Source of the DNA: Hyphomicrobiales bacterium
GTDB lineage: Bacteria > Pseudomonadota > Alphaproteobacteria > Rhizobiales > Beijerinckiaceae
Length of the DNA: 64,000 bases
Assembly: GCA_027483505.1 (NCBI GenBank)
Contig: JAIXUP010000018.1
Coordinates: 62,001 to 126,000, forward strand
Direction: 5' to 3'
Each line of letters opens with the position of its first letter. Position 1 is the stretch's first letter. Of this stretch, positions 1-64,000 are shown piece after piece. The notes under the pieces are model-generated. The model ran no database searches. It saw only the letters and a program-made list of their open reading frames with translations, and was not told where the DNA came from. Both the position numbers and the translations under genes were made by a program.

Positions 1-2
1 GG

Positions 3-350
3 CGCGCCATGACCGGCGTCGAGGCCCTCAGCCGGCTGGCGCAGGGGCAGCTCAAGGATGTTCTCGATGCCTATGCCCAGTCGAATGACAAGGGCGCGCT
101 CGATGTCTGGGGCCGGGACGGCCAGATCGATGCGCTCGAGAACTCCCTGTTCCGCGAGCTGCTGACCTACATGATGGAAGATCCGCGCAACATCACCTTC
201 TGCACGCATCTGCTGTTCTGCGCCAAAAACATCGAACGGCTCGGCGACCATACCACCAACATCGCCGAGACCGTGCATTTCGTGGTTACCGGGCGGGCCT
301 TGCCGGCTGATCGGCCCAAGGGCGACTCGCCCAGCGACGCGGCGGCGTGA
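3..350 (+). CDS. phoU: Phosphate transport system regulator PhoU, C-terminal part (5' end outside window)
   Basis: The reading frame is open from the first bases of the window and ends at TGA 348-350, giving about 115 residues. This is roughly the last half of PhoU, whose full length is usually 220-240 residues. The motif LTYMMEDPRNITFCTHLLF followed by AKNIERLGDHTTNIAE is the conserved metal-binding second PhoU repeat (E/D-rich helix with GDH). PhoU restrains the PstSCAB-PhoR system when phosphate is plentiful. The gene abuts phoB, as expected for the end of a pst-phoU-phoB operon. The true start lies upstream; the in-frame ATG at 9 is internal. Confidence 0.93.
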   Translation, partial: RAMTGVEALSRLAQGQLKDVLDAYAQSNDKGALDVWGRDGQIDALENSLFRELLTYMMEDPRNITFCTHLLFCAKNIERLGDHTTNIAETVHFVVTGRALPADRPKGDSPSDAAA

Positions 351-364
351 CCCATCAGATGGCC

Positions 365-1063
365 ATGTCAGCCCGGATCTTCATCGTCGAGGACGAGGAG
401 CCTCTCAGCCTCCTGCTCCGCTACAATCTTGAAGCGGAAGGCTACCGCGTCGATGTCTGCGGACGCGGCGACGAAGCCGAGTTGAAGCTCAGGGAAGAAG
501 CACCCGACCTGCTCCTGCTCGACTGGATGCTGCCGGGGCTGAGTGGCATCGAGCTTTGCCGGCGCCTGCGCCAGCGTCGGGAGACCGAGAACATTCCCGT
601 GATCATGCTGACGGCGCGCGGCGAAGAGGCCGAGCGCGTGCGCGGCCTGTCGACGGGGGCAGACGACTATGTGGTGAAGCCGTTCTCCGTGCCGGAACTG
701 CTGGCACGCGTCAAAGCCCTGCTGCGCCGGGTCAATCCGGAGCGGATCGCCGACGAACTCGGCGCCGGCGACATCCGGCTCGACCGCACCACGCGCCGCG
801 TCTGGCGCTCCGGCGGCGAACTGCATCTGGGGCCGACGGAGTTCCGGCTGCTCGAGTTCTTCATGGAGAAGCCGGGCCGGGTCTATTCGCGCGGCCAACT
901 GCTCGACGCCGTCTGGGGCCGCGACGCCGAAATCGACGAACGCACGGTAGACGTCCATGTCGGACGGCTGCGCAAGGCCCTGTCCGGCGGCGACGGGCGC
1001 GATCCGATCAGGACCGTGCGCGGCGCAGGCTACTCGCTCGACGAGAAATTCGCGCGGGCCTGA
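365..1063 (+). CDS. phoB: Phosphate regulon response regulator PhoB
   Basis: OmpR/PhoB-family response regulator of 232 residues. The N-terminal receiver domain shows the acidic pair VEDEE, the phospho-acceptor Asp in LLLLDWMLPG (D53), Thr in VIMLTARGEE and Lys in DDYVVKPFS. The C-terminal winged-helix domain shows LGPTEFRLLEFFM and ERTVDVHVGRLRKAL with the final GAGYSLD. It activates phosphate-starvation genes after phosphorylation by PhoR. An upstream GTG at 347 overlaps the phoU stop (GTGA) and an ATG lies at 359. I prefer 365 because MSARIFIVEDEE matches the usual PhoB N-terminus. None of the three starts has a strong ribosome-binding site, so the start is uncertain by six codons. Co-transcribed with phoU. 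Confidence 0.95.
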   Translation: MSARIFIVEDEEPLSLLLRYNLEAEGYRVDVCGRGDEAELKLREEAPDLLLLDWMLPGLSGIELCRRLRQRRETENIPVIMLTARGEEAERVRGLSTGADDYVVKPFSVPELLARVKALLRRVNPERIADELGAGDIRLDRTTRRVWRSGGELHLGPTEFRLLEFFMEKPGRVYSRGQLLDAVWGRDAEIDERTVDVHVGRLRKALSGGDGRDPIRTVRGAGYSLDEKFARA

Positions 1064-1079
1064 TGGCAGCCGCGCCGGG

Positions 1080-1637
1080 TCAGGCGCGGCTGGCCTGCTG
1101 CTGCGCCCGCCGCTCCTGCTCGCGCCGGCGATCCCCGGCGGGCTGGTAGGCGATGCGGCAATGATAGCCGCAATAGGGCACGCCTGAATCGGTCTTCAGG
1201 CCGCAGAAGCGGAAATCGACATGGGTCGGATCGCCCATGGGCCAGCGGCACATGTTCTCCTTCAGCTCCATGATGGTGACGCGCTCGGAGAACGGCACGA
1301 CCACATCCGGGTCCAGCAGCTCCGCGCGCTGCTCGACGCGCTGCTCGGGCTGCGCCCGCATTTGCGGAACAAGGACCGTATTGCCGCGGACATGGGCCGC
1401 CGCATTGAAGGCAGGGCTCGTACGGCTCGCGGCCGGCTTGCGCGGGCGCGCGGCACCGGCCGAGGAAGACTGGGTCTTGGCGCGACCGGACAGCCCCAAA
1501 CGGTGGACCTTGCCGATGACCGCATTGCGCGTCACGCCGCCGAGTTCGCCGGCGATCTGGCTTGCGCTCAGGCCATCGTTCCAGAGCTTCTTCAGAAGCT
1601 CGACACGATCCTCAGTCCAGGTCGATACGTCAGACAT
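1080..1637 (-). CDS. gcrA: GcrA family cell-cycle regulator
   Basis: 185-residue GcrA homologue. The N-terminus carries the conserved DNA-binding segment TWTEDRVELLKKLWNDGLSA, then SQIAGELGG-VTRNAVIGKVHRLGLSG. The middle is low complexity (Ala/Pro/Arg). The C-terminal sigma70-binding region shows CRWPMGDP, FRFCG and YCGYH. In alphaproteobacteria GcrA binds RNA polymerase sigma70 domain 2 and promoters with methylated GANTC sites, controlling S-phase and division genes. I start at ATG 1637, because the longer open frame upstream reads as low-complexity basic sequence and lies in the probable promoter region. It is convergent with phoB with a 16-base gap. The upstream region contains six GANTC sites (separate entry). 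Confidence 0.94.
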   Translation of the reverse strand: MSDVSTWTEDRVELLKKLWNDGLSASQIAGELGGVTRNAVIGKVHRLGLSGRAKTQSSSAGAARPRKPAASRTSPAFNAAAHVRGNTVLVPQMRAQPEQRVEQRAELLDPDVVVPFSERVTIMELKENMCRWPMGDPTHVDFRFCGLKTDSGVPYCGYHCRIAYQPAGDRRREQERRAQQQASRA

Positions 1638-1700
1638 CTGCCACCTGTGGTTCTTCCGCCGCCGCACGGCTGGAGGGCTTGCGTCGCCGTCGACAGGTCC

Positions 1701-1908
1701 GACTCCAGGGCTGAATCCGATTGGGTTCGCCGGCCAAGACAATGGCTGGCGTCGGCGGTGATGCCGAACATGCCTGGGGTGTCGCACGAGATGTCGTGGT
1801 CAACGACCAAGGACATACAAGATGCCGTGACTCCCCCACAAGAGTCCGAACCGGGAACGTTGAATTTTCAACAGGCGATTCGCGCGAAAGAGCAAGTCCG
1901 GATGATTC
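1701..1908 (-). promoter_or_regulatory. gcrA upstream region with six CcrM (GANTC) sites
   Basis: The 296-base gap between folD and gcrA holds GANTC at 1701-1705, 1713-1717, 1829-1833, 1842-1846, 1877-1881 and 1904-1908. At high GC fewer than one would be expected by chance. The sites at 1829 and 1842 form an inverted pair eight bases apart. A 6-bp inverted repeat (GTTGAA/TTCAAC) lies at 1859-1872. I could not place a convincing -35/-10 pair. The site clustering is seen directly; control by CcrM methylation state, DnaA or CtrA is inferred from the Caulobacter model. Confidence 0.6.
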
Positions 1909-1933
1909 AGCATGCCGCAGGGGCCGGTTGCCC

Positions 1934-2797
1934 TCAGGCTGCCCGCAGGCGGCCGGCGCGCAGCGTGTTCGACAGCAGGAAGGCGATCGTCATCGGGCCG
2001 ACGCCACCGGGCACCGGCGTGATGGCGGAAGCCAACGGAGCGGCGGCCGCGAAATCAACATCGCCGACCAGTTTGCCCTTGCCATCGGCGTCCGCGAGCC
2101 GGTTGATGCCGACATCTATCACGATCGCGCCCGGCTTGATGAAGTTCGCCGTGACAAAGAGCGGACGGCCGATGGCCGCCACCAGAAGATCAGCAGTACG
2201 GCACAGTCCGGCCAGGTCGCGCGTGCGCGAGTGCGCGATGGTGACCGTACAGTTCTCCTGGAGCAGCAACTGCGCCACCGGCTTGCCGACAATGTTCGAG
2301 CGGCCGATCACCACGGCATGGAGGCCGGACAGGTCGGGCTGCGCCAGCTTCGCCAGCGCCACCGATCCGAGCGGCGTGCAGGGCACCAGGCCCGGCGCTC
2401 CGATCGCCAGCTTGCCGGCGTTGACAGGGTGAAAGCCGTCGACATCCTTGGCCGGATCGATCCTGTTCAGGACCTTGTCGGCGTCGATCTGGACCGGAAG
2501 GGGCAGTTGCACGAGAATGCCGTCGACCTCGGGGTCGGCATTGAGGCGGTCGACCAGCGCTAGCAGCGCTGCTTCGCCGGTGTCCGCCGCCAGCCGGTGT
2601 TCGATCGAGCGCATGCCGACCTCTTCGGTCTGCTTCACCTTCGAACCGACATAGACCTGGCTGGCCGGGTCATGCCCGACGAGCACGACGGCGAGGCCAG
2701 GTGGCCGGCCGTGGCGGGCGGTGAAGGCTGCAACTTCCTCCTTCAGCGCGCCGCGCATGGTCTGCGCCAGAGCCTTGCCGTCAAGCAACGTCGTCAT
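1934..2797 (-). CDS. folD: Bifunctional methylenetetrahydrofolate dehydrogenase / methenyltetrahydrofolate cyclohydrolase FolD
   Basis: 287 residues, the normal FolD length. Motifs are [14 protein letters not shown] with the cyclohydrolase Lys (YxxxK), [25 protein letters not shown], the NADP-binding [14 protein letters not shown] and the C-terminal [15 protein letters not shown]. The enzyme interconverts 5,10-methylene-THF, 5,10-methenyl-THF and 10-formyl-THF in the cytosol, supplying one-carbon units. It lies 37 bases downstream of the HDAC-family gene on the same strand and is probably read through from it and the copper genes further up. Confidence 0.97.
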
Positions 2798-2834
2798 CGG
2801 TCGTCCTCATGCGGGCGATGCCAGGCAGGCAGCC

Positions 2835-3887
2835 TCAGCGGTGATGGGCCAGGAAGGCCCTGGTGAAGGATGGCGCCGCATCCGCAATGGCCGCGAGCGA
2901 GTAGCCGCCCTCCTGAACGATCAGCGTCGGCAGCGCAAGGCGCGCGATCACTTCGCCGATGCGCGGAAAGGCGTCGGAGGTGACGGCCAGCTTCGACAGC
3001 GGATCATCCTTGTGGGCATCCCAGCCGGCGGACACGATCAGCGCGTCGGCCCCGAAGCGCCGCACCGCATCGCTCAGACCTTCGATGGCGGCGAGATAGG
3101 CGGCATTGTCAGCGCCGGGGCTGAGCGGGATGTTGAGATTGGCGCCTTCGCCCGCTCCATGGCCGCGCTCATCGGCAAAGCCGGCGAAGAACGGGTAGTA
3201 GTCAGCCGGATCGGTGTGGCAGGACGCAACCAGGATGTCCCCGCGCGCATAGAAGATCGCCTGCGTGCCATCGCCGTGATGGGTGTCGAAATCCAGAATC
3301 GCGACGCGGGCAAAGCGTGTGCGCAGGGCTTCTGCCGCGATGGCGGCGTTGTTCAGGAAGCAGAAGCCGTTGGCCCGGTCGCGGTAGCAATGGTGGCCAG
3401 GCGGACGGCAGAGCGCCAGCGCGCGGCGTTCACCCGCGAGCAGGGCGGCCGCCCCCGACAGGGCCGTCTGCGCCGAGGCATAGGCGGCGCTCCAGGTTCC
3501 GGGGCCGATGGCGCATGACATGTCCCCGACATGGTGGCCGATGAGGCCGATCGGGCCGGTGTTGCGCGCCCGGTCGTGGCGGACAAGGTCGCTGCCAGCG
3601 CCGCGGTAGGGGTGGATATTGGGCAAGGCCTCGGGCCCGGCATCGGGCAATTGCCGCCACATCTCCCAGATCGTTTCAAGGAACTGCACGTAGGCCGAGT
3701 CATGGACCGCAAGGATTGGGGCCCGTCCGTGATCGGACGGCTCGGCGCGTTCCAGCCCCAGCCCGGCAAGGGCTTCGGCGAGGGCCTCCATCCGGTTCGG
3801 ATTCTCGAGAGCAGGACCGATCCGGCCAAACCGGAAATACTGCTGGGGCCGATGGCTGAGCTGGGCCGCCGAGAAAAACAGCTTCAT
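2835..3887 (-). CDS. Histone deacetylase / acetylpolyamine amidohydrolase family protein
   Basis: 350-residue class II HDAC-like fold. The active-site landmarks are all visible: ALCRPPGHH (His-His general base pair), AILDFDTHHGDGTQ (zinc ligands Asp and His), SAGWDAHKDDPL (second zinc Asp) and the closing QEGGYS. Bacterial members deacetylate acetylpolyamines or other small N-acetylated compounds; the substrate here cannot be read from sequence. The N-terminus MKLFFSAAQLSHRPQ fits the acetylpolyamine-type subgroup. It sits between the copZ-like gene (54-base gap) and folD (37-base gap) on the same strand. Confidence 0.9.
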   Translation of the reverse strand: MKLFFSAAQLSHRPQQYFRFGRIGPALENPNRMEALAEALAGLGLERAEPSDHGRAPILAVHDSAYVQFLETIWEMWRQLPDAGPEALPNIHPYRGAGSDLVRHDRARNTGPIGLIGHHVGDMSCAIGPGTWSAAYASAQTALSGAAALLAGERRALALCRPPGHHCYRDRANGFCFLNNAAIAAEALRTRFARVAILDFDTHHGDGTQAIFYARGDILVASCHTDPADYYPFFAGFADERGHGAGEGANLNIPLSPGADNAAYLAAIEGLSDAVRRFGADALIVSAGWDAHKDDPLSKLAVTSDAFPRIGEVIARLALPTLIVQEGGYSLAAIADAAPSFTRAFLAHHR

Positions 3888-3941
3888 GGACCGATCAAGA
3901 CCTCGTCATCGTTGAAAGCGGCGACCTTCGCGAAGCACAGG

Positions 3942-4145
3942 CTACGGGCTGACGCTGGCGGGATAGCCCGCCTTGGCCAACGCCGCGAGGATTGCGGCCA
4001 TGTCCGCGACAGCGGCAAGCGTCACCTTGCCCGACGCCACGTCGACTTTTGGCTGCGCGGCGGGCTCGGCCTTCTCGATGGCCGCCGTGACGCGGCGCGC
4101 GCAGGCCCCGCAATGGATGTTGCTGACATTCAGGGTCGTCGGCAT
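3942..4145 (-). CDS. CopZ-like heavy-metal-associated (HMA) copper chaperone
   Basis: 67-residue single HMA domain. The metal-binding loop NIHCGACARRV (CxxC) follows the first strand, and the C-terminal LAKAGYPA matches the usual G-Y/F-P/D-A end of the ferredoxin-like fold. Such proteins carry Cu(I) to P-type ATPases. ATG 4145 has GAGGAG seven bases upstream; a GTG at 4148 is an alternative. It lies 20 bases after the copA stop codon, as expected of an ATPase-chaperone pair. Confidence 0.9.
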   Translation of the reverse strand: MPTTLNVSNIHCGACARRVTAAIEKAEPAAQPKVDVASGKVTLAAVADMAAILAALAKAGYPASVSP

Positions 4146-4165
4146 CACGGAACTCCTCGTTGTCG

Positions 4166-6496
<2,331 letters not shown>

Positions 6497-6560
6497 CACA
6501 TCAATTTATGGACTGCAGACGTCAATTGCGAGAGCGCCGGGCGCTCCCGCCGCTGCGTCC

Positions 6561-8057
6561 TCAGTTCATGGTCGGGATGACGAAGCTTGCCCCATCCTTG
6601 ATCCCGGAAGGCCAGCGCGCCGTCACGGTCTTGGTCTTGGTGTAGAAGCGGAAGGCATCCGGCCCATGCTGGTTCAGATCGCCGAAGGCCGAGCGCTTCC
6701 AGCCGCCGAAGGTGTGGTAGGCCAGCGGAACCGGGATCGGCACGTTGACGCCGACCATGCCGACCTGAACCTTTGAGGCAAAATCGCGGGCGGCGTCGCC
6801 ATCGCGGGTGAAGATCGCGGTGCCGTTGCCGTATTCATGGTCATTCGTCATCTTCAGCGCCTCGTCATAGGATTTGGCGCGGACAACCGAGAGGACGGGT
6901 CCGAAGATCTCTTCCTTGTAGATCTGCATGTCGGTGGTGACATGGTCGAACAGGCAGCCGCCCATGTAAAAGCCGTTCTCGTAGCCCTGCATCCTGAAGC
7001 TGCGGCCATCGACGGCGAGCGTCGCGCCCTCCTTGATGCCGAGATCGACATAGCCCTTGACCTTGTCGAGGTGCGCCCTGGTCACCAGCGGGCCGAAATC
7101 GGCGCTGCCATCGGTTGACGGGCCGACCTTGAGGCTCTCGACGCGCGGTATCAGGCGCTTGACCAGTTCGTTGGCCGTGGCCTCGCCAACCGGCACCGCC
7201 ACCGAGATCGCCATGCAGCGCTCGCCCGCGGCGCCGTATCCTGCGCCGATCAGCGCATCGACCGCCTGGTCCATGTCGGCGTCAGGCATGATCACCATGT
7301 GGTTCTTGGCCCCGCCGAACGCCTGCACGCGCTTGCCGTTGGCGCAGCCGCGCCCGTAGATGTACTGGCCGATCGGCGTCGAGCCGACGAAGCCGATCGC
7401 CTGGATGTCTGGATCGTCGATGATGGCGTCGACGCTTTCCTTGTCGCCGTTGACGACATTGAGGATGCCCGGCGGCAGGCCAGCCTCGATCATCAGTTCG
7501 GCGAGGCGCATTGGCACGCCAGGGTCGCGCTCGGACGGCTTCAGGATGAAGGCGTTGCCGCAGGCGATGGCAGGGCCGAGCTTCCACATCGGAATCATCG
7601 CCGGGAAGTTGAACGGGGTGATGCCGGCCACCACGCCAAGCGGCTGACGCATCGAGTAGATGTCGATGCCCGGGCCTGCGGCGTCGGTGTACTCGCCCTT
7701 GAGCAGATGCGGCGCGCCAATACACATCTCGACCACTTCGACGCCGCGCTGGATGTCGCCCTTGGCGTCGGGGATGGTCTTGCCATGCTCGCGGGCGAGG
7801 ATGTCGGCGAGTTCGTTGGTGTTCTGGGCGACGAGGTCAAGGAACTTCATCAGGACGCGGGCACGGCGTTGCGGATTGGTCGCGGCCCAGCCGGGCTGCG
7901 CCTGCTTCGCGTTGGCCACCGCAGCGGTCAGCTCGGCGACCGATGCCAACGCGACCCTGCCGCGCACTGTGCCGTCCATCGGCTGGTAGACATCGGCAAA
8001 GCGTCCGGATGTGCCGGCCACATGCTTGCCGCCAATGAAATGGCCATAGGTGATCAT
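6561..8057 (-). CDS. mmsA: CoA-acylating methylmalonate-semialdehyde dehydrogenase
   Basis: 498 residues, aldehyde dehydrogenase superfamily, MmsA clade. Landmarks are YGHFIGGKHVAGTSGR at the N-terminus, the substrate/NAD motif ITPFNFPAMIPMWKLGPAI, FVGSTPIGQYIY, the MmsA-specific AFGGAKNHMVIMPDAD, and the catalytic Cys in GAAGERCMAISVAV. The C-terminal PIPVPLAYHTFGGWKRS is also typical. It oxidises methylmalonate semialdehyde (valine, inositol breakdown) or malonate semialdehyde (beta-alanine) to propionyl- or acetyl-CoA. It is divergent from the LysR gene at 8178, a likely regulator. Confidence 0.95.
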   Translation of the reverse strand: MITYGHFIGGKHVAGTSGRFADVYQPMDGTVRGRVALASVAELTAAVANAKQAQPGWAATNPQRRARVLMKFLDLVAQNTNELADILAREHGKTIPDAKGDIQRGVEVVEMCIGAPHLLKGEYTDAAGPGIDIYSMRQPLGVVAGITPFNFPAMIPMWKLGPAIACGNAFILKPSERDPGVPMRLAELMIEAGLPPGILNVVNGDKESVDAIIDDPDIQAIGFVGSTPIGQYIYGRGCANGKRVQAFGGAKNHMVIMPDADMDQAVDALIGAGYGAAGERCMAISVAVPVGEATANELVKRLIPRVESLKVGPSTDGSADFGPLVTRAHLDKVKGYVDLGIKEGATLAVDGRSFRMQGYENGFYMGGCLFDHVTTDMQIYKEEIFGPVLSVVRAKSYDEALKMTNDHEYGNGTAIFTRDGDAARDFASKVQVGMVGVNVPIPVPLAYHTFGGWKRSAFGDLNQHGPDAFRFYTKTKTVTARWPSGIKDGASFVIPTMN

Positions 8058-8177
8058 GGAATTCGTCCTCCCGGAGCAGCAGCTTGTTCTGTGGATGGAG
8101 GCTCTAGCATTGCCATTCCTGCACCGCTAGGCGTATTGATGACCTCAACCTGTGCGCAAAAGCAGGAGCCAAAGGCC

Positions 8178-9107
8178 ATGGAACGCTTCGACTGGGACGA
8201 CCTCAGGTTCTTTCTCGCGGTCGCGCGCTCCGGCCGGCTGACATCTGCCGCCCGGCGGCTCGGGGCTGACCATGCCACGGTGTCGCGGCGCATCTCCTCG
8301 CTCGAGACATCGCTCAAGGCCAAGCTGTTCGAACGCCGGCCTCAGGGCTATACGCTGACGGCGCATGGGGAACGCCTGCTGGCGCGTGCCGAAAGCATGG
8401 AGACCGACGCGCTGTCGATCCAGAGCGACATCGGCGGCGCCGACATGGCCTTGTCCGGGGTGGTCAGGGTCGGGGCGCCGGACGGCTTCGGCACGTCATT
8501 CCTGGCGCCGCGGCTGGCGCGGTTCATGGCGGCCTCGCCCGCGCTGGAGCTGCAGCTTGTCGCCATGCCGCGCCTGCTGTCGCTCTCCAAGCGCGAAGCG
8601 GATGTGGCGATCACGCTGGCTCCGCCGAAAGAGGGCAAGGTCCTGGCGCGCAAGCTGGTGGACTACCGGCTCGGGCTCTATGCGTCACCGGCCTACCTCG
8701 CTGCGGCTCCGCCACTGATAGCGCCGGACGACCTGCATGCCCATTCCGTGATCGGGTACATCGACGACCTGATCTTCACGCCGGAACTCGACTATCTCGA
8801 CGAGGTCTCGAAAGGGCTTCGGGCCCGCACGCAATCCTCCAACCTCAACGCCCAGATGGCGCTGACGGCGGCCGGCGGCGGCGTCTGCGTGCTGCCAGGC
8901 TTCATGGCCCAGAGCCAGCCGGGACTGGTGCAGGTCCTGCCGCAGACCGTCTCGATCCAGCGCTCCTTCTGGCTCGTGGTACATGCCGACCTGAAGGACG
9001 TGGCGCGGGTGCGCAAGACAGTCGATTTCATCGTGAAGGAGGCCAAGGCGGCGCGGGCCTTGTTCCAGGGCGAGGCCGCGCAGCCGCCAGCGCTGGCGGC
9101 GGAGTAA
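8178..9107 (+). CDS. LysR-family transcriptional regulator
   Basis: 309 residues. The N-terminal helix-turn-helix shows DLRFFLAVARSGRLTSAARR with HATVSRRISSLE, followed by the effector-binding domain (about residues 90-295). The start at 8178 is set by AGGAG nine bases upstream and by MERFDWDDLRFFL, the usual LysR beginning; the much longer frame upstream is antisense to mmsA. It is divergent from mmsA across a 120-base gap, so control of mmsA is the obvious guess. The effector is unknown. It is convergent with the ABC permease (gap of four bases). Confidence 0.93.
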   Translation: MERFDWDDLRFFLAVARSGRLTSAARRLGADHATVSRRISSLETSLKAKLFERRPQGYTLTAHGERLLARAESMETDALSIQSDIGGADMALSGVVRVGAPDGFGTSFLAPRLARFMAASPALELQLVAMPRLLSLSKREADVAITLAPPKEGKVLARKLVDYRLGLYASPAYLAAAPPLIAPDDLHAHSVIGYIDDLIFTPELDYLDEVSKGLRARTQSSNLNAQMALTAAGGGVCVLPGFMAQSQPGLVQVLPQTVSIQRSFWLVVHADLKDVARVRKTVDFIVKEAKAARALFQGEAAQPPALAAE

Positions 9108-9111
9108 GGCT

Positions 9112-10836
9112 CTACATCCGCCAGGGCAACACGCCGTCCGGCAACCTGCCAGCCAGCCGGTCGAGCAGCATCATGGCCAGGAGGATCACCGCGCTGGCGC
9201 TGATGGCGACTGCGGCGGCCTCGCCGGCCAGCCCCGCCTCCTTCAGGCTGAACAGCACGACGCCCAGAGTCTCGGTGCCGGCCGACCAGAGCAGGGCCGA
9301 GACGGTGAGTTCGTTGAAGGCGACGAGGAAGACCAGCAGCGCGCCGGCGGCGGCGGCGGGCATCAGGATCGGCCCGACGACATGGCGCATCAACTGCCAC
9401 CAGCTTGCGCCATCGAGCCGGGCGGCGTCCTCGTGATGTGCCTCGATCTGGCCCATCGCAGCGAGTGTCGGCTTCAGCGCCGGCGCCAGGAAACGGGCCA
9501 TGTAGGCGAAAAGGATGATGAAGACCGTGCCGTAGAGGCTGACGCCCAGCAGCGGCAGCGGCTTGAGAAAGAGCAGGATGCAGGCGATCGCCAGCACCAC
9601 GCCGGGCAAGGCATAGGGCGTCTCGATCAGCGCCTCGATGACCGGCCGCAGGCGCCGGGTCCGGCGCTCGAGGCAATGGGCGAAGATGATCGACAGGCCG
9701 CACAGGCACAGCGCGGCCGTTCCGGCCAGCAGGAAGGAGTTGCGGAAGGCGCGCGTCGTCACGTCCTGCCGGAGCAGCACCTCGGCGAAGTTCGCGAGAG
9801 TGACGGTTGCAAGGCCGAGCGGCACGCCGAGCGCAGGCCTGAGCGCGTCGCCCAGCAGGGACAGGAAAGGCAGCCCGACCTTGACGAGGAGCAAGGTCCA
9901 GAGCGCGGCCTCCATCGGCCCGCGCCAGCGGCCGAGCGGGGCGAACGGCGTCATGCGCTGTTCCAGATCGACCTTGCCGACGGTCCTGCGCATGAGCATG
10001 GTCCCGGTGACGGTGCCGATGCCGGCGATCAGCGCGACGATGAGCGCCAGCGCCGCCATGTCGGCGAGGACCGTGGGCCCGAAGCTCGTCAGCCGGCGAT
10101 AGATCAGCGTCGGCAGGGTGAGATAGTTGACCGGCATGCCCATCAGCGCAGGAATGCCGAAGTTGCCGACGCCGGCGACGAAAGCGAGCAGGCCGGCTGC
10201 AACCAGATTGCCGCGCAACAGCGGCATGATGACGCGGGTCACGACCTGCAACGGGGAGGCGCCATCGATCTCCGCGGCCTCGATGACCGAACGCGGCAGA
10301 TAGCGCAGGCCCGACCAGACAGTGATCGCGACCAGCGGCGCGTGATGCAGCGCCATGACAAGGATGACGCCGTCGCGCCCCAAGAGCGGGTTGGACGTGC
10401 CCGGCGGCAATGACAGGCCAAGGATTTCTCGAAGGGGCGAGCCAGCTCCCGCCAGGCTGAGAAAGGCCAGCGCGATCACCTGCGGCGCGACCATCAGCGA
10501 AAACACGAACAGAAAGGCCAGCGGCCGCTTGCCGCGCACATCCGTGACGGCGAGCACGAGCGCGAAGGCCCCACCCAGCGCCAGGGCCCCGAGCGCGGAC
10601 CAGCCAGCGGTTTCGAGCGTGCGCCATGTCGCGAGGACTGCGGCACGGCTACCGAACTGCTCGGCGATCGGGCCGAACGAGATGGTGCCGCCGGGCGCAA
10701 CGGCCGTGAGCAGCAGCCGTCCGAGCGGCAGGATGCCGAACAGGCCAACCGCCAGGACCAAGAGCACCAGAGCGAGGCCCCCGTCGCGGCCACGGCTCCC
10801 GCCGGCGGCGGTGCGCTCTTCAGACGCGAGCGTCAT
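9112..10836 (-). CDS. ABC transporter permease, two fused halves (Fe3+/2-aminoethylphosphonate type)
   Basis: 574 residues with about 12 membrane segments. It contains two binding-protein-dependent transport permease domains in one chain. The EAA-loop signature occurs twice: EAAEIDGASPLQVVTRVIMP in the first half and HEDAARLDGASWWQLMRHVV in the second. This fused layout is that of FbpB/SfuB-type iron and PhnV/U-like importers. The preceding gene encodes the matching binding protein. No ATP-binding subunit is next to it: the following gene is the convergent LysR. A TTG at 10863 would add nine residues; I chose ATG 10836. Confidence 0.92.
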   Translation of the reverse strand: MTLASEERTAAGGSRGRDGGLALVLLVLAVGLFGILPLGRLLLTAVAPGGTISFGPIAEQFGSRAAVLATWRTLETAGWSALGALALGGAFALVLAVTDVRGKRPLAFLFVFSLMVAPQVIALAFLSLAGAGSPLREILGLSLPPGTSNPLLGRDGVILVMALHHAPLVAITVWSGLRYLPRSVIEAAEIDGASPLQVVTRVIMPLLRGNLVAAGLLAFVAGVGNFGIPALMGMPVNYLTLPTLIYRRLTSFGPTVLADMAALALIVALIAGIGTVTGTMLMRRTVGKVDLEQRMTPFAPLGRWRGPMEAALWTLLLVKVGLPFLSLLGDALRPALGVPLGLATVTLANFAEVLLRQDVTTRAFRNSFLLAGTAALCLCGLSIIFAHCLERRTRRLRPVIEALIETPYALPGVVLAIACILLFLKPLPLLGVSLYGTVFIILFAYMARFLAPALKPTLAAMGQIEAHHEDAARLDGASWWQLMRHVVGPILMPAAAAGALLVFLVAFNELTVSALLWSAGTETLGVVLFSLKEAGLAGEAAAVAISASAVILLAMMLLDRLAGRLPDGVLPWRM

Positions 10837-10866
10837 GCCGCCACGGTCATGGGCGGCCTGCAAACG

Positions 10867-11871
10867 TCACTGGCCGAAGATGTCGGCGAAGCGCTTGCGG
10901 CTGGCGGCTTCGTCGGCCAGCGCCGCGACCGGATCGAACGGCATGAGCCGGAGCGACTCGCGCGCAGGAAAGCCCTCGGGCGGAGCAACCGCGGGATGCG
11001 CCGGAATGTAGCCCTGACGGCGGGCGAGTTCCTGCCCGTCGCGCGAGAGCAGGAAGTCCACGAAGGCCCTGGCGGCCTCGGGGTTCTTCGTCGTGCTGAG
11101 GATCGCGACAGGTTCCGTCACGGCCGACAGACCTTCCGCAGGCACCACGAACTCGACGGGCGCGCCCTTGGCCTTCTCACGGATTGGCATGAAATCGACG
11201 ATCATGCCGTAGAGCTTCTCGCCGGTCGCCACCTGGCGGAGAATGTCGCCATTGCCGCCGGCAGCCAGCGCGGCGTTCGCCTGGAGTTGCTCATAGAAGC
11301 CCCACCCGGCGCCAAGATTGCGCGTCAGGGTCACGGTGTGGATCAGGGCCGCGCCGGATGCGAGAGGTGACGGCATCGCCACCTGCCCTTTCGCCTCGGG
11401 CCTGACGAGGTCGAGCCACGAGGCCGGCTTCATGGCCGCACGCGTGTTGTAGACAATGCCGGTGGTGATCAGCTTGGTGGCGAACCACATCCGGTCCCTG
11501 TCATGCAGGCCAGCCGGGTAAGCGTCCACATCCGCGCCCGGATAGGCCATGAGGCGCCTGTCGCGCTTGAGGCCCTCCATGGTCACGCTGTCGGCGATCA
11601 GCAGCACATCGGCCTGGGGCTGGCCCGCAGCGAACTCAGCCTGCAGCTTGGCCATGACGCGCGGCGTGCCGTCGCGGACGAAGGCGATGTCAACCTTCGG
11701 AAACTTCGCCTTGAAAGCGTCGATGGTCTGCTGGGCGTCGGTGTTGGGCTGGCTCGTATAGACCAGCAGCCGACCCTCCTGTGCGGCCAGCGGCGTCGCG
11801 GCCAGAAATGCGAGGCCGGCAAGGCTTGCGGCGATGGCTGGGCGAAAACGGCGGCGTCCGGATGGCGTCAT
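10867..11871 (-). CDS. Periplasmic ABC substrate-binding protein (Fe3+/2-aminoethylphosphonate/spermidine-type)
   Basis: 334 residues with an N-terminal signal peptide (GRRRFRPAIAASLAGLAFLA then LAAQ, cleavage near residue 30). The mature protein begins EGRLLVYTSQPNTDAQQTID, typical of the FbpA/AfuA-like group. Also visible are ADVLLIADS, TTGIVYNTRA and the closing LLSRDGQELARRQGYIP. It would capture ferric iron or a small anionic or organic ligand; the ligand is not resolvable from sequence. The permease follows at once on the same strand. No ATPase gene accompanies the pair in this window. Confidence 0.9.
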   Translation of the reverse strand: MTPSGRRRFRPAIAASLAGLAFLAATPLAAQEGRLLVYTSQPNTDAQQTIDAFKAKFPKVDIAFVRDGTPRVMAKLQAEFAAGQPQADVLLIADSVTMEGLKRDRRLMAYPGADVDAYPAGLHDRDRMWFATKLITTGIVYNTRAAMKPASWLDLVRPEAKGQVAMPSPLASGAALIHTVTLTRNLGAGWGFYEQLQANAALAAGGNGDILRQVATGEKLYGMIVDFMPIREKAKGAPVEFVVPAEGLSAVTEPVAILSTTKNPEAARAFVDFLLSRDGQELARRQGYIPAHPAVAPPEGFPARESLRLMPFDPVAALADEAASRKRFADIFGQ

Positions 11872-12004
11872 GTCAGGCTCCCACTGCTGCTTCTAGCGTC
11901 AGATTTGCCCTAGGCAAAGCCTGTGACAGTTGCATGAAAGCGAAGAGCGGGCCCCAAAGCCGCCGCGATTCCCTCCGGCCCGAAGGCCTGCCCATTCTAA
12001 GGGC

Positions 12005-12032
12005 TTGTGGAGTCGGCGCTCTTTCGCATAGT
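12005..12032 (+). promoter_or_regulatory. Possible sigma70-like promoter of the sugar-type ABC operon
   Basis: TTGTGG (12005-12010), a 16-base spacer and CATAGT (12027-12032) lie about 60 bases before the start codon at 12094, in the 222-base region between two divergent ABC gene sets. The match to consensus is only fair. Nothing else in this region was convincing. Confidence 0.3.
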
Positions 12033-12093
12033 TTTGAATCAAGGCGCGCGTTCGACGTGCCGGTCATGGGAAACGTCTTACAGGAGTCCCCCG

Positions 12094-13473
12094 ATGAGGG
12101 TCTTACGCCGTCTTGCCGCCGGAGTTGCGGCCGCTGCCACCATGCTGGGCGTCGCAGCCGCGCCAGCGCAATCGCAGGAAACACTGACCGTCTGGTTCAC
12201 CAAAGGCTTCTATGCTGGCGAGGATCAGGCGCTGGAGCGCGTGGTCCAGCGCTTCCAGCAGCAGACCGGCGTCAGGGTCGAGCTGTCGCTGCCCTCCACG
12301 GAAGACTGCGTGACCCGCTCGGTCGCCGCCGTCGAGGCGCGCACGCCGCCGGATGTCGGCTTCTGCACCACCTATGATTTCCGCACCACCGGCCGCTGGG
12401 CCTTCGAGGGACGGCTCGAGGATCTTACCCCGATCATCAACCCGATCAAGGACCGCTTCCAGGACGCGGCGCTGGCGACCACCTTCCTCGCCCGCCGCGA
12501 CGGGCAGAAGGCGTATTACGCCATGCCGATCCAGCAGCAGTTCATGCACTTCAACTACTGGAAGGACCTGCTGGAGCAGTCTGGCGCCACCGAAGCCGAC
12601 ATCCCCAAGGGCTGGGACGCGTTCTGGAATTTCTGGTGTGACCGGGTGCAGAACGGGCTTCGCCAGCGCGGCCAGCGCATCAACGGCATCGGCCATCCGA
12701 TGGGCATCGCGGCCTCCGACACCTTCTATTCGTTCCTCACCTGGGCCAACGCCTACAATGTCCAGATCGTCGATGCGAACGGCAATCTCGTGCTCGACCA
12801 GCCGGCCAACAAGGCCAACATGATCAAGGCGGTCGAGACCTACGCCCAGATCTTCACGCGCGGCTGCACGCCTTCGTCCTCGATCAACTGGCTTGATCCG
12901 GACAACAACGTCGCCTTCCACAACAAGCAGATCGTGGCCACCCACAACGCCACCATCTCGATCGCGGCCAAATGGCTGGATGACAGCAACAACGCCAACC
13001 TGACCGCCGAACAGCGCGCCCAGGCCAAGACCAATTACGAGCAGTTGGTCCGCACCATACCCTGGCCGAACAAGCCGGACGGCACCGCCCTGCCGACCCG
13101 CGCCGCGGTCAAGACGGCCGTCGTGTTCGCTGACGGCAAGAACAAGAAGCGCGGGCTCGAATTCCTTGCCTTCATGACACAGGAAGAGAACCTTGCCCCG
13201 TTCGTCGAGGGGTCGGTCGGCCGCTGGTTCCCGGTCACCAAAGCGGGCGTCAATTCACCCTTCTGGCAGGCGGATGACCATCGCAAGGCGGTCAAGGCGC
13301 AGTACGAGGCCGGCACGGTGCCGTTCGAGTTCGTCTACAACTTCCGCTTCACTGCCGTGAACGCCGAGAACGTCTGGGCCCGCGCCGTGCAGCGCGTCGC
13401 GCAGGACCGTATCGCGCCGGCACAGGCCGTGGACGAGATGATCGCCCGCATCCGGCAGCTGATCGCGCCTTGA
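12094..13473 (+). CDS. Carbohydrate-type ABC transporter substrate-binding protein
   Basis: 459 residues. The signal peptide MRVLRRLAAGVAAAATMLG ends near AAPAQSQE. The mature part starts ETLTVWFTKGFYAGEDQALE and has the family-1 solute-binding layout, including a PPDVGFCTTYDF hinge region and FLAFMTQEENLAPFVEG near the C-terminus. Start ATG 12094 has AGGAG seven bases upstream. It is followed by two inner-membrane permeases on the same strand, so this is the ligand-capturing part of an importer for a sugar or related polyol. The ligand is unknown, and no ATPase gene is nearby. Confidence 0.92.
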   Translation: MRVLRRLAAGVAAAATMLGVAAAPAQSQETLTVWFTKGFYAGEDQALERVVQRFQQQTGVRVELSLPSTEDCVTRSVAAVEARTPPDVGFCTTYDFRTTGRWAFEGRLEDLTPIINPIKDRFQDAALATTFLARRDGQKAYYAMPIQQQFMHFNYWKDLLEQSGATEADIPKGWDAFWNFWCDRVQNGLRQRGQRINGIGHPMGIAASDTFYSFLTWANAYNVQIVDANGNLVLDQPANKANMIKAVETYAQIFTRGCTPSSSINWLDPDNNVAFHNKQIVATHNATISIAAKWLDDSNNANLTAEQRAQAKTNYEQLVRTIPWPNKPDGTALPTRAAVKTAVVFADGKNKKRGLEFLAFMTQEENLAPFVEGSVGRWFPVTKAGVNSPFWQADDHRKAVKAQYEAGTVPFEFVYNFRFTAVNAENVWARAVQRVAQDRIAPAQAVDEMIARIRQLIAP

Positions 13474-13506
13474 TGCGAGCGGCCTGACCGGCCGGCCTTG
13501 AGCCTC

Positions 13507-13533
13507 GTCCGCGGCGGTGCCCCCGCCGCGGAC
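13507..13533 (+). other. Strong intercistronic hairpin between binding protein and permease
   Basis: Perfect 11-bp inverted repeat GTCCGCGGCGG / CCGCCGCGGAC with a 5-base loop, 34 bases after the binding-protein stop and before the permease start. There is no T-run. It is likely to protect the 3' end of the binding-protein mRNA or to reduce read-through into the permease genes, as known for malE-malF-type operons. A similar hairpin lies at 58878-58900. Confidence 0.6.
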
Positions 13534-13569
13534 GCCTTTCCTCAGACGACCCGCGAGAAGGCGGCCTTG

Positions 13570-14460
13570 ATGTCAGCCGTGACCACACCGAGCGCCATGC
13601 CGTACAGTGCAGGCTCAAGGGGCTTCAGCGAGGGCCTCGGCCTGAAGGGCTGGGGCATGCTGCTGCTGGCCCCTTATGTGGCGCTGTTTGCCCTGTTTGT
13701 CGTCTATCCCGTCCTCTACGGCTTCTGGCTGGGGTCGAACCCCGCGATCTACACGCAGCTGTTCGAGGATCCGGCTTTCTGGACAGCCTACACCAACACC
13801 ATGGTGTTTCTGCTGGTGGCCGTGAACCTGAAGTTCGTGCTGGCGATGATGCTGTCCGGCTTTTTCGTGGTGCAGCGCCCGTGGATCCAGGTGATGCTGG
13901 TGATCTTCATCCTGCCCTGGGCGATGCCCTCGATCCCGACCATCCTGTCCTTCCGCTTCATGCTGAATTCGGAATGGGGCGTGATCAACTCGGAGTATTT
14001 CCGCTGGACCTTCCAGGATGGCCCTGGCTGGCTCAACCGGCCGGACCTCGCCTTTACGTGGTCGATCATCGTCCATATCTGGAAGTCGCTGCCGTTCTGG
14101 ACGCTGATCCTGATCACGGGCCGGCTCGCGATCTCGCAGGACCTGTATGAGGCGGCCTCGGTGGATGGCGCGAGCCGCTGGCAGCAGTTCCGCCACATCA
14201 CCTGGCCCTCGCTGGCCACGCTCTACATCTCCTCGACGATGCTGTCGATGATCTGGACGCTGGGTGACTTCAACTCGGTCTATCTGCTCACCGGCGGCGG
14301 GCCGGGCGACAAGACCCATGTGCTGGCGACCCTTGGGGTGCGCTATCTGCGCATCGACCAGCTGGAACTCGGCATCGCTGCGATCATCACCGCACTGCCG
14401 CTGATTGTCCCGATGGTGTGGTACATGGTGAAGCGGCTGTCGCGCGGGCCGGGCGAATGA
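13570..14460 (+). CDS. Sugar-type ABC transporter permease (MalF-like)
   Basis: 296 residues with six predicted membrane segments. The first is GMLLLAPYVALFALFVVYPV. The EAA loop appears as DLYEAASVDGASRWQQFRHI, followed by TWPSLATLYISSTMLSMIW. The conserved TGGGPGDKTHVLAT (GGP motif of MalF-like subunits) is also present. I start at ATG 13570, preceded by GAGAAGG. A TTG at 13498 would run through the upstream hairpin and add 24 residues with no family character. It pairs with the next gene to form the membrane channel. Confidence 0.93.
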   Translation: MSAVTTPSAMPYSAGSRGFSEGLGLKGWGMLLLAPYVALFALFVVYPVLYGFWLGSNPAIYTQLFEDPAFWTAYTNTMVFLLVAVNLKFVLAMMLSGFFVVQRPWIQVMLVIFILPWAMPSIPTILSFRFMLNSEWGVINSEYFRWTFQDGPGWLNRPDLAFTWSIIVHIWKSLPFWTLILITGRLAISQDLYEAASVDGASRWQQFRHITWPSLATLYISSTMLSMIWTLGDFNSVYLLTGGGPGDKTHVLATLGVRYLRIDQLELGIAAIITALPLIVPMVWYMVKRLSRGPGE

Positions 14461-14489
14461 CCGACCGGCGTGGCTGAGGACATCACATC

Positions 14490-15326
14490 ATGAAGCGCTT
14501 CACTTCAGAAGCCGGGCTGATCCTGATTGCGATCCCGATCCTGTTCTGGACGCTGTTCCCGATCTGGCACCTGTTCGTGCTGTCGATCTCGACGCAGCAG
14601 CAGATGCTTGAGGGCCGGCTGTTCCCGTCCGATCCGACGCTGCGCAACTACTATCTCGTGTTCACGCAAGGGCACTATTATCTCTCTTTGTTCTGGCAGC
14701 AGATGTGGAACTCGTTCTTCATCGCCGCCATGACCGGGATCATTACCCTGCTGATCGCCACCTTCGCCGCCTTTGCGATCTCGCAGTTGCAGGCGCGGGG
14801 CGGGCGGATGATCATGAATTTCGCGCTGGCGACCTACCTCATCCCGGCCGCGTTCCTCGCGGTGCCGATGTACAAGACCATGGGCATCTACGGCTTCCTG
14901 AACTCGCAATGGTCGCTGATCATGGCGATGGTGGCACTGGCCTCGCCTTATGCCATCTGGGTGCTGAAGCAGGCCTCCGACAAGCTGCCGGCGGAGCTGC
15001 GTGAAGCCGCGATCATCGACGGGGCGACCGTGCCGCAGCTCTTCCGCTTGATCTACCTGCCGCTGATGATGCCTTCGCTCGTCGCCATTGGCATCTATGC
15101 GCTGCTGCTGGCCTGGAACGAATACCTCTACGCCTTCCTGCTGCTCGCCAACGAGCGGCAGGTCCCGATGGCGGTGGCGCTCGGCACCTTCCTTGGCGCG
15201 GATGATTCGCCGTGGAACATCATGATGGCCACGGGATTCATCTACGCGCTGCCCCCTGTCGCCATCTACTACACCTTCCGGAAGTACATGGTCTCGGGGC
15301 TGACAGCGGGTGCCGTGAAGAGCTGA
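14490..15326 (+). CDS. Sugar-type ABC transporter permease (MalG-like)
   Basis: 278 residues with six membrane segments, of the MalG/LacG kind. It shows ELREAAIIDGATVPQLFRLI as the EAA loop, the adjacent WNEYLYAFLLLANERQVPM, and a C-terminal YYTFRKYMVSGLTAGAVKS, close to the usual family ending (RYFVRGLTAGAVKG-like). It is 29 bases after its partner permease. The cluster ends here with no ATP-binding gene; an energising subunit must come from elsewhere, possibly the UgpC-type ATPase at 60680. Confidence 0.94.
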   Translation: MKRFTSEAGLILIAIPILFWTLFPIWHLFVLSISTQQQMLEGRLFPSDPTLRNYYLVFTQGHYYLSLFWQQMWNSFFIAAMTGIITLLIATFAAFAISQLQARGGRMIMNFALATYLIPAAFLAVPMYKTMGIYGFLNSQWSLIMAMVALASPYAIWVLKQASDKLPAELREAAIIDGATVPQLFRLIYLPLMMPSLVAIGIYALLLAWNEYLYAFLLLANERQVPMAVALGTFLGADDSPWNIMMATGFIYALPPVAIYYTFRKYMVSGLTAGAVKS

Positions 15327-15339
15327 GGTTTTCCGGCCA

Positions 15340-15410
15340 GCGAGAGCGAAGCATTCCAGCCTTGCCAGCCATGGGCTTAACCGATTGCTTCGCTGCGCTC
15401 GCAATGACAC
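15340..15410. repeat. REP-like palindromic intergenic repeat
   Basis: The segment GCGAGAGCGAAGCATTCC (15340-15357) is an imperfect inverted copy of GATTGCTTCGCTGCGCTCGC (15383-15402), followed by AATGAC. The pair can form a long hairpin. Elements with this wording are widespread in intergenic DNA of Bradyrhizobium-related bacteria, which is general knowledge and was not searched here. It sits between the ABC permease and transaldolase and may act as a transcript end. Confidence 0.6.
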
Positions 15411-15472
15411 AAATCCTGTTCAGATGAGCCCGGTGAGCAGGCCAGCATGATCACTCCCAACAGGACCACCCC

Positions 15473-16432
15473 ATGACCTCCAAACTCGAACAGCTCGCCA
15501 GGATGACCACGATTGTTGCCGATACCGGCGATATTGAAGCGGTCCGGCGCCTCAAGCCGGTCGATTGCACCACCAACCCGACCCTGATTCTCAAAGCCGT
15601 CGAGATGCCGGCCTATGCCGATCTGGTGAACGAGGCCATCAGGTGGGGCAAGGCGCGGTCCGGCACGAAAGCGGCCCGCGTCAACGCCATCTGCGACCGC
15701 CTCGCGGTGACGTTCGGCACGGAGTTGAGCAAACTGGTGCCCGGACGGGTCTCGACCGAGGTCGACGCCGACCTGTCCTTCGACACCCGCGCCAGCATCG
15801 CCAAGGGCAAGGCTCTGATCGCCGACTATGCGGCGCGCGGCGTCGACCGCTCACGCATCCTGATCAAGGTCGCCGCCACCTGGGAGGGCATCCAGGCGGC
15901 GGAGGCGCTGCAGAAGGACGGCATCGACTGCAACCTCACCTTGCTGTTCAGTGAAGCTCAGGCCACAGCCTGCGGCGACGCCGGCGTCTTCCTGATCTCG
16001 CCCTTCGTCGGCCGCATTCTCGACTGGCATGTCAAGGCAGGGGGCGGCCCCTATTCGCCGGACACGGACCCCGGCGTCGTGTCCGTCAGGACCATCTACG
16101 CCGACTACAAGGCGCGCGGCGTCAAGACCGTGGTGATGGGCGCGTCCTTCCGCAACATCGGCGAGATCGAGGCGCTGGCGGGCTGCGACCGGCTGACGAT
16201 CTCCCCGGCGCTGCTCGACGAACTGGCGAAGGCGGACGGCCACCTCACGCGCGCACTATCGCCAACCGGCAATCCGCCGGTAAAGCCGCGCGCCAGGCTG
16301 AACGAGAAGGCCTTCCGCTTCAGGATGAACGAGGATGCTATGGCGACGGAGAAACTGGCCGAGGGCATTCGCGGCTTCGTCAAGGACCTGCGCAGCCTGC
16401 GCCGACTGGTGACGGCGCGGCTGGAGGCTTGA
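15473..16432 (+). CDS. tal: Transaldolase
   Basis: 319 residues, the length of TalB-type class I transaldolases. Diagnostic segments are [15 protein letters not shown] (signature 1), [15 protein letters not shown], and the Schiff-base Lys in [42 protein letters not shown] and [13 protein letters not shown] are also present. It transfers a dihydroxyacetone unit between sedoheptulose-7-P and glyceraldehyde-3-P in the pentose phosphate pathway. The gene follows the sugar-type ABC genes after a repeat, so co-expression is possible but not shown. No terminator is visible after it. Confidence 0.96.
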
Positions 16433-16733
16433 GGCCGCCTGCCGTCACCTGCAGAAGGCAGCGCAGCCGCCGTCCCAGAAGGGCGTGCCCGTGGGCAGCG
16501 GCAGCATGGTCGACGAGACAGGCGCTGAAGCTGGCGCTCCCGAGGTCGCGGGCCGCAACAACTCCCAGGCTGTCCGCGCAGTCCCATGCCGATGGACGGG
16601 CACGTCGTGATTGCCATAAGGGGCCTTGAGGCAAGCCAGGCCCGATGGCTCTTTACGGCGGCCGCGCCAGCCCTATCATGTCTTCAAGAAGCGCCCCATC
16701 CGAGAGGCGCGGCCAGGAATGCGTGGAGGATGA
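16433..16733. other. 301-base intergenic region, nothing recognised
   Basis: Between transaldolase and the tricarboxylate-type binding protein I see no convincing gene on either strand. A minus-strand frame here (16380-16634) overlaps the end of tal and has no family features. No hairpin terminator or promoter of good quality was found. Confidence 0.5.
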
Positions 16734-17732
16734 ATGACCATCATGATCGACCGACGGCAGGCGCTCGCCGGCCTTGGAGTGGCGGGGCTTGGAGCGGCGG
16801 GCATCCTGTCGCCTGGGATCGTCCGCGCGCAGGGAGCCTATCCGGGCAACCGGGCCGTCAGGCTGGTGGTGCCGTTCCCGCCCGCCGGCGCCACCGACAT
16901 CATCGCCCGGCTGTGGGCGGAGAAGCTTGGCCAGCTCTGGGGCGCTAACCTGGTCGTCGAGAACAAGCCGGGCGCAGGCGGCAACATCGGCGCCGAGCAG
17001 GTTGCACGGGGCGAGCAGGACGGCTCACAGCTGCTGATCGTGTCGGTCGGGATGGCCACCAACCAGTACCTGTATCCGAAGCTGAACTATGACCCCGTGG
17101 CTGACTTCAAGCCCGTGAGCCTCCTGGCGCTCGTCCCGAACCTGCTCGTCGTCGGCAATCACGTCCAGGCCAGGACAGTTCCCGAACTGATCGCCTTCGC
17201 CAAGGCCAATCCGGGCAAGCTGACCTATGGCTCATCCGGCGTCGGCACCTCGGTGCATCTGTCGGGGGAGCTGTTCAAGAAGCTGACCGGCACCGACATG
17301 GTGCATCTGCCCTATCGCGGCACGGCGCAGGCGACCCAGGACCTGATCGGCGGGCGCATCGACCTCATCTTCGACAACATCACGCAGGCCATGGGCCATG
17401 TGCGCGGCGGCTCGATCCGGGCGCTCGGCATCACCACAGCCAAACGCTCGCCCGTCGCGCCCGAATTCGCGCCGGTGGCCGAGAGTGTGCCCGGCTTCGA
17501 TGTGTCGTCGTGGTTCGCCATCTTCGCCCCCAAGGGCACGCCCGATGATGTGGTCGCCAGGCTCCATGCCGATACGGTCAAGGTGATGGCCGACGCACAG
17601 GTCAAGGAGCGCATGGCGACGCTGGGAGCCGAGATCGTCGCGGGGACGCCGGCTGAACTGGGAAGCTTCCTGAAGTCCGAAATGGACAAATGGGGCAAGC
17701 TGATCACGGATGCCGGGATCAAGGCCGGCTGA
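16734..17732 (+). CDS. Bug/TctC-family tripartite tricarboxylate transporter substrate-binding protein
   Basis: 332 residues. The N-terminus IDRRQALAGLGVAGLGAAG is a Tat-type signal (RR pair before a hydrophobic stretch), ending near VRAQ. The mature protein begins with the family hallmark VRLVVPFPPAGATDIIAR and contains VENKPGAGGNIGAEQVA, FKPVSLLALVPNLLVV, YGSSGVGTSVHLSGELF and PYRGTAQATQDLIGG. These proteins bind carboxylates or related solutes in the periplasm. The membrane partners TctA and TctB are not encoded nearby. GGAGG lies four bases before the ATG. It is followed by a hairpin terminator. Confidence 0.95.
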   Translation: MTIMIDRRQALAGLGVAGLGAAGILSPGIVRAQGAYPGNRAVRLVVPFPPAGATDIIARLWAEKLGQLWGANLVVENKPGAGGNIGAEQVARGEQDGSQLLIVSVGMATNQYLYPKLNYDPVADFKPVSLLALVPNLLVVGNHVQARTVPELIAFAKANPGKLTYGSSGVGTSVHLSGELFKKLTGTDMVHLPYRGTAQATQDLIGGRIDLIFDNITQAMGHVRGGSIRALGITTAKRSPVAPEFAPVAESVPGFDVSSWFAIFAPKGTPDDVVARLHADTVKVMADAQVKERMATLGAEIVAGTPAELGSFLKSEMDKWGKLITDAGIKAG

Positions 17733-17738
17733 AACGAC

Positions 17739-17762
17739 AACGGCGGCCTTGCGGCCGCCGTT
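17739..17762. terminator. Hairpin between convergent tctC-like and atpF genes
   Basis: Perfect 10-bp stem AACGGCGGCC / GGCCGCCGTT around TTGC, seven bases after the binding-protein stop. It has no long T-run on either side. It probably acts in both directions because atpF ends on the other strand at 17789. Confidence 0.65.
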
Positions 17763-17788
17763 CATCCGTCAGACGATCGTCTCGCCCG

Positions 17789-18274
17789 TCAGTTGAGCTT
17801 GCCCTTGATGTCGCCAAGGCTCCTGGCGAGCATCTCTGCGCCGGCCTTGCCGGTCATCTGGCCACGCAGCAGCTGCTCAGCGGCCTTTGCGGCGGCGTCT
17901 GCGGCGGCGGCGCGGACATCTGCGGTGGCCTGCGCTTCGGCTTGGGCGATCTTGAGTTCCGCAGCCTTGGTGCGCCGGGTCACGAAATCGGCCATCTTCA
18001 CGTCGGCGTCCTTCGCGAGCCGTTCGGCTTCTTCCCTGGCGGCGGCAATGATGGCCTCGGCCTCGGCTTCGGCAGCCTTGCGCTTGGACTCATACTCGGC
18101 GAGCAGTTTCTGGGCGTCTTCACGAAGCTTCCTGGCCTCGGCCAGTTCAGCCGCGATCTTCTCGCCACGCGAGTCGAGCGCCCGGAGAATGGCGGTGTGG
18201 ACGCCGAACTTCGCCAGCACGCCGAAAAAGATGAAGAGGCCGACGGCGCTCCACAGATAGGTATTGGTCAGCAT
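17789..18274 (-). CDS. atpF: F0F1 ATP synthase subunit b
   Basis: 161 residues. A single N-terminal membrane helix (NTYLWSAVGLFIFFGVLAKF) is followed by a long charged Ala/Glu/Lys-rich helix (residues about 40-140) that forms the right-handed coiled coil of the peripheral stalk. It is the last gene of the minus-strand F0 operon, 10 bases after the b' gene. F1 genes are not in the window, as usual in alphaproteobacteria where F0 and F1 operons are separate. It pairs with b' to hold the F1 head still. Confidence 0.95.
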   Translation of the reverse strand: MLTNTYLWSAVGLFIFFGVLAKFGVHTAILRALDSRGEKIAAELAEARKLREDAQKLLAEYESKRKAAEAEAEAIIAAAREEAERLAKDADVKMADFVTRRTKAAELKIAQAEAQATADVRAAAADAAAKAAEQLLRGQMTGKAGAEMLARSLGDIKGKLN

Positions 18275-18284
18275 GCCGGACTCC

Positions 18285-18830
18285 TCACGCCTTCAGCGCG
18301 GCTTTGAGCGCTGCATCGAGATCGCCCCGTGAAGGAGCGGTCCCGCCGAGACGCTGCACGATGGCCGATGCCGCATCCGCCGCGATGCCCTCGACATTGG
18401 CCATGGCCTTCGTCTTGGTGTCGGCGATCTGGGCTTCTGCGGCGGCCAGCCGGGTTGCAAGGTCGCTTTCGAGCGACTTTCGCCGGGCTTCCGACGCCTT
18501 GTTGACCTCATCCCGCCGTGCCTGGGCGATGGCCTGCGCCTTCGCCTTGGCCTCGGCCAGCGACTTCTCGTAGGCGGCGCCGGCTTCCTCGGCCTTGACC
18601 TTGGCCGCAGCCGCCTCTTCCAGATCCCTGGCGATGCGGGAGGCGCGCCCCTCGATCACCTCGGTCAGGCGCGGCGCGAAGACTTTTGACACGAGCCAGT
18701 AGAGCAGGCCAAAGAAGATCGCCAGCCAGAGCAGCTGAGACGCGAAGGTCTCGGTCTTGAACGGGGGAAACCCAGGGCCGGCATTGCCGCCGCCCGGAAC
18801 TTCGGTTCCCGTCTTCTGAGGTGTCGCCAT
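18285..18830 (-). CDS. atpG: F0F1 ATP synthase subunit b'
   Basis: 181 residues. An N-terminal Gly/Pro-rich tail is followed by TFASQLLWLAIFFGLLYWLV (membrane helix), KVFAPRLTEVIEGR and a long coiled-coil region. This is the b' form found in photosynthetic bacteria and alphaproteobacteria, often written atpG or atpF2; the E. coli name atpG denotes the gamma subunit, so the symbol is ambiguous. A structured 101-base gap separates it from atpE. Confidence 0.93.
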   Translation of the reverse strand: MATPQKTGTEVPGGGNAGPGFPPFKTETFASQLLWLAIFFGLLYWLVSKVFAPRLTEVIEGRASRIARDLEEAAAAKVKAEEAGAAYEKSLAEAKAKAQAIAQARRDEVNKASEARRKSLESDLATRLAAAEAQIADTKTKAMANVEGIAADAASAIVQRLGGTAPSRGDLDAALKAALKA

Positions 18831-18867
18831 TTGTCGCCTACCTTGCTTTCACGCGCCTTTTCACCTG

Positions 18868-18930
18868 GCCGCCGCGCGGGCCCCCTTGCCGGGTTGCGCG
18901 CGCGGGCGGCGAGGACCTTGTCAGGACAAG
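18868..18930 (-). other. Intercistronic hairpins between atpE and b' gene
   Basis: On the transcript, a small stem CTTGTC-CT-GACAAG (18917-18930) directly follows the atpE stop. A larger GC-rich stem of about 11 bp with one bulge follows (arms 18868-18878 and 18899-18910). There is no T-run. The structure could stabilise atpE mRNA or limit read-through, fitting the need for many more c subunits than b subunits. Confidence 0.5.
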
Positions 18931-18931
18931 A

Positions 18932-19156
18932 TCAGGTGAACAGCAGCAGCAGGGCGACGACGAGGGCGAAAATGCCCAGGCCTTCGGCAAGGGCGGCACC
19001 GACGAAGGCGCGGCCGAACTGGCTGTCGGCAGCCGACGGGTTGCGCAGGGCGCCCGACAGGAAGTTGCCGAAGATGTTGCCCACGCCGATGGCGGCGAGG
19101 CCCATGCCGAGACATGCAATGCCGGCGCCGAGGAACTTTGCGGCTTCAGGACCCAT
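18932..19156 (-). CDS. atpE: F0F1 ATP synthase subunit c
   Basis: 74 residues forming a two-helix hairpin. The polar loop is [11 protein letters not shown], and helix 2 is [20 protein letters not shown] with the proton-carrying Glu at position 58. Helix 1 has the Gly-rich [17 protein letters not shown] that packs the c-ring. The protein is made in multiple copies per complex. A structured gap follows it before the b' gene. Confidence 0.97.
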
Positions 19157-19212
19157 TTGAGTACTCCTTGAGATGTAAGATGGGGTGTTTGGTGTGGATG
19201 TCCGGCAACCGA

Positions 19213-19962
19213 TCAGTGGCCGGGGTGGAGGGCATCGTTGAGATACACGCAGGTCAGGATGGTGAAGACGTAGGCCTGCAGGAACGCAACGAGGAATTCG
19301 AGAGCGGTGAGCGCGACGATCATGCCCAGCGGCAAGGTCGCACCAAGGATGCCGCCGACGCCGAGCGCGCCCAGCGACACGACAAAGCCGGCGAAGACCT
19401 TGAGCGCGATGTGGCCCGCCAGCATGTTGGCGAAAAGGCGCATCGACAGCGAGATCGGACGGGACAGGAACGAGATGACCTCGATCACGACAAGAAACGG
19501 CACGAGCCAGCCCGGCGCGCCGCCCGGCACGAACAGGCCGAGAAAGTGGGTGCCGTGTTTCGCGAAGCCGACGCCGATGACGGTCAGGAAGACCAGCATG
19601 GCGAGCGCGAAGGTGACGATGATGTGGCTGGTGACCGTGAATGCGCCAGGGATCATCCCCATGAAGTTTGCGGTCAGGACAAACAGGAACAGGGAGAAGA
19701 CCAGCGGGAAGAACTGCATGCCTTCCTTGCCGGCGGCGCTTTTCAATGTGTTCGCCACGAACTCGTAGAGCATCTCGGCAAAGGCCTGCATCCTGCCCGG
19801 AACCAGCGCCCGCTGGGAGGTGGCCGCCATGAAGAACAGGCCGATCGCGCCGACAACGAGCATCATGAACAGCGAGGCGTTCGTGAACGCGATCTCCGAG
19901 GCTCCGATCTTGCCGAGCGGGATGATCGGCTTGATCACGAATTGGTCAAGCGGGCTGGCCAT
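19213..19962 (-). CDS. atpB: F0F1 ATP synthase subunit a
   Basis: 249 residues, integral inner-membrane protein with five to six helices. The essential Arg lies in [16 protein letters not shown]. The C-terminal [19 protein letters not shown] is also typical. It provides the proton half-channels against which the c-ring turns. It is second in the F0 operon, 35 bases after atpI and 56 bases before atpE. Confidence 0.97.
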
Positions 19963-19997
19963 GGCGTTCGTTAACTCGCGTTGGTCGTCACAGGTCG

Positions 19998-20372
19998 TCA
20001 GTCAGCCTTCGGTTGCACCGCACCCGACTGCCCTTGGGTGGCGCGATACAGGTTTCTGAGGCCCGCTGCAAACCCAAACATAAGTCCAATCAACAGTCCG
20101 AAAGGCTGAATGCCCGCAAAGCGATCAATCAGCCATCCCAGCATGCCGCCGGCCGCGATGCCGGCCACGAATTCCGACACAAGCTTCATGCCGCGGGCCA
20201 TCGCCGTTCCATCCGCCTGGAGCGTGCCTTTCGGCGCATCAGCGGCGGTGCGCTCCGCATGCAGGCTTGCGAGGCGCGCGTCGATGTCTCGCAGCTTTGC
20301 GGACAGCTCGGTTTCAGCGGAGGCTTCCGGTTTTGCCGAAGCCCGACCAGCCTGCTTGTTCTGCTCCGACAT
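19998..20372 (-). CDS. atpI: ATP synthase accessory protein I (AtpI)
   Basis: 124 residues. The hydrophilic N-terminus is Ala/Glu rich, and two membrane segments follow: [20 protein letters not shown] and [20 protein letters not shown]. This matches AtpI/AtpQ-like proteins at the head of alphaproteobacterial F0 operons, which help assemble the c-ring or handle Mg2+. It is the first gene after the promoter at 20448-20476. Confidence 0.92.
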
Positions 20373-20447
20373 CGGTCAGACTTTCGCGGTTGGCGCGACA
20401 GGCCGCGCCCGGCTGGTCGGCAGGAGAACCCGCCCGAAACTGGCCGC

Positions 20448-20525
20448 ACCATATTTTCGCCACCCCGCCATGTCAAGGCGTGTGAAATATCTTTTAAATA
20501 TTTGATTTATTTCATTATTTTCGGT
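20448..20525 (-). promoter_or_regulatory. Sigma70-type promoter of the F0 ATP synthase operon with UP-like A/T block
   Basis: Reading the minus strand: TTGACA (plus-strand 20471-20476), a 17-base spacer and TATGGT (20448-20453). Transcription would start near 20441, about 70 bases before atpI. Immediately upstream of the -35 lies an unusually A/T-rich block (about 20478-20525), placed where an UP element would contact the RNA polymerase alpha subunit. Confidence 0.75.
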
Positions 20526-20565
20526 TTAGATCGGAACTGTGCCCTGGCTTGCCGCATGGTCGCCA

Positions 20566-23500
20566 TCAGACGGCGTCGCGGATGGCCTCAGCCGTTTCGA
20601 GGTCGACCGAGACAAGCTGCGAGACGCCCCGCTCCGCCATGGTGACGCCGAACAGGCGGTCCATGCGGCCCATGGTGATCGGATTGTGGGTGATGACCAC
20701 GAAGCGCGTTTCGGTCTGGGTGACCATGTCGCGCAGCAGGTCGCAGTAGCGCTCGACATTGGCGTCGTCGAGCGGCGCGTCCACCTCGTCGAGCACGCAG
20801 ATCGGAGACGGGTTGGTGAGGAAGACGGCGAAGATCAACGCGGTCGCCGTGAGGGCCTGCTCGCCACCCGAGAGCAGCGTCATGGTCTGCGGCTTTTTGC
20901 CCGGGGGGCGGGCGAGGATTTCGAGGCCTGCTTCCAGCGGATCTTCCGAATCAACCAGCGTGAGTTCGGCTTCGCCGCCGCCGAACAGCACGCCGAACAA
21001 GCGCTTGAAGTGGCCGTTGACCACGTCGAAGGCCGCGAGCAGGCGCTCGCGCCCCTCCCGGTTCAGCGACCCGATGGCCTGACGCAGCCTCCGGATCGCT
21101 TCGCTGAGATCGTCGCGCTCGGCCACCAGCTGCTCGCGCTTGGCCTCGATCTCGGCCAGTTCCTCATCGGCGCGAAGGTTGACCGCGCCGAGCCGCTCGC
21201 GGTCGCCCTTGAGATTGGCCAGCCGGCGCTCTGTCTCCGCCGCTGCCGGCAGTTCATCCCCCGGCTTCAGCCCGGCGAGCTCGTACAGGCCGGCCGGCGT
21301 CGTCGCGAGCGTGTCGGCGATGGCGCGGCTGACGTCGCCGAGCCGGGTGCGCGCCGATTCCAGCCGCGCTTCGGTGGCTGCCCGGGCCTCGCGAACGCCG
21401 GCGAGGGCATCAAGCGCAATCCGGGCTGCCTTGTCGGCTTCCGCCTGGAGTGCCTGCGCCCGCGCCAGATCATCCGCGGCAGATCTGCGCTTTGCGTCCG
21501 CCTCCTCGATGGCGGCGAGAAGCTCCCGGCGGCGCACAAGGAACGTGTCCGGGGCATCGGCAAGCGCCTCCGCTTCGAGCCGGGCGGCCTCCCGGCGCTT
21601 GTCAGCCTCGGCACGGGCCGCTTCGGACCGGGCGATCCGCTCGCGCCAGCGCGCCATGTCGGCTTCGGCGGCAGCGGACCGTTCGGCCCGCATGGCCTGC
21701 TCCCGCTGCAGGGTCTGCACGGCGGAGCGGGCCTGGACGGCGGCGCTGCGGCATTCGGTCACGCGCGCCGACGCAGCTGCCAGAGCTGTTTCGAGCTCGG
21801 GCGACGGTCTCAGCGACTTCAGCCCGGCGTCGGCCTGGTCGCGGGCGAGGCCAGCCTCGGCTTCGGATGCCGCCAGCCTGCCGACGCCCTCGGCGAGGCT
21901 GGCGCGGCGCGAGGCCATGTCCGTGATCCTGCGCTCGGCGGCGGCAAGCTGGTCGCGGGCCTGATCGAAACGGCGGCGCTGCTCGCGCGCCGCCTCGATC
22001 GCGGCGGCTTCCTCCACCGCGCTCTGGCGGACCTTCGCCTGGGCGGCGTCAAGGGATTCCCGCGCCGCTTCGGCGGCCTCGCGCGCGGCCTGGGCCTCGC
22101 GCTCGAGATCGCCAAGGCGGTTCTTCTCAGCCAGCCGCCGCGCCGCGGGCGTTGGCGCTTCGGCGGCGGCGACAAAGCCATCCCAGCGCCACAGGTCGCC
22201 CTCGCGCGAGACGAGCCGCTGTCCGGTGTGCAGTTGCGCCATCAGGCGGGCGCCATCGGAGCGGGTGACCACGCCGATCTGCTTCATGCGGCGCAGCATC
22301 GCGGCCGGCGCCCGGACCTTGGCGCTCAACGGCTCGGCGTCACCCGGCAGCGGCGGATCGGCCGCCGCCGCGCCGGTCTCGCGCCAATGGGCGGGGGCGG
22401 AGGGATTCGATGACGCATCGAGATCGTCCCCGAGCGCCGCGCCGAGCGCCGTTTCATAGCCCTTCTGAACCGCGATCTGTTCCAGTACGGGCGGCCACAG
22501 ATCGTTCGCGGGACCCGACAGCAGCTTCTGCAGTGTCCGCACCTCGGTTTCGAGGCGCTGGGCCTTCCGGTCGGCTTCGACCTGCGGGACCCGCGCCTTC
22601 TGCTCCGTATCGCGCGCGGCCGAGAGGCGGGCGCGTGCAGCGGCGGCGGCTTCGTCGGCCTCATGAAGGCCGGTTTCAGCAGCGGCGAGCGCCGAGCGCA
22701 AGGCGTCGAGCGCCGCGCCGAGACCACTTTCGGCGTCGAGCTGGACCAAAGACCGCTCGAGGCCTTCGCGCTCGACCCGGTGCCGCGCGGCACGCTCGGC
22801 GGCATCGCGCAGGGCCCTCTCGAAGGCGCTTCTGCGGGCGTTGAGGTCGGCCATGGCCGTCTGCGCAGCGCCCTGCGCCGCTTCTGCACCCGCCAGCGCC
22901 GTTTCGGCGGCAGCCTGAAGCGCCAGCGCCTCGGCGCGCGCGGCCTCGCTGCCGCTGCCGGCCGCCGTGAGCGACGTCAATTCGTCGGCGAGGCGCGCGA
23001 GGCTGGCCTCGGCGTCCGCCGTCACGCCCGCTTCTCGGGCCAGATCGGCGCTCAGTTCGGCGATCCTGCGGCTGACCTCCTCGGCGCGCTGGCGGCTGCG
23101 CCGGTCGTCCGCCTCCAGTTCGTCAAGAGCCCGCCTGAGCCGGGCCAGCGCCGCGGCCGTTCCGGCTTCGGCGTCGCGCAACTGTGGCAACGCATGGGCG
23201 GCAACGGCCTGATGGCGCGCGGCCTCGGCCTGGATGCGCGTGGCTTCGGCAACATCGCGCAGGGCCGCTTCGGCGGCGCGCTCGGCGGCAGCAGCCTGAT
23301 CACGGGCATCGCGATAGGTGATCGCGGCCAGAAGCGCTTCGGCAGAGCGGATCTCCGCCGCCAGCGACTTGTAGCGCCCCGCCTGCCTGGCCTGCCGCTT
23401 CAGCGCCTCTATCTGGCTTTCGATCTCACGAAGGACGTCTTCAAGCCGAACCAGATTGTCTTCGGCGGCGCGCAGCCTGAGCTCGGCCTCATGGCGGCGC

Positions 23501-24024
23501 GAATGCAGCCCGGCAATTCCGGCCGCGTCCTCGAGGATGCGACGGCGGGACTGCGGTTTCGCCGCGATGATCTCGCTGATCTGCCCCTGGCGCACCAGAG
23601 CCGGCGAGCGCGCGCCGGTGGCCGCATCCGCGAAGAGCAGCTGCACGTCGCGGGCGCGGACTTCCTTGCCGTTGACGCGGTAGGTGGAGCCTTCCTCGCG
23701 CTCGATGCGGCGCGTGACCTCCAGCACCTCGGCGTCATTGAACTGGCTCGGGGCGGTGCGCGCGGCGTTGTCGAGCGTCAGGCCCACTTCGGCGACATTG
23801 CGCGCAGGGCGCGAACCGGAACCCGCGAAGATGACATCGTCCATCCCCGAGCCGCGCATGTTCTTGAACGAATTCTCGCCCATGACCCAGCGCAGGGCCT
23901 CGACCAGATTGGACTTGCCGCAGCCATTGGGGCCGACAATGCCCGAAAGGCCTGGCTCGATCTGGAACTCCGTGGCTTCAACAAAGGACTTGAAGCCGGT
24001 CAACCTGAGGCGCGTCAGCTTCAT
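20566..24024 (-). CDS. smc: Chromosome segregation protein SMC
   Basis: 1152 residues, full length. The N-terminal ATPase half has LTGFKSFVEATEF and Walker A GPNGCGKSN (31-39). Two long coiled-coil arms rich in Ala, Glu and Arg flank a hinge near residues 500-620 (VLEQIAVQKGYETALGAALG onward). The C-terminal half has the ABC signature TLLSGGEQALTA and Walker B ICVLDEVDAPLDD. With ScpA/ScpB it forms condensin that organises and separates the chromosome. Very high Ala content gives long shadow frames on the other strand. It follows the dsbA-like and dciA genes, an order typical for this group. Confidence 0.97.
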   Translation of the reverse strand: MKLTRLRLTGFKSFVEATEFQIEPGLSGIVGPNGCGKSNLVEALRWVMGENSFKNMRGSGMDDVIFAGSGSRPARNVAEVGLTLDNAARTAPSQFNDAEVLEVTRRIEREEGSTYRVNGKEVRARDVQLLFADAATGARSPALVRQGQISEIIAAKPQSRRRILEDAAGIAGLHSRRHEAELRLRAAEDNLVRLEDVLREIESQIEALKRQARQAGRYKSLAAEIRSAEALLAAITYRDARDQAAAAERAAEAALRDVAEATRIQAEAARHQAVAAHALPQLRDAEAGTAAALARLRRALDELEADDRRSRQRAEEVSRRIAELSADLAREAGVTADAEASLARLADELTSLTAAGSGSEAARAEALALQAAAETALAGAEAAQGAAQTAMADLNARRSAFERALRDAAERAARHRVEREGLERSLVQLDAESGLGAALDALRSALAAAETGLHEADEAAAAARARLSAARDTEQKARVPQVEADRKAQRLETEVRTLQKLLSGPANDLWPPVLEQIAVQKGYETALGAALGDDLDASSNPSAPAHWRETGAAAADPPLPGDAEPLSAKVRAPAAMLRRMKQIGVVTRSDGARLMAQLHTGQRLVSREGDLWRWDGFVAAAEAPTPAARRLAEKNRLGDLEREAQAAREAAEAARESLDAAQAKVRQSAVEEAAAIEAAREQRRRFDQARDQLAAAERRITDMASRRASLAEGVGRLAASEAEAGLARDQADAGLKSLRPSPELETALAAASARVTECRSAAVQARSAVQTLQREQAMRAERSAAAEADMARWRERIARSEAARAEADKRREAARLEAEALADAPDTFLVRRRELLAAIEEADAKRRSAADDLARAQALQAEADKAARIALDALAGVREARAATEARLESARTRLGDVSRAIADTLATTPAGLYELAGLKPGDELPAAAETERRLANLKGDRERLGAVNLRADEELAEIEAKREQLVAERDDLSEAIRRLRQAIGSLNREGRERLLAAFDVVNGHFKRLFGVLFGGGEAELTLVDSEDPLEAGLEILARPPGKKPQTMTLLSGGEQALTATALIFAVFLTNPSPICVLDEVDAPLDDANVERYCDLLRDMVTQTETRFVVITHNPITMGRMDRLFGVTMAERGVSQLVSVDLETAEAIRDAV

Positions 24025-24075
24025 CGCGGCGCGCCCCCGGTCATCAGGCGCAGCGCACCACAGGCCGCCCGGGGC

Positions 24076-24726
24076 TCAGGCCCCGACCAGCGGCTGAAGG
24101 ATCCTGTCAAGCTCAGGCATCGAAAGCGCACCGCGATGGACCTGCCCGTTGATGATCAAGGTCGGCGTCGAGTTGACCTTGAACCCGTCGGCGGCCTTGT
24201 CCTTTGTCGCGTTCAACGCGCCATACAAATCCTGGCGCTGCAAGCAGGCGTTGAAACTTTCCTGTGTGAAACCGGCCTGCCGGGCGGCCTGAAGCAGGGC
24301 GTCGAGCGGGGTGTTGGTGAAGGCCCACTTCTCCTGTTGCTTGAACAGGAATTCGATGAATGCGCCGCGCCGCTCGGCAGGACCGCAGTACGACAGCATC
24401 GAGGCTGCGGTATCGAGCGGGTTCAGGACGAAGTTGCGGAAAATGAAGCGGACCTTGCCCGTCTCGACATATTTCGTCTTCAGCTCGGGGAAGACCTCGT
24501 TGTGGAAGCGGGCGCAATGCGAACAGGTCATCGAGGCATATTCGACGATCGTCACCTTCGCGTCGGCGCTGCCATAGACCAGATCCGGGAGCAGCGGATT
24601 CCCCGCCGCCAGGACTTCGGCCAAGTTGAGCGTGGCCTGAGCCTGCGCCATCGGCGCTGCGAGCGATGCCGCGCCTGCTGCGGCAGCTCCAAGGAGGATA
24701 TCCCGGCGATTGAAGTGTGCGATCAT
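24076..24726 (-). CDS. DsbA-family thiol-disulfide oxidoreductase with Tat signal
   Basis: 216 residues. The N-terminus MIAHFNRRDILLGAAAAGAA is a Tat-type signal (NRRDIL), so the protein is probably exported folded. The thioredoxin-like active site is ASMTCSHCARFHNEVFP (CSHC), and the cis-Pro loop is VNSTPTLIINGQVHRG. The domain is of the BdbD/DsbA-like (thioredoxin_4) type. It introduces or exchanges disulfides in the periplasm. An upstream in-frame ATG at 24768 was rejected because it would bury the signal. It lies between dciA and smc. Confidence 0.92.
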   Translation of the reverse strand: MIAHFNRRDILLGAAAAGAASLAAPMAQAQATLNLAEVLAAGNPLLPDLVYGSADAKVTIVEYASMTCSHCARFHNEVFPELKTKYVETGKVRFIFRNFVLNPLDTAASMLSYCGPAERRGAFIEFLFKQQEKWAFTNTPLDALLQAARQAGFTQESFNACLQRQDLYGALNATKDKAADGFKVNSTPTLIINGQVHRGALSMPELDRILQPLVGA

Positions 24727-24815
24727 GAAACCAGACCTTGTCAGACGATGGTGATTTTCCCGGACCATAGCCTGCCGGGGCGCGTTGGCAAGAACACGAT
24801 TTCGCCAGCCGCCGA

Positions 24816-25346
24816 TCAGCTGCCCTGGCTGCGCTGGCGCGAGCGGCGGCTGATCGCGAGGCCCAGCCGCGCCACCGAATCGCGCAGTTCAGGGCCTGTA
24901 ATCGCGGCGACAGCCTGATCGATTGCGGCCCTGGACGGATCATCCGGCTCCGAAGCCACCAGGCGGGCGGCGACGGACTGGGCCGCAACCGGCCCTTGCT
25001 TCAGCACGATGCGGCCCACGGCCGACCAGCCGAGATGGGCATTGAGACGGGCCAGAACGACCGGCGCCGCGTGCTGCATCTCGGGTGCGAAGGCGCTTTC
25101 GACCAGCACGACCAGCGCTGCAGGCTCTGTTTGCTCCCCGGCGGCGCCCGGATGGCGCTTCGGCCAGTCAATCTTCAGCGGCCGCGAGCGCGAGCCCAGC
25201 CGGTCGCCCACGATCGCGGCCCAATTGCCGATCACCTCCCGGTTCGCGAAGCCTTTGGCCGCCAGCACCGGCGACATGGCGGCGCCGAGCACCTCCGCAA
25301 GGGGACGGGCGCCCGGTCTTCGGCGTGATGGTGGCGGCATGTCCAT
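24816..25346 (-). CDS. DciA-like DUF721 protein
   Basis: 176 residues. The conserved DUF721 core is RPLAEVLGAAMSPVLAAKGF followed by NWAAIVGDRLGSRSRPLKID, VLVESAFAPEMQHAAPVVLA and LNAHLGWSAVGRIVLKQGP. DciA proteins load or assist the replicative helicase DnaB in bacteria that lack DnaC; the function here rests on that family knowledge. It is divergent from mutY across 116 bases and heads the dciA-dsbA-smc run. Confidence 0.85.
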   Translation of the reverse strand: MDMPPPSRRRPGARPLAEVLGAAMSPVLAAKGFANREVIGNWAAIVGDRLGSRSRPLKIDWPKRHPGAAGEQTEPAALVVLVESAFAPEMQHAAPVVLARLNAHLGWSAVGRIVLKQGPVAAQSVAARLVASEPDDPSRAAIDQAVAAITGPELRDSVARLGLAISRRSRQRSQGS

Positions 25347-25462
25347 GGGACGAAGTCTCGCACAGGCACGCGTGGCGCTTCAACCGCCAAGCGCGAGACG
25401 GCCGATCGCGGCCTGACCGGCAGGACTTGCACAGATCACGGCACGCATGACAGGAGGGGCGG

Positions 25463-26527
25463 ATGCAGCGTCCTGATCCCGCCGACCTGATGATCTGGTA
25501 CGACCGCCAGCGCCGTGCGTTGCCATGGCGCACGCTGCCGGGGGAGCAACCCGACCCCTATCGGGTCTGGCTGTCGGAGATCATGCTGCAGCAGACCACC
25601 GTGCAGGCGGTGAAGCCCTATTTCGCGGCATTTCTGGCGCGTTTTCCAACCGTGCAGTCGTTGGCGGAGGCGCCCGCCGACGCCGTGATGAGCGCCTGGG
25701 CAGGGCTCGGCTATTACAGCCGCGCGCGCAACCTGCATGCCTGCGCGCAGGCCGTGGTGACCCGGCATGGCGGCCGGTTCCCGGCCACAGAGGCAGAACT
25801 GCGCGACCTGCCGGGAATCGGGGCCTATACCTCCGCAGCCGTGGCCGCCATCGCCTTCGGCGAGGTTGCCGCCGCCGTGGACGGCAATGTCGAGCGCGTG
25901 ATGTCGCGGCTGTTCCGGCTCGAGACGCCGATGCCGGCGGGACGGGCCGAGGTCGCCAGGCGGACGCTGGCCATGGTGCCGGCCGACCGTCCCGGCGATT
26001 TCGCGCAAGCGCTGATGGATCTCGGCGCGACGATCTGCACGCCGCGCAAGCCAGCCTGCGCGCTGTGCCCGTGGCGCGCACCCTGTCTGGCGCGCCAGGC
26101 CGGAGAACAGGACGCCTATCCGCGCAAGCTGGCCAAGAAGGGCGGGGCTCTCCGGCGCGGCGCGGCCTTTGTGCTTATCAGGAACGATGACGCGATCCTG
26201 TTGCGCACGCGCCCGCCCAAGGGCCTGCTGGGCGGCATGGCCGAGGTTCCGACGGGGCTGTGGTCAGACCGGCATGATCCGCTGCGCGCCCTCGACGACG
26301 CGCCGACCAACGCTGCCTGGACCGCGTCCAACAGCGTTGTTCGCCACGTCTTCACCCATTTTCCGCTCGAACTGACCGTCTACGCCGCGCGGACCGCGGA
26401 TCCTGCGATCGCCCCCGGGACCGGGCGCTTCACGCCGCTTGGGCAACTGGCGGACGAGCCCCTTCCCACCGTGATGCGCAAGGTGATCGCGACCGGGCTC
26501 GCCGTGCTCGGGCTGGGGCGAGGTTGA
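25463..26527 (+). CDS. mutY: A/G-specific adenine glycosylase MutY
   Basis: 354 residues. The N-terminal HhH-GPD domain has LPWR, WLSEIMLQQTTVQAVKPYF, LPGIGAYTSAAVAAIAFGE and the catalytic Asp in AAVDGNVERVMSRL. The [4Fe-4S] cluster motif is CTPRKPACALCPWRAPC (C-x6-C-x2-C-x5-C). The C-terminal NUDIX-like domain (from about residue 228) recognises 8-oxoG. It removes A mispaired with 8-oxoG or G. GGAGGGGCGG lies just before the start. It ends one base before the convergent CDGSH gene. Confidence 0.96.
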   Translation: MQRPDPADLMIWYDRQRRALPWRTLPGEQPDPYRVWLSEIMLQQTTVQAVKPYFAAFLARFPTVQSLAEAPADAVMSAWAGLGYYSRARNLHACAQAVVTRHGGRFPATEAELRDLPGIGAYTSAAVAAIAFGEVAAAVDGNVERVMSRLFRLETPMPAGRAEVARRTLAMVPADRPGDFAQALMDLGATICTPRKPACALCPWRAPCLARQAGEQDAYPRKLAKKGGALRRGAAFVLIRNDDAILLRTRPPKGLLGGMAEVPTGLWSDRHDPLRALDDAPTNAAWTASNSVVRHVFTHFPLELTVYAARTADPAIAPGTGRFTPLGQLADEPLPTVMRKVIATGLAVLGLGRG

Positions 26528-26767
26528 TCAGAGCCGGGTGTGCGCGCCGTCACAGAGCGGGCTTTTGGCGCTCTGCTTGCAGGTGCAGAAGAACACCTTC
26601 CTGTCGGCGTCGGCCGTCCACTGCATCGGGGTGAACGGGCCGCCCTGATGCGAACCGTCGCAGAACGGCTGCTTCTTCGAAAGCCCGCAGGTGCACCACC
26701 AGACTTCCTGTCCGGCCTTCACGTCGACGGGGATCGGGGCGGTTCCGCCAATGGCTGGTTTGGTCAT
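26528..26767 (-). CDS. Tandem CDGSH iron-sulfur domain protein
   Basis: 79 residues made almost wholly of two CDGSH motifs: CTCGLSKKQPFCDGSH and CTCKQSAKSPLCDGAH. Both keep the full C-x-C-x2-S-x3-P-x-C-D-G-(S/A)-H pattern, so each can bind a [2Fe-2S] cluster with three Cys and one His. There is no membrane anchor, so the protein is expected in the cytosol. The function of bacterial double-CDGSH proteins is poorly known; redox or cluster transfer is plausible. It follows the VOC gene on the same strand after 48 bases. Confidence 0.92.
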   Translation of the reverse strand: MTKPAIGGTAPIPVDVKAGQEVWWCTCGLSKKQPFCDGSHQGGPFTPMQWTADADRKVFFCTCKQSAKSPLCDGAHTRL

Positions 26768-26815
26768 GTGCTCTTCTCCGTTGGCCGGCAGGGTTGCCAG
26801 CGTCTGATCAATCCA

Positions 26816-27205
26816 TCAGGCCGAGCCACTTGCTCTCACCTGGCCGAACCCGATCAGGTGATTGTCGGGCGTGAGCATGCCGAATTCAAGCACGCCATAG
26901 GGCTGGAGACATGGACCATAGTCCGGCTTTCCGCCCCTGTCGGCCTGCCGCTCGAATTCGGCCACCGCATCCGCAACCCAGAAGTAAGCATCAAAAAGCC
27001 CTTCGCGCCCGTCGCGCAGGGGGCTAACCGGCGCATCTGTCGCGCCAAGCATGACCCATGCACCATCCCGCTGCATGATGGCAAAGCCGGGCGGCTCCCC
27101 GAAGGTGTTATCGACCACGAAGCCAAGCACATCGCGCCAGAACGCGATGGCCTCGGGCACGTCGCGACACAGCATCACACTTGATTGGGCAATGATGCCC
27201 GCCAT
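26816..27205 (-). CDS. VOC (glyoxalase/bleomycin resistance/dioxygenase) family protein
   Basis: 129 residues in two beta-alpha-beta-beta-beta modules: VMLCRDVPEAIAFWRDVLGF-VVDN in the first and DAYFWVADAVAEFERQADRG in the second. The final strand is VLEFGMLTPDNHLIGFGQ. Metal ligands and substrate cannot be assigned with confidence. Its ATG shares one base with the glyQ stop (TGATG), so translation is probably coupled to glyQ. A longer frame from 27355 lies entirely within glyQ and was rejected. Confidence 0.85.
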   Translation of the reverse strand: MAGIIAQSSVMLCRDVPEAIAFWRDVLGFVVDNTFGEPPGFAIMQRDGAWVMLGATDAPVSPLRDGREGLFDAYFWVADAVAEFERQADRGGKPDYGPCLQPYGVLEFGMLTPDNHLIGFGQVRASGSA

Positions 27206-28143
27206 CACACCATCCCGCCGTCGCGCGTCTTGAGGTAGGCCGCGCCGCAGGCCTTGGCGAGCTCGCGCACCCTGAGGATGTAGCCCTGCCGTTCGGTGAC
27301 GGAGATCACGCCGCGCGCATCGAGCAGGTTGAAGACATGGCTCGCCTTGATGCACTGGTCATAGGCGGGCAATGCCAGCTTGTGGTGATTGTCATTGGAA
27401 CCGGGCGACGGCTCACCGGCTGCGAGGTATTTCTGGCAGGCCGCTTCCGCCATCCTGAACTGCTCGAACAGCATGGCGGTGTCGGCATGCTCGAAATTGT
27501 GCCGCGAGTACTCCTGCTCGGCCTGCAGGAAGACATCGCCATAGGTGATCCGGTCAGCGCCCTCGAGACCATTGAAGTTGAGGTCGTAGACGTTCTCGAC
27601 ACCCTGCACATACATGGCCAGGCGCTCGAGCCCATAGGTGAGTTCGCCCGAGACGGGCGCGCATTCGAAGCCGGCGACCTGCTGGAAATAGGTGAACTGC
27701 GAGACCTCCATGCCGTCGCACCAGCACTCCCAGCCCAGGCCCCAGGCGCCGAGTGTCGGGCTTTCCCAGTCATCCTCGACGAAGCGCACGTCATGCAGTT
27801 TCAGATCGACGCCGATGGCGGCGAGGCTGTCGAGATAGAGCTGCTGAAGATCGGGCGGGCTCGGCTTCAGGATCACCTGGAACTGATAGTAGTGCTGGAG
27901 CCGATTGGGGTTCTCGCCGTAGCGGCCATCCTTGGGGCGGCGCGAGGGCTGCACATAGGCCGCCTTCCACGGCCTCGGGCCCAGGGCGCGCAGCGTGGTG
28001 GCCGGATGGAAGGTGCCGGCGCCGACCTCCATGTCATAGGGCTGCAGAATCACGCAGCCGCGCTCGGCCCAGAACCGCTGCAAGGTCAGCAGGAGACCCT
28101 GGAACGAGCGGGTCGGGTCCATGGCATCTGATCGGGCGGTCAT
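27205..28143 (-). CDS. glyQ: Glycine-tRNA ligase alpha subunit
   Basis: 312 residues, class II synthetase subunit that holds the catalytic site of bacterial alpha2beta2 GlyRS. Characteristic parts are [63 protein letters not shown]-type [11 protein letters not shown], and [20 protein letters not shown] with [14 protein letters not shown] start at ATG 28143; ATG 28122 (MDPTRSFQ) is also possible, and the frame further upstream lacks homology features. The partner glyS does not follow here: the next gene is the VOC protein. Confidence 0.95.
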
Positions 28144-28313
28144 CGGCAGCTCTCGTCCTGTCGCAGGCGACCCTGTTTGGCGAGCCGCCCTGCCAGGGTC
28201 AAGCGTGAAGATCGGCAAAAAAGCTTCGGACCCGATGAACCTGACGGGCCGCTGCGGCGACTGATAGTCAGGCGCGGATGATCCGCACCCCAACCATTCA
28301 AGAGGAGACGAGC

Positions 28314-28679
28314 ATGAACATCTTCAAGCGTTCCACGGCAGCCCTGTTTGCCACCGCCCTGATCGCTACCGGCACGGTTGCAGCCACGGCCTTCACCCTG
28401 TCCACCCCCGCGGCCGCCGCCAATGCGGGCGGCGGTGGCGGCAACGGCCCGGGCGGCGGCGCCGGCGGGGGTGGCGCAGGCGGAGGCGGCGGAGGCGGCC
28501 TGGGCCCGAGCGAACTCAGCCTCTATCCGCCAGCCATCGCAAAGCCGATCGTCGGCGGTCCCGCCCACCGGGTGCGCCCGCGCCGGGCTACGGTCGGCGA
28601 CCGCCAGGGCTGCCAGAGCGACATCGCCGGGTTCGAACGCAGCTATGCCGCCGCGCGCGGCTGCGGTACCCGCGGCTGA
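28314..28679 (+). CDS. Small secreted glycine-rich protein, unknown function
   Basis: 121 residues. The signal peptide ([20 protein letters not shown], cleavage near STPAAAANA) is followed by a block of about 30 residues that is nearly all Gly. A short basic C-terminal domain then holds two Cys (GCQSDI and RGCGTRG) that could form one disulfide. Start ATG 28314 has AGGAGA eight bases upstream; the in-frame ATG at 28278 lacks one and spoils the signal. It is divergent from glyQ and convergent with the SDR genes. I do not recognise the family. Confidence 0.75.
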
Positions 28680-28695
28680 AGCCCCCAATTCCCGA

Positions 28696-29562
28696 TCAGA
28701 TGCCGCCCTTGACACCCTTGGGCGGCATCATCTCGTCCGGCACGAAGAAGTCCGGCGCCAGCGGCTTGGTCGGGTCGACCCGGTAGGGCAGGAAGTCGGT
28801 CACGCCCTCGGAGGCGAGGAAACTGTCGTCGATCAGGAAGTTCCCGCTGAACTGGCGGGAGTTCTTGCAGAAGATCGCGTGGGCCGCATCCGCCATGATC
28901 TCGGGCGTGCGGCTCATCTGCATCAGGGCGTCGCCGACCACGTACTTGATCGCACTGGTGGCAATCGTCGTGCGTGGCCAAAGCGCATTCACAGCGATGC
29001 CATGGCGGCGGAATTCGCCGGCGAAGCCCAGCACGCACATGCTCATGCCATACTTGGCCATGGTGTAGGCGACATGCGGGGAAAACCATTTCTCCTTCAT
29101 GTCGAGCGGCGGCGAGAGCATCAGCACATGCGGATTGGCGCCCTTGGCCAGATGCGGCATGGCATGCTTGGTGGTGACGAAGGTGCCGCGCGTGTTGACG
29201 CCGTGCATCAAGTCATAGCGCTTCATGTCCGTGCCGGCGGTGTCGGTGAGCTGGATGGCCGAGGCGTTGTTGACCAGAATGTCGATGCCGCCGAAGGTCT
29301 CGACGGTTTTGGCGATGGCAGCGGCGACCTGATCCTCCTCGCGGACATCCATCTGGATGGCCAGCGCCTTGCCGCCGGCAGCCTCGATCTCGCGGGCCGA
29401 TTCATGGATGGTGCCAGGCAACTTGGCGTGCGGATCGGAGGTCTTGGCGGCGATCACGACATTGGCCCCGTCGCGGGCGCAGCGCAGCGCGATGGCGAGG
29501 CCGATGCCGCGCGAGCCTCCGGTGATGAAGACGGTCTTTCCCTTGAGCGGCGCGGTGGTCAT
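28696..29562 (-). CDS. Short-chain dehydrogenase/reductase, HSDL2-like
   Basis: 288 residues with a Rossmann fold. The cofactor motif TGGSRGIGLAIALR, NNAS (ILVNNASAIQL) and the catalytic YxxxK in HVAYTMAKYGMSMC are present. The long substrate loop and the tail GNFLIDDSFLASEGVTDF resemble hydroxysteroid-dehydrogenase-like 2 proteins. It probably oxidises or reduces an acyl or steroid-like hydroxyl group with NAD(P). It overlaps the upstream SDR gene by four bases (ATGA), so the two are translationally coupled. The last codons form a 10-bp hairpin (28699-28729). Confidence 0.9.
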   Translation of the reverse strand: MTTAPLKGKTVFITGGSRGIGLAIALRCARDGANVVIAAKTSDPHAKLPGTIHESAREIEAAGGKALAIQMDVREEDQVAAAIAKTVETFGGIDILVNNASAIQLTDTAGTDMKRYDLMHGVNTRGTFVTTKHAMPHLAKGANPHVLMLSPPLDMKEKWFSPHVAYTMAKYGMSMCVLGFAGEFRRHGIAVNALWPRTTIATSAIKYVVGDALMQMSRTPEIMADAAHAIFCKNSRQFSGNFLIDDSFLASEGVTDFLPYRVDPTKPLAPDFFVPDEMMPPKGVKGGI

Positions 29563-30413
29563 GGCGTTGTCTCCCCGTAGGCTGTTGTGAATCGCTCCGG
29601 CTGGCTGCCGTCGTCGTCGGTGAAATGATAGAGCCGGGCCAGATCGGCGGCGTGCACGATCTGGCCGGAAAAGCGGGCCACCTGCGCGTCTGCGGCCAGC
29701 GCCGCCACGGCGCGGCCGGCATAGCGTGGAGTCTCGGTCGCCGCCTCCGCCAGCCCTGCGTCCCGCACGCGCTCGGTGCGCACGAAGCCGGGGGACAGCG
29801 CGAGCGAGGTGACGCCATGGGGCCTGAGATCACGGGCCATGGCGAGTGCCAGGCGGTTCATGGCCGCCTTGGCGACATCGTAGACGACATCGCCGAGATA
29901 GCCGGGCGTCGTGTCGAAACTGACCGTCACGATCAGCCCGCGTTTGGCCGCCACCATGGCCGGCGCCACCGCCCGGGAGGTGAGGTATTGGGCATAAAGC
30001 CCGCTTTCGAGCCCATGGCCGAGCGAGGCCGCGCCGCGCCGCCAGAAGGCCGTGCCGAACTGGGAGCCATCGGCGTGCCGCTCGCCGTCGAAGCCCTCAT
30101 TGCCGCCCCAGACGGCATTGACCAGCACATCGATGCGGCCGAAGCGGCGCAGCACCCATGACACAAGCGTGTCGACCTCGCGCTCCTTGGTGTGGTCGCA
30201 GATGTAATGGTGGCCGCGCCCGCCGGCGGCATCGACCTCGCGGGAGGTGTCCTCGATGACCTCCGGCCGACCATCGGTCCTTCTGCCGGTCTCGGTCGAG
30301 CGGGCCGTGACAATGACGGTCGCGCCTGCCTCGCCAAGCGCCCGCGCCACGCCGCGCCCGACGCCGCGCGAGGCCCCGGCGACGAGGCAGATGCGGCTGG
30401 CGAGGCTGGTCAC
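29559..30413 (-). CDS. Short-chain dehydrogenase/reductase, DHRS1-like
   Basis: 284 residues. It has a Rossmann motif VAGASRGVGRGVARALGEAG, an NAVWGG segment in place of the usual NNAG, and the active-site DVVYDVAKAAMNRLALAMAR (YxxxK). The insert after DVLVNAVWGGNEGF and the C-terminal FTDDDGSQPERF resemble the DHRS1 subgroup. The substrate is unknown. It begins 15 bases after the acyl-CoA dehydrogenase gene and overlaps the next SDR by four bases. Confidence 0.88.
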   Translation of the reverse strand: MTSLASRICLVAGASRGVGRGVARALGEAGATVIVTARSTETGRRTDGRPEVIEDTSREVDAAGGRGHHYICDHTKEREVDTLVSWVLRRFGRIDVLVNAVWGGNEGFDGERHADGSQFGTAFWRRGAASLGHGLESGLYAQYLTSRAVAPAMVAAKRGLIVTVSFDTTPGYLGDVVYDVAKAAMNRLALAMARDLRPHGVTSLALSPGFVRTERVRDAGLAEAATETPRYAGRAVAALAADAQVARFSGQIVHAADLARLYHFTDDDGSQPERFTTAYGETTP

Positions 30414-30428
30414 GCGCGCAGACCGGGC

Positions 30429-32225
30429 TCAGCTCGCCAGAGCGAGCGGCGCGTCATGGACCGAGGCGGCGCCGCCCGTGACCGTGGCCTCCAGTCCTTG
30501 CGCCGCAGTCAGCAAATTCTCGGCAAAGAAGCGCGCAATCGCGATCCTGCCCGCATGGGCCGGGCTGGTCTCGCCGGCTGCGATCGCCCTGTCTGCGGCC
30601 AACGCCAGTTCGCACAGGCCGGCAGCGCCCTGCGCCAGTCCGAACAGGCGCAGATAGGGGGTCGCACCGGCCAGCGCATCATCCGGGCGGTTGCCCTTCA
30701 TCGCGCCTTCCATCCAGCTCGTGGCCCTGTCGAGGCACTCGACCGCGTCGCGCAGGCGTGCCGCCGTCTGGCCGAGGCCGGGGTTGCGGCAGGCCATCAC
30801 CGCAGCCTGGGTCCTGCGCATGCGGGCGATCGCGGCACGCACGGTGGCGCCGCCGGACAGCGGCAGCTTGCGCTGGACCAGATCGATGGCCTGAATGCCG
30901 TTGGTGCCTTCGTAGATCGTCAGGATGCGCGCGTCGCGCATGTGCTGGGCAGCACCGGTCTCCTCGACGAAGCCCATGCCGCCATGCACCTGCACGCCGA
31001 TCGACGCCACTTCGACGCCGATGTCGGTGGAGAAGGCCTTGGCGACGGGCGTGAGCAGGGCGCCCATTTCGGCCGCGGCCTTCTTCGCAGCAGGATCAGC
31101 CACGTGATGGGCCCGGTCCAGCTCGGCGGAGGTCAGGTAGCAGATGGCGCGCGCGGCGTTGGTCAGCGCCAGCATGGTCATCAGATTGCGGCGCACGTCG
31201 GCATGCTCGACGATCGGGCTCATGCCCTCGCCGGTGAACCCGGGCGAACGGCCCTGCCTGCGCTCGTTGGCATACCACAGGGCCTGCTGATAGGCCCGGT
31301 CCGCGATGGCGACGCCCTGGATGCCGACGCCGAGGCGGGCGTTGTTCATCATCGTGAACATGCAGGCGAGGCCGCGGTTCTCTTCCCCGATCAGAAAACC
31401 GACCGCGCCACCGTGATCGCCGAAGACCATGGTGCAGGTCGGCGAGCCGTGGATGCCAAGCTTGTGCTCCACCCCCGAACAGCGGACGTCGTTGCGCACG
31501 CCGAGCGAGCCGTCGGCATTGACGAGGAACTTCGGCACGAGGAACAGCGAGATGCCGCGCGTGCCGGCCGGAGCGTCGGGCAGGCGGGCCAGCACCAGGT
31601 GGATGATGTTGTCGGTCAGATCATGTTCGCCATAGGTGATGTAGATCTTCTGGCCGGTGATGCGGTAGCTGCCATCGGGCGCGCGCTCGGCCCTGGTGCG
31701 CAACGCGTTGAGGTCGGAGCCTGCCTGGGGTTCAGTCAGATTCATCGTGCCCATCCACGCGCCCGAAACCAGCTTTTCGAGATAGGTGTCCTTCAGGTGC
31801 TGCGCCCCATGTGCGGTCAGGGCCTCGATCGCGCCGATGGTGAGCAATGGTCCGAGCGCGAAGGCGAGCGAGGCGGCATTCCACATTTCGAGACAGGGGG
31901 CGTTGACCAGCGCCGGAAGGCCCTGTCCGCCGAATTCCTCCCTGGCGGGCAGGGCGTTCCAGCCCCCTTCGGCCCAGGCGGTGTAAACATCCTTCCAGCC
32001 TTGCGGCATGGTGACGTGACCATCCTTCAGCGGCGTCCCCGACCGGTCGCCGACGCGGTTGAGCGGCGCGATCTGCCCGGCGGCGAACTTGCCGGCTTCC
32101 TTGAGGATGGCGCCGACCAGATCATCCGACAGATCGGGATAGGTGCCATCCGCAATCGAGCGGTCGAGCCCCGCCACGTGCTTCAGCGTGAACATCATCT
32201 CGTCGACAGGCGGGCGATAGGTCAT
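30429..32225 (-). CDS. Acyl-CoA dehydrogenase, large DmdC-like type
   Basis: 598 residues, about 200 longer than classical acyl-CoA dehydrogenases because of an extra C-terminal domain (from about residue 465). It begins MTYRPPVDEMMFTLKHVAGL, the normal start of this subgroup, which includes 3-(methylthio)propionyl-CoA dehydrogenase DmdC and long-chain FadE-like enzymes. FAD and substrate motifs are MNLTEPQAGSDLNALRTRAE, GQKIYITYGEHD and the catalytic Glu in ILTIYEGTNGIQAIDLV. GGAGG lies nine bases before ATG 32225. It heads an operon with two SDRs, pointing to beta-oxidation-like chemistry on an unknown acyl-CoA. Confidence 0.93.
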   Translation of the reverse strand: MTYRPPVDEMMFTLKHVAGLDRSIADGTYPDLSDDLVGAILKEAGKFAAGQIAPLNRVGDRSGTPLKDGHVTMPQGWKDVYTAWAEGGWNALPAREEFGGQGLPALVNAPCLEMWNAASLAFALGPLLTIGAIEALTAHGAQHLKDTYLEKLVSGAWMGTMNLTEPQAGSDLNALRTRAERAPDGSYRITGQKIYITYGEHDLTDNIIHLVLARLPDAPAGTRGISLFLVPKFLVNADGSLGVRNDVRCSGVEHKLGIHGSPTCTMVFGDHGGAVGFLIGEENRGLACMFTMMNNARLGVGIQGVAIADRAYQQALWYANERRQGRSPGFTGEGMSPIVEHADVRRNLMTMLALTNAARAICYLTSAELDRAHHVADPAAKKAAAEMGALLTPVAKAFSTDIGVEVASIGVQVHGGMGFVEETGAAQHMRDARILTIYEGTNGIQAIDLVQRKLPLSGGATVRAAIARMRRTQAAVMACRNPGLGQTAARLRDAVECLDRATSWMEGAMKGNRPDDALAGATPYLRLFGLAQGAAGLCELALAADRAIAAGETSPAHAGRIAIARFFAENLLTAAQGLEATVTGGAASVHDAPLALAS

Positions 32226-32395
32226 GGCAGATCCTCCGGTGGGGCGCATTCGGGGCGCCCCTGTCATTGCGCCGCCCGACGACCGGCACAAGGCCGTCAT
32301 CCGTCTGTCAGCAGTTGACGCCATGATGGGGCAAAGCCTACCCAAGCGTCCAGCCCGACAGGATCGCAGGCGGAAATCCGGCAGATAGTTCACAT

Positions 32396-33391
32396 ATGAA
32401 CGACTTCGCGTCAACCTCTGGTTTGCTGATGCAGACGTCCCACCTCGCCCCTGACGGCGCCGGCGTCGCCGAGGCCACGCGCCTGTTGCGGGCCGGCGGG
32501 CTGGTCGCCCTGCCGACAGAGACGGTTTATGGCCTCGGAGCCGACGCCACGAACGGGAAGGCGGTGGCGGGAATCTATGCGGCGAAAGGCCGGCCGTCCT
32601 TCAATCCACTGATTGCCCATGTGCCGGATATCGCCGCCGCGCAGGCGCTCGGCCTGTTCAATGCGCCGGCGCTGGCGCTGGCGCGCGCCTTCTGGCCCGG
32701 GCCGCTCACCCTCGTCGTGCCGATGTCGCCGTCCTGCGATGTCTGCGATCTGGCGCGCGCCGGCCTTGCAACCATCGGGCTCAGGGTGCCGGATCATCCG
32801 GCGACCCTTGCGGTTCTGAAGGCGCTCGGGCGGCCGGTCGCCGCGCCCTCTGCGAACCGCTCGGGGCATATCAGCCCGACGCGGGCCGAGCATGTGCTCG
32901 GCGATCTCGGCGGTTTGATCGATGCTGTCCTTGACGCAGGCCCGTGCGAGATCGGGGTCGAATCCACGATCGTGGCCTGCCTTGGCGGCGCTCCACGCCT
33001 GCTGCGGCCCGGCGGCATCACACGTTCGCAGATCGAAGCGGTGATCGGCCAAGTCCTTGTGGACGGCCAAGCTGGCGCCGGTTCGCCGATCGCGCCCGGC
33101 CAGCTGGACTCGCATTACGCTCCCAATGCGCGCCTGCGGCTCGACGCCACGGCGCCGGACGCAGGTGAGGCATGGCTCGGGTTCGGGCCGGACCCGGATC
33201 TGTCGCGGGCTGTTGCGACGGCAAACCTCAGCCCACGGAGCGATCTCGTCGAGGCGGCCGCCAACCTATTCGCGCATCTGCGGGAACTCGACGCGACCGG
33301 GGCCGGCAGGATTGCCGTGGCGGCCATTCCTGCAAAGGGCCTGGGCGAAGCCATCCGCGACCGGCTGGAGCGGGCGGCCGCGCCGCGCTGA
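32396..33391 (+). CDS. L-threonylcarbamoyladenylate synthase (Sua5/TsaC family)
   Basis: 331 residues, the two-domain Sua5 form. The YrdC domain has LRAGGLVALPTETVYGLGAD, IYAAKGRPSFNPLIAHV (K-R-S-N catalytic set), FWPGPLTLVV and APSANRSGHISPT. A linker leads to the Sua5 C-terminal domain (from about residue 215, SPIAPGQLDSHYAPNAR). It makes threonylcarbamoyl-AMP for t6A37 of ANN-decoding tRNAs. An internal ATG at 32429 is an alternative start; neither has a clear ribosome-binding site. It is divergent from the acyl-CoA dehydrogenase operon. Confidence 0.94.
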   Translation: MNDFASTSGLLMQTSHLAPDGAGVAEATRLLRAGGLVALPTETVYGLGADATNGKAVAGIYAAKGRPSFNPLIAHVPDIAAAQALGLFNAPALALARAFWPGPLTLVVPMSPSCDVCDLARAGLATIGLRVPDHPATLAVLKALGRPVAAPSANRSGHISPTRAEHVLGDLGGLIDAVLDAGPCEIGVESTIVACLGGAPRLLRPGGITRSQIEAVIGQVLVDGQAGAGSPIAPGQLDSHYAPNARLRLDATAPDAGEAWLGFGPDPDLSRAVATANLSPRSDLVEAAANLFAHLRELDATGAGRIAVAAIPAKGLGEAIRDRLERAAAPR

Positions 33392-33402
33392 AGCATGGAA
33401 AA

Positions 33403-33426
33403 AAGGCGGACTTCATTGTCCGCCTT
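33403..33426. terminator. Bidirectional intrinsic terminator between tsaC/sua5 and doxX-like gene
   Basis: Nine-bp stem AAGGCGGAC / GTCCGCCTT with loop TTCATT, preceded by an A-run (33399-33404) and followed by TTCCC. Transcripts from the left end just after it, and transcripts from the right would have the U-run given by the A-run. It lies between two convergent genes. Confidence 0.75.
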
Positions 33427-33455
33427 CCCGAGGGGGTCAGCTTACGCCGGCAGGA

Positions 33456-33893
33456 TCATTCGGCACCGACCAGTCGCTCTGCACGCCCCGGCAAGGGCAG
33501 GCTCGATGGCTTGACGGCGAAAGCCCCGTCGCCGGCGAGGATGTGTGTGATCTGCGCCACGACAAGGAAAGCAGGATACTCCCAGCCGCCGTTGCTGGCC
33601 GTGAAGACCCAGCCATTCGGCGCATGGATGGCGAGCGCGCCGAGCAGGATTGGCAGCAGCGCGATCGACACCAGCCTGGCCTGCACGCCGATGATCAGCG
33701 CGACGCCGCCGAGGAATTCGGCCAGCACGATCGGCCAGGCCAGGGCTGACGGCAGACCGACCGACCCGAGGAAGCCGGCGAAGCCGGGCATTGTGAAAAC
33801 ACCGAACTTGAGCCAAGCATGCGCAATAAACATCACGCCGAGCGCGATGCGAAGCGTGGCGAGGCCGTAGGCGGCAGTGCGAAGGTCAATCAT
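33456..33893 (-). CDS. DoxX family membrane protein
   Basis: 145 residues with four membrane segments. Family features are ATLRIALGVMFIAHAWLKFG, PSALAWPIVLAEFLGGVALI-IGVQARLVSIALL, and FTASNGGWEYPAFLVVAQIT. Start ATG 33893 has AGGAG seven bases upstream. DoxX proteins are small quinone- or redox-linked membrane proteins of mostly unknown role. It is divergent from a LysR gene with an inverted repeat between them, suggesting that it is that regulator's target. Confidence 0.9.
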   Translation of the reverse strand: MIDLRTAAYGLATLRIALGVMFIAHAWLKFGVFTMPGFAGFLGSVGLPSALAWPIVLAEFLGGVALIIGVQARLVSIALLPILLGALAIHAPNGWVFTASNGGWEYPAFLVVAQITHILAGDGAFAVKPSSLPLPGRAERLVGAE

Positions 33894-33930
33894 CGAAGGG
33901 CTCCTTGAATGGTTTTGATGACCGCTTGTC

Positions 33931-33956
33931 TCATTTTCTGTGTTGCAAGAAAATGA
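33931..33956. promoter_or_regulatory. Inverted repeat, candidate LysR operator
   Basis: Perfect 8-bp arms TCATTTTC and GAAAATGA separated by 10 bases, in the 105-base A/T-rich gap between the doxX-like and lysR genes. TTGCAA occurs inside the spacer (33943-33948) and again at 33985-33990. The layout fits an autoregulated LysR with a divergent target. Confidence 0.55.
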
Positions 33957-33998
33957 AATTCGATGCATCCTTGATTTTGCGTTATTGCAAGGGATGCC

Positions 33999-34910
33999 AT
34001 GTCGACGCTGTCCTGGGATGATTTTCGCCTGATCAAGGCCATTGCGGATTCAAACGGCCTCACCGGCGCAGCCGCGCTTCTGGCGGTGAACCACTCCACG
34101 GTGTTCCGGCGGCTCGGACAGATCGAGGAGGCGGTGGGCCTGCCGCTGTTCGAGCGGCGCAAGACCGGTTACGTCGCGACGCCTGCGGGCGAGGAAATGG
34201 CCGCTCTCGCGGGGCGCATGGATGATGACGTCAGCGCCTTTGCGAGGCGCATCGCGGGACGGGAAATCGCCCCGTCCGGCGAGGTCCGGATCACCACCAC
34301 CGACACGCTGTTCATGCATCTGCTGATACCGATCTTCCACGCCTTCCGGAAGGAGCACCCGACCATCAGGCTGGACATCGTTATCGCCAACCAGGCGCTG
34401 AACCTGTCGAAGCGGGATGCCGACATCGCCATCCGGGCCAGCGATTCACCACCCGATACGCTGGTCGGCCGCAGGCTGGCCACGCTCGCCTGGGCGGTCT
34501 ACGGGCGCGCGGACGACGCGCTGGCCCAGCCGGAGGCCTTCGATTCCGCCTCGCTGTTCGACCGGGACTGGGTTTGCCTTGGCGACCAGCTCGGTCATGT
34601 GAAGGCCGCCCGCTATGTCCGCGACCGGGTCTCGCCGGAACGGATCGTGATGAAGACATCCGCCGTCCTCGGGATCGCCGAGGCGATCGAGGAGGGGCTC
34701 GGGATCGGCCCCCTGCCCTGCTTCATCGGCGACCAGAAGCCCGGCCTCAAGCGGATGATGGCCCCGAATCCGGATTTCGGCACGGCCCTGTGGCTGCTGA
34801 CGCATCCCGACATCCGGCAGAGCCCGCGCATCCGCACAACGCTCGACGTGATGGCCGCCGAGATCGGGCGGCACCGCAAGCTGATCGAAGGCGAGATGCC
34901 GCTGCGCTGA
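33999..34910 (+). CDS. LysR-family transcriptional regulator
   Basis: 303 residues. The helix-turn-helix region reads WDDFRLIKAIADSNGLTGAA with HSTVFRRLGQIEEAVGLPLF. The effector domain (residues about 90-290) has IRLDIVIANQALNLSKRDAD, close in style to the LysR at 8178. It is divergent from the doxX-like gene and probably regulates it. It ends three bases before the convergent acuI-like gene. The effector is unknown. Confidence 0.93.
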   Translation: MSTLSWDDFRLIKAIADSNGLTGAAALLAVNHSTVFRRLGQIEEAVGLPLFERRKTGYVATPAGEEMAALAGRMDDDVSAFARRIAGREIAPSGEVRITTTDTLFMHLLIPIFHAFRKEHPTIRLDIVIANQALNLSKRDADIAIRASDSPPDTLVGRRLATLAWAVYGRADDALAQPEAFDSASLFDRDWVCLGDQLGHVKAARYVRDRVSPERIVMKTSAVLGIAEAIEEGLGIGPLPCFIGDQKPGLKRMMAPNPDFGTALWLLTHPDIRQSPRIRTTLDVMAAEIGRHRKLIEGEMPLR

Positions 34911-34913
34911 GCG

Positions 34914-35900
34914 TCAGCCGATCTCGACCACCACGCGCCCCCGGATGGTTCCGGCCATGATGGCAGCGACGGTTTCGGGGAGTTGATCGAAGCTGATCGT
35001 ACTGGTGAGAGCCGCAAGCTTGCGCTTGTCGAGTTCGCGCGCGAGACGCGCCCAGGCTTCGAGCCTGCGCGGCTTTGGACACATCACCGAGTCGATGCCG
35101 AGCAGCGACACCCCGCGCAGGATGAAGGGCGCGACCGAGGACGGCAGGTCCATGCCCTGCGCCAGCCCGCAGGCGGCGATGGCCCCGCCGTAGCGGGTCA
35201 TGGCCAGGAGATTGGCGAGCGTGTGCGAGCCGACCGAGTCGATGCCGGCGATCCAACGCTCCTTGCCGAGCGGCCTTGCCGGGCCGGACAGCTCGGCACG
35301 GTCGATGACTTCGGCCGCGCCGAGGGCCTTGAGATAGTCCGCTTCGGCGCTGCGCCCCGTGGAGGCGATGACATGCCAGCCGGCGGTGGACAGCAGCGCG
35401 ATGGCGACCGAACCGACGCCGCCGACCGCGCCGGTGACGACGATCGGGCCGTCGGATGGCTTCAGCCCGTGCCGCTCGAGCGCCAGCACGCTCAGCATCG
35501 CCGTGTAGCCTGCCGTGCCGATGGCCATGGCCTCGGCCGCTGTCAGGCCGGCCGGCAGCGGGACAAGCCAGTCGCCCTTGACGCGGGTCTTCTGCGCATA
35601 GGCCCCGAGATGCGTTTCGCCTGTGCCCCAGCCATTGAGCACCACGGCGTCGCCGGGCCTGAAGTCGGGGTGGCTTGAGGTTTCGACAATCCCGGCGGCA
35701 TCGATGCCGGGCACCATCGGCCAGCGCCGGACCACCGGAGCCTTGCCGGTCAGGGCGAGCCCGTCCTTGTAGTTCACGGTGGAATGGCTGACACGCACCG
35801 TGACGTCGCCCTCCATCAGGTCGGCGTCCGTCCATTGCTCGATGGCGACGCTCTGTCCCGTCTCGGTCTTGCGCACCACCAGCGCCTTGAACGTGCTCAC
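34914..35900 (-). CDS. acuI: AcuI/YhdH-type quinone-oxidoreductase family protein (acrylyl-CoA reductase-like)
   Basis: 328-residue zinc-free medium-chain dehydrogenase. Hallmarks are [60 protein letters not shown], the NADPH site [17 protein letters not shown] and [20 protein letters not shown]. AcuI reduces toxic acryloyl-CoA to propionyl-CoA with NADPH, and YhdH in E. coli does the same. The exact role here is inferred from the close family resemblance. The MFS gene is 95 bases upstream on the same strand. Confidence 0.88.
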
Positions 35901-35995
35901 GCGATCTCTCCCGGGCTACCTGTCATCCAAGCCAGATGTGAACCGGGTCCGGCGTCCGGGCAAGGCCCCGGCGCGTGCATCTTTCGGCTGACGGC

Positions 35996-37252
35996 TCAGG
36001 CAGGTTGCGGCACAGGCGTGCGATCGACCGGCTTCTCGACAATCGGAAGGTTGATCAGGGCCGAGGCGATGCCCAGCGCGATCGACATCCACCAGACGAT
36101 GATGTAGCTGCCTGTCGCTTCATAAAGCAGGCCTCCGAGCAGCACGCCGAGAAAGCCGCCGACCTGATGCGAGAAGAAGGCGAAACCATAAAGCATCGCC
36201 ATGTATTTCGTTCCGAACATCAGCATCACCAGCGCCGATGTCGGCGGCACGGTCGAGAGCCAGAGCAGGCCGATCGCCACGCCGAAGGCCAGCGCCGTCG
36301 CCGGCGATGGCGGCAGCAGGATGAAGATCAGGATCGCGAGCGCCCGTCCGAAATAGATGATGGCGAGAAGATGCCGCTTCGGCATGCGCTGCATCAGCCA
36401 GCCGGAGCCGAGCGACCCCACCGCATTCGCCAGCCCGATGGCGGCCAGCGTCCACGCGCCGACCCAGGCCGGCAGCGCCATGTCCTTCAGATAAGCGGGC
36501 ATGTGAACGGTGATGAAGGCCAGATGGAAGCCGCAGGTGAAGAAGCCGATCACGAGCAGCACGTAGGAGCGGTGCCGGAAGGCCTCGGCGAGGGCCTGCG
36601 CGATGCTCTGGTTGGCCGCGCTTGGGCCAGCAACGGTGGTCTGCCTGCCATTGCCACGCGTTGCCAGCGCCAGGGTAAGCGGCATGGCAGCCAGCACCGT
36701 CAGCGCGAACACGACCAGCGCCTGATGCCAGCCGATGCTCTCGATCAGGATGTTGCCGATCGGCGGGTAGAAGAATTGTCCGAAGGAGCCCGCCGCCGTG
36801 CCGGCGCCGAGCGCGATCGGCTTCCAGTCATCGGGCAACAGTTTGGCGAAAGCCGCCAGAACAAGGTTGAACGAACAGGCCGACAGACCAAAGCCGATCA
36901 GCACACCCGCCCCGAGATGGAGCAGACCCGGCGTCGAGGCATAGGCCATGACCACGAGGCCGAGCGCATACATGACGAGGCCGACCATGAAGACGCGCAC
37001 GGTCCCGTAGCGGTCCGCGATTGCACCGGAGAAGGGTTGGCCAACGCCCCAGAGCAGGTTCTGGATGGCGAGCGAGAGCGAGAACACCTCGCGCGTCCAG
37101 CCATACTCCGTGATCATCGGCAGCTGGAACAGGCCGGCCGAGGCGCGCGGCCCGAAGGTGATCAGCGCGACGAGGCAGCCGCACACGATGATGGCCTCAG
37201 GCGTGCGCCAGAATGGCATCACCGGGGTCGAGGACTTTGCAATGTCGGCCAT
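35996..37252 (-). CDS. MFS transporter (monocarboxylate/oxalate-type)
   Basis: 418 residues with 12 membrane segments. Between helices 2 and 3 lies SGAIADRYGTVRVFMVGLVM (MFS motif A). The start of helix 1 (IIVCGCLVALITFGPRASAG) and the NLLWGVGQPFSG segment resemble carriers annotated as monocarboxylate or oxalate/formate-type. The substrate is not known. ATG 37252 chosen; an upstream ATG at 37315 adds a poor leader. It is possibly co-transcribed with acuI, which would suit uptake of a short organic acid. Confidence 0.88.
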   Translation of the reverse strand: MADIAKSSTPVMPFWRTPEAIIVCGCLVALITFGPRASAGLFQLPMITEYGWTREVFSLSLAIQNLLWGVGQPFSGAIADRYGTVRVFMVGLVMYALGLVVMAYASTPGLLHLGAGVLIGFGLSACSFNLVLAAFAKLLPDDWKPIALGAGTAAGSFGQFFYPPIGNILIESIGWHQALVVFALTVLAAMPLTLALATRGNGRQTTVAGPSAANQSIAQALAEAFRHRSYVLLVIGFFTCGFHLAFITVHMPAYLKDMALPAWVGAWTLAAIGLANAVGSLGSGWLMQRMPKRHLLAIIYFGRALAILIFILLPPSPATALAFGVAIGLLWLSTVPPTSALVMLMFGTKYMAMLYGFAFFSHQVGGFLGVLLGGLLYEATGSYIIVWWMSIALGIASALINLPIVEKPVDRTPVPQPA

Positions 37253-37457
37253 GTCGGTGAGTTTCCCCGCAAACCATCCTGTCGCAACACGGTAACAGGC
37301 GGCCTTGATCCGCAAAGCCGTGTTTGCTCATTGATGCCATGCCAGTCCGTCATGGGTTGGGACCGGCCCGCACTCCCTTGCCCACGCGTGCGATTGCGCG
37401 CAAACTCCCGCCCGAGAGCCGGACAAACCGGCCGGTCAGGGGGACGCGTTGGGCGGC

Positions 37458-38903
37458 ATGATTCAGGTTCCGGTCTGGCTTGTGGTTCTTGTCGGGCTGC
37501 TGGCGATGATCGGGCTGATCGACCGGTTTCTGGCGCCGACACTGCGCTGGATGCTGCGACGGCGGTTCAACGACGCCATCGACGAGCTCAACACCCGGCT
37601 GAAGCTGCGCATACAGCCCTTCAAGCTCACCCGCCGCCAGAGCCTCATCGACAGGATCGTGTTCGATCAGGAAATCGTGCGCGCCATTGACGCCCATGCC
37701 GTCGCCACCGGCGAGCCGCGCGGCGTGACGATGGCGCGCGTGCAGGCCTATGCCCGCGAGATCGTGCCGACCTTCAATGCCTGGACCTACTTCGCCTTCG
37801 GCGCAAAGGCCGCCCGCTGGCTGTCGAACGCGCTGTACCGGGTCAGGCTTGGCTATTTCGACGAGGAGAAGCTGAAGCTGATCGATGCCGACTCGACCGT
37901 GGTGTTCGTGATGAACCACCGCTCGAACATGGACTACGTGCTGGTGACCTATCTCGCATCGGCCAGCTCTGCACTGTCCTATGCGGTGGGCGAGTGGGCG
38001 CGCGTTCCGCTGCTGCAGACCATGATCCGCTCGATGGGGGCCTATTTCATCAGGCGCGACTCCGGCGATCCGCTCTACCGCAAGGTTCTGGCGCGCTATG
38101 TCCAGATCGCCACGGCGGAGGGCGTGACCCAGGCGGTGTTCCCCGAAGGCGGGCTGACGCGGGATGGCGCGCTGCGCCCGCCGAAGCTCGGCCTGCTCTC
38201 CTACATCACCGGTCGCTTCGACCCCTCGCAGGCGCGCGATCTCGTGCTGGTGCCGGTCGGGATCAACTATGACCGGGTCCTCGAAGACCGGAACCTGACC
38301 GCAGGCATCGCCCGCGAGGCGGGGGAAACCCCGTCGCGGCGGGGCGCGCGCGCGGTCGCCTCCTATCTCGCGCAGGCGCTCTGGCTCAGGCTGACCGGAC
38401 GCTGGCACCGCTTCGGCTATGCCTCGGTGTCCTTCGGCGAGCCTTTGTCCCTGAAGGCCTATCTGGCAGCGCGCAAACTCGATCTCAGGGAACTCGATGA
38501 CGCGGCCCGCTTCGCCGTCACCGGCGGCATTGCCGCCGTGATGATGCAACGCGTCGCGGCCATCGTGCCGGTGCTGCCGGTGCCGCTGATCGCCAGCGTG
38601 TTCGACGAGGCCGGCGAGGAGCAGCTCAGCCGGATCGAACTCATGGCGCGAGTGCAGGGCCTGATCGACAGGCTTCGCGCCGGGGGCGTGCATGTCCACA
38701 TTCCGCGCCGCGACGTCGACTATGCGCTCGAGGCAGGCCTGCGCATCCTCACCATGCGGCATCTCGTGATCGAAGCCGACGGGCTCTATCAGGCCTCGCC
38801 GCGCGAGCGGACGATCCTGCGCTACTACGCCAATTCGATCGCCCACCACCGTGGCGACGGCGCGTCGGCAGCGACCGTGCCATCGCCCGCAGCCGCCGAT
38901 TAA
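37458..38903 (+). CDS. PlsB-like glycerol-3-phosphate/lysophosphatidate acyltransferase family protein
   Basis: 481 residues with one N-terminal membrane helix (QVPVWLVVLVGLLAMIGLID). The acyltransferase domain has motif I VMNHRSNMDYVLV (NHxxxxD), motif II GAYFIRRDSGDPLYRK, motif III FPEGGLTRDGALRPPKLGLL and motif IV LVPVGINYDRVLEDR. It joins fatty acyl groups to a glycerol-phosphate backbone at the inner membrane, probably as the first (PlsB) step. A TTG at 37449 is an alternative start. It is divergent from the MFS gene across 205 bases in which I saw no clear sites. Confidence 0.88.
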   Translation: MIQVPVWLVVLVGLLAMIGLIDRFLAPTLRWMLRRRFNDAIDELNTRLKLRIQPFKLTRRQSLIDRIVFDQEIVRAIDAHAVATGEPRGVTMARVQAYAREIVPTFNAWTYFAFGAKAARWLSNALYRVRLGYFDEEKLKLIDADSTVVFVMNHRSNMDYVLVTYLASASSALSYAVGEWARVPLLQTMIRSMGAYFIRRDSGDPLYRKVLARYVQIATAEGVTQAVFPEGGLTRDGALRPPKLGLLSYITGRFDPSQARDLVLVPVGINYDRVLEDRNLTAGIAREAGETPSRRGARAVASYLAQALWLRLTGRWHRFGYASVSFGEPLSLKAYLAARKLDLRELDDAARFAVTGGIAAVMMQRVAAIVPVLPVPLIASVFDEAGEEQLSRIELMARVQGLIDRLRAGGVHVHIPRRDVDYALEAGLRILTMRHLVIEADGLYQASPRERTILRYYANSIAHHRGDGASAATVPSPAAAD

Positions 38904-38992
38904 CCGCACATCAACCTTACCGAGTCCATAACTGCCGGAGCGGTCCCTGACCGCGCGTGCCGTTGTGTTCCTGTGGTGTGGGTTGCGTTGCC

Positions 38993-40144
38993 ATGCGTCC
39001 GGTCAGGCGTTCCTCTCAACTGTGCATTTCCCGCGCGCGCAAGCAGGTCGCGCACTGGGTCCTCGCCACCGCGGCGCCCTGGGTGCTCTCGGCAGGCATG
39101 CTGGTCTCCTTCACAGCGACGGCAGGACAGGATTTCGGCGGATCGACCCTGGTCGCGATGGAGCGCGCGGCCGTGGCCGCCGAACCCGCAGCGCCACAGC
39201 CCGCCTCCCTGCTGACGGTGCCCAGCACGTTCTTGCTGTCGGCGCCAGGCCTCGAGCGCCTGATCATCCCGGCGGCACTGAGCCCGGACGAGCCGGAGCC
39301 ACCCTCGCCCCGCCATGGCGCCTTCGAGCCGCGGCCGGACCTCAAGCGCCTCGCCGCCGGCTTTCCTGACATCGACCGCACGCGCAAGGCCGACCAGATC
39401 GTGCCGCTGCGTCCCGGCCTTTCCGCAGACGCCGATGCGGCGCGGCCGGACAAGGCCGATCTCGACAGGCTGATCTTCGGTTTCGAGGGCGAAGGAGTCG
39501 TCTCGGCGGGCTTCACGCAGGCCCTGACGAATCTCGCCTTGCTCGGACCGGGCGTCTTCGAAATGCCGCACGCCGAGGCCCCGCCTGTCGACATCGCCGA
39601 AACGCCGGCGGTCGAAGACCCTGCCAGGCCGCAGCTCGCCAGCCTCGCGCCCCAGCCGGAACCGAACACGTCGGTGCTGCACAAGACGCCGGCGGCGCCG
39701 CGTTCGCACTATGCCGCGCTGATCTCGGAGACCAACCAGTTCCGCGAGATGCGCTGCCTCGCCGAGGCGATCTACTTCGAGGCCCGCAGCGAACCGGAAG
39801 AAGGCCAGGCCGCCGTCGCCCAGGTCGTGCTCAACCGCGTCAAGCACGAGAATTACCCCGATTCCGTCTGCGGGGTGGTCTACCAGAACCGCCACCGCTT
39901 CCTTGCCTGCCAGTTCACCTTCGCCTGCGAGGGCCGTTCGCTCCGGATCACCGAGGCGGACGCCTGGCGGGTGGCCGTGCAGATTGCCACCGACGTGGTC
40001 AGCGGCAAGATCTACCTGCCCGATGTGGGCGCTTCGACCCACTACCATGCCGATTATGTGCGGCCGCGCTGGGCCCGCAGCCTCAAGCGCATGGAAACGA
40101 TCGGCCGCCATACCTTCTACAAGCTCAGGCCCGGACAGGCCTGA
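38993..40144 (+). CDS. SleB-type cell wall hydrolase
   Basis: 383 residues. The basic N-terminus with a hydrophobic segment (HWVLATAAPWVLSAGMLVSF) is an uncleaved or Sec signal. A Pro/Ala-rich linker of about 190 residues follows. The C-terminal Hydrolase_2 (SleB) domain begins near residue 245. It shows REMRCLAEAIYFEARSEPEE with the catalytic Glu, AVAQVVLNRVKHENYPDSVC, CQFTFACEG and THYHADYVRPRW. SleB-type enzymes are lytic transglycosylases of peptidoglycan; in non-sporulating bacteria the role is wall remodelling. ATG 38993 chosen over ATG 38957 because it leads straight into the basic signal region. Confidence 0.9.
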   Translation: MRPVRRSSQLCISRARKQVAHWVLATAAPWVLSAGMLVSFTATAGQDFGGSTLVAMERAAVAAEPAAPQPASLLTVPSTFLLSAPGLERLIIPAALSPDEPEPPSPRHGAFEPRPDLKRLAAGFPDIDRTRKADQIVPLRPGLSADADAARPDKADLDRLIFGFEGEGVVSAGFTQALTNLALLGPGVFEMPHAEAPPVDIAETPAVEDPARPQLASLAPQPEPNTSVLHKTPAAPRSHYAALISETNQFREMRCLAEAIYFEARSEPEEGQAAVAQVVLNRVKHENYPDSVCGVVYQNRHRFLACQFTFACEGRSLRITEADAWRVAVQIATDVVSGKIYLPDVGASTHYHADYVRPRWARSLKRMETIGRHTFYKLRPGQA

Positions 40145-40205
40145 GGCCCACCGGGCAAAACGCCGCTTTGCGGCAAGCGCCGCGCTGCGTTATGCAGGCG
40201 TCATC

Positions 40206-40418
40206 ATGTTGTGTTCCCTTCCGCCCCGAATCGACACGCCCTGCGTCAAGATCTGCTCGCTCGATCCGGCGTCAGGCCTGTGCGTCGGCTGCGGCCGGAC
40301 CGGCGCGGAGATCGGCGGCTGGATGGGCATGAGCCAGACAGCGCGGCAGCAGGTCATGGCCGAACTGCCCGGACGCCTCGCGCGCCTGGGGCGGGCGCCC
40401 GGGAAGGGTCCGCGATGA
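40206..40418 (+). CDS. DUF1289 small cysteine-rich protein
   Basis: 70 residues. The DUF1289 pattern is [20 protein letters not shown] followed by [15 protein letters not shown]. Four Cys in C-x3-C-x7-C-x2-C spacing suggest zinc or Fe-S binding. The C-terminal helix is [15 protein letters not shown]. The function of the family is unknown. Its stop overlaps the start of the ycgN-like gene (ATGA), so the two Cys-rich proteins are likely made together. Confidence 0.88.
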
Positions 40419-40882
40419 GCAGCGCGCCCTTCTGGAGGACGAAGGCGCTGGAAGAGATGTCGGCGGCCGAATGGGAAAGCCTGTGCGACGGCTGCGGCCG
40501 TTGCTGCCTCGTCAAGCTCGAAGAGGAGGACAGCGGCGCCATCCACGCGACCGACGTGGCCTGCCGCTTGTTCGATGCCAAGACCTGCCGCTGCACCGAC
40601 TATGCCAACCGCTCGGTGAAGGTCACCGATTGCGTGACCCTGACCCCCCATGACGTGCGCACGCTCGGCTGGCTGCCGCCAAGCTGCGCCTACAGGCTCG
40701 TCGCGGAGGGCGAGGACCTGAAATGGTGGCACCCGCTCGTATCGGGGCGGCCAGAGAGCGTCGTCGAAGCCGGCGTGTCGGTGAAGGGCCGGGTTTTCGC
40801 GCGCGAGGACGATGTGCTTGAAGCCCTTCTGGTCGAACGCGTCACCAAATGGCCGTTGCGCTGGCCGCCCAGGGCGCGTTGA
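40415..40882 (+). CDS. YcgN / UPF0260 family cysteine-cluster protein
   Basis: 155 residues. The N-terminal cluster [20 protein letters not shown] is followed by [20 protein letters not shown] and DCVTLTP. This gives nine or more Cys, as in the YkgJ-like family that probably binds zinc or an Fe-S centre. [20 protein letters not shown] and the C-terminal WPLRWPP are also family-typical. Function unknown. It overlaps the DUF1289 gene by four bases; ppdK follows 169 bases later. Confidence 0.92.
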
Positions 40883-40965
40883 GCAGATCATTCAGCGGCT
40901 ATTCAGGGCGACCACGCCAAAGGGCGTGATTGAAAAGCGCTCCGGAGTTTGACACAAGGAGGCCG

Positions 40966-40992
40966 CTGTTTCGCACCTGCGAGAAACAGGTG
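40966..40992 (+). promoter_or_regulatory. Overlapping inverted repeats upstream of ppdK
   Basis: CTGTTTC (40966-40972) and GAAACAG (40983-40989) form a 7-bp inverted repeat, and CACCTG (40974-40979) with CAGGTG (40987-40992) form a second one. TTGACA occurs just upstream (40949-40954), but no good -10 follows at the right distance. This could be an operator or an mRNA leader hairpin. Confidence 0.35.
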
Positions 40993-41051
40993 TGATCGGG
41001 ACTTCTCGGACGTGTGGCTGCGCCGCGCGCCGCATCTGGCGAGGTTACTTC

Positions 41052-43736
41052 ATGAGCTCCAAGAAATGGGTCTACACCTTCGGCGACGGCAAGGCCGAAG
41101 GCCAGTCGAGCATGAAGAACCTTCTTGGCGGCAAGGGCGCCAACCTTGCCGAGATGTGCAATCTGGGCCTGCCCGTGCCTCCGGGCTTCACCATCCCGAC
41201 CGAAGCCTGCGTCTACTACTACGATCACGGCAACAGCCATCCGCCGGAACTCCAGGCCCAGGTCGAGGCGGCGCTGGGCGAGATCGGGCGCATCGCCGGC
41301 AAGACCTTCGGGGATGCGCACAATCCGCTTCTGGTTTCGGTGCGCTCGGGGGCACGCGCCTCGATGCCGGGCATGATGGACACGGTGCTGAACCTCGGCC
41401 TCAACGACGTCACCGTCGAGGCCATCGCCCGGGCGGCCGGTGATGCGCGCTTCGCCTATGACAGCTACCGCCGCTTCATCACCATGTATTCCGATGTCGT
41501 GCTGGGGTGCGACCACCATCATTTTGAAGAGGCGCTTGAGGACTACAAGGACCGCAAGGGCATCCAGCTCGACACCGAGCTTAAGGCCGAAGACTGGACG
41601 GTTCTCGTCGGCCGCTACAAGGACATCGTCCGGAAGGAGCTTGGCCGCGACTTCCCCCAGGACCCGCACGAGCAGCTCTGGGGCGCGATCGGCGCGGTGT
41701 TCGGCTCGTGGATGAACGCGCGCGCCATCAAGTATCGCGAACTGAACAACATTCCTGCCGCCTGGGGCACCGCCGTCAATGTGCAGTCCATGGTGTTCGG
41801 CAACATGGGCGACACCTCCGCCACCGGCGTGGCCTTCACCCGCAACCCCTCCACGGGCGCAAAGGAGCTTTACGGCGAGTTCCTGATCAACGCCCAGGGC
41901 GAGGATGTGGTGGCGGGCATCCGCACGCCGCAGGACATCACGGAAGAGGCGCGCAAGGCGGCCGGTTCGGACCGGCCCTCGATGGAAGCGGCCATGCCGG
42001 AGGCCTACCGCGAACTGGTCCGCATCTACGGCATTCTCGAACAGCACTACCGCGACATGCAGGACATGGAGTTCACGGTCGAGGCCGGCAAACTCTGGAT
42101 GCTGCAGACCCGCAGCGGCAAGCGCACGGCCAAGGCGGCGCTGCGCATCGCCGTCGAACTCGCCAATGAGGGCCTGATCAGCCAGCATGAGGCGATCATG
42201 CGCGTCGAGCCGGGCTCGCTCGACCAGTTGCTGCACCCGACCATCGACCCCAAGGCCGAGCGCCGGATCATCGCGACCGGGCTGCCCGCCTCGCCGGGCG
42301 CCGCCACCGGCGAGATCGTCTTCACCTCAAACGAGGCGGAGACACTGAAGAAGGCCGGCAAGAAGGTCATCCTCGTCCGCGTCGAGACCTCGCCCGAGGA
42401 TATCCACGGCATGCATGCCGCCGAAGGCATCCTGACCACGCGCGGCGGCATGACCAGCCACGCTGCGGTGGTGGCGAGGGGCATGGGCAAGCCCTGCGTG
42501 TCAGGCGCGGGCCAGATCCGCGTCGACTACGCCAAGAAGACCTTCACGGTCGGCGCACACACGCTGAAGGCCGGCGACTTCATCACGATCGACGGCGGCA
42601 CCGGGCAGGTCATGCTCGGCGAAATCCGCATGCAGCAGCCGGAACTGGCGGGCGAGTTCGCCACCCTGATGGTCTGGGCCGACAAGGTGCGCCGCCTGAA
42701 GGTCCGCGCCAATGCGGAGACACCGCTTGACGCCCGCACGGCGCGCGAATTCGGTGCCGAAGGCATCGGCCTGTGCCGGACCGAGCACATGTTCTTCGAG
42801 GGCGCGCGCATCGTGGCGGTGCGCGAGATGATCCTCGCCGATGACGAGGCTGGCCGCCGGAAGGCGCTGGCCAAGCTCCTGCCGATGCAGCGCGCAGACT
42901 TCGTCGAACTGTTCAAGATCATGCAGGGCCTGCCCGTCACGATCCGCCTGCTCGACCCGCCGCTGCACGAATTCCTGCCGCATACCGAGGCCGAAATGGC
43001 GGAAGTCGCCAGCTCGATGGGCGTTTCGATCGACAAGCTCAAGCGCCGGGCCGCCGACCTGCACGAATTCAACCCGATGCTCGGCTTCCGCGGCTGCCGT
43101 CTGGCCGTGGCCTATCCGGAGATCGCCGAGATGCAGGCGCGGGCGATCTTCGAAGCGGCCGTGATCGCGGCGCGCGAGACCGGCCAGCCGGTGATTCCGG
43201 AGGTGATGGTCCCGCTGGTGATGACCAAGCCCGAGCTTGACCTCGTGCGCGGCCGCATCGACGCCATGGAAAAGGCTGTCGAGGCCGAAACAGGCGCGAA
43301 ACTGACCTATCAGGTCGGCACCATGATCGAATTGCCGCGCGCCGCCTTGCGGGCGAAGGAAATCGCTGCTTCAGCCGAGTTCTTCTCCTTCGGCACCAAC
43401 GACCTCACGCAGACCACGCTGGGCATCAGCCGTGACGACGCCGCCTCGTTCCTCGGCCCCTACACGACCAAGGGCATTCTTCCTGCCGATCCGTTCGTCA
43501 CGATCGATCGCGAGGGCGTGGGCGAACTCGTCCGCATGGCTGTCGAGCGCGGGCGCGAGACTCGGCCCGATATCAAGCTCGGCATCTGCGGCGAGCATGG
43601 CGGCGACCCGGCCTCGATCGGGTTCTGCGAGGAAACCGGGCTCGACTATGTGTCCTGCTCGCCCTACCGGGTGCCGATCGCCCGCCTTGCCGCCGCCCAG
43701 GCAGCGCTGGGCAAGGTGACGGCCAAGGAAGGCTGA
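41052..43736 (+). CDS. ppdK: Pyruvate, phosphate dikinase
   Basis: 894 residues. The N-terminal ATP-grasp domain begins KWVYTFGDGKAEGQSSMKNL with LLGGKGANLAEMCNLGLPVP. The swivelling His domain has TRGGMTSHAAVVARGMGKPC with the phospho-His. The C-terminal PEP/pyruvate TIM barrel has GIGLCRTEHMFF, FRGCRLAVAYPEI and the catalytic Cys in LGICGEHGGDPASI. It interconverts pyruvate, ATP and Pi with PEP, AMP and PPi, aiding gluconeogenic growth on organic acids. ATG 41052 chosen because MSSKKWVYTFG is the usual start. No PPDK regulatory protein gene is adjacent. Confidence 0.97.
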   Translation: MSSKKWVYTFGDGKAEGQSSMKNLLGGKGANLAEMCNLGLPVPPGFTIPTEACVYYYDHGNSHPPELQAQVEAALGEIGRIAGKTFGDAHNPLLVSVRSGARASMPGMMDTVLNLGLNDVTVEAIARAAGDARFAYDSYRRFITMYSDVVLGCDHHHFEEALEDYKDRKGIQLDTELKAEDWTVLVGRYKDIVRKELGRDFPQDPHEQLWGAIGAVFGSWMNARAIKYRELNNIPAAWGTAVNVQSMVFGNMGDTSATGVAFTRNPSTGAKELYGEFLINAQGEDVVAGIRTPQDITEEARKAAGSDRPSMEAAMPEAYRELVRIYGILEQHYRDMQDMEFTVEAGKLWMLQTRSGKRTAKAALRIAVELANEGLISQHEAIMRVEPGSLDQLLHPTIDPKAERRIIATGLPASPGAATGEIVFTSNEAETLKKAGKKVILVRVETSPEDIHGMHAAEGILTTRGGMTSHAAVVARGMGKPCVSGAGQIRVDYAKKTFTVGAHTLKAGDFITIDGGTGQVMLGEIRMQQPELAGEFATLMVWADKVRRLKVRANAETPLDARTAREFGAEGIGLCRTEHMFFEGARIVAVREMILADDEAGRRKALAKLLPMQRADFVELFKIMQGLPVTIRLLDPPLHEFLPHTEAEMAEVASSMGVSIDKLKRRAADLHEFNPMLGFRGCRLAVAYPEIAEMQARAIFEAAVIAARETGQPVIPEVMVPLVMTKPELDLVRGRIDAMEKAVEAETGAKLTYQVGTMIELPRAALRAKEIAASAEFFSFGTNDLTQTTLGISRDDAASFLGPYTTKGILPADPFVTIDREGVGELVRMAVERGRETRPDIKLGICGEHGGDPASIGFCEETGLDYVSCSPYRVPIARLAAAQAALGKVTAKEG

Positions 43737-43747
43737 GGACAAGGCTG

Positions 43748-44017
43748 ATGCCAGCCCGGCTTGGCCCTCTCGAATATGCTTTCCTGGCGCTGATGCTCGT
43801 CGCGGGCCTCGGCATCGCGGCCTTCGTCACGCGCAATCCGTCCTGGAACGATGCGGGCATTCCGCCGATCGTCTGGCCGATCGCAGTATCCTTCGCCTTC
43901 GATCTGGGCAGCGTCGCGCTCAAGGGCGGCGGCATGCCGCCCCTGGCCATGCCGCTGCGCGCGGTCGGCGTCGTCGCGGCCATGGCGCTGGTAGCGCTGC
44001 TGTCGGGCCGCCTCTGA
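43748..44017 (+). CDS. Small membrane protein, unknown function
   Basis: 89 residues with three hydrophobic segments: YAFLALMLVAGLGIAAFVT, PPIVWPIAVSFAFDLGSVAL and MPLRAVGVVAAMALVALLSG. It starts 11 bases after ppdK and is probably co-transcribed with it. I do not recognise the family. It is convergent with the TPP-enzyme gene (23-base gap), so its transcript must end in or past that gene. Confidence 0.65.
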   Translation: MPARLGPLEYAFLALMLVAGLGIAAFVTRNPSWNDAGIPPIVWPIAVSFAFDLGSVALKGGGMPPLAMPLRAVGVVAAMALVALLSGRL

Positions 44018-44040
44018 CGCGGCCGTTCCGCGCGCGGGCG

Positions 44041-45717
44041 TTATTGCCGTGCCAGCGCCTCGGCCCGGAGGCCCGACAGGGTCTTGGCCGGCGTGATCGC
44101 TTCCGGGTCGATCAGGCAGTGCAGGATTGACGGCTTTCCGCTCGCCAGCGCCCGCTCGAAGGCGGGCGCGAAGTCTGCGGTGGTCTCGACCCGTTCGCCA
44201 TGGCCGCCGAAGGCGCGGGCATAGGCGGCAAAATCGGGGTTTTTCAGCTCCGTCGCCGACACGCGCCCGGGATAGTGCACCTCCTGATGCATGCGGATGG
44301 TGCCGTACATGCCATTGTCGATCACCACGATGATGACCGGAAGGTCATACTGCACGGCGGTGGCGAACTCCTGCCCATTCATCAGGAAGCAGCCATCGCC
44401 GGCGAAGGCGACGACCACCCGGTCGGGATAAAGCCGCTTGAGGCCGACAGCCGCCGGCACGCCATAGCCCATCGATCCCGAGGTCGGCGCGGCCTGCGTG
44501 CCAAACCGGCGGAAGCGATGGAAGCGGTGCAGCCAGGTGGCGTAGTTGCCCGCCCCGTTGCACAGGATGGCGTCGGGCGGCAGCCGGTCGCGCAGCCAGA
44601 CGACGGCCTCGCCGGGGTGGAAGCTTCCCGGAATCGGAGCGGGTGCATCGGTCCAGCCATGAAAGCTCCGATGGGCCTCCTCGGCCGCCCCGCTCCAGGC
44701 GATGGCCTGCGGCGGGTGGACCGTCTGCAGGGCCGCGCAGAACGCCGTCGGCGACGCATTGATCGCCAGCGCCGGATGGTAGACGCGGCCCAACTCTCCC
44801 GCATCGGGATGGACATGGACCAGCGTGGCGCCCGGCTCGGGAATGCCGAACAGCGCGTAGCTCTGGCTCGGCATCTCCGACAGGCGTCCGCCCACCATCA
44901 GGACCAGATCGGAGGCCCTGATCCGTGCGAGCAGCTTCGGGTTCGGACCGATGCCGAGATCGCCGGCGAAGCAGGGGTGATCGGCGGAGAACAGCATCTG
45001 GCGGCGGAAGCTGACGGCCACCGGCAGGTCGAAGCGCTCGGCGAAGCGCTGGAAGCGGTCGACCGCCTGCGCGTCCCAGCGCGAGCCGCCGAGAAGGGCG
45101 ATCGGCGCCCTGGCGGCCCAGAGCATCTTCTGCAACTCGATCATCTGGGTGAGCGAAGGATGGGTCTCGACGGGCGTGAACGGCGTCGCGTCCATCACCG
45201 CGGCGGCTTCGGTCAGCACGTCCTCTGGCAGCGCGATCACCACCGGTCCGGGGCGGCCGCTGGTCGCCACGTGGAAGGCGCGGCTGATAATCTCCGGAAT
45301 GCGGGCGGGATCGTCGATCTCCGTGGCCCATTTCGCCATCGGACCAAAGACGGCCCGGTAGTCCATTTCCTGAAACGCCTCGCGCTCGCGCATGCCGCGC
45401 TCGATCTGGCCGACGAACAGGATCATCGGTGTTGAATCCTGCTTCGCGATATGGATGCCCGGCGAGGCGTTCGTCGCACCCGGCCCGCGCGTCACCATGC
45501 AGATGCCCGGCCTGCCGCTGATCTTGCCGGCGGCCTCCGCCATCATCGCTGCACCGCCCTCCTGCCGGCAGACGGTGATGCGGATCGCCGCATCGTGCAG
45601 CGCATCGAGCACGGCCAGATAGCTTTCGCCCGGCACGCAGAAAACATCTGTCACGCCCTGCAGAACCAGTTGGTCGACCAGGATCTGGCCGCCGGTTCGC
45701 GCCTTGGTCAGACTCAT
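44041..45717 (-). CDS. Thiamine-diphosphate-dependent enzyme, acetolactate-synthase-like
   Basis: 558 residues in three domains. The N-terminal pyrimidine-binding domain has DVFCVPGESYLAVLDAL and the activating Glu in VCRQEGGAAMMAEAAGK. A central domain is followed by the C-terminal pyrophosphate domain with AFAGDGCFLMNGQEFATAVQ (GDG...N). The partner loop GNYATWLHRFHRFR differs from classical IlvB, so anabolic acetolactate synthase is unlikely, and no small subunit gene is nearby. The natural reaction is unknown; decarboxylation or ligation of a 2-oxo acid is expected. It is the last gene of the overlapping chain and shares ATGA with the CoA-transferase gene. Confidence 0.85.
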   Translation of the reverse strand: MSLTKARTGGQILVDQLVLQGVTDVFCVPGESYLAVLDALHDAAIRITVCRQEGGAAMMAEAAGKISGRPGICMVTRGPGATNASPGIHIAKQDSTPMILFVGQIERGMREREAFQEMDYRAVFGPMAKWATEIDDPARIPEIISRAFHVATSGRPGPVVIALPEDVLTEAAAVMDATPFTPVETHPSLTQMIELQKMLWAARAPIALLGGSRWDAQAVDRFQRFAERFDLPVAVSFRRQMLFSADHPCFAGDLGIGPNPKLLARIRASDLVLMVGGRLSEMPSQSYALFGIPEPGATLVHVHPDAGELGRVYHPALAINASPTAFCAALQTVHPPQAIAWSGAAEEAHRSFHGWTDAPAPIPGSFHPGEAVVWLRDRLPPDAILCNGAGNYATWLHRFHRFRRFGTQAAPTSGSMGYGVPAAVGLKRLYPDRVVVAFAGDGCFLMNGQEFATAVQYDLPVIIVVIDNGMYGTIRMHQEVHYPGRVSATELKNPDFAAYARAFGGHGERVETTADFAPAFERALASGKPSILHCLIDPEAITPAKTLSGLRAEALARQ

Positions 45718-46913
45718 GATTGACCTCCCCAGTTCGGATCGTTGAGTATCTCGGCCGTATGCTGGCCGAGGCCGGGGCTGTGCCGCGGCGAAACCTGCCT
45801 CAGGCCATCGATCAAGATGGGCGAGGCCACGGTCGGGATGGTTCCGGCGCGCGCGGCAGCTGCCTCGAGGTCGCGCCTGACGCCGCGCGCCTTGACCTGC
45901 GGGTCGGCGAAGACCTCGTCCGTGGTGTTGATCGGCCCGGCCGGCACGCCGGAAGCTTCGAGCCGGGCCAGAATGTCGGCCTTGGCGAAGCGCATGGTCA
46001 GCGTTCCCAGATGCGGCACCAGCGCGGCGCGATTGGCGACGCGGTCCTTGTTGGCGAGATAATCGGGGTGCGTGGCAAGCTCAGGCGCGCCGAGCACATC
46101 GCAGAGCTTCCGCCACTGGCCGTCATTGCCGCTGGCGATGATGATGTGGCCGTCGGCGACCGGGAAGACCTCGTATGGGACGATGTTGGGGTGGGCGTTG
46201 CCCATGCGCCCCGGCGCCTTGCCAGAGACGAAGTAATTCATGGCCTGATTGGCCAGCACCGCGATCTGCGTGTCCATCAGCGCGAGATCGAGCGTCGCGC
46301 CCTCGCCGGTCTGGTCACGCCGGCGCAGCGCCGCGAGGATGCCGACGGAGGCATACATCCCGGTGAAGATGTCGGCGGTGGCATAGCCTGCCTTGGTGGG
46401 CTGGCCGTCCGGCTGCCCGGTGATCGACATCGGGCCGGCCATGCCCTGAATCAGGAAGTCGTAGCCGGCACGGTCGGCATAGGGGCCGGTCTGCCCGAAG
46501 CCGGTGATCGAGCAATAGATGAGGCGCGGAAAGGCGTCGCGCAACGCGGCAGCATCGAGCCCGTACTTCTCCAGCCCGCCGACCTTGAAGTTCTCGACCA
46601 CGACATCGGCATGCGCAGCCAGCTTCATCACCAGCGCCCGGCCTTCCGCGGTGCGGAAATCGGCGGTGATCGAGCGCTTGCCACGGTTGCAGGAGTGGAA
46701 GTAGGCCGCCGAGAGATTGCCGCCATCCGCCGCCTCGACGAAGGGCGGACCCCAGGAACGCGTGTCATCGCCCTCGGGGGCCTCGACCTTGACGACATCG
46801 GCGCCAAGATCGGCCATGAGTTGGCCGATCCAGGGCCCGGCCAGGATGCGGGCCAGCTCCAGAACCCTGACTCCGGCCAGCGGGGCGTTGCCGGAAGGAC
46901 GGCCTGCAGTCAT
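45714..46913 (-). CDS. Class III (CaiB/BaiF) CoA-transferase, probable glutarate CoA-transferase
   Basis: 399 residues. Family III features are GVRVLELARILAGPWIGQLM, ADLGADVVKVEAPEGDDTRS, YFHSCNRGKRSITADFRTAE, the catalytic Asp in RAGYDFLIQGMAGPMSITG and TADIFTGMYASVGILAAL. It moves CoA between a donor such as succinyl-CoA and a carboxylic acid. The presence of glutaryl-CoA dehydrogenase in the same operon points to glutarate as acceptor, as in gcdG-gcdH pairs of pseudomonads and mammalian SUGCT. That substrate is inferred from context. It overlaps its neighbours by four bases on both sides. Confidence 0.88.
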   Translation of the reverse strand: MTAGRPSGNAPLAGVRVLELARILAGPWIGQLMADLGADVVKVEAPEGDDTRSWGPPFVEAADGGNLSAAYFHSCNRGKRSITADFRTAEGRALVMKLAAHADVVVENFKVGGLEKYGLDAAALRDAFPRLIYCSITGFGQTGPYADRAGYDFLIQGMAGPMSITGQPDGQPTKAGYATADIFTGMYASVGILAALRRRDQTGEGATLDLALMDTQIAVLANQAMNYFVSGKAPGRMGNAHPNIVPYEVFPVADGHIIIASGNDGQWRKLCDVLGAPELATHPDYLANKDRVANRAALVPHLGTLTMRFAKADILARLEASGVPAGPINTTDEVFADPQVKARGVRRDLEAAAARAGTIPTVASPILIDGLRQVSPRHSPGLGQHTAEILNDPNWGGQS

Positions 46914-47728
46914 TCCTCGTCTCCATTGATGTCGGCGGCATCGATGCCGAGCGCCATTCCCAGTGCCATGAGCCCGACGATCTGCGCCATATAAATTTCA
47001 AGCGAGCGGCGGCCGCAGAAGCGCAGAGGGCGCACCAGAAACGCCGGCGGCTGGATCGTCGCCTCCCCGGTGCGAAAACGCAGCAGCAGCCCGCTGACCG
47101 CAATCACGCAGGCCGCTGCGATCCAGGTCTCGGCCACGCCGAATTCGTAGTCCGCGATCTGCATCACGAGGAAGGCCAGGGTCGCGAAGGCGCCGAGCGC
47201 CCGGCGCAGCAGCCAGTCGGGATCGCGCGGCCTGTCCGGCCCGGCCTCGCGTGCGCGCCGGTGCGCCAGGCCGACAAGCGCCAGCAGCATGCCTTCCGTG
47301 CCATATTCGAGCCATTGCCCGGCGAATGGCATCAGCGCGGCGAGCACCGCCGCAAACAGGGCGACGCGCCACCAGACGCCCATCACATACCGTTCGATCA
47401 GCGGCAGCGACAGCCTGATCAGGGCGAAATTGATCAGGATGTTGATCTCCGGATGCCCCTCGTCCGCCAGTCGCCAGCCATCGAGCGCCGTCAGCAGCAG
47501 ACCCGCCGCCCACCAGTGCCACGGCACCGCGCGGGTGCGGGCAAAGCCGATCAGGAAGAAGAAGACCGGCAGGGCCGCCCGGCCGATGGCGGTCAGCCAG
47601 GGCTGGTCCGGCCAGATGAAGAAACCGAGATGATCGACCAGAATCAGCAGCAGGGCCGCTGTCTTCCACAGATCGATCGAGGTGACGGCCGGGGCGCGCC
47701 CCAACGCAGGCGGCGCGGCCGCGCTCAC
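46910..47728 (-). CDS. TraX-like multi-pass membrane protein
   Basis: 272 residues with about eight hydrophobic segments. SIDLWKTAALLLILVDHLGF, AIGRAALPVFFFLIGFARTR and a repeated INFALIRLSLPLIERY layout resemble the TraX family. TraX of the F plasmid acetylates pilin, but chromosomal relatives have no known role. GTG start overlapping the dapB-like stop (GTGA). Its place inside a catabolic operon is unusual. Confidence 0.7.
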   Translation of the reverse strand: MSAAAPPALGRAPAVTSIDLWKTAALLLILVDHLGFFIWPDQPWLTAIGRAALPVFFFLIGFARTRAVPWHWWAAGLLLTALDGWRLADEGHPEINILINFALIRLSLPLIERYVMGVWWRVALFAAVLAALMPFAGQWLEYGTEGMLLALVGLAHRRAREAGPDRPRDPDWLLRRALGAFATLAFLVMQIADYEFGVAETWIAAACVIAVSGLLLRFRTGEATIQPPAFLVRPLRFCGRRSLEIYMAQIVGLMALGMALGIDAADINGDEE

Positions 47729-48540
47729 GTCAACACATGGTCCAGCCCGCGCCTCACGCCGACAAAGCCGGAGACCTTGCGGGCGGCGAGCAGCGTGCCG
47801 GCGACATAGGGCGCGGCTGAGGAGCCCGCATCGTGGCGGATCACCAGCCGCTCGTCCGGCGCACCGAAGATCGCCTCGCAGGAGAGCACGAAGGACGGCA
47901 TCCGCACGGAATGCACCTGCACGGGAATCGGCCCGCCGAGGGCTGCGCCGCGTGTTTCGCGGGCGCCGCCCAGCTCGCCGACCGGCTTGGCGGTCCCCGG
48001 ACGGCGCACCTTGGCCAATAGTTCGCCCAGCTCGCGGCCCGTGCCCGAAGGCGTGTCGGGCTTCTTGGCCGAGGCATAGTCGATGACCTCGACATCGGGC
48101 ACATATTTCGCCGCCTCAAGCGCGAAACGGCGCAGCAGCGTGGCGGTTATGGAGAAGTTTCCGGCTGCGAGAACGCCTTTTCCGGCGCTTTCTGCCGCAA
48201 TGTTGATCTTGTCATAATCGGCTTCGGTCAGCCCTGAGGTGCCGACCACGACATGGCGGCCATGGGCCAGTGCGGCCAGGGCATGGTGCTTGACGATGTC
48301 TGGCTTGGTATAGTCGATCAGCACATCGGAGGGTGCCGCCAGGGCTTCGGCGATCGTGGCCTGCACAATCACGCCGACAGGGCCTGTTCCGGCGACCTCG
48401 CCGGCATCCCTGCCCGCAGCGCTGCGCGAGACCGCGGCGACCAGCCTGAGATCGGGCTGGGCCTGGATGGCGGCGACCAGCGCCTTGCCAACCCAGCCGG
48501 AGACGCCGGCGAGAACGATGCGGATCGGGGCGGTTGTCAT
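47725..48540 (-). CDS. DapB-like (dihydrodipicolinate reductase family) protein with altered active site
   Basis: 271 residues with both DapB domains. The nucleotide site is IVLAGVSGWVGKALVAAI, followed by VLIDYTKPDIVKHHALAALA, VVVGTSGLTEADYDKI and AAGNFSITATLL. The C-terminal domain is VEVIDYASAKKPDTPSGTGR with FGAPDERLVIRHDAGSS. The E. coli DapB catalytic pair His159-His160 is replaced by Ala156-Ser157, while the substrate-binding Lys (K160 here) and PSGT stay. It is therefore probably not the lysine-biosynthesis enzyme, and a true dapB should exist elsewhere. It lies in an overlapping operon with glutaryl-CoA dehydrogenase. It may reduce another cyclic imine or related compound, but this is a guess. 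Confidence 0.82.
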   Translation of the reverse strand: MTTAPIRIVLAGVSGWVGKALVAAIQAQPDLRLVAAVSRSAAGRDAGEVAGTGPVGVIVQATIAEALAAPSDVLIDYTKPDIVKHHALAALAHGRHVVVGTSGLTEADYDKINIAAESAGKGVLAAGNFSITATLLRRFALEAAKYVPDVEVIDYASAKKPDTPSGTGRELGELLAKVRRPGTAKPVGELGGARETRGAALGGPIPVQVHSVRMPSFVLSCEAIFGAPDERLVIRHDAGSSAAPYVAGTLLAARKVSGFVGVRRGLDHVLT

Positions 48541-48944
48541 CGTGTGAACCTCTCACGGACCAGGTGCAGAAGCGGGAGCAGGGCAAAGGCGACCTGCGGC
48601 ATCAGTTCAAGCATGCCTTGGCCTCTCGCGTAAATCGCCAGTTGCATGGCGAGCGTGCGGCCGAAGCCGGACACCGCCACTGCCATCTCTCCGGCCATGG
48701 CCAGCGCAAACCCCGTAACGCCCATCACCAGCCGATGGGCCGCCAGCGCCGGAACATGGTGGCCGCGGATCAGCCACCAGGCGACAAACCAGGCCACCAG
48801 CAGGATGAAGGGGCCCTCGACCAGAACCACGGCCTCGCGCCCGAAGAGCGGGCCGAGCCAGAGCTCGCGCATCGCGCCGAGCGCAAAACCAAGCGCAAAG
48901 ATGGTGGAGCCGTAAACCAGCCCTGCGTTCAGCGCCTGTCGCAT
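48537..48944 (-). CDS. Integral membrane protein, unknown function
   Basis: 135 residues with four hydrophobic segments: YGSTIFALGFALGAMRELWL, VEGPFILLVAWFVAWWLIR, HRLVMGVTGFALAMAGEMAV and LMPQVAFALLPLLHLV. A GTG at 48947 is an alternative start overlapping the GNAT stop by four bases. The ATG at 48944 overlaps by one. It also overlaps the dapB-like start by four bases. I do not recognise the family with confidence. Confidence 0.75.
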   Translation of the reverse strand: MRQALNAGLVYGSTIFALGFALGAMRELWLGPLFGREAVVLVEGPFILLVAWFVAWWLIRGHHVPALAAHRLVMGVTGFALAMAGEMAVAVSGFGRTLAMQLAIYARGQGMLELMPQVAFALLPLLHLVRERFTR

Positions 48945-49456
48945 CACAGCTCCAGGCGCATGTAGCGGATGATTTTCCCCGCCTGCAATTCGCGTCGTCC
49001 GATCTCGATAAAGCCCAGGCCGGCATGAAGCGCGTCGGAGGCAGGGTTGGGCGGCCGGGCATTGATTTCGCAGCCGATCAGGGGCCGGCCTTCGGCACGC
49101 GCCCGGCCCATCAGGTCGGCATAGAGGAGCCGCGCCAGTCCGCGCCCGCGCGCGGCGGCAGCCACAACGACGCGGTCAACGTAGTAGAAGCGCTCGTGGC
49201 GCGCGCGGAACCAGGCCAGATTGTCGTTGCCATGAACCGAGGCATCATTGAAGGCAATCATGAAGGCGTCGGGCGTTTGCCCCACCGCAACGGCATAGCC
49301 CGCCGCTGCGACGAGCCGATCGTAGCTGGCAAGGTCGAGCACCGAGGTCTCGACCTTGCAGGTCTCGTTGAGGGCCAGCACCGCGTCCGCGGCGCAGGCG
49401 CGAAGATCGACAAGCGACGGCGCCAGCTTCGCGTCGCCACCGGTCGCCGATGGCAT
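48944..49456 (-). CDS. GNAT family N-acetyltransferase
   Basis: 170 residues. The acetyl-CoA site is RFYYVDRVVVAAAARGRGLA followed by RLLYADLMGRARAEGRPLIG. Motif B is PPNPASDALHAGLGFIEIGR. The N-terminal part LVDLRACAADAVLALNETCK (around residues 15-35) is less conserved. It transfers an acetyl or other acyl group to an amine; the substrate is unknown. Its ATG shares one base with the glutaryl-CoA dehydrogenase stop (TGATG), and its stop overlaps the next gene. Confidence 0.88.
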   Translation of the reverse strand: MPSATGGDAKLAPSLVDLRACAADAVLALNETCKVETSVLDLASYDRLVAAAGYAVAVGQTPDAFMIAFNDASVHGNDNLAWFRARHERFYYVDRVVVAAAARGRGLARLLYADLMGRARAEGRPLIGCEINARPPNPASDALHAGLGFIEIGRRELQAGKIIRYMRLEL

Positions 49457-50670
49457 CAGAAAAACGCCTGAAGCCCGGTGATGGCACGGCCAAGGATCAG
49501 CGCGTGCACGTCGTGGGTCCCCTCGTAGGTGTTAACCGTCTCGAGGTTCGCCGCGTGGCGCATCACATGATACTCGATCTGGATGCCGTTGCCGCCGTGC
49601 ATGTCGCGCGCCATTCGGGCGATGTCGAGCGCCTTGCCGCAATTGTTGCGCTTGACGATGGAGATGACCTCGGGCGCGAGCTTGCCCTCGTCGAACATGC
49701 GCCCGACGCGCAAGCTCCCCTGCAGGCCGAGCGCGATCTCGGTGGTCATGTCGGCCAGCTTCTTCTGGTAAAGCTGGGTCTGCGCCAGCGGCTTGCCGAA
49801 CTGGTGGCGGTCAAGGCCATATTGCCGCGCCTGCGCCATGCAGGCTTCGGCCGCACCCATCACGCCCCAGGAAATGCCATAGCGGGCGCGATTGAGACAG
49901 CCGAACGGACCCTTGAGGCCCGAGACATTCGGCAGAAGCTGGCTTTCCGGCACGAACACGTTGTCCATGACGATCTCGCCTGTGGTCGAGGCGCGCAAGG
50001 ACAGCTTGCCCCCGATCTTCGGCGCGGACAGGCCTTTCATGCCCTTCTCAAGGATAAAGCCCCGGATCTCATCGCCATGCGCGGACGACTTGGCCCAGAC
50101 CACGAAGACATCGGCGAAGGGTGAATTCGAGATCCACATCTTCGAGCCGTTCAGCACGTAGCCGCCGTCAGTCTTGACGGCGCGGGTCTTCATGCCGCCC
50201 GGATCGGAGCCAGCATCGGGCTCTGTCAGGCCGAAGCAGCCGATGAACTCGCCGCTCGCCAGCTTGGGCAGATACTTCTTGCGCTGGGTTTCATCGCCAT
50301 AGGCATAGATCGGATACATTACCAGCGAGGACTGCACGCTCATCATCGAGCGGTAGCCCGAATCGACGCGCTCGACCTCGCGGGCGACGAGCCCATAGGC
50401 GACATAGGACGCGCCGACGCCGCCATATTCCTCGGGAACGGTGACGCCCAGCAGGCCCTGTGCGCCCATCAGGCGGAAGAGTTCCGGCGCCGCCGTCTCG
50501 TTCATGTAGGCTTCGGCGACGCGCGGCATCAGGACATCCTGAGAAAAGGCGCGCGCCGCATCGCGGATCATGCGCTCTTCCTCGGAGAGTTGGTCCTCGA
50601 GCAGGAACGGGTCTTCCCAGTTGTAGACGGCCCTGGCCGCCTTGGCCTTGGTCTGTGGAACAGCGCTCAT
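49456..50670 (-). CDS. gcdH: Glutaryl-CoA dehydrogenase
   Basis: 404 residues. The GcdH-type N-terminus [20 protein letters not shown] is followed by [39 protein letters not shown] and the FAD/substrate motif [39 protein letters not shown] follows, then the catalytic Glu in [19 protein letters not shown]. It oxidatively decarboxylates glutaryl-CoA to crotonyl-CoA and CO2, feeding electrons to ETF. It marks the operon as a route for lysine, tryptophan or glutarate breakdown. It lies 36 bases after the nitronate-monooxygenase-like gene and overlaps the GNAT gene. Confidence 0.95.
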
Positions 50671-50706
50671 GATCTGGCCTCTCGATGCAGATTTGTGCTT
50701 TCGTCT

Positions 50707-51684
50707 TTAGCCCGCAATGCGCAGGCTTCCAAGCCGGGCGATGACCGCTTCGGCCTCCGCCACGGTGCGCTCGATGATCGCAGCGGCGGGAATGACGTCA
50801 TGGATCAGGCCGGTGGCTTCGCCGACCCAGACGCCGACCGCATCGGGATCGCCGGCGGCCACCCTGGCCTGGTAGTCCGCGCGCAGGCTCTCCGCCATGG
50901 CGCGGTGTTCGTCGGGACGGTGTTCCCAGTCCTGCACGAAACGGTTGTTCAGGACGCGGGCGGTGAACGCGGGCGGCCAGTCGTAGCCGCGGGCGATGTC
51001 GGTGGCGCGCTGGCGGACGGTGCCATCACCATTGGTCGACAGGGCCGCCTTCTGGTGGTTCGGGTGGGTGAGCGCCTCGCTTGCGGCCCAGAAGCGCGAT
51101 CCCATCAGCACGCCATCGGCTCCCAGCGCCAGCGCAGCGGCCAGCCCGCGCCCGTCCGCGATGCCGCCCGCCGCGACCAGCAGCGTGTCCGGCGCGAACC
51201 TTGCGAGACAATCGGCGACCTCGGGCACCAGCGTCAGGACCGCGCGATCGGCCCCGTGCCCACCGGCTTCCGTGCCCTGTGCGACGATCAGATCGGCGCC
51301 GGCCTCGATCGCGTCGCGGGCATGGGCGAGGGTCTGTATCTGGCAGATCAGGGCGCTGCCCGCAGCCCTGATCTCGTGCGCATGCGGGCGCGGATCGCCG
51401 AATGACAGCATGATCGCTGCGGGGGCGTGGGACAGGGCCTGCGTGAGCAGGGAGGGGTTCTTCGCCAGCGACCAGGTGATGAAGCCGCAGCCGATCCGGG
51501 CGTTGCCGGCGGCGGCGAACTCCCGCCCGAGCCACTCCGCATCGCCGTAGCCGCCGCCGATCAGGCCAAGGCCGCCCGCATGAGTGACTGCGGCCGCCAG
51601 CGCGCCACCCGCCGCAAAGGCCATCGGCGCCGAGAGGATCGGGTGGCGGATGCCGAGCCGGGCGGTGAGGCGCGTGGTCAGCAT
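50707..51684 (-). CDS. Nitronate monooxygenase / 2-nitropropane dioxygenase-like FMN protein
   Basis: 325-residue TIM barrel. RLGIRHPILSAPMAFAAGGA, HAGGLGLIGGGYGDAEWL, FMN-site IVAQGTEAGGHGADR, LLVAAGGIADGRGLAAALAL and GADGVLMGSRFWAASEAL are classical for the NMO/FabK-like family. The AQGTEAGGH motif, with the conserved His, supports the oxidase branch. The true substrate is unknown. ATG 51684 chosen over an upstream start at 51711. It sits between the ALDH7 gene (84-base gap) and gcdH (36-base gap), so it probably shares their transcript. Confidence 0.88.
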   Translation of the reverse strand: MLTTRLTARLGIRHPILSAPMAFAAGGALAAAVTHAGGLGLIGGGYGDAEWLGREFAAAGNARIGCGFITWSLAKNPSLLTQALSHAPAAIMLSFGDPRPHAHEIRAAGSALICQIQTLAHARDAIEAGADLIVAQGTEAGGHGADRAVLTLVPEVADCLARFAPDTLLVAAGGIADGRGLAAALALGADGVLMGSRFWAASEALTHPNHQKAALSTNGDGTVRQRATDIARGYDWPPAFTARVLNNRFVQDWEHRPDEHRAMAESLRADYQARVAAGDPDAVGVWVGEATGLIHDVIPAAAIIERTVAEAEAVIARLGSLRIAG

Positions 51685-51768
51685 CGGCAACCACTCGAGG
51701 CCACACAACAAGTCCTCATCACGTCAGCTGACCTCATGATGATCAGAGGTGGCCGGCGGAAGGCTGCC

Positions 51769-53295
51769 TCAGCCCTCCACATCGAAGACCACGCCCTGCG
51801 CCAGCGGCAGCGTTGCGCCGTAGTTCACGGTGTTGGTGGCGCGGCGCATGTAGGCTTTCCACGAGTCCGATCCCGCCTCGCGCCCGCCGCCGGTTTCCTT
51901 CTCGCCGCCGAACGCCCCGCCGATTTCGGCTCCGGACGGGCCGATGTTGACATTGGCGATGCCGCAATCGGAGCCTGCAGCCGAGAGGAAGGTCTCCGCT
52001 TCGCGCATGTCGAGCGTGAAGATCGACGACGACAGGCCTGCGCCGACCGCGTTCTGCAGGGCGATGGCTTCGGGCAAGGTCTTGTAGCGCGTCACATAGA
52101 GGATCGGCGCGAAGGTCTCGTGAAGCATGGGCCCGGCCTGCATCGGCATCTCGACCAGTGCGGGCGCGGCATAGCAGGCCGCGTCGCCGGCAATCCCCGC
52201 CACCCGTTGGCCGCCATGGATGATGCCGCCATGGGCGCGCGCGTCGCCCAGCGCGCGCTCCATGCCGTCAAGGGCGGCGGCGTCGATCAGCGGGCCGACC
52301 AGCACGCCGGCCTGACGCGGATCGCCGATCCTGACCGAGCCATAGACCCTGGCAAGACGGGGCACGAGTTTGTCGTAAATCGAGTCGTGCACGAACAGGC
52401 GGCGCAGGGTGGTGCAGCGCTGGCCTGCGGTTCCCATGGCGGCGAAGGCGATGCCGCGCAGGGCGAGATCAAGATCCGCCGAGGGCGCCACAATCGCCGC
52501 GTTGTTGCCGCCAAGCTCCAGGATGGCGCGGGCGAAGCGCCTGGCGAGACGCGGGCCGACCTCGCGCCCCATGCGGGTCGAACCGGTGGCGGAGACGACC
52601 GCCACGCGCGGATCGTCGACCATGATCTCTCCAATCGCCCTGTCGCCCATCAGCAAAGCACACAGGCCGCGCGGTGCATCGGGACCGAAGCGCTTCAGCG
52701 CCCGTTCAACGATGGCCTGCGTGGCCAGCGCGGTCAGCGGCGTCTTCTCGGACGGCTTCCAGACCACCGGATTGCCGCAGACCAGCGCCAGCGCCGCGTT
52801 CCACGACCAGACCGCGACGGGGAAATTGAAGGCGGATATGACGCCGCAGACGCCAAGCGGATGCCAGGTCTCCATCATCCGGTGCGAGGGCCGCTCGGTG
52901 GCGATGGTCAGGCCATAGAGCTGGCGCGAGAGGCCGACGGCAAAATCGCAGATGTCGATCATCTCCTGCACCTCGCCGAGGCCTTCGGAGGTGATCTTGC
53001 CGGCTTCCAGCGTCACCAGAAGGCCCAGATCATCCTTGGCGGCACGCAGCTCCTCGCCGAGCAGCCGCACCAGTTCGCCGCGGCGCGGGGCGGGCACCAG
53101 CCGCCACGCCAGGAAGGCCTCATGCGCGGCGGCGATGATGGCGCCGGCCTCTGCAGCTGAGTTGGCCCGCACGGTTGCAACCGTTTCGCCCGTGATCGGC
53201 GAGCGGGCCGCAAGGCCCGAGGACGCAAAGGCCCTGTCCGGCACGCCGAGCTTTTTCAGAAGCGCAAGAGCAGAGTCGCGAACGGGGGTGGCCAT
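51769..53295 (-). CDS. amaB: ALDH7/antiquitin-type aldehyde dehydrogenase, probable L-piperideine-6-carboxylate (aminoadipate semialdehyde) dehydrogenase
   Basis: 508 residues. The catalytic Cys is in GTAGQRCTTLRRLFVHDS, the general base Glu in ILELGGNNAAIVAPSADLD, and [19 protein letters not shown] lines the tunnel. The C-terminal GGREAGSDSWKAYMRRATNT is the diagnostic ALDH7 segment that recognises aminoadipate semialdehyde. It converts the semialdehyde (in equilibrium with piperideine-6-carboxylate) to L-2-aminoadipate with NAD. The start at ATG 53295 follows the family N-terminus. It heads the minus-strand catabolic operon and is divergent from the DAO-type oxidase across 152 bases. Confidence 0.9.
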   Translation of the reverse strand: MATPVRDSALALLKKLGVPDRAFASSGLAARSPITGETVATVRANSAAEAGAIIAAAHEAFLAWRLVPAPRRGELVRLLGEELRAAKDDLGLLVTLEAGKITSEGLGEVQEMIDICDFAVGLSRQLYGLTIATERPSHRMMETWHPLGVCGVISAFNFPVAVWSWNAALALVCGNPVVWKPSEKTPLTALATQAIVERALKRFGPDAPRGLCALLMGDRAIGEIMVDDPRVAVVSATGSTRMGREVGPRLARRFARAILELGGNNAAIVAPSADLDLALRGIAFAAMGTAGQRCTTLRRLFVHDSIYDKLVPRLARVYGSVRIGDPRQAGVLVGPLIDAAALDGMERALGDARAHGGIIHGGQRVAGIAGDAACYAAPALVEMPMQAGPMLHETFAPILYVTRYKTLPEAIALQNAVGAGLSSSIFTLDMREAETFLSAAGSDCGIANVNIGPSGAEIGGAFGGEKETGGGREAGSDSWKAYMRRATNTVNYGATLPLAQGVVFDVEG

Positions 53296-53447
53296 GGCCT
53301 CTCGTCTCCATTGATCGTGCTGCGCTACATGGGCCGGGATGCGCCAACAGGCAATCGGGAAATCCGTGGCCCGGCATGCACACTGTTCATTGCAGCAAGC
53401 GGGCCGGCGACTTGCGCCAGGCCCGGGCAAGATTGCATGGTCAGGTC

Positions 53448-54662
53448 ATGAGCGACGTGTCGGCAGATGTGGTGATCGTGGGTGGAGCGGCCATCGGCTC
53501 CTCGGTGGCCTATCATCTGATGGCCGATGCCGGCTTCAAGGGCCGTGTCGTCGTGATCGAGAAGGACCCGACCTACCGGCTGTCGGCCTCCGCCCTGTCA
53601 GCCGCCTCGATCCGGCAGCAATTCTCCAGCGCGGTCAACATCAGGATCTCGCTGCATGGCATCGCCTTCCTCAGGGCGATCGCCACGCATCTGGCCGTTG
53701 ACGGCGACGCGCCCGACATCGGCCTGAAGGAGGGCGGCTATCTCTATCTCGCCAGCGCGGCAGGGGCCGGGACGCTGCATGGCGTGAACGCGCTGCAACG
53801 GGCGGAAGGTGCCGACATTGCGCTTCTGGACAAGGCGGCGCTGGCGGCGAGATTCCCGTGGCTCCAGCTCGATGATGTGGTGTGCGGCAATCTCGGCGTC
53901 TCGGGCGAAGGCTGGTTCGACGGATGGGGCCTGCTGCAGGCCTTCCGCAAGAAGGCGCGGTCGCTGGGAGCCACCTACATCACCGGCGAAGTGGCGTCGT
54001 ACGAGATGGCCCACAACCGCATTCAGGCCGTGCTGCTCGGCGATGGCACGCGCATTCCGTGCGGCTTTGCGGTCAACGCCGCCGGCTCGCACGGCGCGCG
54101 TCTGGCGGCGACCGCCGGGGTGATCATCCCGGTCATGCCGAAGAAGCGCTACGTCTTCACCTTCACCTGCAAGGGCGAGGTGCCGAACTGTCCGCTGCTG
54201 ATCGACACCAGCGGGGCCTATTGCCGCCCCGAGGGCCATCGCACGGCGGAGGGCCAGATGTTCATCTGCGGCGCGTCGCCGCCGGCGAGCGATGATCCCG
54301 ATTGGGACGAGAGCCATCCCGGCGTCGCCGATGTCGACTGGTCCTTCTTTGAGGACACCGTCTGGCCGGCGCTGGCGGCACGCGTGCCCGCCTTCGAGGC
54401 GATCAAGACGGGCGCTGCCTGGGCCGGGCCCTACGACATGAACATGCTCGATGCGAACGCCATCATCGGGCCTGCCTTCGCTGTGCCCAACCTCATGCTG
54501 GCCAACGGCTTTTCGGGCCACGGGCTGCAGCAGTCACCGGCGGTCGGGCGCGGGCTCGCCGAAGTGATCGCCCATGGCCGCTATACGTCACTTGACCTCA
54601 CCGACCTCGGCCATGAGCGCATCGTGCTGGGCCGACCCCTCCTTGAAGCCAACGTCATCTGA
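53448..54662 (+). CDS. DAO-family FAD-dependent oxidoreductase, possibly pipecolate/imino-acid oxidase
   Basis: 404 residues. It begins with the dinucleotide motif ADVVIVGGAAIGSSVAYHLM and the acidic end of the second strand VVVIEKDPTYRLSA. The DAO fold continues through FAVNAAGSHGARLAATAG, and the FAD tail is LANGFSGHGLQQSPAVGRGL. Relatives oxidise amino or imino acids such as sarcosine, pipecolate or proline, using FAD. The divergent ALDH7 gene makes pipecolate (giving piperideine-6-carboxylate) an attractive substrate, as in the amaA-amaB pair of Pseudomonas; that is inference. ATG 53448 chosen. The dinB-like gene follows 10 bases later. Confidence 0.82.
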   Translation: MSDVSADVVIVGGAAIGSSVAYHLMADAGFKGRVVVIEKDPTYRLSASALSAASIRQQFSSAVNIRISLHGIAFLRAIATHLAVDGDAPDIGLKEGGYLYLASAAGAGTLHGVNALQRAEGADIALLDKAALAARFPWLQLDDVVCGNLGVSGEGWFDGWGLLQAFRKKARSLGATYITGEVASYEMAHNRIQAVLLGDGTRIPCGFAVNAAGSHGARLAATAGVIIPVMPKKRYVFTFTCKGEVPNCPLLIDTSGAYCRPEGHRTAEGQMFICGASPPASDDPDWDESHPGVADVDWSFFEDTVWPALAARVPAFEAIKTGAAWAGPYDMNMLDANAIIGPAFAVPNLMLANGFSGHGLQQSPAVGRGLAEVIAHGRYTSLDLTDLGHERIVLGRPLLEANVI

Positions 54663-54672
54663 AAGAGCAAGG

Positions 54673-55173
54673 ATGATCTCGAAGGAGCATGTGCGCCTGA
54701 TGGCCCGCTACAACCGCTGGCAGAACCAGAGCCTCTACCGCGAGGCGGACAGCCTCGGGGAGGCGGCGCGACGACAGGAGCGCGGGGCGTTTTTCTCGTC
54801 GATCCACGGCACGCTCAGCCACCTGATGTGGGGCGACAGGATCTGGATGCACCGGTTCGACGGTCTCGAGAAGCCGGCCGGCGGGATCAGGGACTCTGTC
54901 GCGCTCCATCCAGACTGGGCGGCGCTCAAGGCCAGCCGCGCGAGCTTCGACGAGGTGATCTGCGCATGGGCAGGGCGCGTCAGCGAGGCCTGGCTCGCCA
55001 GTCAAACAGGCTGGTATTCAGGCGCGATGGCGCGCGATGTGGCCCGGCCAAACTGGCTGCTCGTCACGCACTTCTTCAACCACCAGACGCATCATCGCGG
55101 TCAGGTCCACGCCATGATCACGTCGGCCGGGGGCAAGCCGGACGACACCGACCTGATCTTCATGGAGGCCTAG
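54673..55173 (+). CDS. DinB/YfiT-family metal-binding protein
   Basis: 166 residues in a four-helix bundle. MARYNRWQNQSLYREADSLG is helix 1, FFSSIHGTLSHLMWGDRIWM carries the first metal His, and VTHFFNHQTHHRGQVHAMIT has the H-x3-H pair. Such proteins bind a divalent metal and often act as thiol-dependent S-transferases; the substrate here is not known. AAGGA precedes the ATG. The stop TAG shares CTAG with the stop of the convergent PfkB gene. Confidence 0.9.
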   Translation: MISKEHVRLMARYNRWQNQSLYREADSLGEAARRQERGAFFSSIHGTLSHLMWGDRIWMHRFDGLEKPAGGIRDSVALHPDWAALKASRASFDEVICAWAGRVSEAWLASQTGWYSGAMARDVARPNWLLVTHFFNHQTHHRGQVHAMITSAGGKPDDTDLIFMEA

Positions 55174-56093
55174 CCGAGTTCCGCCCGACGGGGCGGATCG
55201 CAGCCGGGCCGGGTGCAGGTCATGGCCGCGACACGGTTGGCGAAACCCAGCCAGCGCGACAGCTGCTCCGGACTGGCGGCGTGGCCCGGTACGCCGAGAG
55301 CGGCGTCCTCGGCCATCGCCGATAGAAGCGCAGCGGTAAAGGTGTCGCCGGCACCGACCGTGTCCACAACCGTGATGCGTTCACCCGGCGCTTCGACGAA
55401 GCCGTGCGCCGTCAACGCCAGCGAGCCCTGCTCGCCGCGCGTCGCTATGGCGATTTTCGTCCCGAGCGCCAGCCAGCGCTGCAGGGCCTGGTCGGGGGCC
55501 AGTCCGGGATAGAGCCAGCCAAGGTCTTCCTGGCTGGCCCTGGCGATGGTCGCAGCAGCCACGCGCGCCTCGATCAGGGCCAGCGCCTCGCGATGGGGCG
55601 GCAGGCAGGCGGCGCGGATGTTGGGATCATAGCTGGAGGTGCCACGCGCCTTGCCATCCGCCAGCAGCGCAAGGCTCGCACCGGCACCCGGCCCGACTGT
55701 GGCGGCGAACGAGGCGGCATGGACATGGGCGATATCCGTCGGAAGGCGGGTCGGCCAGTCGCCCGCGTCCTCATGGGCGGTGCCAGCCAGATGCAGCGCG
55801 AACATGGCGCCGTGGCTCGCCGCGCCCGGGCTGACAATGGCCACCGGCATGGGTCTGTCGCTGTGCTTCAGGCTCGACAGGTCAACGCCCTCGGCCGCCA
55901 GCGCCGCCGTGAAGCGCCGGCCCAACGCATCGGTTGCGAGCGCCGTGAGGTAGCGCGGCTGAAGGCCGAGCCTCGCCAGCGCCAGAGTCGTGTTGAACCC
56001 CGAGCCGCCGAGCACGCAGGTGAAGCGGCTTGCCTCCAGGTCGGACGGCAGGAAATCGGCAATCGCTTCGCCGATGACGAGAATCGGCGTCAC
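55170..56093 (-). CDS. PfkB-family carbohydrate kinase
   Basis: 307 residues of the ribokinase fold. TPILVIGEAIADFLPSDLEA opens the protein, GGSGFNTTLALARLGLQP is PfkB signature 1, and DTVGAGDTFTAALLSAMAED is signature 2 with the catalytic Asp. GTG start whose bases overlap the FAH-family stop (GTGA), indicating translational coupling. It phosphorylates a sugar or keto-sugar acid; the precise sugar is unknown. With the FAH-family gene and the nearby ABC importer it belongs to a sugar or sugar-acid catabolic set. Confidence 0.9.
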   Translation of the reverse strand: MTPILVIGEAIADFLPSDLEASRFTCVLGGSGFNTTLALARLGLQPRYLTALATDALGRRFTAALAAEGVDLSSLKHSDRPMPVAIVSPGAASHGAMFALHLAGTAHEDAGDWPTRLPTDIAHVHAASFAATVGPGAGASLALLADGKARGTSSYDPNIRAACLPPHREALALIEARVAAATIARASQEDLGWLYPGLAPDQALQRWLALGTKIAIATRGEQGSLALTAHGFVEAPGERITVVDTVGAGDTFTAALLSAMAEDAALGVPGHAASPEQLSRWLGFANRVAAMTCTRPGCDPPRRAELG

Positions 56094-57259
56094 AGCAATC
56101 CGCGCTTCGCCAGATTGCGCATCAGATGGCTCGCGCCATAGGTCCAGGGCGGACACTCGGTGGCGTGGCGCATGCGGTTGACGAGGCTTCCGAGTTTCGG
56201 GGCCGAGATGGTGACGACATCGCCCAGCTTGTGGGTGAAGCCGCCGCCAAGCGTGTCGCGATCCTTCACAGGGGCAAACATGGTGCCGAGGTAGAGCACG
56301 GCGCCGTCGGGATACTGGTGATGCGGGCCGATCATCTGGCGGGCAAGGTCGGCCGGGTCTCGGCTGATCTTCGCCAGCGACGATGAGCCTTCGAGCACAA
56401 AGCCGTCCTCGCCCGTCACGTTCAGCGACACCACCGTGCTGCGCACATCATCCAGCGAGAATGTGGCGTCGAACAGGCGCACAAAGGGGCCGATGGCGGC
56501 GCTGGCGTTGTTGTCCTTGGCCTTGCCGAGCAGCAGCGCCGATCGGCCTTCGACATCGCGCAGGTTGACGTCATTTCCGAGCGTCGCGCCGACAATGCGG
56601 CCATCGGAAGCGACAACGAGCACCACTTCGGGCTCCGGGTTGTTCCAGGTCGATATGGGATGAAGCCCCGCATCCATGCCGGTGCCCACGGCGGCCATGG
56701 CCGGGGCCTTGGTGAAGATTTCCGCGTCGGGGCCGATCCCCACCTCGAGGTACTGGCTCCAGGCGTCTTGAGCCATCAGCACCTGCTTGAGCTGCATCGC
56801 CTCCGGCGAGCCCGGCTTCAGCTTCGACAGATCGTCGCCGATCAGTTTCTCGATCTCGCCGCGAATGGCAGCCGCCGCTGCCGGATTGCCGCGCGCCTTC
56901 TCCTCGATCACCCGTTCCAGCATCGACACGGCGAAGGTGACGCCCGCGGCCTTGATGGCCTGCAAGTCAATGGGCGCGAGAAACCACGGCTTGCCGATAT
57001 CCCGGCTGTCCGGTGGTGTGTTCGCCAGGATGTCTTCGATCTGGCCGATGACCGGCCCGTGCGCGGCAGCGAGCGCAGCGGCAGGCTCGGCGCACTCCGC
57101 CAGATCACGCATGGTCGGCCACGAGGCCGTGATGTCCACGACACCTTCACCGCGAAGCGCCACGACACAGGGGCCGTCCGCCCCCGGATTCCAGACGCGC
57201 CCGACCAGAGAGCCCGAAAGTCCATCGACCGGCAAAGTGGTTGCGGCATTGGGTTTCAT
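56090..57259 (-). CDS. Fumarylacetoacetate hydrolase family protein, probable 2-keto-3-deoxy sugar acid dehydratase/hydrolase
   Basis: 389 residues. The N-terminal half is SGSLVGRVWNPGADGPCVVA and VVDITASWPTMRDLAE. The FAH-like catalytic half has VTFAVSMLERVIEEKARGNP, the metal-binding acidic residues in STWNNPEPEVVLVV, GATLGNDVNLRDVEGRSALL and the Ser/Gly-rich closing GDVVTISAPKLGSLVNRM. Its length and N-terminal domain are like XylX/KdaD-type 2-keto-3-deoxy-pentonate dehydratases rather than short FAH hydrolases; this is a recollection of family layout, not a search. ATG 57259 chosen. It is divergent from the sugar importer and coupled to the PfkB gene. Confidence 0.82.
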   Translation of the reverse strand: MKPNAATTLPVDGLSGSLVGRVWNPGADGPCVVALRGEGVVDITASWPTMRDLAECAEPAAALAAAHGPVIGQIEDILANTPPDSRDIGKPWFLAPIDLQAIKAAGVTFAVSMLERVIEEKARGNPAAAAAIRGEIEKLIGDDLSKLKPGSPEAMQLKQVLMAQDAWSQYLEVGIGPDAEIFTKAPAMAAVGTGMDAGLHPISTWNNPEPEVVLVVASDGRIVGATLGNDVNLRDVEGRSALLLGKAKDNNASAAIGPFVRLFDATFSLDDVRSTVVSLNVTGEDGFVLEGSSSLAKISRDPADLARQMIGPHHQYPDGAVLYLGTMFAPVKDRDTLGGGFTHKLGDVVTISAPKLGSLVNRMRHATECPPWTYGASHLMRNLAKRGLL

Positions 57260-57386
57260 GTGGAATTCCGCCCTTGTTCTCGCTCGCATGATGCCGCTGT
57301 CGGGGCAGTCTAGCGCGGAGGTATCAAGACAGCCGTGAATCTATCCGGCTTGTCAACGGGACGATGAAGGGCGGATGGACAAAGGA

Positions 57387-57433
57387 ACACAGGCGGCTAA
57401 GGTATCTGTGTCAAACTTGTCATCGGATTGTCA
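57387..57433. promoter_or_regulatory. Repeats in the divergent region of the sugar module, candidate operator/promoter
   Basis: A 6-bp inverted repeat ACACAG (57387-57392) / CTGTGT (57406-57411) is followed by two direct TTGTCA copies (57418-57423 and 57428-57433), either of which could serve as a -35. It lies in the 261-base gap between the FAH-family gene and the binding-protein gene. Regulator unknown; no regulator gene is adjacent. Confidence 0.35.
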
Positions 57434-57520
57434 CGTGCCTGTGTTGTGGCATCGCGGCAGGCTGATCGACCAACCAAGAACGGGCGGTCGCGGAGTCGAC
57501 CCCAAAGCAGGGAGAGAAAA

Positions 57521-58864
57521 ATGTTTTTGACCAAACGCGCTCTTATCGGCGCCGCTGCGGCTGGCATCATGGCGGCCTCCACCGCTGCCTATGCCCAGCA
57601 GCGCACCAACATTGAGGTCTGGATTGGCCTGACCGGCCCGGCCCAGGAAGAGATGATCAAGTATGGTCAGGAGTTCAATGCGTCCCAGACCAAATACAAC
57701 GTCAACGTCACATTTCGTGGCCAGTACCCCGAGCAGCGCGCAGCAGCCTTTGCGGCATTCCGTGCAGGCAACCCGCCGCATGTGATGCAGATGTTCGATG
57801 CCGGCACCGGCGACATGTTCGGCCTGCCGCGCGCCACCGTTCCGGTTTCGGAAGTGTTCCAGCGCGCCGGCCTGCAGTTCGACCCGGCCCAGTTTCTCGG
57901 CCCCGCTCGCGGCTACTATTCTCGCCCCGATGGCACGCTGAATTCGATGCCGTACAATGTTTCGACCGCCGTGCTGTTCTACAACAAGGACATCTTCAGG
58001 AAGGCCGGCCTCGACCCGAACAAGGCTCCCGCCACCTGGCCCGAAATGATCGACGCGGCGAAGAAAATCCGCGCCACCAATGCAGCCGAGTGCGGCTTCT
58101 CGACCACCTGGCTGGCTTGGATCATGCTCGAGCAGTTCTCCGCGCTGCATGACCTGCCGATGTCGACCGAAGGCAACGGACGCGGCGGCCTCAATGCCGT
58201 GCTGAACTTCAACGACGCGCCGCGTGCCAAGATGGTGCAGACCCTGATAGACATGTCGCGCGACAAGTCCTTCCAGTATGGCGGTCGCTCCAATGACGCC
58301 AACGCGCTGTTCGTGGCAGGGACCTGCGGCATGTTGCTGCAATCCTCCGGTGGCCATGCCGGTATCGCCCGTGACCTGAAGGCCGAGTTCGGCGTCGGCT
58401 TCCTGCCGCATTGGCCCGACCTGACCACCAGCCCGAAGAACGGCATCGTGGGCGGGGCTTCGCTCTGGGTCTTCAATGCGCCGAACCGCTCCGCCGAAGA
58501 ATTCCGCGGCGTGGCAGAATTCCTCGCCTTCATGTCGCGCACCGAGATGCTGGTCCGCTTCGCCAAGGCGACAGGCTTCCTGCCGGCAACCAATGCGGCG
58601 TTTGCTGCGATGCAGGCCGAAGGCTTCTTCACGCAGAATGCGGGCCGTGATGTCCCGATCCTGCAGCTGACCCGCGGCACTCCGACCCCCAACTCGTCGG
58701 GCTACCGCTTCGGCCGCTGGACCGAGATCCGCGACATGTACCACGAAGAGGTCGAAAAGGCGCTTCAGGGCCAGCAGACGGCGCAGGTCGCTCTCGACAA
58801 CGCCGTGCGCCGTGGCAATGAAGCGCTGCGCCAGTTCGAGCGCACTGCGACCGCCGCACAGTAA
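57521..58864 (+). CDS. UgpB-type ABC transporter substrate-binding protein
   Basis: 447 residues. The signal peptide MFLTKRALIGAAAAGIMAAS ends at AYAQ. The mature protein begins TNIEVWIGLTGPAQEEMIKY. The Ugp-like core is SMPYNVSTAVLFYNKDIFRK and LDPNKAPATWPEMIDAAKKI, with GGASLWVFNAP later. UgpB binds sn-glycerol-3-phosphate, but close relatives bind sugars. The adjacent kinase and keto-deoxy-acid enzyme favour a sugar or sugar acid here. GGGAG lies eight bases before ATG 57521. A strong hairpin follows the stop. Confidence 0.92.
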   Translation: MFLTKRALIGAAAAGIMAASTAAYAQQRTNIEVWIGLTGPAQEEMIKYGQEFNASQTKYNVNVTFRGQYPEQRAAAFAAFRAGNPPHVMQMFDAGTGDMFGLPRATVPVSEVFQRAGLQFDPAQFLGPARGYYSRPDGTLNSMPYNVSTAVLFYNKDIFRKAGLDPNKAPATWPEMIDAAKKIRATNAAECGFSTTWLAWIMLEQFSALHDLPMSTEGNGRGGLNAVLNFNDAPRAKMVQTLIDMSRDKSFQYGGRSNDANALFVAGTCGMLLQSSGGHAGIARDLKAEFGVGFLPHWPDLTTSPKNGIVGGASLWVFNAPNRSAEEFRGVAEFLAFMSRTEMLVRFAKATGFLPATNAAFAAMQAEGFFTQNAGRDVPILQLTRGTPTPNSSGYRFGRWTEIRDMYHEEVEKALQGQQTAQVALDNAVRRGNEALRQFERTATAAQ

Positions 58865-58877
58865 CGCGACAAACCCG

Positions 58878-58900
58878 GCTGGCGGCTTCACGCCGCCAGC
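58878..58900 (+). other. Intercistronic hairpin after the UgpB-type gene
   Basis: Perfect 9-bp stem GCTGGCGGC / GCCGCCAGC with loop TTCAC, 14 bases after the binding-protein stop and 31 bases before the permease start. No T-run follows. It probably stabilises the binding-protein mRNA or weakens read-through. Confidence 0.6.
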
Positions 58901-58930
58901 CCATTCTCCCGTGAATCCAGGGCTGATCAG

Positions 58931-59812
58931 ATGGAGCGCAAGGTCGTCTTTCCCGGCATGCTGCTGCCATATGCGCTGCTGGCTCCGCAAATCCTGATCA
59001 TTCTCGTGTTCTTCTATGTGCCTGCCGGTCAGGCGCTGTGGATGTCGACGCTGCTGCAGGACCCGCTCGGTCTGTCGGTCCAGTTCGTCGGGCTTGAGAA
59101 TTTCCAGACGGTCCTGAGCGACCCCGCCTATCGCCAGACCATTGCCCGCACGATGTTCTTTTCTGTGGCCGTCACCGTCTGCGCCATGGTGCCTGCCGTT
59201 CTGCTGGCCCTGATGGCCGACCGGGTGGTCCGCGGGGCGATGCCTTACAAGACCATCCTGATCATTCCCTATGCCATCGCGCCCGCCGTGGCTGGGGCAC
59301 TATGGCTCTTCCTGTTCAACCCGTCGGTCGGCGTCGTCTCCTACTACATGGGCCGGCTCGGGCTCGACTGGAACCCAAAGATCGACGGCTCGCACGCCAT
59401 GTGGCTGATCATCATCGCCTCGGCCTGGAAGCAGATCGCCTACAACTTCGTGTTTTTCCTGGCGGGCCTGCAATCGATCCCGAAATCGCTGATCGAGGCT
59501 GCCCAGATCGACGGGGCAAGCCCGCGCCGCCGATTCTGGACGATCATCTTTCCGCTGCTCTCGCCCACCACCTTCTTCCTGATCGTGGTCAACTTCGTTT
59601 ATGCCTTCTTCGAGACCTTCGGCGTGATCCATGCGGCGACCCAAGGCGGACCGGGCAAGTCGACAGAAATCATGATCTACAAGGTCTGGTATGACGGCTT
59701 CATCGCGCAGGACCTTGGCCGCTCGGCGGCCCAGTCCGTCATCCTGATGGCCATCGTGGTGGCGCTGACAGTGGTCCAGTTCCGCTTCGTCGAGCGCAAG
59801 GTGCATTACTGA
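58931..59812 (+). CDS. ABC transporter permease, UgpA-type
   Basis: 293 residues with six membrane segments, starting [20 protein letters not shown]. The EAA loop is [20 protein letters not shown]. It contains the UgpA/MalF-like [20 protein letters not shown]. The end of the gene overlaps the next start by one base (TGATG). It forms the channel with the following permease. Confidence 0.94.
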
Positions 59813-60678
59813 TGGCAGACAGCACCGCACGCTCGCATCTCGACCGGCCGGACATCCTGGCCCATGTCATCATCTGGATCGGTATCGCGATAACCGCCTT
59901 CCCGATCTGGGTGGCGTTCGTGGCCTCGACCGTCTCGAACCAGTCGATCGCGCAGGCACCGATGCCGCTGCTGCCCGGCAGTCTTGGCTGGCAGGTCTAT
60001 TCAGACGTGCTCGGCGTCGGCGGGAACAACCGCACAGTCGGCACGCCGGTTGCGCTGATGATGTGGAACAGCTTCGTGATGGCGATGATCATCGCGGTCG
60101 GCAAGATCGTGATCTCGCTGATGAGTGCCTATGCGATCGTGTTTTTCCGCGTGCCGTTCCGCAATGTCCTGTTCTGGATGATCTTCGTCACGCTGATGCT
60201 GCCTGTCGAGGTCCGCATCATCCCGACCCTCAAGGTCGTCACCGATCTTGGCATGCTCAACACCATGGCCGGGCTGACGATTCCGCTGATCGCCTCCGCG
60301 ACGGCGACATTGCTGTTCCGCCAGTTCTTCCTGACCATTCCGGACGAGTTGGTCGAGGCGGCCAAGATGGACAATGCCGGGCCGGTGAAATTCTTCTTCG
60401 ATGTGGTCATCCCGCTGTCGACGACCACGATCGCGGCGCTGTTCGTGATCCTGTTCATCTATGGCTGGAACCAGTATCTGTGGCCGCTCTTGATCACCAC
60501 CGACCAGAGCATGACCACGATCGTGATCGGCATCACCAAGATGATCGACACCAGCGGCGGGCCGACCGACTGGAACCGCGTGATGGCGACCGCCATCCTG
60601 ACGCTGCTGCCGCCCGTGATGGTCGTGGTGCTGCTGCAGAAATGGTTCGTCAAGGGTCTGGTGGAGACGGAGAAGTAG
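59812..60678 (+). CDS. ABC transporter permease, UgpE-type
   Basis: 288 residues with six membrane segments. The N-terminal helix is [20 protein letters not shown]. The EAA loop is [20 protein letters not shown] and is followed by [19 protein letters not shown], typical of UgpE/MalG. The tail [15 protein letters not shown] ends with the usual KG-L element. It is one base overlapped with the UgpA-type gene and one base apart from the ATPase gene. Confidence 0.94.
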
Positions 60679-60679
60679 A

Positions 60680-61747
<1,068 letters not shown>

Positions 61748-61780
61748 CCACCGTTCCGCTTCCGAATCCGGCAGCCTTGC

Positions 61781-61809
61781 TTGCTCCCCGCATGGGTTTG
61801 CGCTATGAC
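61781..61809 (+). promoter_or_regulatory. Candidate sigma70 promoter upstream of structured RNA / rpsA leader
   Basis: TTGCTC (61781-61786), exactly 17 bases, then TATGAC (61804-61809), just after ugpC. Transcription would begin near 61816. The -35 is moderate and the -10 fair. It directly precedes a run of stem-loops ending in a terminator. Confidence 0.5.
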
Positions 61810-61815
61810 GCGCCC

Positions 61816-61912
61816 GTCGCCGGGCAATAGCCCTGTGCGATGCATGCACACGCTGCCGGTCTTCGCACCGGTGCGCCGCCCGGGCAACATTCCTTGGGCG
61901 GCACGCTTTTTT
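61816..61912 (+). ncRNA. Candidate structured small RNA or rpsA leader attenuator
   Basis: About 97 bases downstream of the promoter candidate. Stem-loops are GCCCG/CGGGC (61812-61825), TGTGC/GCACA (61834-61850), CCGGT/ACCGG (61856-61871), and a terminator stem GCCGCCC/GGGCGGC (61875-61902) with a following T6. There is no open reading frame of note. It may be a free small RNA, a premature-termination leader of rpsA, or only the end of the ABC operon transcript. Confidence 0.4.
61871..61912 (+). terminator. Rho-independent terminator between ugpC-type gene and rpsA
   Basis: Stem of up to 11 bp (one mismatch, one G-U) with a perfect GCCGCCC / GGGCGGC core at 61875-61881 and 61896-61902, followed by TTTTTT at 61907-61912. 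Whatever starts upstream, RNA polymerase reading the plus strand should often stop here, 111 bases before the rpsA start codon. Confidence 0.8.
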
Positions 61913-62023
61913 CAAAGCGCCCCACATGATGAGCCTGCCAGGGCTCGGACAGGGCCGCCTGCAGCGCGTGAATGGCCGACCAACACCAACCCCCCGGTGC
62001 TCCTGGCGCTTTAAGGAGATCAT

Positions 62024-63727
62024 ATGTCTGGTTTGAATTACGCACCGTCGCGCGAGGATTTCGCGTCGATGCTGCTCGAGTCCTTCACCAAGGTCGATGT
62101 GCAGGAAGGCGCCGTCATCAAGGGCCGCGTCGTCGCCATCGAGAAGGACATGGCCGTCATTGACGTCGGCCTCAAGACCGAAGGCCGCGTGGCCCTCAAG
62201 GAATTCATGGGCCATGGCCGCGAAGTCGCCCTCAAGGTGGGCGATGAGGTCGAGGTCTATCTCGACCGGGTCGAGAATGCGATGGGCGAAGCGGTCATCA
62301 GCCGCGACAAGGCCCGCCGCGAGGAAAGCTGGGTCAAGCTTGAGCGCGCCTTCGAGGCGAACGAGAAGGTCAACGGCACCATCTTCAACGCCGTCAAGGG
62401 CGGCTACACCGTCGATCTCGACGGGGCGACGGCCTTCCTGCCGCGCAGCCAGGTCGACATCCGCCCGATCCGCGACGTCGGACCGCTGATGAACCAGGTG
62501 CAGCCCTTCCAGATCCTCAAGATGGACCGCCGCCGCGGCAACATCGTCGTCTCGCGCCGCACGGTGCTGGAAGAAACCCGCGCCGAAGCCCGTTCGGAAC
62601 TGGTGGCCTCGCTCGAGGAAGGCCAGACCGTCGACGGCGTGGTCAAGAACATCACCGAGTACGGCGCATTCGTCGATCTCGGCGGCATCGATGGCCTGCT
62701 GCACGTCACCGACATGGCCTGGCGCCGCGTCAACCACCCGTCCGAAGTCGTCACCATCGGTCAGTCGGTCAAGGTCAAGATCATCAAGATCAACCAGGAC
62801 ACGCACCGCATCTCGCTTGGCATCAAGCAGCTGCAGGCCGATCCATGGGATGGCATCGCCGCCCGCTACCCGGTCGGTCTCAAGCTGTCGGGCCGGATCA
62901 CCAACATCACCGACTACGGCGCCTTCGTGGAGCTCGAGCCGGGCATCGAGGGTCTGATCCATGTCTCCGAGATGAGCTGGACCAAGAAGAACGTGCATCC
63001 GGGCAAGATCGTCTCCACCTCTCAGGAAGTGGACGTGTCGGTTCTCGAGGTCGATCAGGTCAAGCGCCGCATCAGCCTCGGCCTCAAGCAGACCCTGCGC
63101 AATCCGTGGGAGCTGTTCGCCGAGAAGTTCCCGTCCGGCACGGTCGTCGAGGGCGAGGTCAAGAACAAGACCGAGTTCGGCCTGTTCCTGGGTCTCGAAG
63201 GCGACATCGACGGCATGATCCATCTCTCGGATCTCGACTGGAACCGTCCGGGCGAGCAGGTCATCGAGGAATACAAGAAGGGCGACATGCTGCAGGCTGT
63301 CGTTCTCGATGTGGACGTCGAGAAGGAGCGCATCTCGCTCGGCCTGAAGCAGCTCGGCGGCGATCCCTTCGTGGATGCCGGCGAGTTCAAGAAGGGCCAG
63401 GTCGTCACCTGTGAGGTGATGGAGGTCAAGGAAGGCGGTCTCGACGTCAAGATCGCCGGCACCGACATGACCACCTTCATCAAGCGCGCCGAGATCGCTC
63501 GCGATCGCCAGGAGCAGCGCCCCGAGCGCTTCGCCGCCGGCGAGAAGGTCGACGCCCGCGTCGTCCTCTTCGACAAGAAGGCCCGCAAGATCCAGGTCTC
63601 GATCAAGGCCCTGGAAATGGCCGAGGAGAAGGAGGCGATGGCGCAGTACGGCTCCGCCGACTCCGGCGCCTCGCTCGGCGACATCCTGGGCGCCGCCCTC
63701 AAGAAGGCGACGACCGAGAAGAAGTGA
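62024..63727 (+). CDS. rpsA: 30S ribosomal protein S1
   Basis: 567 residues with six S1 (OB-fold) repeats. Repeat 1 begins near [20 protein letters not shown]. Repeats 3 to 5 are the most regular, for example [20 protein letters not shown] and [21 protein letters not shown]1 unfolds and delivers mRNA to the 30S subunit. The start ATG has AAGGAG six bases upstream. The usual cmk neighbour is not upstream; an ABC importer operon is. The segment from the T6 terminator to the start codon (61913-62023) shows no obvious promoter of its own. A strong terminator follows. Confidence 0.97.
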
Positions 63728-63761
63728 TCGTTCGGCCGCGTCTGCGGCCGGATATTCCAGC

Positions 63762-63792
63762 AGCCCGCGCGGAGCGATCCGCGCGGGCTTTT
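63762..63792 (+). terminator. Rho-independent terminator of rpsA
   Basis: Perfect 12-bp stem AGCCCGCGCGGA / TCCGCGCGGGCT with a GCGA tetraloop, followed by TTT and G then TTT. It lies 34 bases after the rpsA stop. Confidence 0.9.
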
Positions 63793-63805
63793 GTTTCGGC
63801 TGATT

Positions 63806-63921
63806 CCCTCAGCCCTCATCCTGAGGAGCCGCGAAGCGGCGTCTCGAAGGATGCTCCAGAGCACTCTGGAACCTCCATCGAGACGAAGCCTTCGGCTTCT
63901 CCTCAGGATGAGGACTGAGGG
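63806..63921. repeat. 116-bp nested palindromic intergenic element with 23-bp terminal inverted repeats
   Basis: The outer arms at 63806-63828 and 63899-63921 match at 22 of 23 positions. Inside are GCCGC/GCGGC (63829-63841), GTCTCGA/TCGAGAC (63841-63847 and 63878-63884), CCAGAG/CTCTGG (63856-63869) and GAAGCC/GGCTTC (63885-63899). The whole element can fold into a branched cruciform. The wording CCTCATCCTGAGGAG is common in intergenic repeats of Hyphomicrobiales (general knowledge). No transposase is encoded, so it is MITE-like or RIME-like. Confidence 0.8.
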
Positions 63922-63948
63922 TTGGCCCCCGAGAAGACGGAAGCCCCC

Positions 63949-64000
63949 ATGTCCCCCGCCGCCATCGGCATCGACTTCGGCACCACCAACAGCGTCGTCG
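63949..64000 (+). CDS. Hsp70-family protein, first 17 codons (3' part outside window)
   Basis: ATG at 63949 opens a frame reading MSPAAIGIDFGTTNSVV to the end of the window. IGIDFGTTNS is the phosphate-1 motif of the actin/Hsp70 ATPase fold. The N-terminus resembles YegD-like Hsp70 relatives more than DnaK, but 17 residues cannot settle that. GAGAAG lies 13 bases upstream. Confidence 0.75.
   Translation, partial: MSPAAIGIDFGTTNSVV

Follow-up and report, generated by a model that had tools for sequence, protein, structure and literature searches.

How does an organism that carries both ends of the aminoadipate route of lysine catabolism convert 2-aminoadipate to glutarate, when the middle of the route has no classical enzyme? 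The initial annotation of the window (the whole 64,000-nucleotide stretch of Hyphomicrobiales DNA analyzed here) raised this question from ten open reading frames, all of which are present (Table 1). Its premise stands: AmaB, CaiB and GcdH, at the two ends, are backed by profiles and solved relatives, while in the middle HglS (PF07063) has no match at E ≤ 0.001 in the organism's own genome, and the only SucA-type E1 over cut-off is a single one, with exactly one in each of the 18 genomes tested. We consider it probable that this operon specifies the lower part of the aminoadipate route, for lysine/pipecolate catabolism via free glutarate, with the TPP-dependent enzyme decarboxylating 2-oxoadipate.

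Table 1. Features of the locus, with their positions in the window, strand and basis of assignment.
Feature	Positions	Strand	Basis
TPP-dependent enzyme, PRK08199 family, proposed 2-oxoadipate decarboxylase	44041..45717	-	NF006052 913 bits; neighbors in relatives; conserved residues
Class III CoA-transferase, CaiB/GcdG-like, proposed succinyl-CoA:glutarate CoA-transferase	45714..46913	-	NF052585 580 bits; PDB 4ed9, 9br6
TraX-like membrane protein, accessory	46910..47728	-	PF05857 50 bits
DapB2, DapB paralogue without canonical His pair	47725..48540	-	TIGR00036 166 bits; motif
Small membrane protein, no family	48537..48947	-	No Pfam/NCBIfam match
GNAT acetyltransferase	48944..49456	-	PF00583
Glutaryl-CoA dehydrogenase (GcdH/GCDH)	49456..50670	-	4w9u, 3gnc, 1sir scores
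Nitronate-monooxygenase/FabK-like flavoprotein (NMO), lineage-specific	50707..51711	-	PF03060 138 bits
AmaB-type L-piperideine-6-carboxylate/aminoadipate semialdehyde dehydrogenase	51769..53292	-	NF050084 803 bits; 6dbb, 2j6l
AmaB/DAO divergent intergenic region, 155 bases	53293..53447	.	Coordinates
DAO-type FAD oxidase/dehydrogenase, proposed for L-pipecolate or 2-aminoadipate	53448..54662	+	PF01266 171 bits

With the starts chosen here (for AmaB, the ATG at position 53292), adjacent genes from GCDH through the TPP enzyme overlap by 1-4 bases, and gaps of only 36 and 57 bases separate GCDH from NMO and NMO from AmaB, so the genes from AmaB to the TPP enzyme read as one minus-strand operon. 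The region between AmaB and DAO is probably the promoter region. In the proposed route, AmaB would convert piperideine-6-carboxylate/aminoadipate semialdehyde to 2-aminoadipate, from which an aminotransferase encoded outside the operon, or DAO, would produce 2-oxoadipate. The TPP enzyme would then release CO2 to leave glutarate semialdehyde, which an aldehyde dehydrogenase, perhaps AmaB in a second round, would oxidize to glutarate; CaiB would form glutaryl-CoA from glutarate and succinyl-CoA, and GcdH would take glutaryl-CoA to crotonyl-CoA. Family membership supports the steps given to AmaB, CaiB and GcdH; the TPP enzyme would stand in for HglS or a dedicated 2-oxoadipate dehydrogenase. The operon contains neither an aminotransferase nor a dedicated glutarate semialdehyde dehydrogenase.

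AmaB passes the L-piperidine-6-carboxylate dehydrogenase model NF050084 (cut-off 730 bits), and its solved relatives include 6dbb (694 bits) and ALDH7A1 (2j6l, 455 bits); by profile and by solved relatives, this ALDH7 protein scores as a piperideine-6-carboxylate/aminoadipate-semialdehyde dehydrogenase, as the reading in the initial annotation had required of it. The best model match of the CoA-transferase is the succinate--glutarate CoA-transferase model NF052585, below its cut-off of 750 bits, as against 269 bits for the CoA:oxalate CoA-transferase model and 228 bits for formyl-CoA transferase; among solved structures it matches 4ed9 at 479 bits and 9br6 at 296 bits. A Rhizobium leguminosarum CaiB that adjoins a TPP gene passes the same model (793.6 bits). 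The window's acyl-CoA dehydrogenase is closest to the solved acyl-CoA/glutaryl-CoA dehydrogenases 4w9u (739 bits), 3gnc (613 bits) and 1sir (558 bits), and scores 229 bits, for a cut-off of 470, with NF045552, which we take to describe the non-decarboxylating glutaryl-CoA dehydrogenase Acd of Desulfo-type bacteria. Lying nearer to 3gnc and 1sir than to the Acd model, GcdH would be a decarboxylating glutaryl-CoA dehydrogenase.

The DAO-type protein did not fare so well as a candidate for AmaA, the pipecolate oxidase that the initial annotation had paired with AmaB. It has no match at E ≤ 0.001 to the curated AmaA model NF050086 (cut-off 600 bits), the best score in its own genome is 113.6 bits, on contig 87, and none of the 18 genomes has an AmaA over cut-off; by the curated model, DAO is rejected as an AmaA. 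Its nearest solved chains are 1y56_B, 3vqr and 3axb. In Bosea, Chelatococcus and Microvirga, DAO likewise adjoins the cluster.

For the gap itself, the initial annotation had offered the TPP, DapB-like and NMO proteins, and we favor the TPP enzyme, which is linked to CaiB and AmaB in relatives, as the best candidate for the conversion of 2-oxoadipate toward glutarate. NMO drops out, with 3 occurrences among 80 named DapB2 loci, and a gap role for the DapB-like protein, which recurs near GCDH and CaiB in relatives, is not supported. The TPP enzyme meets the PRK08199 model NF006052 (cut-off 539 bits). No acetolactate synthase model is over cut-off among the best 25 of 55 models (TIGR00118, 327 against 538 bits; TIGR02418, 259 against 551), and we set the probability of an ordinary acetolactate synthase low. 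Among solved structures the enzyme comes nearest to a catabolic acetolactate synthase (244 bits); solved pyruvate oxidases are more distant at 142 bits, and oxalyl-CoA decarboxylases are also among the solved relatives, at 141 bits or less. Residues E53, R77, R475 and H477 are each kept in 97% or more of 105 homologues. R77 is invariant (105/105), with Ser or Thr at this position in the two best-aligned solved relatives; an Arg here would go well with a substrate that carries a second carboxylate. AlphaFold gave a poor model for this enzyme (mean pLDDT 54). A literature search, largely of open-access papers, found no activity or mutant data for any PRK08199 protein, nor the exact phrase "2-oxoadipate decarboxylase"; wider wording led to one paper, on levulinic acid.

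The linkage of the TPP gene was surveyed in 199 genomes of the order, drawn evenly. CaiB and TPP genes are same-strand neighbors, with a gap under 600 bases, in at least 17 of the 81 genomes that have both, spread over 7 families, as compared to about 0.08 expected from random placement; TPP and AmaB lie within 10 kb of each other in at least 8 of 60 genomes with both, where 0.3 would be expected. The pairs were read by eye from coordinates, with the AmaB-pair gaps computed; both counts are lower bounds, the weakest places being missing, and the expectations ignore kinship. The initial annotation had staked its reading on gene order being conserved in relatives, and the CaiB-TPP adjacency bears this out. 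The contexts of the TPP gene recombine, which favors the proposed reading: an AmaB-GCDH-CaiB-TPP group is found in three Bosea and in Chelatococcus albus, and two Microvirga have AmaB-TPP with GCDH-DapB2-CaiB elsewhere in the genome. The TPP enzyme of Bosea sp. LC85 is 82% identical to that of the window. Among 4 plasmid records examined of 197 with a TPP gene, that of Azospirillum argentinense has TPP-AmaB, that of R. leguminosarum has CaiB-TPP, and that of Diaphorobacter has TPP-ALDH, with an ALDH whose best match is 2,5-dioxovalerate dehydrogenase, at 513 bits for a cut-off of 750.

HglS lies 0.2-3.2 kb from AmaB in 5 of the 9 genomes that have HglS, with no listed TPP place near, and we count these sets as a replacement pattern favoring the TPP enzyme in the place of HglS. 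One genome with HglS (G023) has a LysR-HglS-AmaA-like-AmaB set, whose LysR is 48% identical to the LysR of a TPP cluster in another locus (L037). Against the proposed reading, HglS and a CaiB-TPP pair coexist in three genomes (G023, G136 and G187).

The TPP family extends to 149 of 199 genomes of the order and 75 of 299 genomes of the phylum. On the TPP tree, CaiB adjacency is scattered over 26 of 105 tips and takes 10 parsimony steps, compared with 19-26 in shuffles; the loci behind the tree and neighborhoods were picked by TPP or DapB2 similarity or for a known pair and are thus a biased sample. Neighboring frames came from a simple GC-based caller, spurious frames included, with names by eye where no profile was run; the caller missed the TPP gene in three loci (L048, L050 and L071), where tblastn recovered it. 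Also against the proposed reading, AmaB-GCDH-CaiB groups with no TPP gene nearby occur (L296, L297), and in Methylobrevis albus and Stella (L287, L288) the TPP gene has none of these partners. Outside the order, 28 loci (L231-L250, L263-L270) show no CaiB, GCDH or AmaB-grade match near the TPP gene. As the family is wide and mostly without CaiB beside the TPP gene, the substrate of PRK08199 proteins may vary across it. By eye, the neighbors of the TPP gene outside the order include transporters and an acyl-CoA ligase.

Several other readings of the operon deserve consideration. The SucA complex might oxidize 2-oxoadipate directly to glutaryl-CoA, leaving the TPP enzyme a side reaction and CaiB to take glutarate from elsewhere, for example from the 5-aminovalerate route. 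All 18 genomes tested have a SucA-type E1, enzymes of this type can use 2-oxoadipate (a published abstract describes redundancy of the two mammalian enzymes), and PMC5653290 describes parallel cadaverine and pipecolate routes in Phaeobacter. We nonetheless think this unlikely, as it leaves the CaiB-TPP and AmaB-TPP linkage unexplained and, according to PMC7645780, Agrobacterium needs CaiB for biotin although 2-oxoadipate feeds biotin synthesis. There is a slightly better, though still small, chance that the pathway is the one we propose and the TPP enzyme is oxidative, making glutarate directly with bound FAD and quinone or oxygen in the manner of pyruvate oxidase. No ALDH gene directly adjoins the TPP gene in the CaiB-TPP pairs of L064, L069 and R. 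leguminosarum, and acetohydroxyacid synthases, which bind FAD, are among the solved relatives; the closest of all the solved relatives, however, is the catabolic acetolactate synthase, which needs no FAD, with pyruvate oxidases further off, and ALDH genes do come after the TPP gene in Azospirillum and Diaphorobacter.

The classical oxalate arrangement, too, places a class III CoA-transferase next to a TPP enzyme. The CaiB-TPP layout resembles it, and with oxalyl-CoA decarboxylases among the solved relatives one could imagine a frc-oxc-like pair, in which the CoA-transferase makes an acyl-CoA that the TPP enzyme decarboxylates or cleaves. We regard this as highly improbable given the CaiB scores above, the PRK08199 score of the TPP enzyme, the absence of oxalyl-CoA decarboxylase from its best 25 of 55 models, and the identity of the linked genes, GCDH and AmaB. 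It is rather unlikely, too, that what the island breaks down is a related cyclic amine or lactam, joining the route at pipecolate or aminoadipate, with lysine not the physiological substrate. The operon has no recognized lysine-entry enzyme, and in Rhizobium sp. CIAT894 hydantoinase A/B, an aminotransferase, a DAO and a TPP enzyme occur together; on the other hand, Microvirga terrestris has a gene of the saccharopine-dehydrogenase family, the group to which lysine 6-dehydrogenase belongs, directly before AmaB-TPP, and the lower steps would be identical for lysine and for a cyclic amine or lactam.

The route via free glutarate, as we propose it, shares parts with several known systems. The D-lysine/aminoadipate route of Pseudomonas putida is AmaA-AmaB-HglS; AmaB acts at the same step there and 2-oxoadipate is likewise an intermediate, but HglS was not found here, and TPP-CaiB-GcdH would lead to crotonyl-CoA instead. 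The GcdG/GcdH glutarate route also has a CoA-transferase and a glutaryl-CoA dehydrogenase in one operon, with glutarate coming from 5-aminovalerate rather than, as proposed here, from 2-oxoadipate by the TPP enzyme. The mammalian 2-oxoadipate dehydrogenase (DHTKD1) route has an antiquitin-type ALDH7 and GCDH as well, whereas here there is no second 2-oxoglutarate-dehydrogenase-type E1 over cut-off and glutarate would be free.

In Agrobacterium, according to PMC7645780, biotin synthesis draws on lysine, 2-oxoadipate or glutarate, CaiB (Atu2127) supplies glutaryl-CoA to BioZ, and a CaiB mutant is a biotin auxotroph. Atu2127 belongs to the same CaiB family, with 2-oxoadipate and lysine as sources, and the result fits a free-glutarate route. 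In the organism's own genome no BioB reaches the cut-off (39.8 bits at best, against 225), so biotin is rejected as the role of the window copy and the route here is probably catabolic, unlike that in Agrobacterium. Chances seem to us evenly balanced that the CaiB-linked PRK08199 proteins represent a new activity, a 2-oxoadipate decarboxylase, providing a further bacterial exit from 2-oxoadipate and a glutarate source for CaiB/BioZ biotin synthesis in alphaproteobacteria. If the proposed route is correct, it would close the aminoadipate-to-glutarate gap for lysine catabolism in HglS-less Hyphomicrobiales, provide some members of a widespread, so far unassigned TPP family with a function, and name a candidate enzyme behind the 2-oxoadipate-to-biotin result in Agrobacterium, where CaiB is needed.

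Among the remaining genes, GNAT occurs in 2, TraX in 5 and the small membrane protein in 6 of the 80 named DapB2 loci; these counts, like that for NMO, are at chosen identity thresholds, some loci being short, and tblastn was used for the small membrane protein, which has no Pfam or NCBIfam match. NMO, GNAT and TraX are rejected as core pathway parts on this rarity. DapB2 meets TIGR00036 (cut-off 122 bits) and is one of two DapB matches in its own genome, but has DYASAKKPDTPSGT where DapB has EMHHRxKxDAPSGT: both His are replaced, with Lys and PSGT retained. The His pair has a catalytic role in DapB; it is present in three aligned canonical copies and absent from all 12 of the commonest DapB2 variants (78 rows). 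The AlphaFold model of DapB2 has a mean pLDDT of 75.5. That DapB2 might be a piperideine-2-carboxylate reductase is just an idea, and no gap calls for it, as the genome has three matches to Ldh_2, the family to which DpkA belongs. Should our reading hold, a recurrent DapB annotation would be corrected.

All ten genes that the initial annotation had placed at 44041-54662 are present there, according to the open reading frame coordinates. The minus strand is transcribed in the order AmaB (piperideine-6-carboxylate dehydrogenase), nitronate-monooxygenase-like protein, GcdH (glutaryl-CoA dehydrogenase, GCDH), GNAT, small membrane protein, DapB-like protein, TraX-like protein, CaiB (class III CoA-transferase) and the thiamine pyrophosphate enzyme TPP. 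Adjacent genes from GcdH through TPP overlap by 1 to 4 bases, and the two gaps upstream are 57 and 36 bases, suggesting that AmaB to TPP is one operon; the gene for an FAD oxidase (DAO) is divergent from it, with 155 bases between. In profile searches, AmaB passes the curated L-piperidine-6-carboxylate dehydrogenase model (803 bits, cut-off 730) and TPP passes PRK08199 (913 bits, cut-off 539), a subfamily whose sole name is "thiamine pyrophosphate protein". The top model for CaiB is succinate--glutarate CoA-transferase, at 580 bits, under its cut-off of 750. Among solved structures, AmaB is near antiquitin-type enzymes and GcdH very near glutaryl-CoA dehydrogenases.

HglS (PF07063), which converts 2-oxoadipate to 2-hydroxyglutarate, had no match in a profile search of the host genome (3.9 Mb, 87 contigs, 99.93% complete), and 9 of 199 Hyphomicrobiales genomes contain it. 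In each of 18 genomes, namely the 17 with a CaiB-TPP pair and one with AmaB-DapB2-TPP (G180; DapB2 denotes the DapB paralogue of the window and its relatives), exactly one protein passes the 2-oxoglutarate dehydrogenase E1 cut-off, with weak partial matches besides, and thus no dedicated 2-oxoadipate dehydrogenase of E1 type is apparent in them. The central guess that TPP, one of the candidates in the initial annotation, fills the gap between 2-aminoadipate and glutarate is well supported by the absence of these two alternatives, by gene order and by the pattern of replacement; its predicted reaction is decarboxylation of 2-oxoadipate. TPP would then probably carry a new enzyme activity within a known type of pathway.

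Gene neighborhoods tie TPP to the upper as well as the lower end of the aminoadipate pathway. Homologues of TPP, CaiB and AmaB occur in 149, 96 and 66 of the 199 genomes (E<=1e-120 for the first two, E<=1e-150 for AmaB). By eye, from match coordinates, CaiB and TPP are adjacent on the same strand, less than 600 bases apart, in at least 17 of the 81 genomes holding both, in seven families, against about 0.08 expected under random placement. AmaB and TPP lie within 10 kb in at least 8 of 60 genomes holding both, against 0.3 expected; both counts are lower bounds, because the weakest TPP places fall outside the matches listed. In one genus of family f44, the distance between them is 18-23 kb in each of the five genomes for which both were listed (G084, G119, G149, G175, G197), the intervening genes having been read in part, at L294. 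Co-occurrence regardless of place is weaker (TPP-CaiB p=0.003, TPP-AmaB p=0.0002, AmaB-CaiB p=5e-6, kinship ignored).

Gene orders and coordinates in the window, in loci of the order (L numbers) and in named genomes and plasmids
Feature or gene order	Source	Coordinates	Strand	Remarks
AmaB	window	51769-53292	minus	first in transcription order
TPP	window	44041-45717	minus	last in transcription order
TraX-type membrane protein	window	46910-47728	minus	
DinB-family protein	window	54673-55173		
AmaB-GCDH-CaiB-TPP-DAO	L035, L050			
AmaB-DapB2-GCDH-small ORF-CaiB-TPP-DAO	L037			
AmaB-DapB2-TPP	L042			
GCDH-CaiB-TPP, without AmaB	L080, L085, L260			
CaiB-TPP alone	L064, L069, L254-L256, L261, L262			
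AmaB-GCDH-CaiB-TPP, LysR and DAO beside	Bosea sp. LC85, B. psychrotolerans, B. lathyri, Chelatococcus albus			TPP 78-82% identical
AmaB-TPP at one place, GCDH-DapB2-CaiB at another	Microvirga terrestris, Microvirga sp. ACRRW			
Saccharopine-dehydrogenase-family gene, AmaB, TPP in a row	M. terrestris, L284	4194-10814		divergent AsnC/Lrp regulator and DAO
CaiB-TPP	Mesorhizobium sp. Root157			
TPP alone	Methylobrevis albus, Stella			
AmaB-GCDH-DapB2-TraX-CaiB-TPP	Rhizobiales bacterium YIM 77505, L139			divergent DAO; almost the window's order
TPP-AmaB	Azospirillum argentinense plasmid			AmaB 818 bits, over cut-off
CaiB-TPP	Rhizobium leguminosarum plasmid			CaiB 793.6 bits, over cut-off of 750
TPP-ALDH	Diaphorobacter plasmid			ALDH closest to 2,5-dioxovalerate dehydrogenase, under that cut-off
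Hydantoinases A and B, aspartate-type aminotransferase, NAD-epimerase-like protein, DAO, TPP	Rhizobium sp. CIAT894 plasmid, L293	1-8677		single run; DAO 47%, TPP 59% identical
LysR, HglS, AmaA-like oxidase, AmaB	G023, L295	4343-9717		

The contexts of TPP, CaiB, AmaB and GCDH recombine among genomes. TPP was found in all 10 named genomes checked, hand-picked from those reached via DapB2 loci (nine neighborhoods newly fetched, the tenth being L139), and four plasmid records were opened of 197 with TPP. Within the order, CaiB is beside TPP in 8 of 40 TPP loci of one set and 2 of 19 of another, and many remaining TPP loci have no CaiB, GCDH, AmaB or DAO partner; outside it, CaiB is beside TPP in none of 28 loci (L231-L250, L263-L270). 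The gene immediately before AmaB-TPP in M. terrestris (PF03435 and PF16653) belongs to a group that includes lysine 6-dehydrogenase, and this cluster would be a nearly complete lysine route. The CIAT894 run perhaps serves degradation of a lactam of 2-aminoadipate. In another group of TPP loci (L047, L049, L052, L053, L054, L056, L059, L062, L089), the neighbors include a universal-stress-like protein and, judged by eye, a possible NDP-forming acyl-CoA synthetase fusion of 900 residues.

AmaB is 0.2-3.2 kb from HglS in five of the nine HglS genomes, and none of the TPP places listed for these five is near those sites. The cluster in G023 (HglS 755 bits, over the cut-off of 550; AmaA-like oxidase 461 bits, under 600) is the equivalent, with HglS, of the operon in the window, and its LysR shares 48% identity with the one next to AmaB in the TPP cluster of L037. 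One route does not exclude the other, since G023, G136 and G187 have a CaiB-TPP pair elsewhere in the genome. Groups of AmaB, CaiB and GCDH without nearby TPP (L296, L297), and AmaB and CaiB on one contig (L298), occur in genomes with TPP at another place.

CaiB would not be needed if 2-oxoadipate were converted directly to glutaryl-CoA, but would be if the step yielded free glutarate. In Agrobacterium, where lysine, 2-oxoadipate or glutarate reportedly feed biotin synthesis and a CaiB mutant is a biotin auxotroph, passages of the published account give no enzyme for the 2-oxoadipate step (PMC7645780). The exact phrase "2-oxoadipate decarboxylase" was absent from the open-access literature searched, and related phrases returned one unrelated paper. 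The host is a probable biotin auxotroph, as its near-complete genome holds no protein above the curated BioB cut-off (225 bits; best score 39.8).

Among 105 TPP homologues from fetched loci, a non-random sample picked by similarity, 26 are CaiB-adjacent. This character takes 10 parsimony steps on the TPP tree, and 200 shuffles average 23.4 (19-26); inheritance thus accounts for part of the linkage, yet linked members are scattered over many positions in the tree, interspersed with unlinked ones. E53, R475 and H477 are kept in at least 97% of the rows and R77 in all 105. E53 aligns with the catalytic Glu of acetolactate synthase. In place of R77, the two best-aligned solved relatives carry Ser and Thr, and the first of them also carries Ala for R475 and Gln for H477; the extra conserved positive charge would suit a substrate with a second carboxylate. 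Neighbors outside the order differ (by eye: transporters, acyl-CoA ligase and others), so the substrate proposed here need not hold for every family member.

The genome has two DapB-type matches, a canonical copy at 263 bits on contig 34 and that of the window, which passes TIGR00036 (166 bits, cut-off 122). DapB2 proteins mostly carry D-Y-A-S-x-x-K-P-D-T-P-S-G-T (12 commonest variants, 78 rows), in which the His pair of three aligned canonical copies is replaced while Lys and P-S-G are kept; DapB2 should therefore not be filed as DapB despite its score. Because the window copy passes the equivalog cut-off without that pair, the DapB name is likely wrong for such genes in Hyphomicrobiales (loci L122-L201). 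Among named loci (the best 80 of 132 relatives), GCDH is near DapB2 in 29 and CaiB in 28; neither partner is near it in the loci of Bosea and Phreatobacter nor, with one exception, in those named Mesorhizobium. One idea is that DapB2 reduces a piperideine carboxylate.

DAO accompanies the cluster in several lineages. It had no AmaA model match at E<=0.001 in a profile search, and its nearest solved chains, 1y56_B (68 bits) and 3vqr/3axb (48 bits), named "sarcosine oxidase" and "putative oxidoreductase" in the PDB, are presumably archaeal L-proline dehydrogenases. Oxidation of L-pipecolate and of 2-aminoadipate are both possible. The TraX-type gene, which sits inside the operon and overlaps its neighbors, recurs in L122, L123, L124, L126 and L139. 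The DinB-family gene (PF05163, 82 bits) directly follows DAO, and a DinB-like gene, judged by eye, is also present past DAO in L281 (Bosea) and in L123.
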